DNA of 64,000 bases from NCBI GenBank assembly GCA_030824555.1, contig JAVBXK010000057.1, positions 1 through 64,000 on the forward strand. Direction: 5' to 3'. The stretch comes from a bacterium (GTDB lineage: Bacteria > Pseudomonadota > Gammaproteobacteria > Burkholderiales > Burkholderiaceae_C). Both the position numbers and the translations under genes were made by a program. The notes under the pieces are model-generated. The model saw only the letters and a list, made by a program, of their open reading frames with translations, searched no databases and was not told where the DNA came from. Shown here piece by piece: positions 1-64,000 of the stretch. Within the stretch, counting starts at the first letter, position 1; each line of letters opens with the position of its first letter.

Positions 1-225
1 TGGGGGCGCTTCGTCCACCTCGCGTGGTGCGGCCAGTTTGGGCAGGGCTGACCACAGCTCGGCCTGTGCCACCACATGCGGCGGGGTGTTTTTGTTCCAG
101 GAAATGCCCCACGTCAGGCCCGCCACCAGCAAGGCGTGCGCCACCAGTGCCAGCAACAGCGGCCCGATCCACCGGCGCTCCACGGGTGGCAGCAGGCTGG
201 TACCGGTCGGTGCGGTGGCATTCAT
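1..225 (-). CDS. tolA: TolA, N-terminal part (truncated by window edge)
   Basis: TolA is the periplasm-spanning member of the Tol-Pal envelope system. Its N-terminal membrane helix binds TolQ-TolR and its C-terminal domain, outside this window, reaches Pal and TolB. Only the first 75 codons are present. They start at the ATG read from position 225 and begin MNATAPTG. A single hydrophobic segment (GPLLLALVAHALLVAGLTWG) is followed by the periplasmic motif AELWSALP, which is typical of TolA just after the membrane. The gene follows tolR by 25 bases on the same strand, the usual tol order. Identification rests on context plus that motif; the rest lies off the left edge. Confidence 0.85.
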   Translation of the reverse strand, partial: MNATAPTGTSLLPPVERRWIGPLLLALVAHALLVAGLTWGISWNKNTPPHVVAQAELWSALPKLAAPREVDEAPP

Positions 226-250
226 GGCTGTCGCAGGCTGCATGCGGATA

Positions 251-688
251 TCAAGGCGTGGTCTGTACCGACAGGCCCACGCGCTGCACACCGGCGCGTT
301 GCAAGGTGTCCATGACCTTGACCACGGTTTCGTACTTCACGCCCTTGTCGGCCGCGATGATCACCGGCACCTCGCTGGCGCTGCCGCCTATGGCCTGCAG
401 CATGCCTTGCACCTGCGGGGCCAGGTCGCGCATGCTGGCGGGCTTGGACGTGTTGCCCTCGCGCAGTTGCAAGCCCTCGTTCTTGTCGATGGTCACCTGG
501 ATGATGCGGTCAGGTGCTTTGGCCGCCTTGCCCACGCTGGGCAGGTTGATGACGCTGGGCGAAATGAGCGGTGCGGTCACCATGAAGATGATGAGCAGCA
601 CCAACATCACATCGATGAACGGCACCATGTTGATTTCGGCAATGGTGCGGCGGCCTCGGCCGCGGCCTCGGGATGCAACGGATGGCAT
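251..688 (-). CDS. tolR: TolR, ExbD/TolR family proton-channel subunit
   Basis: TolR is the inner-membrane partner of TolQ in the proton-motive-force-driven Tol-Pal motor. The 145-residue protein starts at MPSVASRG. It has one N-terminal transmembrane helix (about residues 20-41) containing the family motif MVPFIDVMLVLLIIFM; Asp26 is the conserved protonatable residue. A periplasmic ExbD-type domain follows and ends GLSVQTTP. The same frame is open far upstream into tolQ, but the length and the position of the first helix favour the start at 688, 20 bases after the tolQ stop. It sits between tolQ and tolA. Confidence 0.95.
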   Translation of the reverse strand: MPSVASRGRGRGRRTIAEINMVPFIDVMLVLLIIFMVTAPLISPSVINLPSVGKAAKAPDRIIQVTIDKNEGLQLREGNTSKPASMRDLAPQVQGMLQAIGGSASEVPVIIAADKGVKYETVVKVMDTLQRAGVQRVGLSVQTTP

Positions 689-708
689 GTGCGTGTGTCC
701 GTTCGCGT

Positions 709-1410
709 TCAGTGGCCGGAGGGCGTGGCAGCGGTGCCGGCACCCAGGCTGCGCTGCAGGATGTTGGAGAACTCTTCCATGAAGGTCTCCAACCCGTTGG
801 CAATGCGGTCGATGTCGTGCGAGTAACGGTTGTAGGCCACCACGGCGGGAATGGCGGCGAACAGGCCAATGGCCGTGGCCACCAGTGCCTCGGCAATGCC
901 GGGTGCCACGGTGGCCAGCGTCACGGTCTGCATGCTGGCCAGGCCCGTGAAGGCGTGCATGATGCCCCACACCGTGCCAAACAGCCCCACGTAAGGCGAC
1001 ACGGAACCGACCGACGCCAGGAAGGCCAGGTTGCTTTCAATGGTGTCGAGCTCGCGTTGGAAGCTGGCGCGCATGGCGCGGCGGGCGCCGTCGAGCAGGG
1101 CGCCGGGGTCGGTGATCCGGCGCTCGCGCAGCTTTTGGTACTCGCGCATGCCGTTGGCAAAAATGCGCTCCATGGGGCCACCGGCGCGGGCGTTCTGGTT
1201 GGCCGCGGCGTACAGGTCGTTCAGGCTGGTGCCTGACCAGAAGTTGCGCTCGAAGTCGTCGTTCAGCCGCACGACCTTTTTCAGCGCAAACATTTTGCGG
1301 AAAATGGCCGCCCAGCTGGCAATGGAGCCCAGCACCAGCAGTGCCACCACGACCTGGACGACCCAGCTGGCGTGCAGCAGCAATTGAACGATGGAAAGGT
1401 TGTTGTTCAT
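709..1410 (-). CDS. tolQ: TolQ, MotA/TolQ/ExbB proton-channel protein
   Basis: TolQ forms the inner-membrane proton channel of the Tol-Pal system, needed for outer-membrane constriction at division. The 233-residue protein has a first membrane helix near residues 15-37 (SWVVQVVVALLVLG). It also has the family core with two more helices in the C-terminal half, including the GLFGTVWGIMHAF segment and the TLATVAPGIAEALVATAIGL segment with the conserved Thr-Ala-Glu-Ala pattern. Its start overlaps the ybgC stop by four bases (ATGA), so the two are translationally linked. Length is normal for the family. Confidence 0.96.
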   Translation of the reverse strand: MNNNLSIVQLLLHASWVVQVVVALLVLGSIASWAAIFRKMFALKKVVRLNDDFERNFWSGTSLNDLYAAANQNARAGGPMERIFANGMREYQKLRERRITDPGALLDGARRAMRASFQRELDTIESNLAFLASVGSVSPYVGLFGTVWGIMHAFTGLASMQTVTLATVAPGIAEALVATAIGLFAAIPAVVAYNRYSHDIDRIANGLETFMEEFSNILQRSLGAGTAATPSGH

Positions 1411-1898
1411 GGTGTGGACAAAGGGGGGTCAGATTCGGTCGGTGAGCCCAGCGCCTGCAGCACCGCTGCGGGGATGCGCTGGGGGCGCATGCGTGCGGCA
1501 TCGACCCAGCCGATGCGCACGGTGCCTTCGCACAACAGGCTGCGTTCAACGGAGTGGGGCAGGGCGGCAGAAGTTCCGGCCGCAGGCATCAGCCAGGCAC
1601 GTTGTTGTAACAGCAGGCTGGCGCGGCCACTGGTGCGCACCTGGGCTGTGACACTCAGCATGTCGTCCAGCCGGGCAGGGCGGTGGTATTTGAGCTGAAC
1701 GTCGGTCACGACGAACATGCCGCCGACGTCATCACGCAAGGCTTGCTGCCCCAGCCCCAAGCTGCGCAGCCATTCGGTGCGGGCACGCTCGAAGAACTTC
1801 AGGTAGTTGGCGTAGAACACGATGCCACCGGCATCCGTGTCTTCCCAGTAGACGCGAACCGGCCATTCAAAAACAGAAGCACTGTTTTCAATATTCAT
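1407..1898 (-). CDS. ybgC: YbgC, tol-pal-associated acyl-CoA thioesterase
   Basis: This is a hotdog-fold thioesterase of the YbgC/4-hydroxybenzoyl-CoA thioesterase family, which hydrolyses acyl-CoA and belongs to tol-pal operons. The protein is 163 residues. The catalytic signature VYWEDTDAGGIVFYANYLKF (catalytic Asp in DTDAGG) lies near residues 15-34. It is followed by FFERARTEWLRSLG, also characteristic. I start it at the ATG at 1898 (MNIENS); a GTG five codons earlier is possible. It is first in the ybgC-tolQ-tolR-tolA run and its stop overlaps the tolQ start. Confidence 0.94.
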   Translation of the reverse strand: MNIENSASVFEWPVRVYWEDTDAGGIVFYANYLKFFERARTEWLRSLGLGQQALRDDVGGMFVVTDVQLKYHRPARLDDMLSVTAQVRTSGRASLLLQQRAWLMPAAGTSAALPHSVERSLLCEGTVRIGWVDAARMRPQRIPAAVLQALGSPTESDPPLSTP

Positions 1899-1964
1899 GA
1901 GCGGTAGAGGCACTTTTTATTCAAAATCATTGCGCGTGCGGGTCTGGGGACACTGATGGCGGGC

Positions 1965-3212
1965 TCACAGGGCTTTGTCAAGCCGGTGAATGGCTTCTTG
2001 CAGTTGCGCCAGGCTGTTGGCCGTGGAGAAGCGTACGTAGCGCTGTGGGTCGGCGGTGCCGAAATCGCGCCCCGGTGTGGCCGCCAGGTGGGCGCGGTTC
2101 ATCAGTTCAAAGGCAAAGTCCCAGCTGCCGTGCGCGGGGTGGCGCGCGTCGATGCCCCAGGCTTCGCAAGCCTGTGTGCAGTCTGCCCAGGCGTAAAACG
2201 CACCGTCTGGCATCACGGGTACGGTCAGGCCCAGACGGTTGAGCTCGGGGATGAAGTAATCGCGACGCGCCTTGAACTCAGCGCGGCGGCGTTCGTATTC
2301 GGCCAGGCTGTCGGGCTCGAAGCACGCCAGCGCCGCGTGTTGGCTGATGGTGCTGGGGCAGATGAACAGGTTTTGCGCCAGTCGCTCGATCACCGGTACC
2401 AACGCAGGCGGCACCACCAGCCAGCCCAGGCGCCAGCCGGTCATGTTGAAGTACTTGGAAAAGCTGTTGATGCTGATGATGTCCTCGCCCAGAGGGCGAC
2501 CCGACGCATTCGTCAAGCGCTGCCCCTGCTCGCCCACCAAGCCCAGCGCGCTCTGGCCAAAAGTGTCGTCGTGGCTCAGGCCCAGGTAAATTTCGTCGAT
2601 CAGCGTGATGCCGCCCCGGTTGGCAACGGTCTGCGCGATGCGGCGCATTTCGTCGGGGTGAATGGACGTGCCCGTGGGGTTGGAGGGCGATGCCAGCAGC
2701 ACACCGCGCGTGCGCGGGCCCCAGGCCGCCTCGACCTGTTGTGCACTGAGCTGAAAGCGCTGTTCGGCCGTGGTGGGCAACAGCACGGCCTTGCCTTCAG
2801 CTGCGCTCACGAACTGGCGATTGCAGGGGTAGCTGGGGTCGGGCATCAGCACCTCGTCACCCGCGTCAATCAGTGCCAGACAGGCCAGCTGCAGGGCGGC
2901 CGAGGCGCCAGCCGTCAGCACGATGCGCTCGGGCGCCACGGCGATGCCGAAACGGGTGGCATACCACCGGCTGATGGCTTCCTGCAACGCGGGCAGCCCG
3001 GTGGCCTGGGTGTACTGGGTGCGACCGGCGGAAATGGCGCGTTGGGCCGCTGCCTGTACCAGTGGGGGGGCCGTGAAATCGGGCTCGCCGATGTTCAAAA
3101 AGATCATCGGCGAAGCCGAGCGGGCCACGTCTGCGGCCAACTGGCTGGCGGCCTTGGCCACCTCCATCACGTAGAAGGGGTCGATGCGCTGGGCGCGCTG
3201 GGCAATTTTCAT
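1965..3212 (-). CDS. pyridoxal-phosphate-dependent class I aminotransferase
   Basis: This is a 415-residue fold-type I, class I/II aminotransferase, cytosolic. Visible landmarks are the IGEPDF substrate-binding motif (residues 41-46), the SNPTG motif (177-181), the IDEIY Asp/Tyr pair that binds the cofactor (205-209), and the Schiff-base lysine Lys253 in SFSKYFNMTGWRLGW. Substrate specificity cannot be read from sequence. The closest families are aspartate/aromatic or alanine-type aminotransferases such as AspC/AlaA-like enzymes. It lies downstream of nusB by 93 bases and upstream of ybgC by 66 bases, all on the minus strand, so it could be read through from the riboflavin-nusB run. Confidence 0.9.
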   Translation of the reverse strand: MKIAQRAQRIDPFYVMEVAKAASQLAADVARSASPMIFLNIGEPDFTAPPLVQAAAQRAISAGRTQYTQATGLPALQEAISRWYATRFGIAVAPERIVLTAGASAALQLACLALIDAGDEVLMPDPSYPCNRQFVSAAEGKAVLLPTTAEQRFQLSAQQVEAAWGPRTRGVLLASPSNPTGTSIHPDEMRRIAQTVANRGGITLIDEIYLGLSHDDTFGQSALGLVGEQGQRLTNASGRPLGEDIISINSFSKYFNMTGWRLGWLVVPPALVPVIERLAQNLFICPSTISQHAALACFEPDSLAEYERRRAEFKARRDYFIPELNRLGLTVPVMPDGAFYAWADCTQACEAWGIDARHPAHGSWDFAFELMNRAHLAATPGRDFGTADPQRYVRFSTANSLAQLQEAIHRLDKAL

Positions 3213-3305
3213 GGGTGTTGCGTCGATGCCTTGCGCCTCATCAGCGGCAGATTGTGGCTGGGCGCTGTGCCACGTCCAGGCCTCTCATTGCGCCGTCACC
3301 TTGCA

Positions 3306-3791
3306 TCAACCCCGTTGGGCCGCAGCTTCAGCTTCGCGCCATTGCTGGCCCAGCTTGTGCAGCACGCCATTGACGTACTTGTGGCCATCGGTGCCGCCAA
3401 ATGCTTTGGCCAGCTCGATGCACTCGTTGATGACCACGCGCAACGGCACGTCCAGACAGTGCTTCAGCTCGTAGACGCCGATCCAAAGTACGCCGTGCTC
3501 GATGGGGGACACCTCGACCATGGGGCGGTCGAGCAGGGGGGCAATGGCTGCATCCAACTCGGCGGCCTGGGCAATGCAACCGTGTAGTAGCGCGTCGTAG
3601 TGCGCGCTGTCGCATTTGTGAAACCCGCTCAGGTCGCGGGTGAACAGGTCGATGTCTGCTGCCTCATTGCGGCCCACCAGATGTTGGTACAGCGCCTGCA
3701 GTGCAAACTCGCGGGCGCGGGTGCGGCCCGATTTGTCGGCCGCCTTTTTGGGACGGGGAGCGGACTTGGCGGCTTTTTGTGGTTCGGTCAT
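3306..3791 (-). CDS. nusB: NusB, transcription antitermination factor
   Basis: NusB binds boxA RNA with NusE (ribosomal protein S10) and supports rRNA transcription antitermination. The 161-residue protein starts at MTEPQKAA. A basic, lysine-rich N-terminal stretch precedes the NusB fold, recognised by [14 protein letters not shown] at the start of helix 1 and by [20 protein letters not shown] plus YVNGVLHKL near the end, both hallmarks of the family. The frame is open ten codons further upstream, into ribH, but the start at 3791 leaves a sensible 26-base gap. Linkage to ribH is common in proteobacteria. Confidence 0.96.
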
Positions 3792-3817
3792 GTGGGTGGG
3801 TTCAGGTGTGCAGGGAA

Positions 3818-4282
3818 TCAACCCAGGTCTTCCAGCAAGTTGGCCATTTCAACGGCCACGCGGGCGGCATCGGTGCCTTTTTCAGTTTGTCGCGCAACGG
3901 CCTGTGCCAGGTTTTCGGTGGTGATGATGGCGTTGGCAATGGGCAGCTGGTAGTCCAGCGACACCCGGCTGACGCCTGCCCCCGATTCGTTGGCCACCAG
4001 CTCGAAATGGTAGGTTTCGCCCCGGATGATGCAACCCAGTGCAATGAGTGCGTCGAAGCGGTCTGTTTCGGCCATGGCCTGCAAGGCCACTGGCACTTCC
4101 AGTGCGCCGGGGACCTTCACCAGGGTGATGTGGTCGGCAGGCACGCCCAGGGCATGCAGCTCGGCCGTGGCCGATGCGGCCAGTGTGTCGGTGATGGATT
4201 CGTTGAAGCGAGCCTGAACGATACCGATACGCAGTTTTTTGCCATCCAGCCGGTCGGCTTTGCCTTTTTCAGCACCAAACAT
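3818..4282 (-). CDS. ribH: 6,7-dimethyl-8-ribityllumazine synthase
   Basis: RibH condenses 5-amino-6-ribitylaminouracil with 3,4-dihydroxy-2-butanone 4-phosphate to make lumazine, the penultimate step of riboflavin synthesis; it assembles into pentamers or icosahedra. The 154-residue protein shows the N-terminal [12 protein letters not shown] strand that binds the pyrimidine, the VPGALEVP loop (57-64), and the [12 protein letters not shown] motif with catalytic His92. Length is normal. It starts three bases after the ribB stop and precedes nusB, so it is cotranscribed with the other rib genes. Confidence 0.97.
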
Positions 4283-4285
4283 GGG

Positions 4286-5437
4286 TCATTCCTTTTCAAC
4301 GAAACCAGTGACTTCGAGGCCGTAGCCCATCATGCTGGGCATGCGGCGGGCCTGGCTCATCAATTTCATGCGGTGCACGCCGCACTCACGCAAGATTTGC
4401 GCGCCGACGCCGTAGGTGCGCAAGTCCATGCGGCCGCGTTCAGGTGCCTGGGCAGAACGGGCCGTGCCCTGAAACTGCGCCAGCAGTTGTTCGGCACTTT
4501 CGCCGCAGTTCAGCAGCACGGCCACGCCGGTGCCGTGTGTCTGGATGTGGCGCAGGCTGGATTCCAGGCTCCACGAGTGCATGGACCGGCCCACCTCCAA
4601 TGCGTCGAGCACCGACAGGGGCTCGTGCACCCGCACGGGCACCACGGTATCTTTGCTCCAGGTGCCTTTGACCAGTGCCAGGTGCAGCGCACCACTGGGC
4701 AGGTCGCGGAAGGCATGCGCGGTGAACTCGCCAAACGCGGTGTTCAGCGCACGGGAGTCAAGGCGTTCCACCATCGACTCGGTCCGGCTGCGGTGCTGGA
4801 TCAAGTCGGCAATGGTGCCGATTTTCAGGCCGTGTTCGGCGGCAAACAGCTGCAAATCGGGCAGACGGGCCATGGTGCCATCGTCTTTCATGATCTCGCA
4901 GATGACCGACGCTGGCGTGCAGCCAGCCATGCCTGCCAGGTCGCAACCTGCCTCGGTGTGGCCCGCGCGCATCAGCACACCACCGTCCACTGCTTGCAGC
5001 GGGAAGATGTGGCCGGGCTGCACCAAGTCGTCGGCTGTGGCTTTGGCTGCCACGGCTGCCTGCACCGTGCGGGCACGGTCAGCGGCAGAAATGCCGGTGG
5101 TCACACCCTCAGCGGCTTCAATGGACACGGTGAAGGCCGTGCCTTTTTTGTCGCCGTTGCGGGCCACCATGGGCGGCAGGTTCAGCTGTTCACACCGTTC
5201 ACGGGTGAGGGTGAGGCAAATCAGGCCACGGCCGAAACGGGCCATGAAGTTGATGGCGTCGGCTGTGACGTGGTCGGCGGCCAGCACCAGGTCACCTTCG
5301 TTTTCACGGTCTTCTTCATCGACCAGAATGACGATGCGACCCGCCTTCATGTCGGCCACGATGTCTTCAACGGGAGAAATGGCCACGGGTTGGAAGGTGG
5401 CCGCTGCGGCTGCAGCAATGGGGGTGTTTTGCGTCAT
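4286..5437 (-). CDS. ribB: DHBP synthase RibB fused to a degenerate GTP cyclohydrolase II-like domain
   Basis: The N-terminal half (about residues 17-215 of 383) is 3,4-dihydroxy-2-butanone 4-phosphate synthase. It has the acidic metal-binding loop [10 protein letters not shown] (40-49), a [10 protein letters not shown]-type substrate loop and the [14 protein letters not shown] motif. The C-terminal half aligns with RibA (GTP cyclohydrolase II). However, the three zinc cysteines expected after VRVH are absent ([20 protein letters not shown] instead), and the GRGIGL catalytic loop is replaced by NCGESAEQ. It should therefore make DHBP but not hydrolyse GTP. It resembles the RibBX variant described in Proteobacteria. 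The start at MTQNTP is preferred; an in-frame start 20 codons upstream exists. Confidence 0.93.
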
Positions 5438-5514
5438 GCAAGCAGTGTGAAAATAAAAATCGGAGGTTCGGGCTGGTGAAGCCACGGTTGCGGTCACAGC
5501 AGCGGTTCCTGCCT

Positions 5515-6156
5515 TCAGGCCGACGCGCCAGGCAAACTGCTTTGTTGCAGCATGCGTTCGACATAACGCGCAACGGTGTCAATTTCAAGGTTGACGGTGT
5601 GCCCGGCGGCCAAGTCACCCAGCGATGTGTTCTCAACCGTGTGGGGGATGAGGTTGATGCTGAAGTCGCAACCCGCAGCGCTGTCAACCACGGTGTTGAC
5701 GGTCAGGCTCACGCCGTTGATGGCAATCGAGCCCTTGTAGGCCATGAACTTCGCCAGTTCAGTGGGGGCCAGTATGCGCAGTGTCCAGCTTTCGCCGACC
5801 CGCGCAAACTCGCTGACCATGCCCACCCCATCGACATGGCCCGACACGATGTGCCCACCCAGTCGATCGTTGGCGCGAACGGCTTTTTCGAGGTTGATGC
5901 GCTTGCCCAACTCGGCCAAGCCACTGGTGCGTGACAGCGACTCGGCAGAGATGGCCACATCAAACTCGTTTGCAGCGGGATCCAGTCGCGTGACGGTCAT
6001 GCAGGCACCGTTGAGTGCGATGCTGTCCCCCAGCCCCACATCAGACAGGTAGTCTGGTGGAGTGGAGATGGTCAGGCTCTTGCCATGCTGGGTGGTCGCA
6101 CCCAGATCGCGCAGGGCGGCGATGCGCCCCACGCCAGTGATGATTCCGGTAAACAT
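5515..6156 (-). CDS. ribE: riboflavin synthase, alpha chain
   Basis: Riboflavin synthase dismutates two lumazine molecules to riboflavin plus the pyrimidine precursor; it is the last step of the pathway. The 213-residue protein starts with the invariant MFTGIITGVG. It shows the expected internal duplication, with two lumazine-binding barrels: roughly residues 1-95, with SIALNGACMTV, and 96-200, with SIAINGVSLTV. The reading frame is open 49 codons upstream, but MFTGII is the universal start. It is followed by ribB after 77 bases. I see no FMN riboswitch in the 58 bases before it or in the gap to ribB. Confidence 0.97.
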   Translation of the reverse strand: MFTGIITGVGRIAALRDLGATTQHGKSLTISTPPDYLSDVGLGDSIALNGACMTVTRLDPAANEFDVAISAESLSRTSGLAELGKRINLEKAVRANDRLGGHIVSGHVDGVGMVSEFARVGESWTLRILAPTELAKFMAYKGSIAINGVSLTVNTVVDSAAGCDFSINLIPHTVENTSLGDLAAGHTVNLEIDTVARYVERMLQQSSLPGASA

Positions 6157-6215
6157 CCTGCAATTGTCGCAGGTTGGAAAGGCCTCATCTTGCCGAAGCG
6201 CTGCCCATGGCCCAC

Positions 6216-6695
6216 TCAGCGCCAGCAGTCTGCAAGGGTCTTGCCGGTGGCTTGGCTGGCCAAGGCTTTGACGCCTGTGTTGGTGAGGGTGAAATTTCCG
6301 CATCCATCACTTGCCATGCGCCCCGTGCTGCTTCGTGTCGCAGTCAATGTGTAGCTGTTTCTTGCAACGGTGGTCAGAGAGATGGTGTAAGCCGCTGGTC
6401 CTTCTCCGGCAGGTGGTGACGTAGCGAAAGTCTGGTTGGAGAAAGACACAGCAGTTCCACCCGCGTCTTGGTCATAACGGTAGTTTTGTGAATAGAAGCG
6501 TTCCATCCACATTTGGGCAGCTTGCAACTGTGTCTGTGCATCTGCCCGGCGCCCGCGGTTGATGTACTCGTTGTAACTGGGAATGGCAATGGCTGAAAGA
6601 ACACCTATCACGACCACCGTGATCATGAGTTCAATCAGGGTAAAACCCTTCAAGTGGCCCGGCCTGCAGGTGCTTGTGTTGATGTGTGGTTTCAT
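6216..6695 (-). CDS. pilE: PilE-like type IV pilin (minor pilin)
   Basis: This is a type IV prepilin of 159 residues. A short basic leader ends in Gly and is cleaved by the PilD prepilin peptidase at KG/FTLIELM; Glu5 of the mature protein is present. A hydrophobic assembly helix follows ([20 protein letters not shown]), then [18 protein letters not shown], which is typical of PilE. A C-terminal cysteine pair (DGCGNF ... LADCWR) would form the D-region disulphide. It is the last gene of the fimT-pilVWXY1-pilE operon, 16 bases after pilY1, so it is a tip or minor pilin rather than necessarily the major subunit. Confidence 0.92.
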
Positions 6696-6711
6696 GGTTT
6701 TGCGTTGAATG

Positions 6712-9700
6712 TCATTTCAGGGTCCGCATGTTTTGAATTTCACGCCATTGGCTGCGAGAAGGGGACACGTCCACGCCGGTGACCTTGTCGATCGTTCCTT
6801 GATTGTTGTTGCCCAGCCCAACGACCTTGCGCTGACCGTTCACAATGGAGATACCCATGGTTCGTTTCTGAACGTTACCACCATCAATGCCTGCCAGATT
6901 GACAACGTCAGATCCGAGGGTGATGGTTCCAAACTGACTGACTTTGGGTGTGCCTACGGTCGGGTCGATACCCCAAAGCTGAGTCAACGGGCTGTTGAAG
7001 CAGTTGGTTGTGGTGGTGGGCGCGCGCAAGGTTGTAAAGAACAAAGTACCCACGGCGATCTCAGGACTGCTGATCAGCATTTCACTGGTTACGTTCGAGC
7101 TAGTAGACAGTGGCGGGAAATCCAGATACCAGCCATCGTGAGTGGCTGGATTGAATGTGCTGGTTTTAACCGATCCGGTTACTTCAGCCGCAGTTTCAAT
7201 ATAGACGTTGCCTGATGTGGTGCGCTTTGCGACGCGTCTGGCCATCCTGCTCAGATTGCTGTTGACTGCAGTGGTCCTGGCTTTGTCGTAAATGCCATAA
7301 AAACGCTGGGGCAAACTGCTGGATGGAAAGTCGCCGGTAAATATGGATTTACCTGTACCAAAGCCGATCATCGATCCCCCGATGGTGGGGAACGAAATGA
7401 CGGGTGCCGTTGTAACGGGTATGCGTGTGGTGCCGTCTTTGGCTTCGAACAATGGGCCACCTAACGCAACTGACCACGATGTGGGCGTGCTGCTAGAAAC
7501 GTCGAACTTCCAAAGGCGGCCAAGCAAATCGGTGCCGTAAATGGTGTCGGCTTTGCCATCACGATCGGTATCGGCCCATGTGACACCAACCAGTCCGTTG
7601 CCCGTCTCCGTATCAGTGGCCAACTTGATGTAGTGCGTGCTTGCCGTCCAAGTGCCACTTGAGGGGCCATCCACAAACAAAACGTACAGGAAAGCTTTGC
7701 CGTTGGTCGAGTTGACGCCGTTCGGTACCAGCAAGGCGTACTTCCCGTTCTGCATCCTCGCAACCGTGCTGGCTTGGTAGGTGTCAGGGTGTGTTTTCAC
7801 ATCACCAATGCCATAGCCCAAGTCTGCATCGTCGTCCGAGGAAAACATCCACTTGAAGCTGTTGGAGTCGATGGTGGTTGTGTTGGTCACATCCAAGGCG
7901 AAAACAGCTTTACCACCTCTGCCCAAACTGCTGAACAGATAGGTTTTCCATGCGGGTGTGCCACCCACCAACACATCGGCGGTGTAGGGGGTGCCGTCCA
8001 TGCCTGCGACGATGGTGTTGGTTGTGTTCAGCGAAATGTTGCGCAAGCGACTCAACAATGGAGAAGGCACGTACGAGACAACGGGGCTGCCCAGGTTGGA
8101 CCCGGATGCTGCAAAAGCATGCAACATGCCATCATTGGAGCCCACCCACAGCAAATCCCGCCGTGACGCTTGTGCCGTCACGAATGTGCTGTATTTGGGT
8201 TCGCTGCCAAAGGTGGGCAATTGGCGCGCAGAGGGTTTGCCTTGCAGCCACGGATTCGAGTTGACAATCGTGCCAAGCAAGTACCGCGGGTTGGTAGTTG
8301 ATGTGGTTTGTGTCACGTCTTTGGCTCTGTAGCGCCACAGTCGACCGGTGGTGCCGGGTGCCGCTTCATTGGTGTCGTCACCACGCAAATAGTCGATGAG
8401 TTGGTCTGTTTCCGCTTCGGTACCGCCTGAGGTCTTGAGTGCCACATAGGCCGTGCCCGTCGCCCCACCCAACCCTGTTTTGGTGAATGCAGCGCCGCTG
8501 GCACCTGCGTTGGTGATGACGTTGCGGTCTGCAGCCGCGACGGCTGCCAGTTTGGAAGAACCGTCCCAGGCGGGAGTGGTCGGGAAATTGCCGGCAGCAT
8601 CCATCTTGAATGCCTGGACGGTTCCCCAGCGGTTGTCCTGGCTGAAGTTGGCTGTGTACACATAGCCACCCGCCGAGATTTGCGCAGATGACACAGCAGG
8701 TGCTGCGTTTGAGCTGGATGAAATTTTGCGCAGCAGTGCCTCCAGTCGCTTTTCCAGCAGTTCAGGCCGCCTGCCAAGAAAGTAACCATCGGGCTCACCG
8801 TCTTGACAAGCGGTACCGGAACATGCGGAGCCGTCGTTGTGTTCCACATCCCATTCTGCCGCCAGGTTGGGCAATTCATTGGCGTCAGTTTTATTGGTTG
8901 GCGTGAAACTGCCGTATTTGGCGGCATACCACAAAGGATCTTCCAGCGTCACGTTCGACGCGCCGTTCATGTCAAACGTAATGGAGATAGGGGAGCTTCT
9001 TGGATTGACGCAAAGATGAGCCGGTACGCTAGTATGGTGCGGACAATGCGTGGTCCTAGTGGTTGAAGTTGGTGATGCCGTGATGCATGCATAGTCTCCA
9101 CGGGAACTTGCGTCCATTTGACCCGCAGCGATACCAGGGAACGCGCCACTCGCAGCAACTGATACGGTCGAAAGATTTGTGGATGCACGGTATGTGCTAT
9201 TGCGGCACAAACGCCCCGTCGCGTCTCCAATGGCGCCTGCTGCTGCGCCGCCGTCTCCCAGCCATTCATGCGTCAAATAGCGCCCGTCTTTGGTGGTTCC
9301 AATGACAGTGAAACCGAAAGTGGCCTGCGCCCCCCCCATGCCTGCAACGACATCGGTGGTGATTTTGATTTTTCCGCCTGTCAGAATATCGTAGCGGATG
9401 AAGCCTGCCAGATCGCCATCGTAATCGCCACCAAACTGCACGTCATTGATGGTCACCACAAAGGAGCCGTGGGTGGCAGAGGAACTGATCGACGAAAACG
9501 TCAACATGGCACCCGGCATTTTGCCGCCGCTGTTGAACAGTGCCTCTGGCGTGATGTACACATATTTTTGGGGTGATGTGCTTGGAATGGGCACTTCCAC
9601 CCTGGGTACGCCGCCCGCCATGGCTGCCGCATAGGTTTTTACTTTCAACGCAGTATCCGGTAGGTCGCTGGGGGGGCTGGTGACGGTTCGAATTTTGTTG

Positions 9701-11556
9701 ACGTTGCCGTACAAAGCTGCGCCGGCAATTTTGTAACTGCCTCCCAATGCGGGGGCTACGGGACAAATGCCTGTGACGTCACTGAGGTTTACCACTGATT
9801 TGGCGGAACACTCTTCGCCCCAACCTGAACTGACGTGGCCCACAGAACGCGAAGTGCCATTGATGCCTTCACTGGTGCCGGCTGCGTTGGTGAAGTCGCT
9901 TAAGCTGCCCCGGCTTCTATTAGGGAGCTTTGCAAACTCCGTATCGCCATCGTTGGCGTCAAAACTCATCGCACTGCTTGAAATGGCCAGCAAGTTCAAC
10001 GGGCGACAAATGCCTTGTCCGTACGCCGATTTTCTCCATGCATTTGTGTCGCTCAACGGGTCTGTCCATGTCGCCACGGGCATGCCGATCGTGGCATCGT
10101 TCGTTGTGGTGGTTGGATTGGTTGAGGTCAGTCCAGCATAGTATTGAAGGGCTTGAACCACCATTTCGCCGACGGGGTTGCCCCAAGCGGGAAAAGTTCC
10201 ATTGGTTAAATTCTGGGGTAATGTTGAGGATGTGCCGGTGTAATTGGGGCTGCCTCTGCCATACAGCACGATGCTGTTCAGCGATTTGATGATGCCTGCG
10301 CCGGTGTAGCTTCGGCCGTCTGGTCTCGTTCCGGAGCAACTGATGGCGTTCCCAGCGCCGTCATTGAAACAGAACTGACCTGTCGAAGGCTTGATTTCAT
10401 CCGTGAGATCAAGCATGTTTTTTCTCAAAATACCTGCGGTCAGATTTTTGTCGTAACTGCCTGTTATCAATCCAAATTCTGCCCTGGCAGATGTCAGACC
10501 TGTCTGGAGGGGTGTGCCAAATGACTGCAAGAGACCAACTGGCTTCATCACGGAAGTTCCGCTGGAATCGGTGTAGGTTTGGCAATTTTCCCCACCAATC
10601 AGGCTGCTGTCGCAGACTTTGATTCTGCCGTTCAGCACGGGTCCTATCGACCCATATTTTGCCCCGTCAGTGCTGCGATTCGGAATCTTCTCCTCGTGCT
10701 TGTATGTGCCGCCACCAAAAGAGCTGCTCTGGTAATAGTCTCGGGCTTTGGTGCCAAATTCAAATTTCTCTGCGTAGCCGTCGTCTCTGTATTGGCACAC
10801 CAACGTTTCAATGACCGACCAAAGGCGGTAATTGCCTTTGTTCATTCGAATTTGTTGTATTGAACTTGCGCCATTCCCATCGGCACTCGATGTCATACAC
10901 ATCGTGAGTCCGGCGTATGTGTTGGCGTTGGATCCAGTGGTTTTCGTCAGATCGGCTTTGGAAAATGGGGTGTAGTCATCGATGTCATCACCATCGTAGT
11001 ATTTGACAAACGAATGTGATCCCCGGGTCGTTCGAGCCAACTGAAGAACCGTGGTCGTCGTTGAATCAATGTAACGCTCGCCGCCGTAAAGCATTTTTCG
11101 GATCACGTCCAACCGGGACATGGTTGCCCAATTCAGAAAGTTGCCAGACCACAGTCCGGTACCGATGCATGTGTACCGGCCGCCTGTGACGGTGGCTGTT
11201 GAATTCGGCTCGAACTGGCCGCCGTTTGCTGACGTGTTGTAGGTGTAGCACTTGGTGGCGTCGAAATAGCCGTAGTACTTGAAGTCGGGTTTGAACGTGA
11301 CGTCGAGCGTCCCGTCGCCGTCCAAGTCCTCAAAGTCTGTGTAAATGGGGCCGAACAAGGTCTGGTCCTTGCTGGTGACCAGCATCATCATGGGCTTGTT
11401 GTTGCCGGTCATGCCCACGTTCGGCGGGACGGCTTCAATGGCGGTGGACGTGTTGGGTGGCGCAGACCATGCAAACTTGCAGCAAAAAACGCTGGCCAGT
11501 GTGAGCGCCAGGCAGATGCCTCGTGCCTCGACAATGAATTGCAATGGGTTGGACAT
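6712..11556 (-). CDS. pilY1: PilY1, type IV pilus tip/biogenesis adhesin
   Basis: PilY1 is a large secreted protein that sits at the pilus tip with the minor pilins and controls extension, retraction and adhesion. The 1614-residue protein has an N-terminal signal peptide ending near residue 32 (CCKFAWSA). A calcium-type acidic loop DLDGDGTLD lies at 77-85. A second such loop, DTDRDGKAD, lies around residue 1320, inside the C-terminal region that is the PilY beta-propeller domain ([28 protein letters not shown]). Length is at the large end of the family. It lies 7 bases after pilX and 16 bases before pilE. No clear MIDAS motif of a von Willebrand A domain was seen, though the N-terminal half is divergent. 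Confidence 0.95.
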
Positions 11557-11563
11557 GATGGTC

Positions 11564-12424
11564 TCACTTCACAAACAACTGGAAGTAGCTCTGCAAAAGC
11601 ACTTCGACTTTGGGGTTGGGTCTGCTGTCAATGTCGGTGTCCTGTAGCGACGCACCGAAGCCGCGTGCGGTGATCCTGAACACCAGGCAGGTTCCTTTGG
11701 GGGCGCCGGAGCCGCCGGTGACTTCGTTCTGAGCTGCTTTGACGGCGGAGCCGCCGCTTCCTCTACCCGTGCATTCAAATTGCGTTTCCGTGGCTGCCGC
11801 ACCGATGGCTTCAGGAACGATCAGCTCAATCAGGTATTCGGGTTGACGGGCCACACCTGGGAAGCGTGGTGTCCCTGTGAATGTGCCCAGAGGCACGCCT
11901 CCGGTCGCAGTGGCGCAGGTGAAGCTGGGTGCACCCGCCGTCGTCACGTTGTTGCCCCAGTCACCGCCCTTGTCATTGGGCCACCAAGGGGCCCCTTTGG
12001 TGGTCGTGCTGGCACTCCCCCACGCTACCGCATAGCGACTTGCAGGTGCCCCGCATTGCCCCCGAAGGCAGTTCTCGGGAAACTCGGCTGATTCTGCCGA
12101 CGCTATGCCCTGAAGGCGGAGTGCACTGCCTTCGCGGTTGCAAGCCGCTGTGGGTTGTGTGAGCAGACCGGAGGGCTCAGGCATTCGCAAATCCATCTCA
12201 GCATCGCGCAGCGCGGCCTCGGCCGCCTGCCTGGCCACTTGGTACTCCAGTTCGTTGCGGGTTTGTTTTTCAAGCAGGGTCACGTTGCGCACACCAAAGG
12301 TGGCCATCATGGACAGCAACAGCATGAAAATCAGCACCATCACCAGCGATGCACCTCGCTGGGCGTTGTTTGCGAACACGCTGGGCGTTCTGAAAGATTG
12401 GGTGGCGAGCATGGCTGTGGTCAC
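11564..12424 (-). CDS. pilX: PilX, minor pilin assembly protein
   Basis: PilX is a pilin-like membrane protein of the type IV pilus tip complex. The 286-residue protein has a leader ending in QRGASLVMVLIFMLLLSMM. The residue at mature position 5 is not Glu, as is usual for PilX/GspK-like minor pilins that cap the fibre. The helix is followed by NVTLLEKQTRNELEYQVARQAAEAALRDAE, the conserved PilX N-terminal segment. The soluble domain is long and Gly-rich. The start overlaps the pilW stop by four bases, and the stop lies 7 bases before pilY1. Confidence 0.93.
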   Translation of the reverse strand: MTTAMLATQSFRTPSVFANNAQRGASLVMVLIFMLLLSMMATFGVRNVTLLEKQTRNELEYQVARQAAEAALRDAEMDLRMPEPSGLLTQPTAACNREGSALRLQGIASAESAEFPENCLRGQCGAPASRYAVAWGSASTTTKGAPWWPNDKGGDWGNNVTTAGAPSFTCATATGGVPLGTFTGTPRFPGVARQPEYLIELIVPEAIGAAATETQFECTGRGSGGSAVKAAQNEVTGGSGAPKGTCLVFRITARGFGASLQDTDIDSRPNPKVEVLLQSYFQLFVK

Positions 12425-13530
12425 ATGAGCACGTTCTTGAGCGCAAAGACCTGCGAAAACGCCCGGCGACTGATGCCGTCAGCGAATGTTTGACTGGTGC
12501 CGTTGCAGTCTTGCAGCGTATAGCTTGGGATGTTGGCGGTGCGGTAGGTGTGGGCCAGCACACAGACACGCACTGCCACCACCAAACCCCAGTCTGTGAC
12601 GGACGACGCAGCAAGGTATTGGCCTGTGCCCGCCGCGTCTTTTTGAAGGAAGCGGAATTTGAGCTGGCTCACGCCCGACAGCATCGGTTGAGCTGTACTG
12701 GCCAGAGCGGTGTTGCCGTCGTTGTCGTTACCGTTGCCGTCGCAAGCCACAGAGAAGGTCGTGATCAGCTGGCCGTCTAATTTTTCTTTCTGCGCGGTCG
12801 TGGCAGAGCTGCTGTTGACGGGCACCAACGTATATCGATTGGATACAAACAAGGGTAGGGATGGTGCCAATGTGGCTGCAATGGGGCTGGGCACCGCACC
12901 TGTGTAGGTCAGTCGGTTGGGGTTGGCCAGTGGCGATGCAGTCGGCGCTGTGCTGTTACGGGAGTTGATGGCATCTTTTGCCACATCTTGTCCTTCACAA
13001 TCGCCGCGTTGCCCAATGCCCAGGCCACCTGCATCACTGGTGAAGTAGTTCACCACCAGCGAGTCGGCGTCGGTGCCGGATACACCCGTGGGCAGGGCTG
13101 CGCATGCATAGGCCACTGAGCTGCCGGAGCCACTGCGTGTCAGGCGTTGCCCGGCACACCCGAATACCGCCCTGTCAAACACAGTGGGGGCAGTGAAGTC
13201 GCAAAATGAAACTGCGTTGTCTCTGGGGTTGATGCAAGGGTTCTGGTAGCCCACGGCAGCGACGGTCGGACCGAGAGCCGGGCTGCTTTCGGTCGGATAA
13301 AAACCAGCGTTTTCAAGGTCACGTCCAATGATGTCCATGGTGACTTTGGCCCCTTCGAACATGTTCTGGCGCTCGGTCATTACCCGTTGGGTCAGGCTTG
13401 AATTCAGATAAATGGCTGCTGCACCGCCGACCACCATCAGGCTGATCGTCATGGCGACCATGAATTCGATCAGCGAAAAACCTTGGGATCGGGTGATGTG
13501 TTTCGATCCATTCATGCGAAAGTTTTTCAT
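12421..13530 (-). CDS. pilW: PilW, minor pilin
   Basis: PilW is a type IV pilus minor pilin that joins PilV, PilX, FimT and PilE in the PilY1-bearing tip complex. The 369-residue product starts at MKNFRMNG; the ATG overlaps the pilV stop as ATGA. A longer frame starting 23 codons upstream is unlikely. The prepilin site is SQG/FSLIEFMVAMTISLMV with Glu5 present. It has the large variable C-terminal domain with several cysteines that is normal for PilW. It overlaps pilX by four bases, which indicates translational coupling. Confidence 0.93.
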   Translation of the reverse strand: MKNFRMNGSKHITRSQGFSLIEFMVAMTISLMVVGGAAAIYLNSSLTQRVMTERQNMFEGAKVTMDIIGRDLENAGFYPTESSPALGPTVAAVGYQNPCINPRDNAVSFCDFTAPTVFDRAVFGCAGQRLTRSGSGSSVAYACAALPTGVSGTDADSLVVNYFTSDAGGLGIGQRGDCEGQDVAKDAINSRNSTAPTASPLANPNRLTYTGAVPSPIAATLAPSLPLFVSNRYTLVPVNSSSATTAQKEKLDGQLITTFSVACDGNGNDNDGNTALASTAQPMLSGVSQLKFRFLQKDAAGTGQYLAASSVTDWGLVVAVRVCVLAHTYRTANIPSYTLQDCNGTSQTFADGISRRAFSQVFALKNVLM

Positions 13531-14174
13531 GGCAACAGTCCCAAATTCAGGCAACGCACCCCTCCTGTGCTGCCCACACCTGCTGCAGCGGGGCAACATG
13601 TCTGTGCTTGCAAAGCGGTGTCGGAGGACGCACAGGTGGCAGATACATTCAACTGAACCGCCCCGTTGGTGTCCAGACTGGTGAAATCTTTGTCGAACCA
13701 GGCAAACGTTGCAATCACACCAACTGAAGCATTGCCACTCAGCAGCAAGGCGGGTTGGGCCATGGAGCGGGCCATCTGACCCCGGATTTCCGCAACGTCG
13801 AATTCAGCCAGCTCATCACGGGTACATGACGACGTGGTGCAGTTTGTGGCCGGAACGGTGGTGGTGGACTGTTGTTGAGTCCAAGTTTTTGTCGCGACGC
13901 TCAATGTGGTGTAGTGCGCGGCCCAAGTGGCGCGGTCTGCAGGGTTGGTGGTGTCCAGGTTGGCGCGAATGCGATTGCCCAGATCATTCAACAAGCGGTT
14001 GGCGGTGGCGTTTGCCTCGACACCGAGTTGCATGCGACCTGCAAGGCCCAGCAGGCCCGCCAAGCCCATCAAGGTCACGCTCATCAGCAGGATGGACACC
14101 AGAACCTCGATCAGGGTGGCACCCCGTTGAGGCGAGTTTGTGGGCCAAGCCATTTGGGAAGTCAGGTCAGGCAT
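13527..14174 (-). CDS. pilV: PilV, minor pilin
   Basis: PilV is a type IV pilus minor pilin. The 215-residue protein starts at MPDLTSQM, 13 bases after the fimT stop. The frame remains open 21 codons upstream, but those would overlap fimT. The class III signal is QRG/ATLIEVLVSILLMSVTLMGL with Glu5. A mature N-terminal helix is followed by a soluble domain containing a cysteine-rich end (SDTALQAQTCCPAAAGVG). Its context between fimT and pilW confirms the assignment. Confidence 0.92.
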   Translation of the reverse strand: MPDLTSQMAWPTNSPQRGATLIEVLVSILLMSVTLMGLAGLLGLAGRMQLGVEANATANRLLNDLGNRIRANLDTTNPADRATWAAHYTTLSVATKTWTQQQSTTTVPATNCTTSSCTRDELAEFDVAEIRGQMARSMAQPALLLSGNASVGVIATFAWFDKDFTSLDTNGAVQLNVSATCASSDTALQAQTCCPAAAGVGSTGGVRCLNLGLLP

Positions 14175-14187
14175 GGATGAAATCTGA

Positions 14188-14832
14188 CTAGCAAGTGGCT
14201 GCCAGGGTGATGTTGCGGGTACGGCCGACTTTGTCAAGACAAATGGACCGGCCGTATCGCGTGTTTTGTGCGGAAGTGGCGGCAGTATCTTGCAGGTTGA
14301 ATCGGCCAGCGCTGCTCAGGCTGTTGATCCCACGCGGTGTGAACACAATGCTCCTGATCGTGGGCGACACGTTGAGCCGGAGTGTCCCTGCCGGTGCAGG
14401 CTGAGAGAACAGCAGTTCGGGTGCAGCCGTGGTGGCCGTTGCCGTGGTGGTTGGTTGGTCGGCAACGTCGCAAGTTGGCAGGCGATAAGCAACCCAGCCT
14501 ATTGCCCAATTTGTTCCACTGTTCTGGCAGAACGGGGCGGCGCTGGCGGTGGTCGATGACATGCAGAGCACCACACACTGGTTCTGGGACATGGCCTCAG
14601 AGCGACTGCGCTGAACGGCCATTGTGAAGTCATTGCCCAGGTTGCGCAGCCGGTTGCTGAGCATGAGCGCCTGCACACCCGGGACCGCGACGGCGAGCAG
14701 GATTGCCATCACAGTCAGGGTCACCAGTATTTCGATCAGGGTCACGCCACGTTGATGTTGGCGGCTACCCAGGGGCCAGATCAGGTCAGTACTGCGCATG
14801 ACCGGAGTATGAATGCTCTTTGCTGCGGTCAT
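14188..14832 (-). CDS. fimT: FimT/GspH-type minor pseudopilin
   Basis: This is a GspH/FimT-family prepilin, first gene of the minor pilin operon. The 214-residue protein has the class III signal QRG/VTLIEILVTLTVMAILLAVA with Glu5. This is followed by the GspH-type segment DFTMAVQRSRSEAMSQNQCV, common to FimT and FimU. The C-terminal domain ends in CLDKVGRTRNITLAATC. The start at 14832 (MTAAKS) or an in-frame ATG 11 codons later are both plausible. FimT members can bind DNA during uptake; whether this one does cannot be told from the sequence. Confidence 0.9.
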   Translation of the reverse strand: MTAAKSIHTPVMRSTDLIWPLGSRQHQRGVTLIEILVTLTVMAILLAVAVPGVQALMLSNRLRNLGNDFTMAVQRSRSEAMSQNQCVVLCMSSTTASAAPFCQNSGTNWAIGWVAYRLPTCDVADQPTTTATATTAAPELLFSQPAPAGTLRLNVSPTIRSIVFTPRGINSLSSAGRFNLQDTAATSAQNTRYGRSICLDKVGRTRNITLAATC

Positions 14833-14885
14833 CAGACGGCCTGTCGGCCAAACTGCGCCGCTGGTCGCTTGCCACGTTTGTGACT

Positions 14886-15335
14886 TCAGTTCCGAACCTC
14901 ATCTACCAAGGTCTTGAATTCATCCACGTCTTCAAAACTGCGGTACACGCTGGCAAAGCGTACGTAGGCCACTTTGTCGAGCTTCTTCAACTCGCGCATC
15001 ACCATTTCACCGAGTTGGTGTGACGGTACTTCTCGGGCTCCCAGGTTCAGCAGCGTTTCTTCGATGCGCTCGATGGCAGAGTCCACCTGCTCGGTGCTGA
15101 CTGGGCGCTTGCGCAGTGCCAGCGCAAATGACCCACGCAGTTTGCTTGAGACGTACTCAATGCGACGGCCGTCTTTTTTGACGATGGCCGGAAAGCTCAC
15201 TTCCGGGCGCTCGTAGGTCGTGAAGCGCTTTTCGCACTGGGGGCATTTTCGCCGTCGGCGGATGAAGCTGGCATCTTCAGCCAGGCGGGTTTCCACCACC
15301 TGGGTCTCGGCATGGCTGCAAAAGGGGCACTTCAT
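14886..15335 (-). CDS. nrdR: NrdR, ribonucleotide reductase transcriptional repressor
   Basis: NrdR is a zinc-ribbon and ATP-cone repressor that senses ATP/dATP and controls ribonucleotide reductase genes. The 149-residue protein starts MKCPFCSH and carries the two CxxC pairs of the zinc ribbon (CPFC near residue 3 and CPQC near 31) with the [20 protein letters not shown]-contact motif. The ATP-cone domain follows (residues 49-139: [15 protein letters not shown] ... [11 protein letters not shown]). Length is exactly typical. It lies downstream of glyA on the same strand, a linkage common in proteobacteria. Confidence 0.97.
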
Positions 15336-15430
15336 TTAAGGGCCCTTCTGAAAGCTGATATGACCACAGCAAGCGGCAAAGCCGTTTTTGATGAATAAAA
15401 CATGCTTTACTGCTTATGAGGAAAGACTTC

Positions 15431-16675
15431 TTAGCTATAAACAGGGAAGCGAGCAGTCAAGGCGTTGACCTTGGCGCGCACGGCTTCGATGTTGGCGGGG
15501 TCACGCGGGTTGTCCAGCACATCGGCCACCAGGTTGGCGGTGATGCGGGCTTCTTCGTCCTTGAAGCCGCGGGTGGTCATGGCGGGGGTGCCGATGCGCA
15601 CGCCACTGGTCACCATCGGCTTTTCGGGGTCGTTGGGAATGGCGTTTTTGTTGATGGTCATGTGGGCACTGCCCAACACGGCTTCGGCTTCCTTGCCAGT
15701 GATGCCCTTGGCACGCAGGTCCACCAGCATCACATGGCTTTCGGTGCGACCGCTGATGATGCGCAGGCCGCGCTGGGTGAGGGTTTCGGCCACGATCTGG
15801 GCATTCTTCACCACTTGCTGCTGGTAGGTTTTGAACTCGGGCGTCAGCGCTTCTTTGAATGCCACGGCCTTGGCGGCAATCACGTGCATCAGTGGGCCAC
15901 CTTGCAGGCCGGGGAAAATGGCGCTGTTGACGGCCTTTTCGTGCTGGGCCTTCATCAGGATGATGCCGCCACGTGGGCCGCGCAGGCTCTTGTGGGTGGT
16001 GCTGGTGACCACGTCGGCGTGCGGCACGGGGTTGGGGTACACGCCTGCGGCAATCAGGCCGGCGTAGTGGGCCATGTCCACCATGAAGATGGCACCCACG
16101 TCTTTGGCCACTTTGGCAAAGCGCTCGAAGTCGATGCGCAGGCTGTAGGCCGACGCACCCGCCACGATCAATTTCGGCTTGGACTCGTGGGCTTTGCGCT
16201 CCATGGCGTCGTAGTCGATTTCTTCCTTGTCGTTCAGACCGTATGACACCACGTTGAACCACTTGCCGCTCATGTTCAGGGGCATGCCGTGCGTCAGGTG
16301 ACCCCCTTCGGCCAGGCTCATGCCCATAATGGTGTCGCCGGGTTTCAGGAAGGCCAGGAAGATGGCTTCGTTGGCCGATGCGCCGCAATGTGGCTGCACG
16401 TTGGCAGCATCGGCACCAAACAACTGTTTAACACGGTCAATGGCCAGTTGTTCGGCAATGTCGACGAACTCGCAGCCACCGTAGTAGCGCTTGCCTGGGT
16501 AGCCTTCGGCGTATTTGTTGGTGAGCTGCGTACCTTGAGCGGCCATCACGGCGGGTGATGCGTAGTTTTCGCTGGCGATCAGCTCAATGTGGTGTTCCTG
16601 GCGGGCGTTTTCGGCCTGGATGGCGGCAAACAGCTCGGGGTCGGCTTGTTCAATCAAGATGTTGCGGTTGTACAT
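15431..16675 (-). CDS. glyA: serine hydroxymethyltransferase
   Basis: GlyA interconverts serine and glycine with transfer of a one-carbon unit to tetrahydrofolate; it is cytosolic and PLP-dependent. The 414-residue protein shows the N-terminal [15 protein letters not shown] motif, the YPGKRYYGG loop, and the cofactor lysine in [14 protein letters not shown] (about residue 229). It ends normally ([10 protein letters not shown]). It precedes nrdR by 95 bases. The start at MYNRNI has an upstream GAAAGACTGCC that can serve as a weak ribosome site. Confidence 0.98.
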
Positions 16676-16910
16676 GGCAGTCTTTCAATGACGATGGACC
16701 TTGGGCTCCACGGGTATCACCCGGCAAAGGTTGAGCGCAAGGACTGCCCAGGCGAACGGCTGAACGTCAGCACACCGTTGAAGCATGTGACGGCGCGCTT
16801 CCCAGTGGTGTTCCACGTCCACCCACGTGTCAGACAGTGCTGAAGTGAGCGTATCGCCAGTCGCGCGCGGGGCAAAGTGTAAGGGATGTGTGGCGACCTT
16901 GGGGGCGGAC
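16676..16910. other. 235-base gap between the lytic transglycosylase and glyA
   Basis: No gene is confidently called here. On the minus strand the frame from 17014 to 16685 stays open for 109 codons. It runs through the end of the transglycosylase gene and has no recognisable motif or ribosome site; a short product from an internal start cannot be excluded. The stretch probably holds the glyA promoter. Confidence 0.4.
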
Positions 16911-17777
16911 TCAGGAGGCAGCGGTTGCCGTGGCGGGGGCTTTGGCCGAGTCGGTGTCTGCATCGACAGGCTGAAGCGGCATCGGTGCCAGTTTGGGCAA
17001 CTCGGTGGCGGCATTGGTCACGGTGGGCACGGTAACAGGAACCTTCTTGCCCGCAGCCACGTCACGCAGGCGCAAGTGTTCAGCCATCACTTTCGTGACG
17101 TAGTCGCTGCCATCTGTGGCCACAGCGCCCACGTACAGCTTCAGTCCGCCCTCCACGCTGCCTGCTTTGCGGACACAGTCGAGCAACACCTGAACACCGA
17201 CGCGCAGGTTGGTCACGGGGTCGAATGCGGCGAGCTTGCCGCCGAAGTCTTCATATTTGTCAACGTGCACGCGTGTCAGCACCTGCATCAGGCCTTGCGC
17301 ACCGTAGCTGCTTTCTGAGAATGGGTTGAAGCGCGACTCGATGGCCATGACCGCCAGGATCAGTGTGGGGTCAAGCTTGATTTTTTCGCCGAGGTAGAAC
17401 GCTTCGGCCACCAAGGCGCTCAGGGGTTCGGGTGCCACGCTGTATTTACGTGACAGCCAGAACGCCACATTGGCCTGGGGCTTGGGCAGATTGCCGGGGT
17501 GTGCCGCTGTGGCGCGGTCGGCGGCTTGCGGTTCGACCAGCATGGGCATGCCGTCGTTCTTGGCTTCCTGGCGCTCCAGCAGCCAAGTGAGGGCATGGCG
17601 TTCGGTCAGGTCGCGCAGGTCGTCGCGCACAAACAGAACCAGTGCAATGGCCGCGATGGACAGGCCTACCAGTGCAATGCTGTTGTGGGTCAGGTCCATC
17701 ACGGCCTTGACCATGTGGGTCATCATCGTCTTGATGGCCGTCTGCGCTCGGTGCGCCGGGTGAGTGTTCGCAATCAT
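16911..17777 (-). CDS. membrane-anchored lytic transglycosylase (SLT domain)
   Basis: This enzyme cleaves the MurNAc-GlcNAc bond of peptidoglycan to give anhydro-muropeptides. The 288-residue protein has a short cytoplasmic N-terminus and one membrane helix (HNSIALVGLSIAAIALVLFV, 31-50). A linker follows, then a Slt-type lysozyme-like domain from about 125 to 235, with the catalytic Glu147 in AIESRFNPFSESSYGAQGLMQVL-type context (ES motif then GAQGLMQ). The C-terminus is Pro/Ala-rich. The start is supported by a strong Shine-Dalgarno sequence GAAAGGAC five bases upstream. Its specific family (MltC-, MltE- or EmtA-like) is not settled. Confidence 0.88.
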   Translation of the reverse strand: MIANTHPAHRAQTAIKTMMTHMVKAVMDLTHNSIALVGLSIAAIALVLFVRDDLRDLTERHALTWLLERQEAKNDGMPMLVEPQAADRATAAHPGNLPKPQANVAFWLSRKYSVAPEPLSALVAEAFYLGEKIKLDPTLILAVMAIESRFNPFSESSYGAQGLMQVLTRVHVDKYEDFGGKLAAFDPVTNLRVGVQVLLDCVRKAGSVEGGLKLYVGAVATDGSDYVTKVMAEHLRLRDVAAGKKVPVTVPTVTNAATELPKLAPMPLQPVDADTDSAKAPATATAAS

Positions 17778-18159
17778 GAGTTGTCCTTTCGTGGGGCATG
17801 TGCCTGGGGCCTGGCGGGCTGTCGGGCACGTGCCTTCTTGACCGGAAGAACGCCGGATGAGGCGTGCAGCAGGAGGATCGTCAAGGGCCTAGGGTTAACC
17901 CTTGACGGTGTTTGAGCGCATTCTAAAAAGCAATTTATTACCAGTCAATAATAAAAAATCATTTCTATATTCCAAAAATACGCAGTAAACCCAGAGAAAT
18001 GCCGGGGTCAGAGGCGTTTCTTCAGTCCTGTGTGGGGTGACAATAGAGGGTTGTGCTGATCAGCCCTTGACCGGGTATCCAGCCACCCTGTTTGACCCTG
18101 TGTTGTGTTGTCAGCCTGCCTGAATTGGGCTGATTCCTCTATTTGTTGCCGAGTTCACC
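17778..18159. promoter_or_regulatory. intergenic region with a 9-bp inverted repeat between divergent genes
   Basis: This 382-base gap separates the minus-strand transglycosylase from the plus-strand DUF349 gene and should contain both promoters. It includes an AT-rich stretch (about 17925-17985) unlike its surroundings. It also holds a perfect inverted repeat, CGTCAAGGG (17879-17887) and CCCTTGACG (17899-17907), whose spacer overlaps an inner palindrome AGGGTTAACCCT. There is no T-run beside it, so it looks more like an operator than a terminator. No RNA gene was recognised. Confidence 0.4.
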
Positions 18160-20856
18160 GTGAAACCTGACCGCCCTACATCCGCCGCTGCCCAGACATT
18201 GGACGTTACCGCCATGGATCAACTGACTGGCGGCGCCTTCACGGCCCCCACGACAGGCGAGCGCACAGCACGGGTGCGCGACTGGCTGGCCACGTCACCC
18301 AGTACGGACCTGATGGCCGATGTGTTTCGCGAACTCTCCCACCGCGACAAAGGCGCTGCACGCCCGCTGAAAGAAAAGTTGGACGATATCAAGCGCGCGC
18401 GCCTTCAAGATGGTCTGGTGGTGGAGTGGGCGCAAAAAGCCGAAACGCTGCTGGCCATGGAGCGCTGGAACGTGGCCGATGCCATGGCGTGGCAGCGTGA
18501 TGCTGCCAAGGCAGGCGCACCGCTGTCGCGCGAGCCGCTGGCAGGGCTGAAAGTGGCGCTGGCAGACCGGATCAAGGCTGTGGACGATTTGCAGCACCGC
18601 ATTCAGGTGGCACGTGAAGCTGCTGTGCTGCTGGCGCAGCGCATCGAAGTGCTGTCAACCAAACCGCTGGAAGATTCCACACAGGTCAGTCATTCGTTGG
18701 CTGAAGATGTGAATCAGTGGGCGGCCCAGGCACAAGCATTGGCCAACGAGCCGCAATGGCCCAGCATGGACGTGCGATTTGCCACCATGTTGGAAACCTC
18801 GCGCACGCAGTTGATGCTGGTGTGGGAAGCGTTCGACGCCGCCCTGAAGCAGGCCGTGGCCGCACAGACCGATGCCTCTGCCCCGCTGCCCGCTGTGCCC
18901 GTCTGGGCCGATGCCATTCGCTTGGCCCGGGGCGAGGCCGTGGCCGAGCGCCTGCCTGCAGGCATGTCGGCAGAAGACGTCGCCGCGGCCAAGGCCAAGG
19001 CAGCCCAGGCGCTGGCCGATGCGTCGGGCCGTCTGGCGGCCGAACTGGCCCAAGGGCACGGCAAAACCATCCCCAAGTTGGCGAACGAATTGCGCCATGC
19101 CTTGAAGGAACACGGCCGTTGGTTGGCACCGGAAGTCGAGGTGCCTGCACAAGCCTTGCTGGCGCAGGCTGGCGACATGGAAGGGTGGCAACGCTGGCGT
19201 GCAGACCAACTGCGCCAGGAACTGGTTGCCAAGGCCGAGGCACTCACCGCCGCACCGGATGGTCAGCGCATGGGTGGCCGCAAGATGCAAGAGGTGCTGC
19301 GTGCCCTGCGCGAGAGCTGGAAACAGGCCGACCATGGCGGTGCCCCCAACCACGCACTGTGGAAACGCTTTGACGAGGCCTGCAACCAGGCCCACAAGGT
19401 CGTGGAAGAGTGGTTGGGCAAGCTCAAGGCCGAGTCAGCCGCACACAAGGCCCAGCGCATGGCGCTGATCCAGGAAGTGCAAGCCTGGGCACAGGCCAAT
19501 CAAGCCAATACCGATTGGAAGGCCCATGCCCGCGAGCTGCACCGCTTTGCCGAAACCTGGCGCAACGCAGGCCACTTGAGCGAAAAACAGTTTGCTGACA
19601 TCCAGCCGCAATGGAAGGCGGCCATGGATCTGGCGCGTGCCCCGCTGGAAGCGGCCCAAACCGCCAACCTGGCGCAGCGCCACGCCTTGATCGAGCAAGC
19701 CGTGGCCCTGGGGGCTGCTGACGTGCTGCGCATGGACGCCGTGCGCGCGTTGCAACACGATTGGCAACACCTGGCACAGGCGGTGCCGCTGGAGCGGCGC
19801 CTGGAGCAAAAACTGTGGGATGCCTTCCGCAAACCTATCGACGATGCGTTTACCCGCAAAGACGCGGCACGCGCGCAGCAAGCGGCGGCCATGAGCGAGC
19901 ACGATCAACGCGTGGTGGCTGCTGCCCAGTCGCTGCAAGCGGCCATTCAAAGCCAGGACGCGCAGGCCATTCAGGCGGCCATGTCTGCACTGGAAAACGC
20001 CGCACACGATCAGACGGCCCCAGCGGCACTCATGCCGACTGCGCAGGCTTCGGCAGCGCCCGCCGCAGCAGCACAGGCCCATGGGGAAGTGGAAGCGGAA
20101 GCGTCTGATTCAGATCTAAATGAGGCTCTGACGCAATCTGGTGTGGATACTGATGCTACACAATCTTCTGGTTTGGCTGATGAGGCACCTGCTGCCAGGC
20201 CGGCTGCACCAGCTCGCAAAATCGTGGCAGTTCGTGGCGATGACCGCCCCGGCATGAAAAAAGCCGAACCCGCGCCCGCTGGTCGTCCGGGCCGCCATGG
20301 CGATTCGCGTCCGGGCGCGCAAGACCGCCCCCGCCGCGATGGCCCGCCCGGTCGCACCCCGTATGCACCCGCCGCTGATCGGGACCGTGGCCCTCGCTTG
20401 GGCGATGCGGCCTTCCGCGCGCGGCGCGATGCCATGGAACATGCACAGATGGCACTCAAGAAGCTGGCTGCGCAAGCCCATGGCCAGTCACTCACGCACC
20501 TGCTGGACGGCTGGAAAGCGCGCGACGCTGCACTGGTACCGCCTGCCGCTGAGCTGGGCGGGCGAGTGAATGCCTCTGCACGCCAAAGCTGGGTGCAGGC
20601 AGTGTCGGCACCCGCCAAGGGTGCAGTGGCCGACGAAGCCTTGTTGCGCCTTGAAATGGCGGCCGAGGTGCCGTCACCCGCTGCGCAGGTGGATGCCCGG
20701 CGTGCGCTGCAGTTGAAAATGCTCACCCGTCGCAACGACCCGACGCCCGCGCAAACCTGGCAACAGGATGCCGCACAGGTGTTCAGCGCCGAATGGGATG
20801 CAGAATCTGCCCGCCGCCTCCAGCACACGCTCAAGGTGCTGATGAAGAAGGTGTGA
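18160..20856 (+). CDS. DUF349 domain-containing protein, 898 residues
   Basis: This is a long, mostly helical, probably cytoplasmic protein with repeated DUF349 units. The diagnostic spaced tryptophans appear in successive segments from about residue 320 to 560 (ALRESWKQADHGG, FAETWRNAGHLSEKQF, LQHDWQHLAQ), each followed by W-K or W-D motifs about 20 residues on. An Ala/Pro/Arg-rich, probably disordered linker spans roughly residues 610-745, and a further helical domain ends LKVLMKKV. The start is a GTG at 18160; an ATG at 18214 (MDQLTGG) is an alternative. Related proteins occur across proteobacteria. The function is poorly defined, so I infer none. It is transcribed alone. Confidence 0.85.
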   Translation: MKPDRPTSAAAQTLDVTAMDQLTGGAFTAPTTGERTARVRDWLATSPSTDLMADVFRELSHRDKGAARPLKEKLDDIKRARLQDGLVVEWAQKAETLLAMERWNVADAMAWQRDAAKAGAPLSREPLAGLKVALADRIKAVDDLQHRIQVAREAAVLLAQRIEVLSTKPLEDSTQVSHSLAEDVNQWAAQAQALANEPQWPSMDVRFATMLETSRTQLMLVWEAFDAALKQAVAAQTDASAPLPAVPVWADAIRLARGEAVAERLPAGMSAEDVAAAKAKAAQALADASGRLAAELAQGHGKTIPKLANELRHALKEHGRWLAPEVEVPAQALLAQAGDMEGWQRWRADQLRQELVAKAEALTAAPDGQRMGGRKMQEVLRALRESWKQADHGGAPNHALWKRFDEACNQAHKVVEEWLGKLKAESAAHKAQRMALIQEVQAWAQANQANTDWKAHARELHRFAETWRNAGHLSEKQFADIQPQWKAAMDLARAPLEAAQTANLAQRHALIEQAVALGAADVLRMDAVRALQHDWQHLAQAVPLERRLEQKLWDAFRKPIDDAFTRKDAARAQQAAAMSEHDQRVVAAAQSLQAAIQSQDAQAIQAAMSALENAAHDQTAPAALMPTAQASAAPAAAAQAHGEVEAEASDSDLNEALTQSGVDTDATQSSGLADEAPAARPAAPARKIVAVRGDDRPGMKKAEPAPAGRPGRHGDSRPGAQDRPRRDGPPGRTPYAPAADRDRGPRLGDAAFRARRDAMEHAQMALKKLAAQAHGQSLTHLLDGWKARDAALVPPAAELGGRVNASARQSWVQAVSAPAKGAVADEALLRLEMAAEVPSPAAQVDARRALQLKMLTRRNDPTPAQTWQQDAAQVFSAEWDAESARRLQHTLKVLMKKV

Positions 20857-20904
20857 AAAAGAGCAGAGAAACTGAATAAAAACGGAGCGTACTTCGCTTG
20901 TATA

Positions 20905-21750
20905 TCAAGCGGTAGGCACTGTTTTTATGGTGAAAACAGGTGGCGCAGCCCACGCCGTCACCTCCGCCAGCACCTCCGCCGTATTGGCCCCGTCTTGCGC
21001 TCCCTGCCGAGCGCGCGATGCACACAACACCTGGAGCCGGGGCGGTTGGCTCTTCGCATCCCAGTCGCTCAGCACGCGCCGCGTCAGGCCGCCACCCAGA
21101 TGATGGGTGGCTGGCATGTGCGTGTGGCCGTGGATGAGCAGCGTGGCACCAGCGTTTTGCAGCAAGGCGGCTGCCGCCACGTTGTCAACGTCAATCCATG
21201 CTTGGCCACTGGCTTTGCGTTGCTCGCTGGCATCACGCATTTGCCGCGCCAGTGCCAGTCTGTCGGACAGTGGGCGGGCCAGGAAGGCTGTTTGCCAGGC
21301 TGGCGTGCGCACGTCGGCTCGGAAGGCTTGGTAAGGTTTGTCGGCCAGGCACAGGGCGTCGCCATGGCTCAGCACCCAGCGCTGGTCCCCCCAGTGCAAG
21401 GCGGTGGGGTCGGCCAGGCCGGTCATGCCTGAAGCGGCCAGCAGCGCTGGGCCCACCAAAAAATCGCGGTTGCCTGGCATGAAATACACCGGCATGCGCA
21501 GGCTGGTCTGGTGGATCACGTTGGCGCATTGCTGCCAGAACGCGCCGTGCGTGGGGTCGGCAAGCACATCGTCTCCCACCCAGACCTCGAACAGGTCGCC
21601 CAGGATGAACAGGGCATCCCACTGGGCTGACGCCATGCAGGCCTGCCACGCGCGAAAGGTGGCGGGCTCGGTCGGATGCAGGTGCAGGTCCGACATGAAC
21701 GCCAGCGTCCGCCAGCTGTCAGGCGCGGCGAGCACTGGCAGAGCAGTCAT
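20905..21750 (-). CDS. lpxH: UDP-2,3-diacylglucosamine diphosphatase
   Basis: LpxH hydrolyses UDP-2,3-diacylglucosamine to lipid X in lipid A synthesis, at the inner face of the cytoplasmic membrane. The 281-residue protein has the complete calcineurin-like metallophosphoesterase set: SDLHLHP (20-26), GDLFEVWVGDD, GNRDFLVG, HGDALCLADK and the terminal HGHTHMPATHHL. It is slightly longer than the usual 240-270 residues through its C-terminus. It begins three bases after the ppiB stop, forming a ppiA-ppiB-lpxH run that is common in this group. It converges on the DUF349 gene. Confidence 0.96.
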   Translation of the reverse strand: MTALPVLAAPDSWRTLAFMSDLHLHPTEPATFRAWQACMASAQWDALFILGDLFEVWVGDDVLADPTHGAFWQQCANVIHQTSLRMPVYFMPGNRDFLVGPALLAASGMTGLADPTALHWGDQRWVLSHGDALCLADKPYQAFRADVRTPAWQTAFLARPLSDRLALARQMRDASEQRKASGQAWIDVDNVAAAALLQNAGATLLIHGHTHMPATHHLGGGLTRRVLSDWDAKSQPPRLQVLCASRARQGAQDGANTAEVLAEVTAWAAPPVFTIKTVPTA

Positions 21751-21753
21751 CGG

Positions 21754-22263
21754 TCAGGCGAGGGCGACGGCTTTGGTGATGACCACGTCGGTTTTGGGCA
21801 CGTTCTCGTGGAAACCGCTGCGGCCGGTGGGTACTTTGCGGATGGCATCGACCACTTCTGTGCCCTTGACCACTTTGCCAAACACGGCATAGCCCCAGCC
21901 GCTGCCGGTGGGAGAGGTGTGGTTCAGGAAGCCGTTGTCCGTCACGTTGATGAAGAACTGCGCCGTGGCCGAGTGGGGGTCGTTGGTGCGGGCCATGGCC
22001 ACGGTGTAGTTGTCGTTCTTCAGGCCGTTGTTGGCTTCGTTGTCGATGGGGGCATCGGTGCCCTTTTGCTTCATGCCCGGCTCGAAGCCACCACACTGGA
22101 TCATGAAGCCGTCCATCACGCGGTGAAAAATGGTGTTGTCATAGTGGCCTTTGGCCACGTAAGACAGGAAGTTGGCGGCTGACTTGGGTGCTTTCTCCGC
22201 ATTCAGTTCGATGGTGATGACGCCGTGGTCGGCGATGTGCAGTTCGACTTGTGGGTTGCTCAT
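21754..22263 (-). CDS. ppiB: cytoplasmic cyclophilin peptidyl-prolyl isomerase
   Basis: PpiB is a cyclophilin-type cis-trans prolyl isomerase. The 169-residue protein lacks a signal peptide (it starts [10 protein letters not shown]), so it acts in the cytoplasm. Core motifs are present: [15 protein letters not shown] with the catalytic Arg, [14 protein letters not shown] and [11 protein letters not shown]. It is three bases from both ppiA upstream and lpxH downstream, so the three are one transcript. Confidence 0.97.
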
Positions 22264-22266
22264 GGT

Positions 22267-22968
22267 TCAGTTCTCCAGGGTGGCTTTGTTGATGAGGATG
22301 GGGGTTTTGGGTACGTCTGACGGGAACGGTCCGCCTGCGCCGGTGGGGGTGGCTTTGATTTTGTTGACCACATCCATGCCAGCGATGACCTTGCCGAATA
22401 CGGTGTAGCCAAAAAGCTGGGGGGCAGACATCAATGCGGCGCGTGGCGTGTTTTCATACACGCGGCCCTGGTACTCGAACTTGGGTACCGGGTCACCAGG
22501 TGGAATGACCACCGGGTCCAGGAAGGCGTTGTCTTTCACGTTGATGAAGAACTGCGAAGAAGCTGACTGAGGGTCATTGGTGCGCGCCATGGCCACCGTG
22601 CCCACCACGTTGCGCATGCCACCCTTGGCAAGGGCTTCGCGGCCTTCGTGGGCGACCGGCGACCGGGTCTTTTTCTGCACATAGCCGGTGTCGAAACCAC
22701 CGCCTTGCACCATGAAGTTTTCGATCACGCGGTGAAAAACGGTGCCGTCGTAGTGCTTGTCTTTCACGTATTGAACAAAGTTTTCAACCGTTTTGGGTGC
22801 CTGGTCAGGGTGCAGCTCCAGCGTGATGTCGCCAGCCGAGGTGGCCAGCTTCACACGCACAGGGTCGGCGGCCATGGCAGGGGCCCATGCAGCACATAGG
22901 GAGGCCATCGCCAGGGCGCCATTGATCAGGTGACGGCGGGCCCGTGCGCGGGGAAGCAGGTGGGTCAT
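22267..22968 (-). CDS. ppiA: periplasmic cyclophilin peptidyl-prolyl isomerase
   Basis: This is a cyclophilin with an export signal. The first ~34 residues are basic then hydrophobic (RRHLINGALAMASLCAAWAPAMAAD), with probable cleavage after AMA. The enzyme domain follows, with FHRVIENFMVQGGGFD, NDPQSASSQFFINV and GYTVFGKVIAGMDV. A 20-residue stretch around VIPPGDPVPKFEYQGRVYE is longer than in the cytoplasmic paralogue next door. The 233-residue gene and ppiB form an adjacent pair, presumably an old duplication. Confidence 0.96.
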   Translation of the reverse strand: MTHLLPRARARRHLINGALAMASLCAAWAPAMAADPVRVKLATSAGDITLELHPDQAPKTVENFVQYVKDKHYDGTVFHRVIENFMVQGGGFDTGYVQKKTRSPVAHEGREALAKGGMRNVVGTVAMARTNDPQSASSQFFINVKDNAFLDPVVIPPGDPVPKFEYQGRVYENTPRAALMSAPQLFGYTVFGKVIAGMDVVNKIKATPTGAGGPFPSDVPKTPILINKATLEN

Positions 22969-23009
22969 GGTGTGTCGGTGGATGGATGTATTGTTATGTC
23001 AAGGAGATC

Positions 23010-24872
23010 TCAGTGCGAACCGATGCTTTCCTGGGTGATGCGCCACTCGTTGCCGCGTTTGATCAGCTTCAGCGTCTTGCGGCCAGATACGTTCAACTGG
23101 TCCGCCTGGTAACTCTGCAGGAAGGTGGCAGTGGCCTGGTTCCCACTGACCTTGACTTGCACGTTGCTCAGGTTGACCGCTATTTTCGACTTGTAGACGA
23201 TGCGGTCTGTCCGGTCTTTTTCCCATGCCTTGCGGCCCATGCCGTTAGGCGGGTTGAAGGTACTGTCATAAGCGTTCAGGTAGCCGTACATGTTTTTCTG
23301 GCTCCACGCCTTGGCCCAAGCTTGAACGGATTGTTTCGCGCGTTCCTGATCGGCTGACTGGGTGTTGGCCTCGGCTTGTTTGGTTGGCCTGAGGTCGGCT
23401 GTTTTGGTTTGCTTGTCGCCTTTGGCCGCAGCAGGCTTGCTGCTGTCTGCACTGGCCACCTGTACCTCACGCGGTGGTGGGCGCTTGAGCAACGGCGACG
23501 GCGTGCCGGCAATCACGGTGTCCTGCAGCAATTGCCAGCGGTCCGTCTGCTTCAACCAGTATTGACGGCGGGTCACGCCACTGGCAGCACCGTCCACAGT
23601 CTCGTCAAACGTGGCCACCATGCTGACATCGGGAAACCTGGATTGCAGCAGCGATACGTTGGCCACACCCAACTTGACGTGATGTGCCACAGTCAGATCA
23701 ATCGGCACAGGTTGGCCATTGCCCAGGCTTTTGGGGCCGGGTTGGCCAAAGGTCTGGGTCAGCTCCAACGGGGAAAGCGTGCTGCGCGCCTCTTGCCAGC
23801 GGGTCAACACCGTTTCAAACGCCGAGCGATCGGCCGTCAGCACCTGGGCATCGACCCATTGCAACTGTTCGGCAATCACCACGGGCGTGGTACGGGGAGA
23901 CACGGTGGCCAGCAGCTTTTGCATGTCGGGGTTTGAAACCACCACGCAACCATCAGATGCCAGCGGGGCCCTCACAAACTGATCGGGTGGCGTGCCATGC
24001 AGCCAGATGCCACTGCCCGTGCGCCCTTTGTGGTTGTCGAACGCATTGGGGTAGTTGATGGGCAGTGCGCCTGCACCGTAGAACGCAGGCAAGGATTTGC
24101 GATCTTTGGCAGCTGTGATGTAGTAGTTGCCCAGTGGAGTGCGGCCATCACCCTCCAGCCGTTTGTCGATGCCCGACTTGCCCACAGAAATGAAAAAATC
24201 AGCGATCAATTGCAGGTTGGGCGGTGCTTTGCTATCGGCCGCCGCAGGTGACTTGTTTTCGAACAGGTACAACCTGCTGTGAGAGGCGTCGATGGCAATC
24301 GCGTGTCGGCTGCCGGGAGCCAGCGCCACAAACTGATGGGGAATGGTGCCGGGCAAGGGCCGATTGCGCAGCGCATCCAGTCGCTTGCGAGACTCGGCGC
24401 GCAAACTGAGCAGTTGCGCATGTGTGGTGTCGGAGGCAGGCGCATCCGGCCGGTACCGCAGGCGAAGGAGATCGCCGTGCACCAGTTGCGCCAGCTGGAA
24501 GTTGGGTTGATCCTGTACCAGCGCTTGTGACTTGATCAGCGCTGCGTGAAACTGCCCCTGCTCGATGAGCGCATAAATGGCAATCAGCCGGGTCTCGGCA
24601 TTTTCAGGCCCCAGGCTGGTGGTGTTAAGCAGTTGCGTGGCCGACGTGGCCGGTACGTCGGCATCTGTCGATGGCTCGGGGAGCGGCGTGGCCACGCCGC
24701 GTGGCGTTGATCCGTTGGCACCTGCACGCGAGGTGTCGTTTTGGGTCGAGGTAATGGGTGATTTGCCCAGAACGCCTCGTATCCAGCGCAGTGACGGTGG
24801 CCCAAGGTAGGACGCAACAGCCGCCAGCAGGGCCAAGGCCAGGGCAAAACCAAGCAGAAACTTTCGGGTCAA
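23010..24872 (-). CDS. L,D-transpeptidase (YkuD) with a C-terminal NTF2-like domain
   Basis: This is a secreted cell-wall enzyme of the ErfK/YbiS/YcfS (YkuD) family, which cross-links peptidoglycan or attaches proteins to it through diaminopimelate. The 620-residue product starts at a TTG and has an N-terminal membrane or signal segment (FLLGFALALALLAAVASYL). The catalytic domain covers roughly residues 200-340, with the HGTPPDQF histidine (about 291) and the SDGCVVVSNPDM nucleophilic Cys (about 309). After a Lys/Pro-rich linker, residues 515-620 form an NTF2-like module that is clearly homologous to the end of the neighbouring TPR protein. Its substrate is unknown. Confidence 0.88.
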   Translation of the reverse strand: MTRKFLLGFALALALLAAVASYLGPPSLRWIRGVLGKSPITSTQNDTSRAGANGSTPRGVATPLPEPSTDADVPATSATQLLNTTSLGPENAETRLIAIYALIEQGQFHAALIKSQALVQDQPNFQLAQLVHGDLLRLRYRPDAPASDTTHAQLLSLRAESRKRLDALRNRPLPGTIPHQFVALAPGSRHAIAIDASHSRLYLFENKSPAAADSKAPPNLQLIADFFISVGKSGIDKRLEGDGRTPLGNYYITAAKDRKSLPAFYGAGALPINYPNAFDNHKGRTGSGIWLHGTPPDQFVRAPLASDGCVVVSNPDMQKLLATVSPRTTPVVIAEQLQWVDAQVLTADRSAFETVLTRWQEARSTLSPLELTQTFGQPGPKSLGNGQPVPIDLTVAHHVKLGVANVSLLQSRFPDVSMVATFDETVDGAASGVTRRQYWLKQTDRWQLLQDTVIAGTPSPLLKRPPPREVQVASADSSKPAAAKGDKQTKTADLRPTKQAEANTQSADQERAKQSVQAWAKAWSQKNMYGYLNAYDSTFNPPNGMGRKAWEKDRTDRIVYKSKIAVNLSNVQVKVSGNQATATFLQSYQADQLNVSGRKTLKLIKRGNEWRITQESIGSH

Positions 24873-24985
24873 TTGCGTGCAGACAAAGTGAATCGACCCG
24901 GTGATGGGGCCGTTGGAAAGCGGGCGGGGCAGGTCAACTGGTTAAGGTGTGACCAAAGCGGACAAAGTTCCGCTTGGAGGCGCCG

Positions 24986-25987
24986 TTATCCGCCGGTGCT
25001 TTCCTTGGTGATGAGCCAACGGCCGTTTTCCTTGGTCATTTCAAGTGTTTTTCGGCTGTTGGACACCAAGCTGCCTGCTTTGTAGTGTTGACGGAACACA
25101 GCTGTGGCCTTGGTGTCAGACGCCTGAACATCGAAATCGGCAACATCCACAGCGATGCTGCCTTTTGAAGTGATGCGTGTGCGTCGTTCCTGCTCCCAGT
25201 CTTTTCGGGTTTTGCCATTGCCGGGCGCAAAGCTGGTGCTGTACGCGCTGAGGTAGCCGTTCATGTTTTTTGTCGACCAAGCCTTGGCCCAATCTTGCAC
25301 AGCCGCCACCACATCCGGGTGTGCTGTGCCTGCGGCAGGTGCTGCCTTTTCGGGGGCTGGCGCAGCGGGTGCCGCAGACGCTTTGGCGGCAGCCCCAGCA
25401 GCAACAGGCGCAGTGATGGCAGGCGTTGCTGACGGTTTCACGCCGCGTGCATCGGGTGCAAACAGGTTTCGAATCAGTGCAAGTTTGGGTGGCACGCCTG
25501 CATTGCTGCCGTCGAGTTGCAGCGCCTTGCTGTACGCCTGGCTGGCGAGCTTGGCGTAGACATCGCCCAGATTTTCGTGGGCCGTTGCGTAGCTGGGGTT
25601 GGTGCGAATGGCCATTTCCAAGGCAATGCGGGCCTTGTCGAACTGGCTTTGCCCTGCATACAACACAGCAAGGTTGTTATAGGGCTCAGGCAATTCAGGG
25701 AATTCTTCGGTCAGCTTCACAAATGTTGCGATGGCGTCGGCAGACTTGCCGGTCTCCGCCAGGATGACGCCTTTCAGGAACCGCATCTGCGGATCCCGGG
25801 GTTTGGCTGCCAAGTATTGCTCAGCCTTGTTCAAGGCTTCCGCCGTTTGCCCGGCTCTGACGAGCTTGTTGACATCTGCATAGTCATCTGCCTGCGCAAT
25901 GGGTGCCCAGAGGGCGGCGGTCAGCACACACAACGCCATAGGCATGTTCAGCGAACGCTTGTAGGAGATGCGGGCAATTGGCTGCAT
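24986..25987 (-). CDS. secreted TPR protein with a C-terminal NTF2-like domain
   Basis: This 333-residue protein has a signal peptide (MALCVLTAALWAPIAQA, cleavage before DDYADV). Tetratricopeptide-like repeats follow over about residues 38-190, with the motifs GQTAEALNKAEQYLAAKP, ELPEPYNNLAVLYAGQ and NPSYATAHENLGDVYAK. After an Ala/Pro linker (200-240), the last 105 residues match the end of the adjacent L,D-transpeptidase: WAKAWSTKNMNGYLSAY here, WAKAWSQKNMYGYLNAY there. The two genes lie 113 bases apart on one strand. I infer joint work at the cell wall; no enzymatic motif is visible here. Confidence 0.85.
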   Translation of the reverse strand: MQPIARISYKRSLNMPMALCVLTAALWAPIAQADDYADVNKLVRAGQTAEALNKAEQYLAAKPRDPQMRFLKGVILAETGKSADAIATFVKLTEEFPELPEPYNNLAVLYAGQSQFDKARIALEMAIRTNPSYATAHENLGDVYAKLASQAYSKALQLDGSNAGVPPKLALIRNLFAPDARGVKPSATPAITAPVAAGAAAKASAAPAAPAPEKAAPAAGTAHPDVVAAVQDWAKAWSTKNMNGYLSAYSTSFAPGNGKTRKDWEQERRTRITSKGSIAVDVADFDVQASDTKATAVFRQHYKAGSLVSNSRKTLEMTKENGRWLITKESTGG

Positions 25988-26240
25988 GTTGGCGTGTGAG
26001 TCAAGGGTTTACGGTGTGCTGTGCAGGCGCTCAGGGATGCATTTGCATGCGATGCGAACGACCAGCCCGATATACTGATTCATTGTATCTGAGGGGTCCA
26101 TCTCAGCCGGTGCTGCCGTGATCAGTACGCAGCGACGCGTGCAGCAGCGTTGTTTTTTGCATCGATTCCCCGTCTACTCCATTGCCCCACCCCCCACAGC
26201 CTGTTGCATGACAACGGGCCTTTTTTGACTTGTACAGCCG

Positions 26241-27617
26241 ATGAGTTTGCGTATTTACAACTCGCTTTCCCGACAGAGCGAGGCTTTTCAACCACTGGAG
26301 CCTGGTCACGTGCGGATGTACGTGTGTGGCATGACGGTTTACGACCTGTGTCACCTGGGGCATGCGCGGTCCATGGTGGCTTTCGACGTGGTTCAGCGGT
26401 GGTTGAAGGCATCGGGTTTTCGTGTGACCTATGTCCGCAACATCACCGACATAGACGACAAGATCATCCGACGCTCTGTCGAGAACGGCGAAAGCATCCG
26501 CAGCCTGACCGATCGCATGATCCAGGCGCTGCGTGACGATGCGGATGCCTTGGGCATACAACGCCCCGATCATGAGCCGCGTGCGACGGAATACGTCGAC
26601 GACATGCTGTCCATCATCGCCAAGCTGGAAACCAAGGGCTTGGCCTACCGCACGCCGGATGGCGACGTGAACTACGCTGTCCGTGGCTTCGACGGCTATG
26701 GCAAGTTGGGCGGGAAGAGTCTCGACGAGCTGCGGGCTGGCGAACGCGTGGCCGTTGCTGACGGCAAGCATGATCCACTTGACTTTGTGCTCTGGAAATC
26801 AGCCAAACCAGCCGAGCCCGACGACGCCAAGTGGTCCAGCGCGTACGGCACGGGGCGGCCAGGTTGGCACATCGAGTGCTCGGCCATGAGTTGCCGACTG
26901 CTGGGTGAGAGTTTCGACATCCATGGTGGCGGCGCTGACCTGCAGTTTCCGCACCATGAAAACGAAATCGCACAGTCCGAAGGTGCTTCAGGCAAACCGC
27001 TGGCACGTGTGTGGATGCACAATGGTTTTGTGCGCATCGACAACGAAAAAATGTCGAAGAGTCTGGGCAACTTTTTCACCATTCGCCAGGTGATTGACAC
27101 CTACGATGCTGAAACCGTACGTTTTTTCATCATCCGTGCGCATTACCGCAGTGCTTTGAATTACAGCGATGCCCACCTGGACGACGCCAGACTGTCCCTC
27201 AAGCGCCTCTATTTGGCGTTGTCATTGTTTGATGACGTGCCCGCCACGTCACCAGACTGGCTGAGCGAATCTGGCCTGCGTTTCAAAGCGGCGATGGACG
27301 ATGATTTCGCCACGCCAGAGGCCGTTGCCGTGCTGTTCGAGCTGGCTGCCGAGGTCAACCGGACGCGCGCCGCTTCGGTGGCCGCACAGTTGAAGGCGCT
27401 GGGTGGCGTGCTGGGGGTGTTGCAGCAACACCCCGCTACGTACCTGCAGGCGGGCAAGGGGCTGGACGAGGCGGCCATTCTTGCCTTCATCGACGAGCGG
27501 CACCAGGCCAAGCAAAACAAGGATTTCGCCCGTGCCGACCAGATTCGCAAAGACTTGCTGGCAAACGGTGTCGTGTTGAAAGACTCGGCCCAAGGTACCA
27601 CGTGGGAGCGCGTGTGA
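26241..27617 (+). CDS. cysS: cysteinyl-tRNA synthetase
   Basis: CysS charges tRNA-Cys with cysteine. The 458-residue protein begins MSLRIYNSL. It has the zinc-binding Cys in YVCGMTVYD, the class I HIGH-type sequence [12 protein letters not shown], the [10 protein letters not shown] and [10 protein letters not shown] motifs that complete the zinc site, and KMSKSLGNF near residue 270. It ends with the usual anticodon-binding helices ([16 protein letters not shown]). It is the first gene of a plus-strand run leading to accA and tilS. It overlaps the following glycosylase start by four bases (GTGA). Confidence 0.98.
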
Positions 27618-28264
27618 CGCAAATTGCCCTTGCCACCCCGGACGTGGCCGCCCCCGCCTATTGGCAAGATGCGTGCAAGCACCTTGCCAAACGCGACCGG
27701 GTGATGAAAAAGCTGATTCAGACGTTTCAGGGCAGCTACCTGCAGTCCCGTGGCAACGCGTTCACCACACTGGCCCGCAGCGTCGTCGGCCAGCAGATTT
27801 CAGTGAAGGCCGCTCAGTCGGTCTGGAACCGCTTTGAAGCGCTGACGCCTTCGCTGTCTCCCGACGCGGTGCTCAAACTGCGCGTAGACGACATGCGTGC
27901 GGCGGGCCTGAGCGCCCGCAAGGTCGAATACCTGGTAGACCTGTCGCTGCATTTTTCTTCCGACGCACTGCATGTGGATGCCTGGAGCAGCATGGCAGAC
28001 GAGGCCATCATCCAGGAACTGGTGGCCATTCGGGGCATAGGCCGCTGGACAGCAGAGATGTTCCTCATTTTTCACCTGATGCGGCCCAATGTGTTGCCTG
28101 TGGACGATGTCGGACTCATCAACGGCATCAGTTCTGCCTACTACTCAGGTGAACCCGTCAGCCGCAGCGACGTGAAGGAGCTGGCGGTGTCGTGGGCTCC
28201 CTACTCAACCGTCGCAACTTGGTATATTTGGCGATCGCTTGACCCCGTGCCTGTGAATTATTGA
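27614..28264 (+). CDS. AlkA-type DNA-3-methyladenine glycosylase
   Basis: This is a base-excision repair glycosylase of the HhH-GPD superfamily that removes alkylated purines. The 216-residue protein is short and lacks the N-terminal AlkA domain of E. coli, resembling the Mag-type enzymes. The helix-hairpin-helix [18 protein letters not shown] is followed by the LPVDDVGL segment with the catalytic aspartate. I start it at the GTG that overlaps the cysS stop, since the four codons upstream lie inside cysS. Its final residues ([17 protein letters not shown]) match the family. Confidence 0.9.
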
Positions 28265-28330
28265 TGTGGGCCTTGGCCCCACGCCGTCGTTTCAAGTCTG
28301 GTACGCCAGACAACTGACAGGAGTTTCATT

Positions 28331-29311
28331 TTGGCAAAAAAAACGTATCTGGATTTCGAGCAGCCCATTGCCGAGCTGGAAACCAAGATTGAAGAGTTGC
28401 GTTATGTGCAGACCGAATCAGCGGTAGACATTTCGTCCGAGATCGAACAGCTGGCCAAGAAAAGCCAGCAACTCACCAAAGATGTCTACAGTGACCTGAC
28501 GCCCTGGCAAATCACCAAGATTGCCCGTCACGCAGACCGCCCCTACACGCTCGACTACATCCGTGAGGTGTTCACGCACTTTGTCGAACTTCACGGCGAC
28601 CGCCATTTTTCTGACGATCTGAGCATCGTCGGCGGGTTGGCCCGTTTCAACGGCATGTCCTGCATGGTGCTGGGGCATCAGAAAGGGCGCGACACCCGCG
28701 AACGCGCTTTGCGCAATTTCGGGATGACCAAGCCCGAGGGCTACCGCAAGGCCCTGCGCCTGATGAAGCTGGCCGAAAAATTCAAACTGCCGGTGTTCAC
28801 GTTTGTCGACACGCCCGGTGCTTACCCGGGCATCGATGCTGAAGAGCGCGGGCAATCCGAGGCCATTGGCCGCAACATTTTCGAGATGGCGCAACTTGAA
28901 GTGCCCATCATCAGCACGGTGATCGGCGAAGGTGGGTCCGGTGGCGCGTTGGCCATTTCCGTGGCAGACCAAGTGGTGATGCTGCAGTACTCGGTCTATT
29001 CCGTCATCAGCCCTGAAGGCTGTGCGTCCATTCTCTGGAAAACCAGTGACCGTGCAGAACAAGCAGCTGAAGCGCTGGGCATCACAGCGCATCGGCTCAA
29101 AGCGCTGGGCCTGGTGGACAAAATCGTGAACGAGCCCGTGGGTGGCGCGCACCGCGATCCCAAGCAGATGGCCGCCTTGCTCAAGCGCGGGTTGGCCGAT
29201 GCCTGGCGCCAGTTGGCCGATCTGAAGCCCAAAGAGCTGCTAGATCGGCGCTATGCCCGCCTGCAAAGCTACGGTCGCTTCACCGACACCAAAGCTGACC
29301 GTTCCCGCTGA
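28331..29311 (+). CDS. accA: acetyl-CoA carboxylase carboxyltransferase subunit alpha
   Basis: AccA with AccD transfers the carboxyl group from carboxybiotin to acetyl-CoA, making malonyl-CoA for fatty acid synthesis. The 326-residue protein has the usual N-terminal helical region, then [23 protein letters not shown] and the crotonase-type core with [19 protein letters not shown] and [12 protein letters not shown]. The start is a TTG at 28331 with ACAGGAG nine bases upstream; there is no in-frame ATG at the expected end. Length is normal (about 320). Confidence 0.97.
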
Positions 29312-29315
29312 TTCT

Positions 29316-30347
29316 GTGAATCCGGGTACCAGCAGCCTCGTGCCGCTGCGCCGGGCGCTCCAGGAATGGCTGAGCCAACATGGGCTGCCAACACCGGGTG
29401 CCTACACCCCGCTGGCCATTGCGTACAGCGGCGGGCTCGATTCCACGGTACTGCTTCGCGTTGCCCATTCGCTTTGGCCGGGAGCGGTGGTGGCCATACA
29501 CATCAACCACGGGTTGCAAACCGCTGCGGCAGGGTTCGAGTCACACTGCACCACCACATGCGAACAATTGGGTGTTCCACTTTCGGTCATGCGCGCAAAC
29601 ATCCGCCTGCAGCCGGGTGACAGCCTGGAAGAGCAAGCCCGGGATGCTCGGTATACCCTGCTCGGGCAGGCTGCGGGCGCCCTGGGCGCGCGCGTGGTGT
29701 GGTTGGCCCAGCATGCCAACGACCAGGCTGAAACCATCGTGTTGGCCTTGTCGCGAGGAGCCGGGGTGTCCGGGTTGGCTGGCATGGGCGACATCACTGT
29801 CAACGGCGATTTGACGTTTGGCCGCCCCTTGCTTGCCCTGCCACAGGCCCGGTTGAGGGCTCTGGCCCAGGCGCAAGGCTGGGATTTTGTAGACGACCCC
29901 ACCAATCACGACACGCGACACACGCGCAACCGCATTCGCCACAACGTGATGCCTGCTTTGTCGCAGGCTTTCCCACAGATTGTGGCCACGCTGTCGCGTT
30001 CCGCTCGGCATTGCGCACAAGCCGATGACTTGCTCGTCGAATTGGCGCGGCTCGATTTGCAGGCCGTGGGCGTGCCACCTGGGCTGAGGGCCCTGCAATC
30101 ATTGACCACACCCAGGCTGAGCAACGCTTTGCGTTGCTGGTTGCGTGACACGACCGGGCGCGCACCCTCCACCGCGCAGTTGGGTGAATTGCTCAAACAG
30201 ATCGTGGTCGCCACCACGCGTGGGCACCACATTGACATCAAAGTGGGCAAGGGCAGGGTGGTGCGTGCGGGCCATCACCTGGCCTATGTACCGCCTTTGT
30301 CGCCAACAGATTCCGCTGCCAAAGAGCAGGGCCAGAATGAGGCATAA
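29316..30347 (+). CDS. tilS: tRNA(Ile)-lysidine synthase
   Basis: TilS converts C34 of the CAU anticodon of one tRNA-Ile to lysidine, an essential decoding step. The PP-loop motif IAYSGGLDSTVLLRVAH and the HINHGLQ segment mark the N-terminal adenylation domain; QHANDQAETIVL and NRIRHNVMPAL complete it. The C-terminal region is shorter than in E. coli. The start is uncertain: I give the GTG four bases after the accA stop, while an ATG at 29253 lies in frame inside accA. No clear ribosome site distinguishes them. It ends just before tRNA-Ser. Confidence 0.9.
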   Translation: MNPGTSSLVPLRRALQEWLSQHGLPTPGAYTPLAIAYSGGLDSTVLLRVAHSLWPGAVVAIHINHGLQTAAAGFESHCTTTCEQLGVPLSVMRANIRLQPGDSLEEQARDARYTLLGQAAGALGARVVWLAQHANDQAETIVLALSRGAGVSGLAGMGDITVNGDLTFGRPLLALPQARLRALAQAQGWDFVDDPTNHDTRHTRNRIRHNVMPALSQAFPQIVATLSRSARHCAQADDLLVELARLDLQAVGVPPGLRALQSLTTPRLSNALRCWLRDTTGRAPSTAQLGELLKQIVVATTRGHHIDIKVGKGRVVRAGHHLAYVPPLSPTDSAAKEQGQNEA

Positions 30348-30359
30348 TATTGGTTTCCT

Positions 30360-30452
30360 GGAGTGATGACCGAGTGGCCGAAGGTGCTCCCCTGCTAAGG
30401 GAGTATGGGGTGTAGAGCCTCATCGAGGGTTCGAATCCCTCTCACTCCGCCA
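30360..30452 (+). tRNA. tRNA-Ser(GCU), integration target
   Basis: This is a class II tRNA of 93 bases including the encoded CCA. The acceptor arms GGAGUGA and UCACUCC pair with discriminator G. The anticodon stem CUCCC/GGGAG holds loop CUGCUAA with anticodon GCU. A long variable arm (UAUGGGGUGUAGAGCCUCA) and the T-loop GGUUCGAAUCC are clear. Its last 14 bases, including CCA, are duplicated at 35014, so it is the attachment site of the integrated element. Confidence 0.97.
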
Positions 30453-30454
30453 GG
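30439..30454 (+). repeat. attL, 16-bp direct repeat at the tRNA-Ser 3' end
   Basis: The 16 bases CTCTCACTCCGCCAGG occur here, spanning the T-arm edge, acceptor strand and CCA, and again exactly at 35014-35029. The repeat length and its position inside a tRNA 3' end are as expected for attL of a tyrosine-integrase element. Confidence 0.92.
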
Positions 30455-30463
30455 AATCCTAAG

Positions 30464-30488
30464 TACCGCCTCTCAGGCGGTATTTTTT
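30464..30488 (+). terminator. rho-independent terminator just inside attL
   Basis: The stem TACCGCCT/AGGCGGTA with a CTC loop is followed directly by TTTTTTT. It lies ten bases inside the element and would terminate the tRNA-Ser transcript, replacing the native terminator that now lies beyond attR. Confidence 0.85.
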
Positions 30489-30494
30489 TGCCCG

Positions 30495-30628
30495 TTTTTG
30501 ATGGACGGCATCCAATTCTCCATAGTAGAGTTCGATGCAGACGGTTTTTAGGCGAGTCAATCCGGGTCATCCAAGCGCATGTTTTTTTGATGGATGGGAT
30601 GATGGCCGGGCCGTTTGTCCATCAAAAA
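30495..30628. repeat. left-end arm-type repeats TTTTTGATGGA (three copies)
   Basis: The core TTTTTGATGGA occurs at 30495-30505 (plus), at 30584-30594 (plus, within a longer 23-base match to the right end) and inverted at 30618-30628. All three lie between attL and the integrase start. Repeats of this kind flanking the crossover site are typical of integrase arm-binding sites. Confidence 0.7.
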
Positions 30629-30638
30629 GGGAAGGCCC

Positions 30639-31883
30639 ATGCCAAAGGTTGCCAAAGCGCTGTCGGCGCTGGAAGTCAAACGACTGAACACGCCCGGCGT
30701 TCACGCTGTTGGCACGGTGCCGGGCTTGATGCTGCGAGTTGGTGACACTGGACAACGGTACTGGTTTTTGCGCACCACGATCAAGGGAAAGCGAACCGAC
30801 ATCGGCATCGGCAGTTACCCAGAAACCAGCCTTGCGGATGCTCACGCAGAGGGTCGGAGGCTAAAGGCCAAAATCGCGGTCGGTGGCGACCCGGTTGCAG
30901 AACGGGCAGCTCCGGCGAAGGCCGCGAAGCAGACATTTCGGGCCGTAGCCGATGCGTACATTGACAGCCATCGGTCGGGGTGGAAAAACGACAAGCACGC
31001 GCAGCAGTGGGCAAACACGTTGGAGACCTACGCCCACTCGGTCATTGGAACCAAAAACGTTGGTGATGTGACCGTGGCCGATGTGTTGGCCATCCTGCAA
31101 CCGATCTGGGCAGTCAAGAACGAGACCGCCACCCGAGTTCGCCAGCGCATCGAATTGGTGCTGAGCTACGGAATGGCACTTGGCCATGCCCCGAAGGGGC
31201 TGAATCCAGCTGCATGGCGCGGCAATCTGGACAACCTGCTGCCTAAACCTTCAAAGGTCGCAAAAGTAGAGCATCACCCCGCCGTGCCGTTCCCCGATGC
31301 GCCACATTTCTTCCAGCGCCTGCAAGAAATGCCCGGCATGGGTGCCCGCTGCCTTGAGTTCGTGATGCTGACCGCATGCCGCTCAGGTGAGGCACGCTTG
31401 GCTATATGGGGTGAGTTCGATCTGACGGCTGGAATTTGGACCATCCCGGCAGTGCGCATGAAGGCGGGCCGTGAACATCGAGTGCCCCTGTCCGGACCCG
31501 TGCTGGCGCTGTTGAAGGCTTTGCCCCGGTTGGAGGATGAGCCGCTTGTTTTCCCCGGCATGAAGCCCAAGAAACCCTTGTCAGACATGACCCTGACTGC
31601 ATGCATGCGCCGCTTGAACGTCAAAGATCAAGAGGGTAGGCAGTGTGTCCCTCACGGCTTGCGTTCGACGTTTCGCGACTGGGCATCTGAAGTCACAAAC
31701 ACCCCGAACGAAATTGTTGAAATGGCGCTGGCTCACGCTATCGAGAACGCCGCCGAAGCGGCATATCGACGCGGCGACTTGCTCCGGAAACGTGAACAAC
31801 TGATGGCGGACTGGGCTGCCTTCATAGGCGATACAGCATCCGATGAAAACTTGGCGAAAAATCCATTGCTCCCAAAACAATAG
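30639..31883 (+). CDS. int: P4-type tyrosine integrase
   Basis: This site-specific recombinase catalyses integration at the tRNA-Ser end. The 414-residue protein starts at MPKVAKAL after AAAAGGGAAG; a TTG eight codons upstream is less likely. Residues 1-90 are the DUF4102 arm-DNA-binding domain (LSALEVKRL ... GSYPETSLADAHAEGRRLKA). Residues 98-195 are the core-binding SAM-like domain. The catalytic domain contains Arg248 (ACRSGEARL), Lys275, His339 and Arg342 (VPHGLRSTF), His366 and the nucleophile Tyr376 (AAYRRGD). All active-site residues are present, so it is likely functional. It reads away from the tRNA. Confidence 0.96.
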   Translation: MPKVAKALSALEVKRLNTPGVHAVGTVPGLMLRVGDTGQRYWFLRTTIKGKRTDIGIGSYPETSLADAHAEGRRLKAKIAVGGDPVAERAAPAKAAKQTFRAVADAYIDSHRSGWKNDKHAQQWANTLETYAHSVIGTKNVGDVTVADVLAILQPIWAVKNETATRVRQRIELVLSYGMALGHAPKGLNPAAWRGNLDNLLPKPSKVAKVEHHPAVPFPDAPHFFQRLQEMPGMGARCLEFVMLTACRSGEARLAIWGEFDLTAGIWTIPAVRMKAGREHRVPLSGPVLALLKALPRLEDEPLVFPGMKPKKPLSDMTLTACMRRLNVKDQEGRQCVPHGLRSTFRDWASEVTNTPNEIVEMALAHAIENAAEAAYRRGDLLRKREQLMADWAAFIGDTASDENLAKNPLLPKQ

Positions 31884-32050
31884 CATCAAAAGTTATAGCA
31901 TCAAAATAAATTTTTACCTATGAACGAATTCAATTTGAAGCCATTTTTATAGGTCAAAAAACATCGGATTTTGAAACCCCTTCCTATAGTGAAGTTGGGT
32001 GCCTCATGTCGGGGCACCGCATCTCATGATAGAGAAAGGCAGTTCACCAA
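31884..32050. promoter_or_regulatory. AT-rich leader before the AlpA-like operon
   Basis: This 167-base AT-rich gap follows the integrase. It contains an inverted ACCTAT ... ATAGGT pair and a hairpin with arms GGTGCC (31998-32003) and GGCACC (32013-32018) upstream of the small-gene operon. It probably carries that operon's promoter and control sites; exact -35/-10 boxes are not convincing. Confidence 0.4.
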
Positions 32051-32239
32051 ATGACAGACCCGAACATAGTCGTTCGCTTGCGCCAAGTTCCGCAAATCGT
32101 CGGAATCTCGATTGCCTCAATCAATCGACTCCGCCGTGCCGGGGAGTTCGTACCAGCGGTGCGACTCGGAGCCGCAGCCGTAGGTTTCCTGCGCTCCGAT
32201 CTGGACGCATGGCTTCAAGCACGCCGGGAGGCAGCATGA
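32051..32239 (+). CDS. AlpA-like helix-turn-helix regulator/excisionase
   Basis: This is a 62-residue DNA-binding protein of the AlpA/MerR-like winged-helix type, common in P4-type elements, where such proteins activate integrase or act as excisionase. The visible pattern is VVRLRQVPQIVGISIASINRLRRAGEFVPAV, split as a short strand, a helix-turn-helix and a wing, ending with FLRSDLDAWLQARRE (the canonical 'W...R' tail). A ribosome site (GAGAAAGG) precedes the ATG. Its stop overlaps the next start as ATGA, beginning a coupled operon. Whether it acts as Xis or as a regulator here is inference. Confidence 0.82.
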   Translation: MTDPNIVVRLRQVPQIVGISIASINRLRRAGEFVPAVRLGAAAVGFLRSDLDAWLQARREAA

Positions 32240-32418
32240 ACCTAAGTCCACGAAACCAATGCATCGTTGATCGTTTCGATCAGTTCGTCGCCAAACTGGA
32301 TGCCAAAGTTCAGGCCGCACTCGCAACGCTGGAAACATCGGAGCAGGAAAACGCCGCCGCTTATGCCGAACTCGACATGCTGTTGGCAACCCTCGAACCG
32401 CTTGTGGAGGCCAAATGA
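32236..32418 (+). CDS. small helical hypothetical protein (60 residues)
   Basis: This small protein starts at MNLSPRNQ, an ATG overlapping the AlpA stop. The sequence is strongly helical with heptad-like spacing (FDQFVAKLDAKVQAALATLE ... LDMLLATLEPL), so it may form a coiled coil. No family was recognised. Support for it being real comes from the ATGA overlaps at both its start and its stop (the latter with the 86-residue gene), which is the same translational-coupling arrangement seen through the operon. Confidence 0.65.
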   Translation: MNLSPRNQCIVDRFDQFVAKLDAKVQAALATLETSEQENAAAYAELDMLLATLEPLVEAK

Positions 32419-32675
32419 CCGAGATCGAAACACTCATCGCAGAGCTAGGGCCAACGTGTCCGGTAGCACTACTGAGCCACAGCAAAACGGAAGCGGCAGC
32501 CATGTTCACAAGGCCCGGCCACACCGTAAAGCATGGCGGGCTTACAGTCCATGTGTTCACTGAACGCTCCGGCTTCCGTGTGCTGGTTGCGGACAGGGCA
32601 GGAAGCGGGGTGTCGCTTGAAGTGCCTTGCCCGACCGATGCCGTCCAAATGCCTGACGGCCATGTTGTGGCCTGA
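32415..32675 (+). CDS. hypothetical protein of the element (86 residues)
   Basis: An 86-residue protein that I do not recognise. It begins MTEIETLIAEL and is mixed alpha/beta, with a probable beta-hairpin in the middle (TVKHGGLTVHVFTERSGFRV). There is no signal peptide or membrane segment. It is translationally coupled to the preceding 60-residue gene by an ATGA overlap and overlaps the next gene by up to 14 bases, so it is part of the same operon. No function is proposed. Confidence 0.65.
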   Translation: MTEIETLIAELGPTCPVALLSHSKTEAAAMFTRPGHTVKHGGLTVHVFTERSGFRVLVADRAGSGVSLEVPCPTDAVQMPDGHVVA

Positions 32676-33465
32676 AGAACTCGACATGCACGATGCCCCG
32701 GCCATCAGGTCTGGGGCAGAACTGCTGGCGGGCATCCCACCAGCCGAACGGGCACGCTTTGCCGCTAAAACGGAGACGCTGAAGCACTGCACGGCGCTCG
32801 AACTGCTGCCAGCAATGCAAGGCACCCACAGCGTTGCAACGCTGTGGGCGTTGCACCTCGAATTTCACAGGCGCGGCATCCCGCCGATCTTGCGCGGACC
32901 CCGGCATGAACTTGGCCCGCAAGGCGATTTTCTCGACCTCGCGGCAGACCTGTTGTGGCTGCAGCGCCAATGGCCCGAACACCGATGCAAAAGCCGTCTG
33001 GCGCGTGCCGTGTTCAAAGCCGAACCAGACGGCCCTATTTGGCATGGGCTGGCGCTGGCATTCAGCGCCAGCATCGGCAGCACGCGGGGCCGGGCCATTT
33101 CATTGGGCCTGCATCCACACCAACGCCACGACCTGCGCAGTCTGGCCGATGCCTCGACACGTCGCCGCTTTGACGGCCTGCACGGCGAAGGCTTCGGAGG
33201 GCTCCGGGATGCGCTGATCTCTGCACTTGTTGAAAACCCCGACAGGTCAGGCCGCACCAGCCCCGCCGACACTGCCAGCCGCCGGGCTTTTTTGTGGCGC
33301 ATCCACCAGTTGAGCGGACAGAACCACCAGCGCACCGCTCAACTGTGGGCGCTCATTTCAGGCCAGCCGATCACCCGCCAGCAAACCGCCCGGCACATCG
33401 CAGCAGTTGCACCCATTGCCGCCCAACTCGAACGGAGCCAAAAACGCGAAACATCACCACCATGA
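32662..33465 (+). CDS. hypothetical protein of the element (267 residues)
   Basis: This is the largest cargo gene, and I do not recognise the product. The sequence is rich in His and Arg and mostly helical. Notable stretches are IPPILRGPRHELGPQGDFLD, WHGLALAFSASIGSTRGRA and, near the C-terminus, LISGQPITRQQTARHIAAVA, which has the spacing of a helix-turn-helix. Two starts are possible: MLWPEELD at 32662, overlapping the previous gene, or MHDAPAIR at 32686. DNA binding, for example at the repeats that begin 20 bases after its stop, is a guess from the C-terminal pattern and the basic composition. Confidence 0.65.
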   Translation: MLWPEELDMHDAPAIRSGAELLAGIPPAERARFAAKTETLKHCTALELLPAMQGTHSVATLWALHLEFHRRGIPPILRGPRHELGPQGDFLDLAADLLWLQRQWPEHRCKSRLARAVFKAEPDGPIWHGLALAFSASIGSTRGRAISLGLHPHQRHDLRSLADASTRRRFDGLHGEGFGGLRDALISALVENPDRSGRTSPADTASRRAFLWRIHQLSGQNHQRTAQLWALISGQPITRQQTARHIAAVAPIAAQLERSQKRETSPP

Positions 33466-33484
33466 CATACGCAGGGGGTCCGCT

Positions 33485-33503
33485 CACTGAACGTAGTTCA
33501 GTG
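33485..33503. repeat. perfect hairpin CACTGAAC-GTA-GTTCAGTG
   Basis: Perfect 8-base arms with a 3-base loop, 20 bases after the 267-residue gene. There is no T-run on either side, so it is not a classical terminator. It adjoins the repeat cluster at 33507-33619. Confidence 0.7.
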
Positions 33504-33506
33504 TGT

Positions 33507-33619
33507 AAACCGCACCCCCTTCCGCCAGAGGGAATGAAGGGGGTGCGGTTTCAAGCAAATAAGGGGGCGCGGAACACTCCAAAAACAGTCCAAAGCCGCA
33601 CCTTCGCTCGCACCCCCTT
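33507..33619. repeat. iteron-like cluster of four 11-bp motifs with a 15-bp inverted repeat
   Basis: The motif CGCACCCCCTT occurs at 33511-33521 and identically at 33609-33619. Its complement AAGGGGGTGCG lies at 33537-33547, and a one-mismatch copy AAGGGGGCGCG at 33561-33571. The first two form a perfect inverted repeat with 15-base arms (33507-33521 and 33537-33551). Clustered, oriented copies in a noncoding gap look like binding sites for an element protein, such as a replication or control region. Confidence 0.7.
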
Positions 33620-33659
33620 TGCGCACGTTTTTCAACCCTTCCAAGCCCCGGAACAATTC

Positions 33660-33893
33660 ATGAAAATCACCGAACTCGATTCAACCCAATTTGCCGACAT
33701 CTACGCCGAATCTGAAGCGCTGTTGAACCACGACATGCCCGGAGGGATGTTCATCAACGTGCTGCGACACCCGGCGCTAGGAGACGTGCTGCTGTTGCAA
33801 GATGGTCAATCCGGTGCGCTTATCCAGCGGGCAGCTCCCGGCGAAAGCGTCCACGACCATGCCCGTGCTGTCGCTGCCATGAACTTTCGCTGA
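33660..33893 (+). CDS. hypothetical protein of the element (77 residues)
   Basis: A 77-residue product starting MKITELDS; I do not recognise it. It has alternating helix and strand (FADIYAESEALLNHD, then GDVLLLQDGQSGALIQR) and no membrane segment. The frame is open upstream through the repeat cluster, but that part has repeat-derived composition and no plausible start. The gene lies 194 bases after the previous one and 78 before the next, so it may have its own promoter. Confidence 0.55.
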   Translation: MKITELDSTQFADIYAESEALLNHDMPGGMFINVLRHPALGDVLLLQDGQSGALIQRAAPGESVHDHARAVAAMNFR

Positions 33894-33922
33894 GCCAGTT
33901 CAAAAAGAAGTCGCATTGTCAA

Positions 33923-33949
33923 TGTGATTCCTATAATGTGAGCATCACA
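33923..33949 (+). promoter_or_regulatory. putative promoter -10 box within an inverted repeat
   Basis: A perfect TATAAT (33932-33937) is enclosed by the inverted repeat TGTGAT (33923-33928) and ATCACA (33944-33949), upstream of the 69-residue gene with its strong ribosome site. The -35 region is not clear, which would fit a regulated promoter. Confidence 0.5.
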
Positions 33950-33971
33950 AACCAACTTTAAGGGGAATCAC

Positions 33972-34181
33972 ATGAACGATCTGACAACACGGGCACTCGC
34001 CGCTTACTTTCGCAGCGGTGGAACTGAGCAACCAAGCACGACTGATTCAGGCGTAGAGACCACCGCAGACGGAAAGCAGTATGTTGCACTGCGCAACGTG
34101 TCGGGCATCTTGGCCGTGTACCGGGTCAAGGTGGATGGTGTGCTGAAACGCCTGAAGCGATACCCATCAGATATACGATAA
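33972..34181 (+). CDS. small hypothetical protein of the element (69 residues)
   Basis: A 69-residue protein starting MNDLTTRALAAYFRSGG, preceded by a very strong ribosome site (AAGGGGA, six bases before the ATG). The second half is predicted beta-rich (KQYVALRNVSGILAVYRVKV) and ends basic (LKRLKRYPSDIR). I cannot assign a family with confidence. It is the best-supported small cargo gene because promoter-like sequence, ribosome site and a following terminator all fit, suggesting a separately and strongly expressed unit. Confidence 0.75.
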   Translation: MNDLTTRALAAYFRSGGTEQPSTTDSGVETTADGKQYVALRNVSGILAVYRVKVDGVLKRLKRYPSDIR

Positions 34182-34204
34182 AACGAAAATTTCTTATATA
34201 AGCA

Positions 34205-34238
34205 GGGGCTGGTTCCTACAATGGGCCAGCCCCTTTTT
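34205..34238 (+). terminator. rho-independent terminator after the 69-residue gene
   Basis: Stem GGGGCTGG (34205-34212) and CCAGCCCC (34226-34233), followed by TTTTT. It separates the 69-residue gene from the 122-residue gene. Confidence 0.9.
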
Positions 34239-34253
34239 CTTTAGGTCATAACC

Positions 34254-34622
34254 ATGTCAGAAAACACCATACAGCCCACAAAAAAGAAGTACACCGAATC
34301 AGAGGATCGGTACAAAGAAACCCTGTATCGGTCCGTCTATGCGATTCGCAAGGAACTCGAACCCGCCCTGAAGGAGATGATCACCGCTTCGGGTGCCCCG
34401 TCGGTGTCCGGGATGATGACGATGCTGGCCAGGGAGCCGCAACGGTGCGCTGAGGCGCTGCGTCCGATCTTTGCAGAGCTGGCAGATGCGGAGCCCAACC
34501 AGCGCCGACGACTGAAGGTCACCATGAAGTCGATCACCGATGAACTGAAGTCGGGCGAGGTGTCCGCTGAAGAGGTCGCGGCAGCCATCGCCGCCATCAA
34601 AGCAAGCAAGTCGGCGCAATAA
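34254..34622 (+). CDS. hypothetical protein of the element (122 residues)
   Basis: A 122-residue protein that I do not recognise. It has a Lys/Glu-rich N-terminus (IQPTKKKYTESEDRYKETLY) and is almost wholly helical. A Met-rich turn (GMMTMLARE) and a C-terminal helix (SAEEVAAAIAAIKASKSAQ) are the only distinctive parts. It starts 16 bases after the terminator T-run, with only a weak ribosome site (TTTAGG) upstream. It is the last gene before the right end of the element. Confidence 0.65.
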   Translation: MSENTIQPTKKKYTESEDRYKETLYRSVYAIRKELEPALKEMITASGAPSVSGMMTMLAREPQRCAEALRPIFAELADAEPNQRRRLKVTMKSITDELKSGEVSAEEVAAAIAAIKASKSAQ

Positions 34623-35013
34623 GTACGGCTTGCTGGCGCTGACCTTGTACCCCTTATCCCAAACGGCACCGATGCTGAAGGGCTTGACGAAGTTTTTTCC
34701 CGATTTTTGATCGTCACCTATAAGCAAACGGCCCCACCCCAAGCGGTTCCGATGCTTTCAAGTAAGGCACTTTCCACAAACAGCGCCAGCGCCCGGAGCG
34801 TCAAGCTATATTCCGAAAATAGTCGCTGTTTTCAATGCTTCCGGCAGACAGGGATTCACATCGACTCCGGTACACTGCCCCCAGTGGTGACGCAACCCAG
34901 CAACACCCCGGAAACAGGCAGCACTTTGTTTTTTGATGGATGGGATGATGGATGGCGGATTTTTATTGAAAAAAATCCAATGAAATCAAATGCTTGTGAT
35001 TGAGTTCTAAAGA
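34623..35013. other. noncoding right end of the element
   Basis: 391 bases with no convincing gene. The 98-codon plus-strand frame at 34707-35003 is low-complexity and lacks a ribosome site. The stretch is more AT-rich than the host DNA. It contains the right-end copy of the arm repeat (34929-34951), 62 bases before attR. Nothing else was recognised. Confidence 0.6.
34929..34951 (+). repeat. right-end arm-type repeat, 23-bp match to the left end
   Basis: These 23 bases, TTTTTT followed by GATGGATGGGATGATGG, are identical to 30583-30605 near the left end. With the three left-end copies of TTTTTGATGGA they are best explained as integrase arm-type or excisionase binding sites. Confidence 0.75.
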
Positions 35014-35029
35014 CTCTCACTCCGCCAGG
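35014..35029 (+). repeat. attR, 16-bp direct repeat
   Basis: Exact second copy of CTCTCACTCCGCCAGG. Immediately beyond it lies GTACGCATG and the terminator that originally followed tRNA-Ser, which supports this as the right junction. Confidence 0.92.
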
Positions 35030-35037
35030 TACGCATG

Positions 35038-35063
35038 AAAAGCCCCGCTAGCCGGGGCTTTTT
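35038..35063 (+). terminator. original tRNA-Ser terminator, now beyond attR
   Basis: Stem AAAGCCCCG/CGGGGCTTT with loop CTAGC, followed by a T-run. It lies nine bases after attR, where it would have closed the tRNA-Ser transcript before integration. Confidence 0.9.
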
Positions 35064-35200
35064 CGTTTCTGGACGTTCTTTGCTGTCCGCATGAGCCTGA
35101 CCCCCATTCCCATTCGGGGTATGTTCACGGTTGGTGCAAAGATGTGGGGGCGCTGCACACCCTGCCAACCGTTCATGGCCGCAACTGAAACGAATACCTC

Positions 35201-36370
35201 ATGAAACTCAAATTTCACCTGTCCATGGCCTTTGCCGCCGTGCTGCTGGCGGCTTGCGGGGGCGGCAACACCCCCCAACCCGAAACGCCCAAAACCTACA
35301 GTTATTTTGCAGAGGGCAACCCCGCCCAAGTGGTGGACGTGCCACAGCCTTCAGACCCCTCTGCCGTCATCATGGGCGGTGGCCCGGACGTTGACAGTGC
35401 GTTCAAATGGATGATTGAGCGCAGTGGGGTGCGGCCTGGCTCGGGTGGGCGGTTTGTCATCATCCGGGCCTCGGGTACCGAGGCCTACAACCCGTACATC
35501 TATTTCAGCGACGACAAGTTGTCCACGTCGGCCACCGTTGCACCTGAATGGGTGGGTGGTGCAGCGCTGGGTTTGAGTTCGGTGGAAACGCTGGTCATAC
35601 CCGACCGTGAGGCGGCCAACAGCGTGTTTGTGAACGAGGTGGTGGGCCGTGCCCAGGCCGTGTTCATTGCTGGTGGCGACCAGAGCGACTACATCCGCTA
35701 CTGGAAAAACACCGCCTTGCAAACCACCCTCGATGGGCTGATGCAGCGCAACGTGCCCATTGGCGGCACCAGCGCCGGGCTGGCCGTGCTGGGGCAGTTT
35801 GACTTTTCAGCCATGGTGGACGGTGTGCTGACGTCAGAAGCCTTTGCCGACCCGTATAACGAGTTCATGACATTTGACCCCGATCCGTTGAGCCTGACCG
35901 GCGGGTTCCTGACCCCGCCTGCATTCAAGAACGCTATTCTGGACAGCCACCTGAACACGCGCGACCGCATGGGCCGCATGCTCACGTTCGTGTCGCGCCT
36001 GGTGGAGCAGGTGGGTACCACGGGTTGCCCAGGCGGCATCCTGTCGGCGGGCACGTCTGCGTTGAACGGCGCGCGGGCCATCGGTGTGGGCGTGGAAACC
36101 GCGCTGCTGGTGCAGGGCAATGGGCAACACACGCCGTTTGTGGGGCGGCGGGTGACCAACCCCTACACCACCGAAACCGACAACGCCGTGTACTTTGTGC
36201 GCCCTTTGCAGGCCGCAACGGTGTGCAGCCCGGGCAAACCCTTCACGGCACACCAGTTTGAGATTCGCAAGCTCAACGACGACGGTGCGTTCAACCTGTC
36301 TGACTGGAGCGGCAAACCTGCCTACACGGTGGACGTGACCGCAGGCGTGTTGTCTGCCAACCCGTACTGA
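35201..36370 (+). CDS. cyanophycinase-like (peptidase S51) lipoprotein
   Basis: This 389-residue exported lipoprotein has a lipobox ending LLAAC (Cys19). The mature protein is of the S51/cyanophycinase family: AVIMGGGPDVDSAFKWMIERSG, then VFIAGGDQSDYIRYW, and the nucleophile elbow PIGGTSAGLAVLG with Ser191. Cytoplasmic cyanophycinase degrades cyanophycin; secreted relatives exist and some act on imported polymer. No cyanophycin synthetase lies nearby, so its substrate is unknown and a general exopeptidase role is equally possible. It is monocistronic and lies directly beside the integrated element but outside attR. Confidence 0.85.
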   Translation: MKLKFHLSMAFAAVLLAACGGGNTPQPETPKTYSYFAEGNPAQVVDVPQPSDPSAVIMGGGPDVDSAFKWMIERSGVRPGSGGRFVIIRASGTEAYNPYIYFSDDKLSTSATVAPEWVGGAALGLSSVETLVIPDREAANSVFVNEVVGRAQAVFIAGGDQSDYIRYWKNTALQTTLDGLMQRNVPIGGTSAGLAVLGQFDFSAMVDGVLTSEAFADPYNEFMTFDPDPLSLTGGFLTPPAFKNAILDSHLNTRDRMGRMLTFVSRLVEQVGTTGCPGGILSAGTSALNGARAIGVGVETALLVQGNGQHTPFVGRRVTNPYTTETDNAVYFVRPLQAATVCSPGKPFTAHQFEIRKLNDDGAFNLSDWSGKPAYTVDVTAGVLSANPY

Positions 36371-36485
36371 ATGTCTTGCAGTGCGAGCGTTTGCCGGGTG
36401 CTACCAGGCAACGGATTGGAAACTGTGCGGTCAATGCATCCAGCCATACACAGGCTGGGGTGCATTTGCCGCACCCAAGGTCTGC

Positions 36486-38054
36486 TCATGAAGCGGTTTT
36501 TGGGGAGAAGCCTGTGACACCGCCCGCGTACCAACCGCTGCGCACCGCACCTTCCAGCGTGGCAGGGTAGGGGCCCGCGATGTGGTCACCAGCTGCGACC
36601 AGGTTGGGGGCAATGTGGGCGTGCGGGCGGTGCAGATCCGGTGTGCATGCAAAGGTCGCGCGCTTCTCCACGATGGTTTTCAGGGGCGAAACGGTCAGGC
36701 CCAGCTGCGCCTTGGCCTGTGCGCAAACCTGGGTTTGCAAGGTGTGTGCATCGGCCTGGCTGGCGCTGACCACGAACGCCAGCAGGCCATTGGGGCCGCC
36801 GAGCCAACTGCGGTCAAACACAAACTGCGCGGGCTGGTTTGGGCTGTGGTGCAGTGCGGTCATGGGTTGGGGTAGTATGTAGCCCGATGCGGAGCCGCCA
36901 GGTTGTTCACACCACGCATACACGGTGGCAATGGCCTCGAACGTCAGGCTGTCGGATGCGGCCACCCAGCTTTCCGGCGTGGCTGATTCAATGTGGGCGT
37001 CGGTTGGCTGGTTGGCTTGCTGCCCTGTCATGTTTTCTGAATACATAGCATAAACGCTATGTAATAAAAGCGACGAGGCCTGTTTTGATGATGAATTTGC
37101 CAGCACCACCCTGTCAAATTGCTCGCCATTGACGAGCCAGCCCCAAGCCCCTGGCAAGGGCGCATTCGCCTGATCGGGTGCCGGGCGGTGAGGGCCGCTG
37201 CTTGGTGTGTGGGCGGCGGGCGGCATGCAGGGTTGCAGGCCGGTCACGCGTGTGCCCAGCCGAAGGTCAGCGCAGCGTTCGGGCGCTGCCAGCCAGTTGA
37301 CGGCGGCGTGGGGGAACAGGTCGCCCAGGTTCACCCTGGGCAGCAGCAAATCTGCACCGCCGGGCACGCCAAACAAAGCGTCTTTCAGCACCCGCAAAAA
37401 AACCTGACCGCTGGCCCGGTCGGCGGGTGTGTTCAGGGCCGACACGCACAGCGGGTCGATGAAACCCGCCACCAGCGTGGCGGGCAGCTGGGCACACAGT
37501 TGCGCCACGGTGGCGTTGGCGTCGCACCTGAAACCACTGAGTTGCCAGCGCGTGGCCGTGGCCAGCAGCGCCAGCTTGTCGCACCACGGCCAGCCACGGG
37601 CCTGGCACACACCGGCTACCACCGGCAGCGCCAACTTGTGCGACAGCCATTTGGCCAGACGGGCAACCGAGGCCACGCCAAAGGACTGCGTACCTGTGGT
37701 TGCAGTTGTGGTTGTCGGCATGGCCCAACCGGGCAACCGCAGGCCCGAACCGTCGGGGTAAACCAGGGCCAGCGGCACGCGCAGCAAAGCCGCATCCACA
37801 TCGACACCCACGGTGTGCATCAGGCGCAGCGTGTCGGTGTAAGCGCCGATGAGGATGTGCTGGCCGTTGTCCAGCGCCACGGTGCGGCCATCGGGCAGCG
37901 TGACGGGCACACTGCGGGCGCGGCCGCCCCAGTGCCGACTGGCTTCAAACACGGTCACGTGGTGGCCTTCACTGGCTGCGCGAACCGCCGCACTCAAACC
38001 AGCCCAGCCACCGCCCACCACGGCCACGCGCTTGGGCGGCGGCACAACCATCAC
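36486..38054 (-). CDS. hpnE: hydroxysqualene dehydroxylase
   Basis: HpnE is a FAD-dependent amine-oxidase-like enzyme that reduces hydroxysqualene to squalene, the third step of the HpnCDE route. The 522-residue protein has the dinucleotide fold VAVVGGGWAGLSAAVRAASEG with FEASRHWGGRARS, and a C-terminal FAD motif VAAGDHIAGPYPATLEGAVRSG. It is longer than the usual ~420-450 residues. Part of the excess is a low-complexity stretch near residues 320-350 (SSSKQASSLLLHSVYAMYSE) that coincides with a dispersed DNA repeat. Its start overlaps the hpnD stop as ATGA. Confidence 0.93.
   Translation of the reverse strand: MMVVPPPKRVAVVGGGWAGLSAAVRAASEGHHVTVFEASRHWGGRARSVPVTLPDGRTVALDNGQHILIGAYTDTLRLMHTVGVDVDAALLRVPLALVYPDGSGLRLPGWAMPTTTTATTGTQSFGVASVARLAKWLSHKLALPVVAGVCQARGWPWCDKLALLATATRWQLSGFRCDANATVAQLCAQLPATLVAGFIDPLCVSALNTPADRASGQVFLRVLKDALFGVPGGADLLLPRVNLGDLFPHAAVNWLAAPERCADLRLGTRVTGLQPCMPPAAHTPSSGPHRPAPDQANAPLPGAWGWLVNGEQFDRVVLANSSSKQASSLLLHSVYAMYSENMTGQQANQPTDAHIESATPESWVAASDSLTFEAIATVYAWCEQPGGSASGYILPQPMTALHHSPNQPAQFVFDRSWLGGPNGLLAFVVSASQADAHTLQTQVCAQAKAQLGLTVSPLKTIVEKRATFACTPDLHRPHAHIAPNLVAAGDHIAGPYPATLEGAVRSGWYAGGVTGFSPKTAS
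37035..37082. repeat. dispersed repeat copy inside hpnE
   Basis: It contains the perfect inverted repeat ACATAGC (37043-37049)/GCTATGT (37056-37062) and ends in GAGGCCTG, as do intergenic stretches at 56722-56778 and 61336-61378. It is translated in frame as part of HpnE. Confidence 0.55.
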
Positions 38055-38890
38055 AGGTGGCCCAGGGCCTGCACCTTCCAGGCCAGCCAGAGTTTGCGCA
38101 GGGGCGTGAGTGCGATGCGCTGGTTCAGCACCTGAAACTGTTCGTGCTCGATCTCGCGCAGCAGCGTGCGGTAGATGCTGGCCATCATCAGGCCGGGCTT
38201 CTGGCTGCGGCGGTCGGCGGCAGGCAGCAGGGCCAGCGCCTCGTCATACAGCGTGTGGGCGCGCTCGGCCTGGAAGCGCATCAGTGCCACGAAACGGTCT
38301 GAATGGGTGCGCTTCAAGATTTCGTGCGCCTTCACGTCAAACTGCTGCAACTCGTTCACAGGCAGGTAGATGCGGCCACGCATGGCATCTTCACCCACGT
38401 CGCGAATGATGTTGGTCAGCTGGAATGCCTGGCCCAGCTTGTGCGCGTACTGGGTGGTGGCCGGGTCGGTCTGGCCAAAAATGGAAGCTGACACTTCGCC
38501 CACCACACCGGCCACCAGGTGGCAATAGGTTTGCAGGGCCGTGTAATCGAGGTAGCGGGTTTGCTCCAGGTCCATCTGGCAGCCTTGCACCACGGCTTGC
38601 AACTGGTCTTCGCGGATGGCGTAGCTGGCCACGTGCGGCATCAGCGCCTGCATCACCGGGTGGCTGGGGGTGCCGCGCCAAGCCTGGTGCACCTCGTTTT
38701 GCCACCATGCCAGTTTCTGGGCGGCCACGGACAGGTCGGGTACATCGTCCACCACGTCGTCCACCTCGCGGCAAAACGCGTAAAAGGCCGTGATGGCCGC
38801 TCGCCTGGGGGGCGGCAAAAACAGGAAGGCGTAATAGAAACTGCTGCCCGAGGCGGCGGCCTTTTGCTGGACGTATTCTTGCGGGGTCAT
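38051..38890 (-). CDS. hpnD: presqualene diphosphate synthase
   Basis: HpnD condenses two farnesyl diphosphates to presqualene diphosphate. The 279-residue protein starts at MTPQEYVQQK; the frame is open further upstream but that part is not family-like. Both Asp-rich motifs of the squalene/phytoene synthase family are present: CREVDDVVDDVPD (about residues 44-56) and LTNIIRDVGEDAMRGRIYLP, together with QTRYLDYTALQTYCHLVAG. It lies between hpnC and hpnE and overlaps hpnE by four bases. Confidence 0.95.
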   Translation of the reverse strand: MTPQEYVQQKAAASGSSFYYAFLFLPPPRRAAITAFYAFCREVDDVVDDVPDLSVAAQKLAWWQNEVHQAWRGTPSHPVMQALMPHVASYAIREDQLQAVVQGCQMDLEQTRYLDYTALQTYCHLVAGVVGEVSASIFGQTDPATTQYAHKLGQAFQLTNIIRDVGEDAMRGRIYLPVNELQQFDVKAHEILKRTHSDRFVALMRFQAERAHTLYDEALALLPAADRRSQKPGLMMASIYRTLLREIEHEQFQVLNQRIALTPLRKLWLAWKVQALGHL

Positions 38891-39002
38891 GCGAGCGATG
38901 GGGCAGGGGGCCGGTGAGCAGAGAGCCGGTTGGCTGGGTGCACAGAAGTGTAAATGGCCCGTGTGGTGCCAGATGCCGCTGCCAACCGGTGGGCTTGAAA
39001 GG

Positions 39003-40013
39003 TCAGCCCATGCGCCAGGCCCTCCACAGCAGGGTGGGCACGTCCCACGCGCCAAGTTGGGGGCGAGTGTGCAGGCACGCCTGCTGCAGCGTGCTGACTT
39101 GGCGGGCAATGCCCAGGCCGCCCTGCACCACCAGCCGCAGTTCCCACCCGGCCCGGCCAGGGATGTGAAGCGGCAATTGTTGACCTTTTTGCATCATGCC
39201 GCTTGCCTGCTGTGACAAGTGCACTATCAAATTTGATATTTGTTGCAGGGTGCCTTGGGCAGCGAGGTTGGGTGCGCCCCCAGATCTGTCGCGTTGCGCC
39301 AGGCCCCCCGAGGGGGATGAGAAAACCTGGAAAACCTGGGAATGGCCCGGCGTTGTCTCTTGAGCCTTTCGCTCGTCCTCTGAGGCGGTGTGCTGACTGG
39401 CGGATGTGCCGTTGGGCGCGGGCACCACGTCAGCGGGGGTGAGGCCAAAGCGGGCCAGCTCGGCCAGCGGCAGGTAGTGGCGCTGGCGGGGCAGGTCCAC
39501 GCTCAGGTCTTGCCAGAAGTTGATGAGTTGCAGGGCCGAGCAAATGCAATCGCTTTCTGCCAGGCGCTGCGGGTCTGTCACGCCGTACAGGTGCAGCAGC
39601 AAGCGGCCCACCGGGTTGGCCGACAGCGTGCAATACGCCAGCAACTCGTCGTGCGTGCTGTACCACTGGCCTGCGGCGGTGCGGGTCACGTCTTGCTCGA
39701 ACGCACTGAGCAAGTCGTGCAGCAGCGCCACAGGCAGGGCGTGCGCCTTGATGTGCCGTGCCAGCGGGGCAAACACCTGTGCCCAGCGTGCATCGGGCTG
39801 CCAGTCTGGCCCGGCCTGCGAGGCGGCCACCAGTTGCTGGCGGTAGGCTGCCAGGTCGGCCAAGCGTTCGGTGGCAGGGGCCACGCCTTCGTCGGCCAGG
39901 TCGTCAGCCGTGCGCGCAAACCAATAGATGGCACCGATGACCGGGCGCAGCCGCGGCGGGCACAGCCAGGAGGCCACGGGGAAGTTCTCGGAATGCGCAA
40001 CGCCGGTTTTCAT
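39003..40013 (-). CDS. hpnC: squalene synthase-like HpnC with an internal insertion
   Basis: HpnC converts presqualene diphosphate to hydroxysqualene in the HpnCDE pathway. The 336-residue protein starts MKTGVAHSENFPVASW. It has the first Asp motif FARTADDLADEG and the second LQLINFWQDLSVDLPRQRHYLP, and the family end PGRAGWELRLVVQGGLGI and TLLWRAWRMG. It is about 50 residues longer than I expect. The excess lies near residues 202-268 and includes the odd stretch PSGGLAQRDRSGGAPNLAAQ, encoded by repeat-like DNA (39210-39420). Both flanks are intact, so it probably stays functional. It is first in hpnC-D-E, divergent from the efflux genes. Confidence 0.92.
   Translation of the reverse strand: MKTGVAHSENFPVASWLCPPRLRPVIGAIYWFARTADDLADEGVAPATERLADLAAYRQQLVAASQAGPDWQPDARWAQVFAPLARHIKAHALPVALLHDLLSAFEQDVTRTAAGQWYSTHDELLAYCTLSANPVGRLLLHLYGVTDPQRLAESDCICSALQLINFWQDLSVDLPRQRHYLPLAELARFGLTPADVVPAPNGTSASQHTASEDERKAQETTPGHSQVFQVFSSPSGGLAQRDRSGGAPNLAAQGTLQQISNLIVHLSQQASGMMQKGQQLPLHIPGRAGWELRLVVQGGLGIARQVSTLQQACLHTRPQLGAWDVPTLLWRAWRMG
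39304..39338. repeat. GC palindrome and 9-bp tandem repeat inside hpnC
   Basis: A CCCCCCGAGGGGG palindrome (39304-39316) is followed by GAAAACCTG twice in tandem (39321-39329 and 39330-39338). It falls in the extra segment of HpnC. Confidence 0.7.
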
Positions 40014-40060
40014 GGGCTTGGATTGTCGCTTCAGCGGCGGTTGCGAACTTGTCGTATCAT

Positions 40061-40090
40061 TTATTAATAACCAATTGGTCAGTAATATGG
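40061..40090. promoter_or_regulatory. palindromic operator-like site upstream of the RND efflux genes
   Basis: The perfect 10-base palindrome ACCAATTGGT (40070-40079) sits in AT-rich sequence (TTATTAATAA ... TCAGTAATATG), 80 bases before the adaptor start and 57 before hpnC. Sites of this type are typical of TetR-family repressors of RND pumps. No regulator gene is adjacent, so the binding protein is unknown. Confidence 0.55.
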
Positions 40091-40158
40091 TGTCATCGGC
40101 GTTTTCGTTCCGGTGTGCTTGTGAATGTGCTGACCGCAGAACTGTCTGGAGTGCCCCG

Positions 40159-41352
40159 ATGAAATTGAACGCAAACCCAGTGGCCCTTGTGGTGGCTTTG
40201 ATGGCCAGCATGGTGTTGGTCGGCTGTTCCAAGCCCGAGGCCGCACCGGAGCCCGTGCGCTCGGTCAAACTGATGACGGTGGGCGCGTCCGGGCAAGAGT
40301 TTGCCAGCGAGTACGCGGGCGACGTGCGTGCACGCAGCGAAGCGCGCCTGGGGTTTCGGGTGGCCGGCAAACTGGCTGCACGCTCGGCCGAAGTGGGCCA
40401 GCGTGTGAAAGCGGGCCAAGTGCTGGCGCAATTGGACGTGAACGACTACCAGCTGGCCGAGCAGGCTGCGCAGGCGCAGGTTCAGGCGGCCACCACACAG
40501 CGTGACCTGGCCGCCGCCGACTACAAACGGTACGCCGCGCTGCGCGACCAGAATTTCATCAGCGGTGCCGAGTTGGAGCGGCGTGACACCACGTTGAAGG
40601 CCGCGCAGGCCACGCTGGACCAGGCGCTGGCACAAGGCAGGGTGCAAGGCAACCAGCGCGGCTACACCACGTTGGTGGCAGACAAGGCCGGTACGGTGGT
40701 GGGCGTTGAAGCCGAGGTGGGGCAGGTGATGGCGCTGGGTGCTGCGGTGGTGCGCCTGGCGTACGACGGCCCGCGCGACGTCGTGGTGTCGGTGCCCGAG
40801 CACAAGGCTGCGGCCATACGTGTGGGGCAACCTGCCTCGGTCCGGTTGTGGGCGGCAGACAGCGAGGTCAAGGGCCAGGTGCGCGAGGTGGCGGCCAGTG
40901 CCGACCCCGTGTCGCGCACGTTCGCGGTGAAAGTGGCGCTGGCGTCCACACCGGTGCAGGCTGAAGCGGTGCTGGGGGCCACGGCGTATGTCCAGTTCCA
41001 GCCAGCCGCCGGGGGGGCTGCGCTGCAGCTCATCAAGTTGCCCACCAGTGCGCTGTGGCAAAAAGCGGGAGGCTCGGCCGTGTGGCTGTATGACGCTGCC
41101 AGCCACAGCGTGAAGGCGCAACCCGTGGTCGTGGCCACGGCCGATGGCAACCAGGCTGTCATTGCGGCCGGGCTCAAGGGCGGCGAACAGATCGTGGTGG
41201 CCGGGGTGCACGTGCTGACCGAAGGGCAGACGGTCACGGTCTACCAAGAAAAAAATGAACAAAAAGTGGCTTCGCCGCAATCTGACAAGGCACAGGCAGC
41301 TATGAATAATGGTGTTGCCAGTGCCGCACCTGCCGCAAAGGCTCAGCCATGA
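40159..41352 (+). CDS. RND efflux membrane-fusion (adaptor) lipoprotein
   Basis: This is the periplasmic adaptor of a tripartite RND exporter. The 397-residue protein starts MKLNANPV, with a lipobox ending VLVGC (Cys23). The HlyD-type lipoyl domain (EARLGFRVAGKLAARSAEVGQRVKAG-type pattern) flanks an alpha-hairpin (about 105-165). A beta-barrel follows (VVVSVPEHKAAAIRVGQPA). The frame stays open 77 codons upstream across the promoter region, which I reject. The C-terminal 40 residues are Lys/Ala/Gln-rich and coincide with a repeat-like DNA stretch near 41268-41320. The stop overlaps the permease start by four bases. Confidence 0.94.
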   Translation: MKLNANPVALVVALMASMVLVGCSKPEAAPEPVRSVKLMTVGASGQEFASEYAGDVRARSEARLGFRVAGKLAARSAEVGQRVKAGQVLAQLDVNDYQLAEQAAQAQVQAATTQRDLAAADYKRYAALRDQNFISGAELERRDTTLKAAQATLDQALAQGRVQGNQRGYTTLVADKAGTVVGVEAEVGQVMALGAAVVRLAYDGPRDVVVSVPEHKAAAIRVGQPASVRLWAADSEVKGQVREVAASADPVSRTFAVKVALASTPVQAEAVLGATAYVQFQPAAGGAALQLIKLPTSALWQKAGGSAVWLYDAASHSVKAQPVVVATADGNQAVIAAGLKGGEQIVVAGVHVLTEGQTVTVYQEKNEQKVASPQSDKAQAAMNNGVASAAPAAKAQP

Positions 41353-44300
41353 GCACGGGGCAGCCACAAAACCCCGCCGCAGGGTTCAACCTGTCGCGCT
41401 GGGCGCTTGAGCACAAGCCCCTGACCCGCTACCTGATGGTGGTGCTGATGGTGTTGGGCATCGCGTCTTACTTCCAGCTCGGGCAGGACGAAGACCCGCC
41501 GTTCACCTTCCGGGCGATGGTCGTCCGCGCGTATTGGCCCGGTGCCACCGCGCAGCAGGTTGCCGAGCAGGTGACCGACAAGCTGGAAAAAACGCTGCAG
41601 GAAGTGCCGCATGCCGACAAGATCCGCAGCTACTCCAAGCCTGGCGAAACGCTCATCATTTTCCAGGTCAAAGACAGCACCTTGCCGGCTGACGTGACGC
41701 AAACCTGGTACACGGTACGCAAAAAAATTGGCGACATTCGAGCCACGTTGCCAGCAGGGGTGGTGGGACCGTTCTACAACGACGAGTTCGGTGACGTGTT
41801 CGGCGTGATCTACGCGCTGCAAGGTGACGGTTACAGCTACGCCGACCTGAAGCACCTGTCTGACGACGTGCGCCAGCAACTGCTGAAGGTGAAAGACGTC
41901 AACAAGGTCGAGCTGTTCGGTGTGCAGGACGAAAAACTGTTCATCGAAATCTCGCAGCGCAGGCTGGCTTCGCTGGGCCTGGACATGAATGCCGTGCTGG
42001 CCCAGTTGGGCCAGCAGAACGCGGTGGAATCAGCTGGTGCCGTGCAGGCACCGCTGGACATCGTTCAGGTGCGTGTGGGTGGGGCGTTTGGCTCGGTGGA
42101 CCAGCTCAAGGCCATGCCCATCCGCACGCCGTCGGGCGCGCAATTGCGCCTGTCTGACCTTGCCGAAGTCAAGCTGGCGTATGTGGATCCGCCGCAGGTC
42201 AAGGTGCGTCACCAGGGCAAGGAAAGCATCGCGCTGGGCATTTCCATGACCAAGGGCGGCGACATCATCGCGCTGGGCAAGGCGCTGAAGGTGGCCACCG
42301 ACCGCATCGAGCGCGAACTGCCTGCTGGTGCGCGTCTGGAGCAGGTGCAAGACCAGCCCAGTGCCGTCACGCGTTCGGTCAATGAATTCGTCAACGTGCT
42401 GATCGAGGCGGTGGTCATCGTGCTGATCGTCAGCTTCCTCAGCCTGGGGCTGCACCGCAACCCCAATGGGCGTGGCCTGCGCAGCTTCACGCTTGACGTG
42501 CGGCCGGGCCTGGTGGTGGGCATCACCATCCCGCTGGTGCTGGCGGTCACGTTTCTGGCCATGCAGTACTGGGGCATCGGGCTGCACAAAATTTCGCTGG
42601 GCTCGCTCATCATCGCGCTGGGCTTGCTGGTGGACGACGCCATCATTGCCGTCGAGATGATGGTGCGCAAGCTGGAAGAGGGCTACACCATGTTCCGCGC
42701 GGCCACGTTCACATGGGATGCCACGGCCATGCCCATGCTGACGGGCACGCTCATCACCGCCACGGGCTTTTTGCCCATCGGCATGGCCAAGTCGTCGGTG
42801 GGCGAGTACACCTTTGCCATTTTTGCCGTGACGGTCATTGCACTGGTGGTGTCGTGGTTTGCTGCCGTTGTGTTCGTGCCTTACCTGGGTGTGGTGCTGC
42901 TGAAGGTCAAGCCGCACCTGGGTGACAGCCACGAGGTGTTCGACGGCCCGCTGTACCGGCGCTTTCGCACCCTGGTCAATGCGTGTGTGAAACACCGCTG
43001 GCTCACCATCGGTGCCACCGTGCTGGTGTTTGCGCTGGGGCTGGTGGGCATGGGCAAGGTGCAGCAGCAGTTTTTCCCCGATTCCAGCCGCCCCGAAATT
43101 TTGGTGGACCTGTGGTTGCCCGAGGGCAGCAGCTTTGCCGTGAACGAGGCCATTGCCAAACGCGTCGAGGCCCGCCTGCAGCAGGAGCCGGGTGTGAAGA
43201 GCGTCAGCACGTGGGTGGGTTCGGGTGTGCCGCGTTTTTACTTGCCGCTTGACCAGACCTTTCCGCAGACCAACGTGTCGCAGCTCATCGTGCTGCCGCA
43301 GGATCTGGCCACACGCGAAGTCATGCGCAAGCAACTGCCTGCGTTGCTGGCACAGGAGTTCCCCGAGGTGCGTGGGCGCGTCAAGCTGCTGCCCAACGGC
43401 CCGCCCGTGCCGTATCCGGTGCAATTCCGCGTGGTCGGCCCCGACCCCACGGTGTTGCGCGAATTGGCCGATGGTGTCAAAGCCATCATGCGGACCAACC
43501 CCAACACCCGTGGTGTGAACGACAACTGGAACGAATCGGTCAAGGTGCTGCGCCTAGAGGTCGACCAGGACAAAGCCCGTGTGCTGGGCGTCAGCAGCCA
43601 GTCCATCGCACAGGCTGCCAAAACCATTCTCAGCGGCATGACTGTGGGCCAGTACCGCGATGGCGACAAGCTGATCGACATCGTGCTGCGCCAGCCGCTG
43701 GAAGAGCGCGACGCCATCAGCGACCTGGGCAATGCCTATTTGCCCACAGCCAGTGGCAAAAGCATCCCGCTCACGCAGATCGCCAAGCCCACCTTCACCT
43801 GGGAGCCTGGCGTGATGTGGCGCGAGGGGCGTGAATACGCCATCACCGTGCAGTCAGATGCACTGGAAGGCATGCAAGGCGCCACCCTGACGGCGCAGTT
43901 GCAGCCTGAGCTGAAGACATTGCAGCAGGGTTGGGGGCAGCGCGGTCTGGTGGGCTACAAAATTGAAGTCGCCGGTGCCGTAGAGGAAAGCAGCAAGGGC
44001 TCGACCTCCATCGCGGCGGGCATGCCTGTCATGCTGTTCATCACCTTCACCTTGCTGATGCTCCAGCTGCACAGCTTCAGCCGTGCCATGCTGGTGTTCC
44101 TGACTGGCCCGCTCGGCTTGGCCGGTGTGGCTGGCGCGTTGCTGGTGTTGAACCGGCCGTTCGGTTTCGTTGCCCTGCTGGGGGTGATCGCGCTCATGGG
44201 CATGATCATGCGCAACTCGGTCATCCTGATCGACCAGATCGAACAAGACCGTGCCAACGGCGTGCCTGCGTGGGATGCCATCGTGGAGTCTGCCGTGCGC

Positions 44301-44489
44301 CGCATGCGTCCCATCGTGCTGACTGCAGCGGCGGCGGTGCTGGCCATGATCCCGCTGTCGCGCAGCGTGTTCTGGGGGCCCATGGCCGTTGCCATCATGG
44401 GCGGGTTGATCGTGGCCACGGCGCTCACGCTGCTGGCGCTGCCTGCGATGTATGCGGCCTGGTTCAGGGTCAAGCAACCTGCACAGTAG
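41349..44489 (+). CDS. RND efflux transporter permease (AcrB/HAE1-like)
   Basis: This is an inner-membrane proton-driven exporter of 1046 residues, the usual length. It has twelve membrane helices in two halves. N-terminal TM1 is near residues 28-44 (YLMVVLMVLGIASYF) and the porter domain starts at EDPPFTFRAMVV. The proton-relay motif LGLLVDDAIIAVEMMVRKLEEG lies in TM4, and the second half has the matching GVIALMGMIMRNSVILIDQIE. The family resembles the divergent RND permeases paired with one lipoprotein adaptor. No outer-membrane factor follows, so it must borrow a TolC-like channel encoded elsewhere. The substrate is unknown. Confidence 0.95.
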   Translation: MSTGQPQNPAAGFNLSRWALEHKPLTRYLMVVLMVLGIASYFQLGQDEDPPFTFRAMVVRAYWPGATAQQVAEQVTDKLEKTLQEVPHADKIRSYSKPGETLIIFQVKDSTLPADVTQTWYTVRKKIGDIRATLPAGVVGPFYNDEFGDVFGVIYALQGDGYSYADLKHLSDDVRQQLLKVKDVNKVELFGVQDEKLFIEISQRRLASLGLDMNAVLAQLGQQNAVESAGAVQAPLDIVQVRVGGAFGSVDQLKAMPIRTPSGAQLRLSDLAEVKLAYVDPPQVKVRHQGKESIALGISMTKGGDIIALGKALKVATDRIERELPAGARLEQVQDQPSAVTRSVNEFVNVLIEAVVIVLIVSFLSLGLHRNPNGRGLRSFTLDVRPGLVVGITIPLVLAVTFLAMQYWGIGLHKISLGSLIIALGLLVDDAIIAVEMMVRKLEEGYTMFRAATFTWDATAMPMLTGTLITATGFLPIGMAKSSVGEYTFAIFAVTVIALVVSWFAAVVFVPYLGVVLLKVKPHLGDSHEVFDGPLYRRFRTLVNACVKHRWLTIGATVLVFALGLVGMGKVQQQFFPDSSRPEILVDLWLPEGSSFAVNEAIAKRVEARLQQEPGVKSVSTWVGSGVPRFYLPLDQTFPQTNVSQLIVLPQDLATREVMRKQLPALLAQEFPEVRGRVKLLPNGPPVPYPVQFRVVGPDPTVLRELADGVKAIMRTNPNTRGVNDNWNESVKVLRLEVDQDKARVLGVSSQSIAQAAKTILSGMTVGQYRDGDKLIDIVLRQPLEERDAISDLGNAYLPTASGKSIPLTQIAKPTFTWEPGVMWREGREYAITVQSDALEGMQGATLTAQLQPELKTLQQGWGQRGLVGYKIEVAGAVEESSKGSTSIAAGMPVMLFITFTLLMLQLHSFSRAMLVFLTGPLGLAGVAGALLVLNRPFGFVALLGVIALMGMIMRNSVILIDQIEQDRANGVPAWDAIVESAVRRMRPIVLTAAAAVLAMIPLSRSVFWGPMAVAIMGGLIVATALTLLALPAMYAAWFRVKQPAQ

Positions 44490-44543
44490 AATAGAGGGTT
44501 AGCCGATTTCCGGGCGGCAGCTTAGGCTGCGTGGCCCGACACG

Positions 44544-44630
44544 GCGCGGGTGGCGAAATTGGTAGACGCACCAGGTTTAGGTCCTGACGGTGGCAACACT
44601 GTGGGGGTTCGAGTCCCCCCCCGCGCACCA
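44544..44630 (+). tRNA. tRNA-Leu(UAG)
   Basis: Class II tRNA of 87 bases with encoded CCA. Acceptor GCGCGGG/CCCGCGC, anticodon stem CCAGG/CCUG with loop UUUAGGU and anticodon UAG, long variable arm, and T-loop GGUUCGAGUCC. Confidence 0.96.
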
Positions 44631-44701
44631 CAACACATTCTTTCTCAAGCGTCGCGGGGCACAAGGCCCCGCAGCTTTGGTCCCAACTCAAGGAGATTCC
44701 T

Positions 44702-46012
44702 ATGGCCGTGACTGTTGAAACCCTGGAAAAGCTCGAGCGCAAAATGACGCTCGCGTTGCCCATGACCGCCATCACCGGCGAAGTGGAAACCCGCCTCAAG
44801 CGCATGGCCCGCCAAGTCAAGATGGACGGTTTCCGTCCAGGCAAAGTGCCCTTCAACGTTGTGGCCCAGCGCTATGGTTACTCCGTTCACTACGAAGTCA
44901 TGAACGACAAGGTGGGCGAGGCCTTTGCTGCCGCAGCCAACGAGGCGCAACTCCGCGTGGCAGGTGCCCCCCGCATCTCCGAAAAAGAAGGCGCAGCCGA
45001 AGGTGAAATGCTGTTTGACGCCGTGTTCGAGGTGTATCCCGACGTGAAAATTGCCGACCTCGAGTCCGCTGAAGTCGAAAAGCTCACAGCTAACGTGAAC
45101 GACAGCGCCATCGACAAAACCATCGACATCCTGCGCAAGCAACGTCGCACGTTCGCACAGCGCGCCATGGATGCCGGTGCTCAGGACGGCGACCGCGTGA
45201 CCATCGACTTCGAAGGCAAGATCGACGGTGAGGCCTTTGCTGGCGGCAAAGCCACTGCATTCCAGTTTCTGGTTGGCGAAGGCCAGATGCTCAAAGAATT
45301 CGAAGATGCTGTGCGTGGCATGAAGTCTGGCGAAAGCAAAACCTTTCCTCTGAGCTTCCCTGCTGACTACCACGGCAAAGACGTGGCAGGCAAAACGGCC
45401 GACTTCCTGGTCACGCTGAACAAAATTGAAGCTGCTCACCTGCCCGAAGTGAACGAAGCCTTTGCCAAGTCGCTTGGCATTGCCGACGGCACAGTGGACG
45501 GCCTGCGTGCAGACATCCGCAAGAACCTGGAGCGCGAAGTTAAATTCCGCCTGCAAGCCCGCAACAAGCAGGCTGTGATGGACGCGCTCGTGTCCAAGGC
45601 CGAACTTGACCTGCCCAAGTCCAGCGTGCAGTCTGAAGTCGAGCGCCTGGTGCAAGGTGCCCGTGCCGACCTGAAGCAGCGTGGCATCAAAGACGCCGAC
45701 ACCGCTCCCATTCCCGAAGAGATGTTCACGGCCCAGGCCGAACGCCGCGTCCGTTTGGGCCTGGTGGTGGCCGAGTTGGTTCGCACCAACGCATTGCACG
45801 CCAAGCCAGAGCAGCTGAAGGCGCACGTTGAAGAGCTGGCTTCGTCTTATGAAAAACCTGCAGACGTGATCCGCTGGTACACCACTGATGACCGCCGCAT
45901 GGCCGAAGTCGAGGCGGTTGTGATTGAAAACAACGTGACCGAGTTCGTGCTGTCCAAAGCCAAGGTGGTTGACAAGTCCATCGCCTTTGAAGAACTGATG
46001 GGGCAAGGTTGA
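44702..46012 (+). CDS. tig: trigger factor
   Basis: Trigger factor is the ribosome-bound chaperone and prolyl isomerase that meets nascent chains. The 436-residue protein shows the N-terminal ribosome-binding signature GFRPGKVPFNVV (about residues 43-54) and the FKBP domain (about 160-245, DGDRVTIDFEGKIDGEAF and LSFPADYHGKDVAGKTADF). The long helical C-terminal chaperone domain ends AFEELMGQG. A ribosome site AAGGAGA lies before the ATG. It opens the tig-clpP-clpX-lon block, the conserved proteobacterial order. Confidence 0.98.
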   Translation: MAVTVETLEKLERKMTLALPMTAITGEVETRLKRMARQVKMDGFRPGKVPFNVVAQRYGYSVHYEVMNDKVGEAFAAAANEAQLRVAGAPRISEKEGAAEGEMLFDAVFEVYPDVKIADLESAEVEKLTANVNDSAIDKTIDILRKQRRTFAQRAMDAGAQDGDRVTIDFEGKIDGEAFAGGKATAFQFLVGEGQMLKEFEDAVRGMKSGESKTFPLSFPADYHGKDVAGKTADFLVTLNKIEAAHLPEVNEAFAKSLGIADGTVDGLRADIRKNLEREVKFRLQARNKQAVMDALVSKAELDLPKSSVQSEVERLVQGARADLKQRGIKDADTAPIPEEMFTAQAERRVRLGLVVAELVRTNALHAKPEQLKAHVEELASSYEKPADVIRWYTTDDRRMAEVEAVVIENNVTEFVLSKAKVVDKSIAFEELMGQG

Positions 46013-46069
46013 TTGCCTCCACCCGTGCCGATCTGCATGCAGACGCGGCAAGGGTGGTAGACACACATC

Positions 46070-46095
46070 AAGGCGACTCATGGGTCGCCTTTTTT
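46070..46095 (+). terminator. terminator after tig
   Basis: Stem AGGCGAC (46071-46077) and GTCGCCT (46084-46090), followed by TTTTT. It separates tig from clpP, which then needs its own promoter within 46096-46187. Confidence 0.88.
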
Positions 46096-46187
46096 GATGC
46101 AAGGCTTGTAAACAGGGCTCAATACCCCAGTTTATTGCTCATGGTTTGAATTCGGTACAGTACGGCAGATCGACAACGGAGTTTTTA

Positions 46188-46802
46188 ATGAGCGCTATAG
46201 ACACAACCGCCCTGGGCATGGTCCCCATGGTGATCGAAACTTCTGGCCGCGGTGAGCGCGCCTATGACATCTACTCGCGCCTGCTCAAAGAGCGGGTGAT
46301 CTTCCTGGTAGGGGAGGTCAATGACCAGTCCGCAAACTTGGTGGTGGCGCAGCTCCTGTTTCTGGAGAGCGAGAACCCCGACAAGGACATTTCGTTCTAC
46401 ATCAACTCACCCGGTGGGTCGGTCAGTGCGGGCATGGCGATTTTTGACACCATGAACTTCATCAAACCCGATGTGTCAACCTTGTGCTGCGGTTTCGCGG
46501 CCAGCATGGGTGCATTCCTGCTGGCGGCCGGTACCAAGGGCAAGCGGTTTTCGTTGCCCAATTCCAAGATCATGATTCACCAACCTTCGGGTGGCAGCCG
46601 TGGTCAGGCCACTGAAATCGAGATTCAGGCCCGAGAAATCCTCAAGACGCGCGAACAACTCAACCAGATTCTGGCAGAGCGCACCGGCCAGCCGCTGGAG
46701 CGCATTGCCCGTGACACCGAGCGTGACTACTACATGTCAGCTGCAGAAGCCGAGACGTATGGCTTGGTTGACAAAGTGATCAGCAAGCGCGGTGCGACCT
46801 GA
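46188..46802 (+). CDS. clpP: ATP-dependent Clp protease proteolytic subunit
   Basis: ClpP forms the tetradecameric serine-protease chamber served by ClpX and ClpA. The 204-residue protein starts [15 protein letters not shown] after a CGGAG ribosome site; an upstream in-frame start is unlikely. The catalytic triad is visible: Ser106 in [14 protein letters not shown], His131 in MIHQPSGG and Asp180 in [10 protein letters not shown]. It lies 116 bases before clpX. Confidence 0.98.
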
Positions 46803-46918
46803 TCAAGTGTTTGTCTGTGGGTAAAGGCGTCTGCCGCCACCCCTGACATGGTTTGAATGTTCATTGATTGCCTTGGCCCCCTGGGGGCTGGGGCATTTGC
46901 CTTTTACTGGGTGTATCC

Positions 46919-48187
46919 ATGGCCGAAAAAAAAGGCACCTCTGCTGAAAAAACCTTGTACTGCTCGTTCTGTGGCAAGAGCCAGCACGAAGTCAAGAAAC
47001 TCATTGCCGGCCCGTCGGTGTTCATCTGTGATGAATGCATCGATCTGTGCAACGACATCATCCGTGATGAACTGCCCAACCTGAAGTCTGTTGACGACAA
47101 GGGCGCCGATGGCCTGCCCACGCCCGTGGAAATCAAGCGCAATCTGGACAACTATGTCATTGGCCAGGAGACTGCCAAGCGCGCCCTGGCCGTGGCCGTT
47201 TACAACCACTACAAGCGGTTGCGTCACAAAGAAACCAGCAAGAAAGACGACGTCGAGCTGGCCAAGAGCAACATTTTGCTGGTGGGGCCCACCGGTTCCG
47301 GCAAAACGCTGCTGGCGCAGACTATGGCCCGCATGCTGAATGTGCCATTCGTCATGGCCGATGCCACCACGCTGACTGAAGCCGGTTACGTGGGAGAAGA
47401 CGTTGAAAACATCATTTCCAAGCTGCTGCAATCCTGCAACTACGATGTGGCCAAGGCGCAGCAGGGCATCGTGTACATCGACGAAATCGACAAAATCACC
47501 CGCAAGGCTGACAACCCCTCCATCACGCGCGACGTGTCAGGCGAAGGTGTGCAGCAGGCACTGCTGAAAATGGTGGAAGGCACCATGGCATCCATACCGC
47601 CCCAAGGCGGTCGCAAGCATCCGAATCAAGACTTCCTTCAGGTGGACACCACCAATATCCTGTTCATCTGTGGTGGTGCTTTCGCGGGCATTGAAAAAAT
47701 CGTCGAAAACAGAACCGAAGCCTCGGGCATCGGTTTCGGTGCAGCGGTCAGAAGCAAGCAGCAGCGCAGCATTTCCGACGCGTTCAAGGACATCGAACCC
47801 GAAGACTTGGTCAAGTACGGCTTGATCCCCGAACTTGTGGGCCGCTTGCCTGTGGTGGCCGCGTTGAACGAGCTGTCCGAAGACGCGTTGGTCGAGATCC
47901 TGACCGAACCCAAGAATGCGGTCGTCAAGCAGTTTGGCAAACTCATTTCACTCGAAGGTGCCGAACTCGATGTGCGCCCTGCCGCACTGCGGGCCATTGC
48001 GCGCAAAGCCCTGGCACGCAAAACCGGTGCACGGGGTCTGCGCTCGATCCTTGAACAGGCGCTGATCGACACCATGTTTGACCTGCCCAGTGTTCAGAAC
48101 GTCGAAAAAGTGGTGGTCGACGAATCCACCATCGATGAAGGCAAACCCCCATTGCTCGTGTATCGGGAAGAGGCCAAGCAGGCCTGA
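46919..48187 (+). CDS. clpX: ATP-dependent Clp protease ATP-binding subunit ClpX
   Basis: ClpX is the AAA+ unfoldase that feeds ClpP. The 422-residue protein starts MAEKKGTS. Residues 12-45 are the zinc-binding domain (CSFCGKSQ ... CDECIDLC). Walker A is [13 protein letters not shown], Walker [10 protein letters not shown], and the pore GYVGED motif and the sensor region [14 protein letters not shown] follow. The C-terminal ClpX domain ends normally. It lies 44 bases before lon. Confidence 0.98.
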
Positions 48188-48231
48188 TCAGGCGCTGCTT
48201 GAGCACACAACCTACTTTTGAAAGAGCACAC

Positions 48232-50661
48232 ATGTCAGGAAACAAAACCCTGCCCCCCTTGCCGGTGGACTTGCCCCTGTTGCCGCTACGTGACGTGGTG
48301 GTGTTCCCTCACATGGTCATCCCGCTGTTCGTGGGGCGGGCCAAGAGCATCAAGGCGCTTGAGGTGGCCATGGAGTCCGAGCGCCGCATCATGCTGGTGG
48401 CGCAGAAAACCGCAGCCAAGGACGAACCTTCACCGTCCGACATGTTTGAAATGGGCTGCGTTGCCACCATTTTGCAGTTGCTGAAATTGCCCGATGGCAC
48501 CGTCAAGGTGCTGGTCGAGGGCTTGCAGCGCGCCAAAGTGAACACGGTCAACGACCTGACTACCCACTTCACCGCAGATGTCACACCGCTTGAAAACGGG
48601 GTCGTATCAGCCGATGCCAAGGCCAACGAACTGGAGGCCCTGCGCCGCGCCGTCATGCAGCAGTTTGACCAGTACGTCAAGCTCAACAAAAAAATCCCGT
48701 CAGAAATTCTGACCTCCATCTCCAGCATCGACGACGTGGGCCGTCTGGCAGACACCATTGCCGCACACTTGCCGTTGAAGCTCGAATCCAAGCAGGAAGT
48801 GCTTGACCTCTCGTCCGTGAACGAGCGCTTGGCCAACCTGTTCGAGCAGTTGGAACGTGAGGTCGATATCCTGACCGTTGACAAACGCATCCGCGGCCGG
48901 GTCAAGCGCCAGATGGAGAAAAACCAGCGCGATTTCTACCTGAATGAGCAAGTCAAAGCCATTCAGAAAGAATTGGGCGAAGGCGAAGACGGCGCTGACA
49001 TCGAGGAAATCGAGAAAAAAATCAAGAGCGCCAAAATGCCAGCAGAAGCCCGCAAGAAGGCAGAAGGCGAACTGAAAAAGCTCAAACTCATGTCGCCCAT
49101 GTCGGCCGAGGCCACGGTGGTGCGCAACTACATCGACGTGCTCACGGCTTTGCCCTGGAGCAAAAAAACCAAAATCAAGCACAACCTCTTGCATGCGGAA
49201 GATGTGCTCAACCAAGACCACCATGGGCTTGAAAAGGTCAAGGACCGCATCCTTGAGTACCTTGCAGTCCAAACGCGGGTGGACAAGGTCAAAGCGCCCA
49301 TCCTTTGCTTGGTGGGGCCACCTGGGGTGGGCAAAACATCGCTTGGGCAATCTATCGCGAAGGCGACAGGGCGTAAGTACGTGCGCATGGCACTCGGCGG
49401 CATGCGTGACGAGGCCGAAATCCGTGGGCATCGCCGCACTTACATCGGTGCACTGCCGGGCAAGGTGTTGCAAAGTCTGACCAAGGTTGGCACACGCAAC
49501 CCGTTGTTCCTGCTGGACGAAATCGACAAGCTGGGCACCGATTTCCGTGGGGACCCATCGAGCGCGCTGTTGGAGGTGTTGGACCCGGAGCAAAACCACA
49601 CCTTTGGGGACCACTACGTTGAGGTCGACTTCGACCTCAGCGACGTCATGTTCGTGGCAACGTCCAACTCGATGAACATTCCGCCCGCCTTGCTTGACCG
49701 CATGGAAGTCATTCGCCTGAGCGGCTATACCGAAGACGAAAAAACCAGCATTGCCATGAAGTACCTGTTGCCAAAGCAACTGGGTAACAACGGCTTGAAG
49801 GATGCCGAACTGAGCATTTGTGAAGATGCTGTACGTGACATCGTCCGCTACTACACGCGGGAGGCTGGGGTGCGTTCGCTGGAGCGCGAGGTTTCCAAAA
49901 TCTGCCGCAAAGTAGTCAAAGGCCTGCTGCTGAAGAAGTATGTGCCTCAAGTGGTTGTGAATGCTGACAACCTGGGCGACTTCCTTGGTGTGCGCAAGTA
50001 CACGTTCGGGCGAGCCGAACAGCAAAACCAAGTGGGGCAGGTAGTTGGGTTGGCATGGACCGAGGTGGGTGGCGATTTGCTCACCATTGAGGCTGCACTC
50101 ATGCCCGGCAAAGGCATCATCACGCGCACGGGTTCACTGGGCGATGTGATGAAAGAGTCTGTCGAAGCTGCCCGCACGGTGGTGCGCAGCCGCTCGCGCG
50201 CCATGGGCATCAAAGACGAACTGTTTGAAAAGCGCGACGTGCACATCCACGTGCCAGATGGTGCCACCCCAAAAGATGGCCCCAGTGCGGGTGCTGCCAT
50301 GGCTACCGCGCTGGTGTCTGCCCTCACGGGCATTCCTGTGCGGGGTGACGTCGCCATGACGGGGGAAATTACATTGCGCGGCGAGATCACGGCCATCGGT
50401 GGTTTGAAGGAGAAGTTGCTGGCAGCTTTGCGGGGTGGCATCAAGACTGTGATGATCCCCGAAGAAAACCAAAAAGACCTGGCCGAGATACCCGACAACG
50501 TCAAGGCTGGATTGAATATCGTCCCGGTTCGCTGGATCGACAAAGTGCTTGAAATCGCGTTGGAGCGGGTTCCTGTGCCATTGGTCGATGACGACTTGGC
50601 CCCTGCCGTGGTAAAGCCCGGTGAGTCCGCTGCTGCAGCGGTCGATCAATTGCCCCACTGA
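48232..50661 (+). CDS. lon: Lon, ATP-dependent protease La
   Basis: Lon degrades misfolded and regulatory proteins in the cytoplasm. The 809-residue protein starts MSGNKTLPPLP. The N-terminal substrate-binding LON domain opens LPLLPLRDVVVFPHMVIPLF. The AAA+ domain has Walker A GPPGVGKTSLGQS (about 361-373), and the C-terminal Ser-Lys protease domain has Ser685 in DGPSAGAAMATAL and Lys726 in GGLKEKLLAAL. Lon is often controlled by heat shock. The 44-base gap after clpX holds no clear sigma-32 promoter, so it may be cotranscribed. Confidence 0.98.
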   Translation: MSGNKTLPPLPVDLPLLPLRDVVVFPHMVIPLFVGRAKSIKALEVAMESERRIMLVAQKTAAKDEPSPSDMFEMGCVATILQLLKLPDGTVKVLVEGLQRAKVNTVNDLTTHFTADVTPLENGVVSADAKANELEALRRAVMQQFDQYVKLNKKIPSEILTSISSIDDVGRLADTIAAHLPLKLESKQEVLDLSSVNERLANLFEQLEREVDILTVDKRIRGRVKRQMEKNQRDFYLNEQVKAIQKELGEGEDGADIEEIEKKIKSAKMPAEARKKAEGELKKLKLMSPMSAEATVVRNYIDVLTALPWSKKTKIKHNLLHAEDVLNQDHHGLEKVKDRILEYLAVQTRVDKVKAPILCLVGPPGVGKTSLGQSIAKATGRKYVRMALGGMRDEAEIRGHRRTYIGALPGKVLQSLTKVGTRNPLFLLDEIDKLGTDFRGDPSSALLEVLDPEQNHTFGDHYVEVDFDLSDVMFVATSNSMNIPPALLDRMEVIRLSGYTEDEKTSIAMKYLLPKQLGNNGLKDAELSICEDAVRDIVRYYTREAGVRSLEREVSKICRKVVKGLLLKKYVPQVVVNADNLGDFLGVRKYTFGRAEQQNQVGQVVGLAWTEVGGDLLTIEAALMPGKGIITRTGSLGDVMKESVEAARTVVRSRSRAMGIKDELFEKRDVHIHVPDGATPKDGPSAGAAMATALVSALTGIPVRGDVAMTGEITLRGEITAIGGLKEKLLAALRGGIKTVMIPEENQKDLAEIPDNVKAGLNIVPVRWIDKVLEIALERVPVPLVDDDLAPAVVKPGESAAAAVDQLPH

Positions 50662-50680
50662 CAACAAAAACCTACATTTT

Positions 50681-50710
50681 TTGCCAAAACATACAAAAAC
50701 GTACTATAAT
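50681..50710 (+). promoter_or_regulatory. promoter of the tRNA-Gly/Cys/Leu cluster
   Basis: TTGCCA (50681-50686), an 18-base spacer and a perfect TATAAT (50705-50710) lie 26 bases before tRNA-Gly, as expected for a strong sigma-70 promoter. Confidence 0.8.
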
Positions 50711-50735
50711 TTGAGGCTTCAGCAAACGCTGATAT

Positions 50736-50811
50736 GCGGGATTAGCTCAGTTGGTAGAGCGATACCTTGCCAAGGTATAGGTCGAGAGTTCGAGTCTCTT
50801 ATCCCGCTCCA
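50736..50811 (+). tRNA. tRNA-Gly(GCC)
   Basis: 76 bases with encoded CCA. Acceptor GCGGGAU/AUCCCGC, anticodon loop UUGCCAA, D-arm AGCUCAGUUGGUAGAGC and a standard T-loop GUUCGAGUC. Confidence 0.97.
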
Positions 50812-50820
50812 TTTTCAATT

Positions 50821-50847
50821 AAAAGGGAAGCGTAAGCTTCCCTTTTT
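50821..50847 (+). terminator. terminator or processing hairpin after tRNA-Gly
   Basis: A long stem AAAAGGGAAGC/GCTTCCCTTTTT with loop GTAA ends in a T-run. It is either a full terminator, or an attenuator if tRNA-Cys depends on the same promoter. Confidence 0.88.
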
Positions 50848-50874
50848 CATGGTGCCACGTTCAGTGCTGCCCAT

Positions 50875-50948
50875 GGCGCGATAGCAAAGCGGTTATGCAA
50901 CGGATTGCAAATCCGTCTAGCCCGGTTCGACTCCGGGTCGCGCCTCCA
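50875..50948 (+). tRNA. tRNA-Cys(GCA)
   Basis: 74 bases with encoded CCA. Acceptor GGCGCGA/UCGCGCC, anticodon stem ACGGAUUGCAAAUCCGU with anticodon GCA, T-arm CCGGUUCGACUCCGG. Confidence 0.97.
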
Positions 50949-50966
50949 CTATTCGTTTTTCGAAAA

Positions 50967-50998
50967 CTGCCCCACAGCGGAAGTTGCGGGGCTTTTTT
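50967..50998 (+). terminator. terminator-like hairpin after tRNA-Cys
   Basis: GCCCC (50969-50973) pairs with GGGGC (50988-50992) around an imperfect inner stem, followed by TTTTTT. It is weaker than the hairpin after tRNA-Gly. Confidence 0.6.
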
Positions 50999-51017
50999 GT
51001 TCCACAATCCATCAGCA

Positions 51018-51109
51018 GCCTCGATGGTGAAATTGGTAGACACAGCGGACTTAAAATCCGCCGCTTCCGTAAAAGGGGCGTACCGGTTCGACCCCGGTTC
51101 GAGGCACCA
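51018..51109 (+). tRNA. tRNA-Leu(UAA)
   Basis: Class II tRNA of 92 bases with encoded CCA. Acceptor GCCUCGA/UCGAGGC, anticodon stem GCGGA/UCCGC with loop CUUAAAA and anticodon UAA, long variable arm, and T-arm CCGGUUCGACCCCGG. Confidence 0.96.
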
Positions 51110-51163
51110 TGGCGCCCATCCAGTTTTCGAAACTGATCGAAATCAATTTGAGAGACGGTCGTG

Positions 51164-51793
51164 ATGTACAACATGCCCTTCGAAATCCATGTCCATGGTG
51201 ACATCCCTCTCCGGCCAGACGTTGCACTGTCGCATGTGCAGGAGGCTTTGCGGCCGTTGTGGGTCTATGCGGGGGCTGAATCTCTGCAGGCTGCTGCCCG
51301 CAGCAGTTACGAAGAAGAGCCAGGTATCCGTTTCAATGCCAAAGAGCACATGCTCCAGATTTGCTGGACGGTAACTGGCGACGACGATTTCCGTCAGGTG
51401 ATGGAAGAGGCCTGCATGGGCTTGAACGACATTGCCGCAACGGGTGCGCCCATTGAAGTGTCTTTTTATGACGCCCAGTATGACGATGAGTCTGAAGAGC
51501 CGCCAGAAGAAGAGTCGCGTGACGACTTCATGATGTGTTTCGTGGGTCCCACGCCAGCGGCCATTCTGCAGGTGCAGCGCGACATGATGGTTCGCGATGT
51601 GGTGCACATGATGGAGCGCCATTTCGAAGCCAGCGAGCTTGATCCAGTCGTTGCAGCCATCGACAAGCTGTTTTCAGACCGGTTCGATGCGTTGGTCAAC
51701 TCCATGCAGCTGGGCAAGCCCCCACGCGGCTCAAGCGGCGGTGGTTCGGGCTCGGGTCACGGTGGTGGGCGCAAGCCGCGTCATTTGCATTGA
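51164..51793 (+). CDS. conserved-looking hypothetical protein (209 residues)
   Basis: An acidic cytoplasmic protein beginning MYNMPFEIHVHGDIPLRPD. No catalytic motif or family is certain. Visible parts are an N-terminal strand-rich stretch, an acidic middle (YDDESEEPPEEESRDD, about residues 108-123), a helical region with many methionines (RDMMVRDVVHMMERHFEAS), and a Gly/Ser-rich, basic tail (SSGGGSGSGHGGGRKPRHLH). A GTG one codon upstream and an ATG three codons downstream are alternative starts. It follows the tRNA cluster and may share its transcript. No function is proposed. Confidence 0.72.
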   Translation: MYNMPFEIHVHGDIPLRPDVALSHVQEALRPLWVYAGAESLQAAARSSYEEEPGIRFNAKEHMLQICWTVTGDDDFRQVMEEACMGLNDIAATGAPIEVSFYDAQYDDESEEPPEEESRDDFMMCFVGPTPAAILQVQRDMMVRDVVHMMERHFEASELDPVVAAIDKLFSDRFDALVNSMQLGKPPRGSSGGGSGSGHGGGRKPRHLH

Positions 51794-51835
51794 GGTGTCT
51801 GCTGCCGCCCGAATGCGGTGGCATCAGCTAGGCCT

Positions 51836-52165
51836 TCAGACCGACCAGACCACATCCACTTTGGCGGCTTGACATCTGTCGAGCATGGCCAAAAAGGGCA
51901 CCAACCGTTGAGCCAATGAGATGCCGGGTGCTTGCTTTGCCGTGCTGTCGTCGCCATCGGCGTCGCCTGCCGCGGCGTTTTGGGCCGCTTGTCGGCTGGC
52001 GGCCAGTGCCGCAGCCTGCAACGTGGCTTTGGCCTGGGCAATTTCTGCAAGGGTGATGATGCCTGGCGCTTTCAACACCTTGCCAAGCAAGGTGAGAATG
52101 CGCTCGGCATCAGGGGCCAGCATGATGAGGTCGCCGGTTTCAAGGGACTTGAACTTATAAATCAT
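51836..52165 (-). CDS. DUF1840 family protein
   Basis: A 109-residue cytoplasmic protein with the characteristic N-terminus MIYKFKSLETGDLIMLAPDAERILTLLGK-type pattern of DUF1840, a small family found mainly in betaproteobacteria. The middle is Ala/Gln-rich and probably helical (IAQAKATLQAAALAASRQAA); the end (FLAMLDRCQAAKVDVVWSV) is conserved-looking. The function of the family is unknown. It lies 13 bases after the fumarase stop on the same strand. Confidence 0.82.
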   Translation of the reverse strand: MIYKFKSLETGDLIMLAPDAERILTLLGKVLKAPGIITLAEIAQAKATLQAAALAASRQAAQNAAAGDADGDDSTAKQAPGISLAQRLVPFLAMLDRCQAAKVDVVWSV

Positions 52166-52178
52166 GCTGGCGGGCCTT

Positions 52179-53729
52179 TCAGTTGGCAGTCAGGGTAACA
52201 CCTTTGAACTCGCCGGTTGCAATCCTTTTCTGCCATTCTGCAGGTCCGGTGATGTGTGCGCTGGTGCCACCGGCATCCACGGCCACCGTCACGGGCATGT
52301 CGACCACGTCGAACTCGTAAATGGCTTCCATGCCCAAGTCTGCGAAGCCCACCACCTCTGCATGCTTGATGGCCTTGGACACCAGGTACGCAGCACCGCC
52401 CACCGCCATCAGATAGGCTGACTGGTGCTTCTTGATGGCCTCGATGGCCACAGGGCCTCGTTCTGCCTTGCCCACCATGGCAATCAGGCCGGTTTGGGCC
52501 AGCATCATGTCGGTAAAACCATCCATGCGGGTGGCTGTGGTTGGGCCGGCAGGGCCAACGGCTTCGCCTTTGACGGGGTCAACCGGGCCGACGTAGTAGA
52601 TGACGCGGTTCGTGAAGTCCACGGGCAGCTTCTCGCCTTTGGCCAGCATGTCTTGAATGCGTTTGTGGGCGGCGTCACGGCCTGTCAGCATTTTGCCGTT
52701 CAGCAGCAGCGTGTCGCCTGGCTTCCAGCTGGCCACTTCGGCCTTGGTCAGCGTGTTCAGGTTCACGCGTTTGCTGGTTTCGGTGTTGGGTGCCCAGTCA
52801 ACTTTGGGCCAGGTATCTAGGCTGGGTGGGTCGATGTAGGTGGGGCCGCTGCCATCCAGCACGAAGTGGGCGTGGCGCGTGGCGGCGCAATTCGGAATCA
52901 TGGCAATGGGTTTGCTGGCGGCGTGGGTTGGGTACATCTTGATCTTGACGTCCAGCACCGTGGTCAGACCACCCAGACCCTGTGCGCCAATGCCCAGCGC
53001 GTTGACCTTCTCGAATAGCTCCAGGCGCAGCTTTTCAACGTTGGACAGCTCGGCGCCGCTGGCCGCCTTGGCCTGCAGTTCGTACATGTCCAGGTCATCC
53101 ATCAGGCTTTCCTTGGCCATCAGAACAGCCTTCTCTGCGGTGCCGCCAATGCCGATGCCCAGCATGCCCGGTGGGCACCAGCCAGCGCCCATGGTTGGCA
53201 CGGTCTTCAAAACCCAGTCGACCACCGAGTCGCCTGGGTTGAGCATGTACATCTTGCTCTTGTTCTCGGAGCCGCCGCCTTTGGCCGCAACCGTTACCTC
53301 GACAGTGTTGCCTGGCACGATTTCGGTGAAGATCACGGCCGGCGTGTTGTCCTTCGTGTTTTTGCGCAGGAATTCGGGGTCTGCGACGACCGAGGCGCGC
53401 AGCGTGTTGTCAGGGTGGTTGTAACCCTGGCGCACACCTTCGTTGATGGCGTCGTCAAGGCTGCCAGTAAAGCCTTCCCAGCGGACATCCATACCCACTT
53501 TCAGGAACACGTTGACGATACCGGTGTCCTGGCAAATGGGACGGTGGCCCGTTGCACTCATTTTGCTGTTGGTCAGGATCTGTGCGATCGCGTCTTTGGC
53601 CGCGGGGCTCTGTTCGCGTTCGTAGGCCCTTCCCAGGTGTGCGATGTAGTCGGCTGGGTGGTAGTAGCTGATGTATTGCAGGGCGGCAGCAATTGACTCG
53701 ACGAGATCGTTCTGACGGATGGTGGTCAT
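52179..53729 (-). CDS. fumA: class I (iron-sulfur) fumarate hydratase
   Basis: This enzyme converts fumarate to malate in the citric acid cycle, using an oxygen-sensitive [4Fe-4S] cluster. The 516-residue protein starts MTTIRQND. The three cluster cysteines are visible: Cys66 in HRPICQDTG, Cys185 in GAGWCPPGM and Cys281 in IPNCAATRHAHF. The alpha (1-300) and beta (330-516) parts are fused, as in FumA/FumB. The frame is open 18 codons upstream, but the start at 53729 fits the family. It could also be annotated fumB; the two are not separable here. Confidence 0.95.
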   Translation of the reverse strand: MTTIRQNDLVESIAAALQYISYYHPADYIAHLGRAYEREQSPAAKDAIAQILTNSKMSATGHRPICQDTGIVNVFLKVGMDVRWEGFTGSLDDAINEGVRQGYNHPDNTLRASVVADPEFLRKNTKDNTPAVIFTEIVPGNTVEVTVAAKGGGSENKSKMYMLNPGDSVVDWVLKTVPTMGAGWCPPGMLGIGIGGTAEKAVLMAKESLMDDLDMYELQAKAASGAELSNVEKLRLELFEKVNALGIGAQGLGGLTTVLDVKIKMYPTHAASKPIAMIPNCAATRHAHFVLDGSGPTYIDPPSLDTWPKVDWAPNTETSKRVNLNTLTKAEVASWKPGDTLLLNGKMLTGRDAAHKRIQDMLAKGEKLPVDFTNRVIYYVGPVDPVKGEAVGPAGPTTATRMDGFTDMMLAQTGLIAMVGKAERGPVAIEAIKKHQSAYLMAVGGAAYLVSKAIKHAEVVGFADLGMEAIYEFDVVDMPVTVAVDAGGTSAHITGPAEWQKRIATGEFKGVTLTAN

Positions 53730-53884
53730 GATGTGCGTGGTGTGGGTCGGAAAAGGTGTGGCTGTCAGCCCGGCATCTGGCACCGCCGATGCTGTTCAGG
53801 CAAGGCTCGGATTTTAGGCAGGGCCGCCTGCGCCTGGCTGACGTTTTGCCTGTCGGCGGTGTGGCGGCTCGTTTGGTGTGCGGG

Positions 53885-54487
53885 TCAGTGGGAGGCTTGG
53901 TGGGAGCTGTTCAACAATTTGTCGGTGTACGCGATGGCAATGGCACTCATCAGGAAGACCACGTGGATGATGGTTTGCCACATCAGCACTTTGATGTCGT
54001 AGTTGGCGGCATTGATGAATGTTTTCAGCAGGTGAATCGACGAAATGCCGATGATGGCCGTGGCCAGCTTGACCTTCAGCACCGAAGCGTTCACGTGGTC
54101 CAGCCATTCGGGTTGATCGCGATGCCCGTCAAGGTCCATGCGGCTCACAAAGGTCTCGTACCCGCCGACGATGACCATGATCAACAGGTTGGAGATCATG
54201 ACCACGTCGATGAGCGCCAGCACCACCAGCATGATGATGGTTTCGTTCAGGTGGTGGATGTCGATATCGGACTTGTAGCCAATGCTTGCAATCAGGGCGT
54301 CGAGCGCCGTTTTGCTGCCGAACGCAGCTTCGACCAAGTGGAGCAACTCCAACAAAAAGTGCACCACGTATACGCCTTGTGCAGCAATCAGACCCAGGTA
54401 AAGCGGCAGTTGCAGCCAACGGCTGGCAAAAATCAGGCGGGGCAGGGGGCGCAACGGCACGGCATGGGGTTCTTGGGGTGTAGACAT
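53885..54487 (-). CDS. YqhA family (UPF0114) membrane protein
   Basis: A 200-residue inner-membrane protein beginning [17 protein letters not shown]. It has four hydrophobic segments, around [60 protein letters not shown] and [20 protein letters not shown]. The [22 protein letters not shown] run and HLLKTFINA match the UPF0114/TIGR00645 family. The function is not known. It lies 155 bases from fumA on the same strand and is divergent from acs. Confidence 0.85.
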
Positions 54488-54731
54488 GTGCAATTTGAGA
54501 ATATTGGGTGCAAACGTGTGTGGCTGTCTTCAGAGAGCCACGCGTATGTCCTACATTGTGCCGTGATGCACAAGTACACGCCGGGTGTGACGCGCCGTCG
54601 CCAGCCGAGGGTAACTCCTGATACGTGTGTGCGTGTGCAGCGCGTGGTGGCCGCTCAAGCGTCAGACCCTTGTAAGAGCCCGGTTTCACATTAGTGGTCG
54701 CTTATTTCACCCCAATCGTCCAGGAGACAAC

Positions 54732-56714
54732 ATGAGTGCTAATGAAGGTGCAAGCGTATTGCCCGTATACCAACCCAGCGAAGAGTTTGTCAAAAACGCT
54801 ACCGTGGCTGGCATGGCTGCATACGATGCTTTGTGCAAAGAAGCCGAGACCGACTACGAAGGCTTTTGGGCTCGTCATGCCCGCGAGCTGATCAGCTGGA
54901 AAACACCTTTCACCAAGGTACTGGACGAGAGCCATTCACCGTTCTTCAAGTGGTTCGAAGACGGCACGCTGAACGCTTCTTACAACTGCCTGGATCGCAA
55001 CGTCGAAAAAGGTCTGGGCGATAAAACGGCCATCATTTTTGAAGCCGATGGCGGTGAAGTCACCAAGATTTCCTACGCCAACCTGCTGGCCAAGACCTGC
55101 CAGATTGCCAATGGCCTGAAGGCCCAGGGTGTGGAGAAGGGTGACCGTGTGGTCATCTACATCTCGATGTCCATCGATGGCGTTGCAGCCATGCAAGCCT
55201 GTGCCCGTATCGGTGCTACCCACTCGGTGGTGTTCGGTGGTTTTTCCGCACAAAGTTTGCGTGACCGCATCCAAGACACCGGTGCCAAGGTCGTGATCAC
55301 CGCTGATCATCAGGTTCGTGGTGGCAAGCAGTTGCCTTTGAAATCCATTGTTGACGAGGCCATTGCCTTGGGCGGCTGCGAATGCGTGCACAAGGTGTTG
55401 GTGGTCAAGCGCTCTGGCGCAGAGATCGCCATGACTGCTGGACGCGACATGTGGATGGACGAGGCCATTGCTGGCCAGCCCAACACCTGCGAGCCCACCT
55501 GGGTCACGGCAGAACATCCCCTGTTCCTGCTGTACACATCCGGCTCCACCGGCAAGCCAAAAGGCGTTCAGCACAGCACCGGCGGCTACCTGCTGCACGC
55601 TGCACTGACCACAAAGTGGACGTTCGACCTGAAGGCCGACGATGTGTTCTGGTGTACCGCCGACATCGGCTGGGTTACTGGTCACACCTACATCACCTAC
55701 GGTCCGTTGGCCTTGGGTGGCACGGAAATCGTGTTCGAAGGCGTGCCCACCTTCCCAGACGCTGGTCGCTTCTGGAAGATGATCCAAGATCACAAGGTCA
55801 GCATTTTCTACACGGCCCCCACGGCCATCCGCTCGCTCATCAAAGCAGCTGAAGCCAACGACGCCGTCCACCCCAAGAGCTATGACCTGTCCAGCTTGCG
55901 CCTGCTGGGTTCGGTGGGCGAGCCAATCAACCCCGCTGCCTGGGAGTGGTACTACAAGCACGTGGGCGGCAGCCGCTGCCCCATCGTCGACACGTTCTGG
56001 CAAACCGAGACGGGCGGTCACATGATCACCCCGCTGCCAGGTGTGACACCCATGGTGCCCGGCTCCTGCACGCTGCCTTTTCCCGGCATCATGGCTGCCA
56101 TCGTGGACGAAACCGGCAAAGACGTGCCCAATGGTCAAGGTGGCATTCTGGTTGTGAAGCGCCCATGGCCTTCGATGATCCGCACCATCTGGGGTGACTC
56201 TGAGCGCTTCATCAAGAGCTACTACCCTGAAGATTTCAAGGGCAAGTACTACTTGGCTGGCGACGGTGCCATCCGTGACGAAAAAACCGGCTACTTCACC
56301 ATCACCGGTCGCATCGATGACGTGCTGAACGTCTCGGGTCACCGCATGGGCACGATGGAAATCGAATCCGCACTGGTCAGCTGCACCGAGCTGGTGGCAG
56401 AAGCTGCCGTGGTGGGGCGTCCTGATGACACCACCGGTGAAGCCGTGGTGGCCTTTGTGGTGCTCAAGCGCTCACGTCCTGTGGGAGACGAAGCCAAGGC
56501 CATTGCCAAGCAGTTGCGTGACCATGTGGGCCGCGAAATCGGTCCCATTGCCAAGCCCAAGGACATCCGTTTTGGCGACAACCTGCCCAAGACCCGTTCC
56601 GGCAAGATCATGCGCCGCCTGCTGCGTTCGATTGCCAAGGGCGAGGCCATCACGCAAGACACCAGCACGCTGGAAAACCCAGCCATTTTGGACCAGCTGT
56701 CAGAAAACCTGTGA
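54732..56714 (+). CDS. acs: acetyl-CoA synthetase
   Basis: Acs activates acetate to acetyl-CoA through acetyl-AMP. The 660-residue protein starts MSANEGAS after AGGAGAC. The AMP-binding P-loop-like motif [20 protein letters not shown], the [15 protein letters not shown] substrate motif, and the C-terminal [10 protein letters not shown] with the regulatory Lys (about residue 625, acetylated in relatives) are present. Length is normal. The 238 bases upstream, shared with the divergent YqhA gene, hold its promoter. A strong terminator follows. Confidence 0.97.
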
Positions 56715-56721
56715 TGGTTGC

Positions 56722-56778
56722 AAAGGTTTTCAGCTTTTGATAGCTGGGAACCTTTGTCAATCATGCGCTGAGGCCTGA
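56722..56778. repeat. dispersed repeat with nested palindromes after acs
   Basis: The outer inverted repeat CAAAGGTT (56722-56729)/AACCTTTG (56750-56757) encloses CAGCT (56732-56736)/AGCTG (56743-56747). The block ends with GAGGCCTG (56771-56778), which is shared with 37075-37082 and 61371-61378. Confidence 0.6.
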
Positions 56779-56785
56779 AAAGCCA

Positions 56786-56817
56786 TAAAAAAACCCGCTG
56801 AAAAGCGGGTTTTTTTA
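56786..56817. terminator. bidirectional terminator between acs and cytochrome c
   Basis: A perfect hairpin AACCCGCT-GAAA-AGCGGGTT is flanked by A-run and T-run, so it can stop transcription from acs (plus) and from the cytochrome gene (minus). Confidence 0.92.
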
Positions 56818-56864
56818 TGGGGCGAACCGATTGACGGCCTGAGGCAGCGTCAACCGGTTCAGCA

Positions 56865-57170
56865 TCACTTCATGCCCAGAACCCAGGTGGCCAGCTTGGT
56901 GGCTTCTTCCTTGGACACTTGTGGGTTGGCTGGCATGGGCACAGCGCCGTACACGCCAGAGCCGCCCTTCATGATCTTGTCGGCCAGTGCACCGGCTTTG
57001 GATGCGTCATTGCCGTATTTTTTTGCCACGTCTTTGTAAGCTGGTCCGACGAGTTTCTTGTCAACAGCGTGGCAAGCCAGGCAGTTCTTGGCTTTGGCCA
57101 GGGCTTCATCGGCCATTGCGGGTGCGGCAACGGTCAGGACGGACGCGAGAACAATCAGAGCACGTTTCAT
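56865..57170 (-). CDS. class I cytochrome c (c-551-like)
   Basis: A small periplasmic electron carrier of 101 residues with a signal peptide (MKRALIVLASVLTVAAPAMA, cleaved before DEALA). The haem motif is CLACH (Cys30, Cys33, His34). The distal ligand Met79 lies in AVPMPANPQVS. The mature size (~81 residues) and the spacing fit cytochrome c-551/c-552 types, which donate electrons to terminal oxidases or reductases. The frame is open 13 codons upstream, but the signal peptide fixes the start. It is monocistronic. Confidence 0.94.
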   Translation of the reverse strand: MKRALIVLASVLTVAAPAMADEALAKAKNCLACHAVDKKLVGPAYKDVAKKYGNDASKAGALADKIMKGGSGVYGAVPMPANPQVSKEEATKLATWVLGMK

Positions 57171-57313
57171 GGAAAATTTCCTCGTGAGGTTGGTGAAATC
57201 GGCAGACACTTACACAAAATAAGCTGACGCTGATTTTATAGGGATTCTTTGATGTGGATCAGCGCGTTACGCATTGTTTCACTCGTGATTCTGTGGTTGA
57301 CAAGGGGTAAATC

Positions 57314-57556
57314 ATGTGGTTTTTGGGGTTGGGTCTGGTTGTGTTGGTGCTGAAGGTTCAGGATATTGGGCCGGTGGCGTTGTGGCCGTGGTGGGGGGTG
57401 TTGCTGCCCTTCGGTCTGGCAGCCGTCTGGTGGGCGTGGGCCGACTATTCGGGCTATACCAAGCGCAAGGCTGTCGAAAAAGAAAATGTCCGCAAGCAAG
57501 CCCGGATCGACCGCCAGCGCGATGCCCTGGGGTTGGCCCCCAAGCGCCGCAAATGA
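57314..57556 (+). CDS. small Trp-rich protein (TIGR04438 type)
   Basis: An 80-residue membrane protein with two hydrophobic segments (FLGLGLVVLVLKV and PWWGVLLPFGLAAVWWAW) and an unusual number of tryptophans (WPWWG, WWAWAD). A basic C-terminal tail follows (KRKAVEKENVRKQARIDRQR ... KRRK). It matches the small Trp-rich family that I know from betaproteobacteria as TIGR04438; the function is unknown. It lies between the divergent cytochrome gene and ilvD. Confidence 0.8.
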   Translation: MWFLGLGLVVLVLKVQDIGPVALWPWWGVLLPFGLAAVWWAWADYSGYTKRKAVEKENVRKQARIDRQRDALGLAPKRRK

Positions 57557-57657
57557 CGACAGTGTGTGCATTCAGGTGGACCGGTGCGGGCCGCATCGGT
57601 GCTCGGGGATAATCAGCGTCGCGCCCCGTTTTGTTCACTTCTTTCTGTTTGTTCACC

Positions 57658-59517
57658 ATGCCTGAATACCGTTCCAAAACATCCACCGCTGGCCGCAACA
57701 TGGCAGGTGCCCGCTCTCTGTGGCGCGCCACAGGCATGAAGGACGACGACTTCAGCAAACCCATCATTGCCATCGCCAATTCCTTCACGCAGTTCGTGCC
57801 CGGCCACGTGCACCTGAAGGACTTGGGGCAGCTGGTGGCCCGCGAAATCGAGGCCGCTGGTGGTGTGGCCAAAGAGTTCAACACCATTGCCGTGGACGAT
57901 GGCATTGCCATGGGGCACGACGGCATGCTGTATTCGTTGCCCAGCCGCGACATCATTGCCGACAGCGTCGAGTACATGGTCAACGCCCATTGCGCCGACG
58001 CGCTGGTGTGCATTTCAAACTGCGACAAGATCACCCCCGGCATGCTCATGGCCGCCATGCGTTTGAACATCCCAGTGGTGTTCGTGTCGGGTGGTCCCAT
58101 GGAGGCGGGCAAGGCGAAGCTGGCCAACCCGACCACCCAGGTGATGGAGTTCAAGAAGCTTGACCTGATCGATGCCATGGTGATGGCCGCTGACCCGAAC
58201 GTGTCTGACGAGTCGGTGGCCGAGGTCGAGCGTTCGGCTTGCCCCACCTGTGGGTCGTGTTCCGGCATGTTCACGGCCAATTCCATGAACTGCCTGACCG
58301 AGGCGCTGGGCCTGTCGTTGCCCGGTAACGGTACAGTGGTGGCTACACATGCCGATCGCGAGCAGTTGTTCAAGCGCGCTGGCCACCTGGCCGTCGACCT
58401 GTGCAAGCGCTACTACGAACAAGACGACGAAAGCGTGCTGCCCCGCTCCATGGGTTTCAAGGCGTTCGAAAATGCCATCACGCTCGACATCGCCATGGGT
58501 GGTTCCACCAACACCATCCTGCACCTGCTGGCCATCGCGCAGGAGGCCGAAATCGATTTCACCATGGACGACATCGACCGCCTGTCCCGCGTGGTGCCGC
58601 AGCTGTGCAAGGTGGCGCCCAACACCAACAAGTACCACATCGAAGACGTGCACCGCGCTGGCGGCATCATGGCCATCCTGGGCGAGCTGGACCGTGCTGG
58701 CAAGTTGCACACCGACGTGCCCACCGTGCACAGCAAAACCATGAAAGACGCGCTGGACGGGTGGGACATTGCCCGCCAGCCCAGCGAAGCGGTCAAAACC
58801 TTCTACATGGCGGGCCCTGCCGGCATCCCTTCGCAGGTGGCGTTCAGCCAGGCGACGCGCTGGCCCAGCCTGGACGTGGATCGCGAGGGCGGTTGCATCC
58901 GCTCAGGCGAGCACGCGTTCTCGCAAGAGGGCGGACTGGCCGTGCTGACGGGCAACATCGCGCTCAACGGTTGCGTGGTCAAGACGGCGGGTGTCGATGA
59001 CGCGCTGATGGTGTTCGAGGGCACCGCACACGTCACTGAAAGCCAGGACGAGGCCGTGGCCAACATCCTGGATGACAAGGTCAAAGCAGGTGACGTGGTC
59101 ATCGTGCGTTACGAAGGCCCCAAGGGCGGCCCCGGCATGCAGGAAATGCTGTACCCCACCAGCTACATCAAATCCAAAGGCCTGGGCAAGGCGTGTGCGC
59201 TGCTGACCGATGGCCGCTTTTCCGGTGGCACGTCGGGCTTGTCGATTGGCCATGTGTCGCCCGAAGCGGCTGCCGGTGGTGCCATTGGCCTGGTGCGCAA
59301 CGGCGACAAAATCCGCATCGACATCCCCAACCGCCGCATCGACGTGCTGGTGTCCGATGCCGAGCTGGCCGCCCGCCGTGTCGAGCAGGATGCCAAAGGC
59401 TGGAAGCCCGTGCTGCCACGCAAACGCAAAGTGTCGGCTGCGCTGCGTGCCTACGCCAAGCTGGCCATGTCGGCTGACAAGGGTGCCGTGCGCGACCTGT
59501 CGCTGTTGACCGACTGA
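57658..59517 (+). CDS. ilvD: dihydroxy-acid dehydratase
   Basis: IlvD dehydrates 2,3-dihydroxy acids to 2-keto acids in isoleucine and valine synthesis and needs an iron-sulfur cluster. The 619-residue protein starts [10 protein letters not shown]. The cluster cysteines lie in [11 protein letters not shown] and [19 protein letters not shown]. The C-terminal part has [20 protein letters not shown]. Length is normal. The start at 57658 is preferred over an in-frame codon nine residues upstream. It is followed by the CBS protein after 81 bases. Confidence 0.97.
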
Positions 59518-59598
59518 TGTGTGCCCCGGGCAACCGTCGCCATGTGCCTGAAGCACGTTGCACCGTTGCCTGGCAAGCTGTTTAACTGAGGAAATCCC

Positions 59599-60075
59599 AT
59601 GAAAGTCAGCGACATTCTCCGCGTCAAAGGTGGCACGTTGTACACGGCCTCACCCGACGACAACCTGCAAGACGCTGTCGAGGCCATGTCCCGGCTCGAC
59701 ATCGGCTCCCTCGCCATCATGGAGCATGGCGAACTGGTCGGCATGCTCACCTTCCGTGAAATCATCCAGACCCTGGCTGATACCAAAGGCGTGTTGGGCA
59801 GCCGCACCGTGCGCAAGGTGATGGACGACCACCCCATGTCGTGCACCCCCGAAACGTCGCTCGACCAAGTGCGCCCCATGATGCTGTCGCGCCACACGCG
59901 CTACATGCCCGTCATGGACAACCGCATGCTGATGGGCGTGATCAGCTTCTACGACGTGGCCAAGGCCGTAGTGGACAGCCAGAACTTCGAGAACAAGATG
60001 CTCAAGGCCTACATCCGCGACTGGCCCAAAGAAGACGATACGGACGCTGACGACGCGCCAACAGCCAAAGATTGA
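59599..60075 (+). CDS. CBS-domain pair protein
   Basis: A 158-residue cytoplasmic protein made only of two CBS motifs (about residues 6-60 and 70-130), recognisable by GSLAIMEHGELVGMLTFREI and TRYMPVMDNRMLMGVISFYDV. Such modules bind adenosyl nucleotides and sense energy state or ions; the partner here is unknown. A ribosome site GAGGAAA precedes the ATG. The C-terminus is short and acidic (KEDDTDADDAP). It lies between ilvD and aroC on the same strand. Confidence 0.88.
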   Translation: MKVSDILRVKGGTLYTASPDDNLQDAVEAMSRLDIGSLAIMEHGELVGMLTFREIIQTLADTKGVLGSRTVRKVMDDHPMSCTPETSLDQVRPMMLSRHTRYMPVMDNRMLMGVISFYDVAKAVVDSQNFENKMLKAYIRDWPKEDDTDADDAPTAKD

Positions 60076-60194
60076 GAGACGGGTCTGGCAGGCGAGAACC
60101 GAGAGCTGGAAGCCGGGGGCTGAGCTTGTCGGCTTGATGTGAAACGCTGCGGGCAGGTCACCTGCCCAAGTGCGGTCTGGGATAATCCAGGACC

Positions 60195-61301
60195 ATGAGC
60201 GGCAACACCTTCGGACACCTTTTCGCAGTCACCAATTTCGGTGAATCCCACGGCCCAGCCATCGGCTGCATCATCGATGGCTGCCCGCCCGGCATGCCCT
60301 TGACCGAGGCGGATATCCAGCCCGACCTGGACCGCCGCCGCCCCGGCATGAACCGGTTCGTGACGCAGCGAGCCGAGCCCGACACGGTCGAAATTCTCAG
60401 CGGCGTGTACCAGGGCCTGACCACCGGCACACCCATTTGCCTGCTGATCCGCAACACCGACCAGCGCAGCAAAGACTATGGCGACATCCTGCAAACCTTC
60501 CGCCCCGGCCATGCTGACTATGCCTATTGGCACAAGTACGGCATTCGCGATCCGCGCGGTGGAGGCCGTTCGTCGGCACGGCTGACTGCACCCATGGTGG
60601 CGGCTGGCGCTGTGGCCAAAAAATGGCTGGCACAAACCCATGGCATGGTGTTCAGGGGATGCATGACGCAAATTGGCGAATTGCCCATTGCGTTCGAGAG
60701 CTGGGACCACGTGCCCAACAACCCGTTTTTTGCACCCGTGGCTGACGTCAGCGCGCTTGAAAATTACATGGATGCGTTGCGCAAATCGGGCAACTCGTGC
60801 GGTGCGCGCCTGCGTGTCACGGCGCAGGGCATGCCTACCGGGCTGGGTCAACCGTTGTTCGACAAGCTCGATGCTGACATTGCCTACGCCATGATGGGCA
60901 TCAACGCCGTCAAGGGCGTTGAAATTGGGGCAGGGTTTGCTTGCGTGGCGGCCAAAGGCAGCACCCATGGCGACTCGCTCACACCCACAGGGTTCGTGGG
61001 GAACAACGCGGGCGGTGTGCTGGGTGGTATCAGCACCGGGCAAGACCTGGAGGTGAGCATTGCCATCAAGCCCACCAGCTCCATATTGATCCCGCGTGAC
61101 ACCATCGACGCACAGGGCCAAGCCACCGAGGTCATCACCAAAGGGCGGCACGACCCCTGCGTGGGCATCCGTGCCACGCCCATTGCCGAGGCCATGCTGG
61201 CTTTGGTGGTGATGGAACACGCCCTGCAACACCGCGCCCAATGTGGCGACGTGCGCGTGGCCACGCCTGACATTGCTCACGCAGGCAGCTCTGCAAACTG
61301 A
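60195..61301 (+). CDS. aroC: chorismate synthase
   Basis: AroC converts EPSP to chorismate, using reduced FMN as cofactor; it is the last shikimate step. The 368-residue protein starts [20 protein letters not shown]. The signatures [31 protein letters not shown] and [12 protein letters not shown] are complete. The His residues in GESHG and near RHDPC match the conserved catalytic ones. It is followed by an MFS gene and then by aroQ of the same pathway 1.3 kb downstream. Confidence 0.98.
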
Positions 61302-61335
61302 TTCTGAGTGGAAAAGGCTTTCATCGCTTTGATTC

Positions 61336-61378
61336 ATTGATTTGTTTGCTATTTATTTTTTAATCTATCTGAGGCCTG
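61336..61378. repeat. dispersed repeat copy ending GAGGCCTG before the MFS gene
   Basis: An AT-rich stretch (TTTGCTATTTATTTTTTAAT) ends in GAGGCCTG at 61371-61378, four bases before the ATG of the transporter. It shares this end with the copies in hpnE and after acs, so the repeat overlaps the ribosome-binding region of this gene. Confidence 0.5.
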
Positions 61379-61382
61379 CAAC

Positions 61383-62552
61383 ATGAGCCAGGCCCGTGCA
61401 CTGGCCCCGTTTGCCGCGCTGTCAGCCAGTTACTTTGCACACATCGGGTTTTTCAACCCGTACCTGCCGCTGTGGCTGAAAGAAATGGGGCTGGGGTTGG
61501 TTGCCATCAGCGTGCTCACGTCGGTGCAATCTGCCACGCGCCTGTTTGCCCCGTATGCATGGGGTTGGCTCAGCGACCAATCTGGCGAGCGCGTCAAGTT
61601 GCTGCGCTACGGTGCCACGGCTGCACTGGTGTGCTCGCTGGGTCTGTGGTTCAACCTCGGGTTTGTGGGACTGCTGGCGGTGCTGATGCTCATGTTTGTG
61701 CACACCAGCTCCATGATGCCCATGAGCGAAGCCGCCATGGCGCACCTGGTGACGCAGGGCGGTGTGTTCGATGCCAGGCGCTACGGCCGGGTGCGCCTGT
61801 GGGGTTCCATCGGGTTCCTGGTCACGGTGATGGCCGCTGGCGCCTGGTTCGAGCACCGTGGCATGGCTGACTTTCCCGCCTGGACGCTGGGCACCCTGGT
61901 GGCCGTGACGGCCAGCGTGTGGTGGCTGCCCGACGTGAAAGAGGCACCGCACCACGTTGCCGCGCCGAAGCAACCCGTGCTGGGCCTGCTGCGTCAGCCG
62001 CCTGTGGCGTGGCTGTTTGCCGCCATGTTTTTTCATGTGCTGGCGCACATCTTCATTTACGTGTTTTTCTCGCTGTACCTGGACAGCCTGGGCTACAGCA
62101 AAACCATGATCGGCATGCTGTGGGCTGTGTCGGTGATCGTTGAAATTGCGTGGTTTTTCACGCAGGGCCGTTGGTTGCCGCTGATGAGCCTGACCGCCTG
62201 GCTGCTGCTGGCCGCCGTGCTGACCTCCGCACGCATGGTGCTCACCGCAGGCTGGCCGCTGGTGCTGCCGCTGCTGTTGCTGGCACAAATGACCCATGCC
62301 ATCACGTTTGCGGCGCACCACACCGTGTGCATGGCACTCATTTCCCACCACTTTCCCGGCCCGCTCAGGGGCAGGGGGCAGGCGCTGTACACGGTCATTG
62401 CCTACGGTGTACCCGGTGTGCTGGGAGGGCTGGGTGGCGGGGCTTTGAGCAACTGGCTGGGCTTGTCGGCCGTGTTCTGGCTGGGCGGTGCCATGGGGGT
62501 GCTGGCCAGTGCGGCGGCGTACAAGGTGTGGCGCCTGCAACACCCGGTTTGA
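61383..62552 (+). CDS. MFS transporter (HcaT/PPP-like family)
   Basis: A 389-residue inner-membrane transporter with twelve hydrophobic segments. The N-terminus (FAALSASYFAHIGFFNPYLPLWLKEMG) and the loop AWGWLSDQSGERVKLLRYG after helix 2 are typical of the 3-phenylpropionate-transporter-like MFS branch (HcaT). The substrate cannot be predicted. There is no Shine-Dalgarno sequence, because the dispersed repeat end lies just before the ATG. The position between two shikimate genes is not by itself evidence of a role there. Confidence 0.85.
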   Translation: MSQARALAPFAALSASYFAHIGFFNPYLPLWLKEMGLGLVAISVLTSVQSATRLFAPYAWGWLSDQSGERVKLLRYGATAALVCSLGLWFNLGFVGLLAVLMLMFVHTSSMMPMSEAAMAHLVTQGGVFDARRYGRVRLWGSIGFLVTVMAAGAWFEHRGMADFPAWTLGTLVAVTASVWWLPDVKEAPHHVAAPKQPVLGLLRQPPVAWLFAAMFFHVLAHIFIYVFFSLYLDSLGYSKTMIGMLWAVSVIVEIAWFFTQGRWLPLMSLTAWLLLAAVLTSARMVLTAGWPLVLPLLLLAQMTHAITFAAHHTVCMALISHHFPGPLRGRGQALYTVIAYGVPGVLGGLGGGALSNWLGLSAVFWLGGAMGVLASAAAYKVWRLQHPV

Positions 62553-62634
62553 GTGGCCTGGTCGGACCGGATAATTGCGGCAGTGTGTTGACTTTTTCCC
62601 GATACCTTTTCACCCTCTTCAAGCGTTGATACCC

Positions 62635-63084
62635 ATGAAAACAGCATTCATCCTGAACGGCCCCAACCTCAACTTGCTGGGCACGCGCGAGCCCGGCGTC
62701 TACGGTGCGGCCACCTTGGCCGACGTGGAACAACTGGCTGCTGCGGCGTGCGCGCAGCACGGACTGAAGCTGGCATTCCGACAAACCAACCACGAAGGTC
62801 AGCTGGTGGACTGGATCCACGAAGCCGGGCAGCTGCATGCCAAGGGTGAACTGGCCGGTCTCATCATCAACGCCGGGGCCTACACGCACACCAGCGTGGC
62901 CTTGCACGATGCCATCAAGGGCACAGGCATCACCTGCATCGAGCTGCACATCAGCAACGTGTTTGCGCGCGAGGCCTTCCGCCACCACAGCTACATTTCG
63001 CCAGTGGCCAAGGCGGTGATGTGCGGGTTTGGTGTCAAGGGCTATCCGCTGGCGGTGGCCGCACTGGCCGACATGCAGGGTTGA
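62635..63084 (+). CDS. aroQ: type II 3-dehydroquinate dehydratase
   Basis: AroQ dehydrates 3-dehydroquinate to 3-dehydroshikimate. The 149-residue protein starts MKTAFILNGPNLNLLGTREP. The catalytic elements are all present: the Arg and Tyr of the lid (TREPGVYG), NAGAYTHTSVALHDA, and ELHISNVFAREAFRHHSYIS with the conserved His. The type II fold forms dodecamers. The frame is open 20 codons upstream, but MKTAFI is the family start. Confidence 0.97.
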   Translation: MKTAFILNGPNLNLLGTREPGVYGAATLADVEQLAAAACAQHGLKLAFRQTNHEGQLVDWIHEAGQLHAKGELAGLIINAGAYTHTSVALHDAIKGTGITCIELHISNVFAREAFRHHSYISPVAKAVMCGFGVKGYPLAVAALADMQG

Positions 63085-63138
63085 AGCCGCACCCGATACC
63101 GTGCGTGCTGGTGTTGTCTTGCTGTCCCACATTCACCC

Positions 63139-63864
63139 ATGAATACCCCGTCTGAAACCGACGAGATGCCCAAGTCGTTCACCGGGTGTCCCGAGGAACG
63201 ACTGCACCCTCTGGGCGTGTCTGGTGCAGCTTCGGTTGGGGGCGCAACACCGGTGGCGCTGGTGGTCACCAACCTCTCTTTTTCTTGGCCGCACGGGCCC
63301 GCATGGCAAAACTGGGGTGCTCGGATCGATGCTGGATTGACCGTGGTCGTGGGTGGCGACGGTGCAGGCAAAACCACCTTGTTGCGCCTGTTTGCAGCCG
63401 AGCTTCAACCCACCCAGGGCCAACTGACATTGGCAGGCCTTGCCGCCTGGCCCCAGCCTGCGGCCTACCGGCGGCAGGTGTTCTGGTGCGACCCCGCTTC
63501 CGACGCGCTGGATGCGTTGAGCGGCCATGCCTACCTGCAGCACCACCGCCAGCAACATCCCCTGTGGCGTGACGAGGTGTGCAGCGATTTGCTCGACCAC
63601 TTGGACCTGACCGAGCACCTGGCCAAGCCCCTGCTGGGCCTGTCTGCGGGCATGCGCCGCAAACTGCGGTTGGCGGCCGCGTTTGCCAGCGGTGCACCGC
63701 TGACGCTGCTGGACGATCCGTTTGCCGCGCTGGACAAGCGCTCAAGCCAGCAAGTGGCAGCGCTTTTGGATGACTGCACGGAGGCCCGGCAACGCGTGTT
63801 CGTGGCTACCTTGTACGAACGGCCCGCAGAGTTGCCTGGCGTGCCTGTCGTGATGCTGCCCTGA
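63139..63864 (+). CDS. ABC transporter ATP-binding protein
   Basis: A 241-residue ABC ATPase. Walker A is VGGDGAGKTTLLRL (Gly72-Thr79 core), the signature is a variant LGLSAGMRRKLRLAAAF, and Walker B is LTLLDDPFAALD, where Asp replaces the usual catalytic Glu after Walker B (DDP rather than DEP). An extra N-terminal ~40 residues precede the domain. No permease is visible before the window end, so its partner and substrate are unknown. Confidence 0.8.
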   Translation: MNTPSETDEMPKSFTGCPEERLHPLGVSGAASVGGATPVALVVTNLSFSWPHGPAWQNWGARIDAGLTVVVGGDGAGKTTLLRLFAAELQPTQGQLTLAGLAAWPQPAAYRRQVFWCDPASDALDALSGHAYLQHHRQQHPLWRDEVCSDLLDHLDLTEHLAKPLLGLSAGMRRKLRLAAAFASGAPLTLLDDPFAALDKRSSQQVAALLDDCTEARQRVFVATLYERPAELPGVPVVMLP

Positions 63865-64000
63865 TACCTCCCGGATACCGTTTACGCCGTGCGGGAAAAC
63901 GGTTGTACCGCTGTTGTGGTTCGACTAAGCCTTCCGCACAAGAACGACCACGGGGCAACCATTGCTCTGAGTGACTCTTGTCTTTCATCCTGAGTTGCAC

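Follow-up and report, generated by a model that had tools for sequence, protein, structure and literature searches.

P4-like satellites carry a P4 primase-helicase together with capsid or derepression genes. PICI origins, with their iterons, are located immediately 3′ of rep (PMC6092414), and in the phage-inducible chromosomal minimalist islands of Vibrionaceae (PICMIs) the genes follow in the order int, iolg (which overlaps int by 4 nt), alpA, up1 and prim, and the stretch from prim to fis holds defence genes; the model given for PICMIs demands a primase (PMC10803314). Some mobilizable islands (IMEs) have an oriT and no relaxase (PMC11389934).

The locus described here lies in a window of 64,000 nucleotides, the whole stretch of DNA that was analysed, from a genome of 5.16 Mb in 139 contigs, and consists of the following features:

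30360..30452, + strand: tRNA-Ser(GCU) gene, the integration site (ARAGORN; Rfam tRNA)
30439..30454, + strand: att core in the tRNA 3′ end, exact CTCTCACTCCGCCAGG repeat
30495..30508, + strand: putative arm-type-like repeat, one mismatch to TTTTTGATGGATGG
30584..30597, + strand: putative arm-type-like repeat, exact TTTTTGATGGATGG
30639..31883, + strand: int, P4-type tyrosine integrase, 414 aa (PF13356, PF22022 and PF00589 above cut-off; phrog_1)
32051..32239, + strand: alpA, AlpA-family regulator and candidate excisionase, 62 aa (PF05930, E 5.4e-10, above cut-off)
32236..32418, + strand: g3, 60 aa, overlapping alpA by 4 nt, no family assigned
32415..32675, + strand: g4, 86 aa, no family assigned
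32686..33465, + strand: g5, 259 aa, proposed replication initiator, all-helical model with an HTH-like C-terminal part
33473..33619, no strand: iteron-like array, AAGGGGGTGC at 33512(-), 33537(+) and 33610(-), a one-mismatch copy at 33561(+) and a degenerate one at 33473(+)
33660..33893, + strand: g6, 77 aa, also in four relatives, mixed alpha/beta model
33972..34181, + strand: g7, 69 aa, in the cargo slot, no family assigned
34254..34622, + strand: g8, 122 aa, in the cargo slot, no family assigned
34642..34700, + strand: conserved non-coding core ACCTTGTACCCC-N37-AGTTTTTTCC, proposed origin core
34930..34943, + strand: putative arm-type-like repeat, exact TTTTTGATGGATGG
35014..35029, + strand: distal att core, exact CTCTCACTCCGCCAGG repeat

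In the preliminary description a 16-bp direct repeat marked the tRNA 3′ end and recurred at 35014, and the repeat is indeed exact: CTCTCACTCCGCCAGG (16 bp) takes in the final 14 nt of the gene for tRNA-Ser(GCU) followed by GG, its two copies lie 4,575 bp apart, and a genome-wide search at ≤1 mismatch returned two forward matches, both of them the att copies, and none with a reversed control pattern. The integrase, rightly called complete and of the P4 type, has three Pfam domains above cut-off and carries the arm-binding, central and catalytic parts that mark tRNA-targeting enzymes of this type, and the AlpA-like regulator reported beside it is borne out by PF05930. Direct-repeat att sites, a tyrosine integrase and an AlpA regulator, all features of PICIs and PICMIs, are present. 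In five other congeners in which the same tRNA-Ser was located, a terminator-like hairpin (recognised by eye) lies directly 3′ of the tRNA and, in 5/5, the element is not visible right behind it; in one element-free congener the next gene after the tRNA is hpnE, which is also found in the right flank of the window. With these tRNA sites lacking a visible element, the result that the preliminary description had named as refuting its reading, no genome with an empty tRNA-Ser site, did not occur. Because the att repeat is unique, int and alpA are intact and the congeners have element-free tRNA sites, it is well supported that the 4.6-kb DNA is a self-integrating, site-specific element in tRNA-Ser(GCU), as had been proposed. 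The anatomy and the congeners lacking the element show that it integrates into the tRNA 3′ end and restores the tRNA; AlpA would switch on excision. The 14-bp TTTTTGATGGATGG repeats at both sides of the element are positioned like integrase arm sites and, like the iteron-like array, do not figure in the preliminary description.

All eight genes (int, alpA and g3–g8) lie on one strand; for int, g3, g5 and g6 the analyst chose a start codon within a longer ORF. The six small genes reported earlier are present as ORFs; the tight order also ascribed to them holds for the alpA–g5 stretch, with 4-nt overlaps of alpA/g3 and g3/g4, and gives way further on to gaps of 194 bp (g5/g6), 78 bp (g6/g7) and 72 bp (g7/g8). 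The first of these gaps, of 194 bp, is itself a distinct feature. GC content lends no support, as the 56.7% of the element does not stand out from the variation along the window (59.8%, sd 2.6), and in an Rfam search over 30300–35200 the tRNA alone reached the gathering score.

In its layout the element is like the PICMIs: it is tiny, runs from int through alpA and a small gene to a putative replication gene and accessory or defence genes toward att, and has direct repeats and no capsid genes, and its relatives L019 and L020 contain a gene with a 4-nt int overlap, as iolg has (PMC10803314). Unlike the PICMIs, it has no recognised primase, with g5 and the iteron-like array at the place of prim, and it sits at tRNA-Ser instead of fis, measures 4.6 kb against 6.1 kb, belongs to Burkholderiales and has no known helper. 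With Gram-negative PICIs of the EcCICFT073 type it shares int at the left, alpA, rightward genes, and a Rep-like gene with an iteron-like region immediately behind it and accessory genes, whereas pri-rep is missing and interference or packaging genes were not recognised (PMC6092414). The Pseudomonas tmRNA islands moved by jumbo phages (intY, alpA) likewise have direct repeats, a tyrosine integrase, AlpA, defence cargo (here in relatives) and no transfer genes; they differ in being larger, in their RadC and YqaJ core genes and in their site (PMC12595487). The P4-like satellites share the integrase domain family, the tRNA 3′ end and an AlpA-like protein, but neither a P4 primase-helicase nor a capsid or derepression gene was recognised in the 4.6 kb here. 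Judged by layout and by comparison with PICIs and PICMIs, satellite status is plausible. The fuller reading, that this is a primase-free, minimal satellite-like element in which g5 and the array form a new initiator–origin pair, with replication and a helper both postulated, has about an even chance of being correct.

Primase families matched 0/8 element proteins in Pfam, PHROGs, PADLOC and NCBIfam, and no helicase, terminase, capsid or relaxase was recognised in the element. The g5 model (pLDDT 88) is all-helical, and its residues 160–258 weakly resemble sigma region 4 (Z ~5). The VIA-align rows for residues 154–259, also at Z ~5, include globin-type and phycocyanin chains besides sigma region 4 and were not taken as evidence alone. 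Known initiator (Rep) families gave no match, and fold searches returned nothing usable (best E 0.26 in PDB and 0.25 in BFVD); with no Foldseek match at E < 0.2, an unlisted fold is conceivable.

Ten g5 loci were collected, every one near a tRNA or tmRNA gene; six have an intact integrase like that of the window, and those six are at tRNA-Ser, as are the g5 relatives in named records (5/5 adjoin it). Among 299 genomes of the family g5 was counted in six, after two of eight matched genomes (G289 and G296) had been set aside for an internal stop and a position antisense to a long ORF resembling a host gene; in G170, with matches at two contig ends, L015 was counted and L014 (internal stop) left out. 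A further search matched 4/399 genomes, of which G1011 was examined and G693 (E 7.8e-5) and G1018 (E 5.4e-4, three stops) were left out. With the three-row alignment A2 as query, 5/37 stretches were confirmed as g5, against 0/115 when the single protein was searched against genome contigs. In viral contigs 68 stretches fitted the pattern and none was confirmed; among 369 genomes of the class only the own genome had g5. On this sequence evidence g5 is taken to be the backbone of a scattered element family.

Directly 3′ of g5 in the window lies the iteron-like array, a putative origin to which g5 would bind, just behind its own gene, so as to replicate the excised circle. At least two exact repeat copies stand behind g5 in 7/10 loci, near copies in 2/10 and weak ones in the last (L052). 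For AAGGGGKTGC at ≤1 mismatch, a motif derived from the same regions later used for counting, 29 of 47 matches across seven g5 loci (~156 kb) fall in the ~1.9 kb behind g5, and the cluster of four copies in the window was reached in 0/300 resamples. Whole-source counts are not clearly raised (14 against 13.5 expected in the window, 4 against 2.8 in L020, 4 against 2.3 in L023), and in these three the enrichment is one of clustering only. The arrays of L019 and L020 consist mostly of one-mismatch copies, and that of L020 was absent from an automated repeat listing. At least one spacing of 23–26 bp occurs in the window, L012, L015, L019, L020, L021, L022 and L023, and the spacings in L013 are 22–28 bp. 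Where g5 diverges, the repeat is different as well (AAGGGTATGC in L015, GGGGGTGAC in L013). The PICI-style arrangement, in which an AT-rich region has a set of iterons on either side, is not clearly visible.

The same array would also suit a protein that regulates. In that somewhat unlikely account, g5 binds the repeats as operators, for auto-repression or for silencing of downstream genes, no replication starts there, and the element is carried along passively, either by the chromosome or through generalized transduction. The array does separate g5 from the genes behind it, the weak HTH-like resemblance is the sole structural hint for g5, and no g5 match was found in the plasmid and phage record collections searched. 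Several repeats spaced by ~25 bp plus a T-tract core, however, make an iteron–origin layout, the PICI origin lies at the equivalent place behind rep (PMC6092414), and the core has been retained in six elements despite differing genes nearby.

That core (34642–34700) includes the T-tract and, if g5 is an initiator, could be the site of melting or initiation; in the window g6–g8 lie between it and the iterons. Its pattern matches once in the window against 0.01 expected, in 6/10 g5 loci (not in L013, L015, L020 or L052), in six distinct elements among 53 loci, and in 4/399 family genomes with 0 for the reversed control, three of the four being known g5 elements. In the fourth, G1115, g5 could not be detected (hhalign E 0.24, against 0.056 for an unrelated control protein) and the search for an iteron array was negative; in this blind test by core pattern, a core without a significant g5 or array counts against a strict link between g5 and core. 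Two DnaA-box matches (33502 and 34770) lie in or near the array and core; no DnaA role is claimed, because the density of boxes at ≤1 mismatch in the element equals that of the window (64 in 64 kb, 5 in 30300–35100).

The excised element would have to leave the cell with a helper. Because no transfer or capsid gene was recognised, packaging by a phage, as in PICIs and PICMIs, would be the most likely route; no resident helper is evident, since in the own genome no phage portal (PF04860) was found and the terminase-like match was weak. A conjugative helper, acting on an IME that has its oriT in the repeat region or the core and uses g5 as an accessory protein for transfer, is improbable: the array has inverted repeats and relaxase-free IMEs with an oriT exist (PMC11389934), yet ~25-bp repeats in both orientations suit iterons better than a nic site, no relaxase family matched in the element, and PF03432, one relaxase family, was absent from the own genome in a search whose control was detected in only 1/14 genomes. 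Decay, in which int and AlpA survive, the helper-interaction genes are lost and the element is immobile, has only a slender chance of being true. It would account for a length of just 4.6 kb with no recognised packaging or transfer genes, and one relative, L052, is damaged (split int, inserted IS-like genes, a g5 match in two stretches); in the window, by contrast, int, alpA and g3–g8 are open, neither att core is missing, the arm-like repeats and the conserved core are in place, and the same small gene set is common to relatives.

If the satellite reading is right, elements of this type can dispense with the primase demanded by the PICMI model (PMC10803314), which would therefore miss them; the g5 profile, iterons and core pattern would give a handle for finding them, and the module would be a compact new replicon. 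More tentatively, g5 and the array may represent a new class of initiator–origin pair, all-helical and HTH-ended with no primase or helicase, which powers an undescribed family of small satellites in Burkholderiales, chiefly at tRNA-Ser, with Shedu, SIR2-STAND, antitoxin-like or other cargo of unknown kind at one exchange point, g7–g8 as candidate new defence genes and the present element among the smallest satellites. The start system for DNA copying that the element appears to carry, a new DNA-binding protein with matching repeats, would in itself place it among the smallest elements resembling phage satellites and let it serve as a carrier of small cargo genes. Among the titles and abstract openings returned from the open-licence PMC literature, which includes few subscription papers, none described tRNA-Ser elements that combine an iteron origin with the lack of a primase; this is weak evidence of novelty.

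As to cargo, the preliminary description saw no resemblance to known transfer, packaging or defence genes, and g3–g8 indeed gave weak matches only, none convincing, in Pfam, PHROGs, PADLOC and NCBIfam (best PADLOC values 0.014 for g8 and 0.021 for g7). An assignment of g8 to DUF892 (E 0.007) was rejected as under the family cut-off. The fold search with g6 against PDB gave nothing usable (best E 0.67), and its VIA-align rows (Z ≤ 5.4) were not taken as evidence on their own. The question of cargo raised in the preliminary description narrows to g4, g7, g8 and perhaps g3; on sequence grounds g5, with its cognate-looking repeats, is better assigned to the backbone, and g6 is common to four relatives. 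Homologues of g8 among 299 family genomes were found in its own genome only, and g8 did not align at E up to 100 with the 113-aa protein in the matching slot of L021. At the position of g7–g8, relatives hold Shedu, antitoxin-like or SIR2-STAND genes. The slot beside the distal att site is best explained as one of exchangeable cargo, g7–g8 here and defence or antitoxin-like genes in relatives, and, if the reading is right, it flags genes such as g7–g8 as defence candidates.

The 4.6-kb element carries, in order, int, alpA, small genes, the proposed replication initiator gene g5, repeats, cargo and an attachment (att) site, and its main features in the window are the following:

30360-30452, tRNA-Ser(GCT) gene
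30439-30454, 16-mer CTCTCACTCCGCCAGG, first copy
30495, short repeat TTTTTGATGGATGG, one-mismatch copy
30584, TTTTTGATGGATGG
32686-33465, g5
33512 (-), 33537 (+) and 33610 (-), AAGGGGGTGC
33561 (+), AAGGGGGTGC, one-mismatch copy
34642-34698, conserved core with T-tract (expected 0.01 times)
34930, TTTTTGATGGATGG
35014-35029, CTCTCACTCCGCCAGG, second copy

The direct repeat reported in the preliminary description at the tRNA 3′ end and at 35014 proved exact in both copies, which lie 4,575 bp apart (start to start) and form a unique pair, the rest of the own genome containing no copy with up to one mismatch and the reversed control pattern scoring 0. The gene content described there was likewise borne out: the integrase is complete, with arm-binding, central and catalytic Pfam domains each above cut-off, the gene after it is AlpA, and six ORFs follow on the strand shared with int and alpA. 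In the circular form, TTTTTGATGGATGG copies would stand to either side of the att core, like arm-type sites. ACCTATAAR-like words, read by eye in the int-alpA gap (31884-32050) and just behind the core (34715-34725), are possible AlpA sites. The GC content (56.7%, against 59.8% for the window, sd 2.6) does not set the element apart.

The tRNA was searched in seven genomes of the own genus and was present in six, the own genome among these; the seventh (G665) is 53% complete. tRNA-Ser sites without a visible element, for which the earlier description had proposed to look, were found in the five congeners G117, G666, G280, G667 and G668, all with a terminator-like hairpin directly behind the tRNA and no element visible by eye in the 0.2-1.5 kb behind it, the G668 stretch being judged with translation and the others from the nucleotide sequence. 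In G668, accA- and tilS-like sequence was read by eye upstream of the tRNA, and the gene next in line behind the tRNA is an hpnE-like desaturase, whose identity to window 36486-38054 is 52% over 515 columns. In the window, hpnE is found past the distal repeat, and a single Peptidase_S51-like gene (35201-36370, 389 aa) separates it from that att copy; this intervening gene is absent at the corresponding place in G668, and its congener matches are only 30-34% identical. Because of the congener tRNAs without a visible element and the hpnE synteny of G668, an insertion is the best reading of the unit between the two repeats, and that it is a real one is almost certain (this and the other graded verdicts are judgements, none of them computed). 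A 29-nt tRNA-Ser 3′-end fragment in G667 (L034 1501-1529; G667:C34:10854-10882), where no tRNA was called, may be a distal att copy belonging to a different island.

Matches to g5 were obtained in 8 of 299 family genomes, two of which were discarded as spurious (antisense to long host-like ORFs, with internal stops), leaving six. Searching genome contigs with a profile yielded five named loci (L019-L023), and an order-wide search matched 4 of 399 genomes, one of which, besides the own genome, was examined (G1011, locus L052). Counting L019 with G244, and L020 with G235, as one locus each, there are ten distinct g5 loci, the window and nine relatives:

L012, near tRNA-Arg, DUF6538 integrase
L013, near tRNA-Pro, at a contig edge
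L015, near tmRNA, another integrase type (by eye)
L019, Malikia granosa P1
L020, Roseateles subflavus APW6
L021, Rhodoferax MAG
L022, Comamonadaceae MAG
L023, Ramlibacter paludis XY19
L052, near tRNA-Met, P4-type-looking integrase split into two ORFs

A tRNA-Ser gene adjoins all five of L019-L023, with three anticodons, and tRNA-Ser is the site in all six g5 loci with an intact window-like integrase of ~410 aa (relatives judged by eye). In Malikia, the one of these five checked for a second att copy, the encoded start MGFILAERE at the tRNA 3′ end recurs 4.1 kb off as such a copy. L019-L023 have the tRNA with its att core next to the cargo, and int at the far end, the reverse of the window, where the tRNA is at the int end. 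At L012 (6134-13089), g5, array and core stand at tRNA-Arg(CCG) beside the DUF6538 integrase; here the g5 module has become joined to a different integration system. L052 (2298-9732), from another family, has IS-like genes inserted, and g5 matched in two stretches.

Across an alignment of eight g5 proteins, that of the window is 21-38% identical to its seven relatives, and g6 is common to the window and L019-L022 (29-40% identity). The g5 model (six sequences; pLDDT 88, pTM 0.82) is all helical and gave no significant match in fold searches, the likeness of its C-terminal part to helical proteins, sigma region 4 among them (Z about 5), being too weak to rely on; the alignment end SPTRTAELW..LSGE.LTRQAVSKQI reads like a helix-turn-helix. 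The g6 model (pLDDT 82) had no significant fold match.

The three AAGGGGGTGC copies behind g5 are the only exact AAGGGGKTGC copies in the 64 kb, and four copies with up to one mismatch in 160 bp occurred in 0 of 300 Markov resamples. The motif also lies directly behind g5 in L012 and L019-L023, and 29 of its 47 matches over the seven loci (about 156 kb) fall in the about 1.9 kb behind g5, a post hoc count, the motif having been derived from these same regions; total counts per locus show no clear excess in the window, L020 or L023. At the two loci with divergent g5, L015 (AAGGGTATGC at 679 and 704, inverted at 728) and L013 (GGGGGTGAC at 1066, 1094 and 1143), the repeat sequence has changed and the arrangement is kept. 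At least two exact copies are present in seven of ten loci (window, L012, L013, L015, L021, L022, L023), those of L021 being one per form of K. In L019 there are three copies, each with one mismatch, and in L020 four, of which one is exact and the others have one mismatch; the automated repeat listing missed the L020 array, and that of L052 is weak. Spacing is 23-26 bp in 8 of 10 loci and 22-28 bp in L013. Since protein and DNA array change together, g5 and its array are quite probably a cognate pair.

Beyond the repeats lies the proposed origin core, in which ACCTT(G/C)..CC and a T-tract are separated by 30-44 bp and the T-tract often precedes CTATAAG or CTTATAG; it is common to six elements (window, L012, L019, L021, L022, L023). 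A stricter pattern was found in 4 of 399 family genomes (window, G244, G252, G1115), and its reversed control in none. G1115 was outside the genomes of the g5 searches and so served as a blind test of the g5-core link. Its core, in the region L058 2338-8268, stands beside a serine recombinase gene (PF00239) as well as a type I-restriction-like (R-like) gene; the 362-aa ORF before it did not match g5 significantly (E 0.24, against 0.056 for an unrelated control protein), and no repeat array was found. The link was not confirmed there, and a core can be present where no g5 is recognised.

Gram-negative PICIs have their iteron origin immediately 3′ of the initiator gene (PMC6092414), a layout like that of the element, with its repeats behind g5. 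The PICMI order int, iolg, alpA, up1, prim and accessory genes is similar too, and in L019 and L020 a gene overlaps int by four bases, as iolg does; AlpA is described as necessary and sufficient for PICMI activation (PMC10803314). The element does not fit the PICMI model, by primase as well as by integration site, and for this reason is called satellite-like rather than a PICI or PICMI. No helper stands out in the own genome, where a single weak terminase-like match and no PF04860 portal were found, an absence that is not decisive because known PICMI helpers are virulent phages. No PF03432 relaxase was found in the own genome either, with the relaxase control positive in only 1 of 14 genomes. 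That g5 and the array form a replication module is somewhat more likely than not, and a phage satellite in the strict sense is given slightly less than an even chance.

The cargo slot of the window holds g7 and g8, after g6, and g8 occurs in the own genome only among the 299 family genomes searched. The slot compared in relatives, between g5 and the tRNA end, has no callable gene in L019; it contains a 113-aa protein without assigned family in L021, while L022 has a CopG/BrnA-like antitoxin together with a DUF4145 protein there, and L023 has BrnA-like, DUF4411 and Peptidase_M78 proteins. An 817-aa SIR2_2/nSTAND protein lies behind g5 in L052, and in L012 the opposite side of g5 holds an Mrr_cat protein plus, judged by eye, a serine recombinase. 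In Roseateles subflavus (L020 8845-11726), the slot adjoins tRNA-Ser(GGA) and encodes a KAP NTPase (PADLOC PDC-S20, E 3.5e-76) as well as the Shedu protein SduA (E 6e-165).
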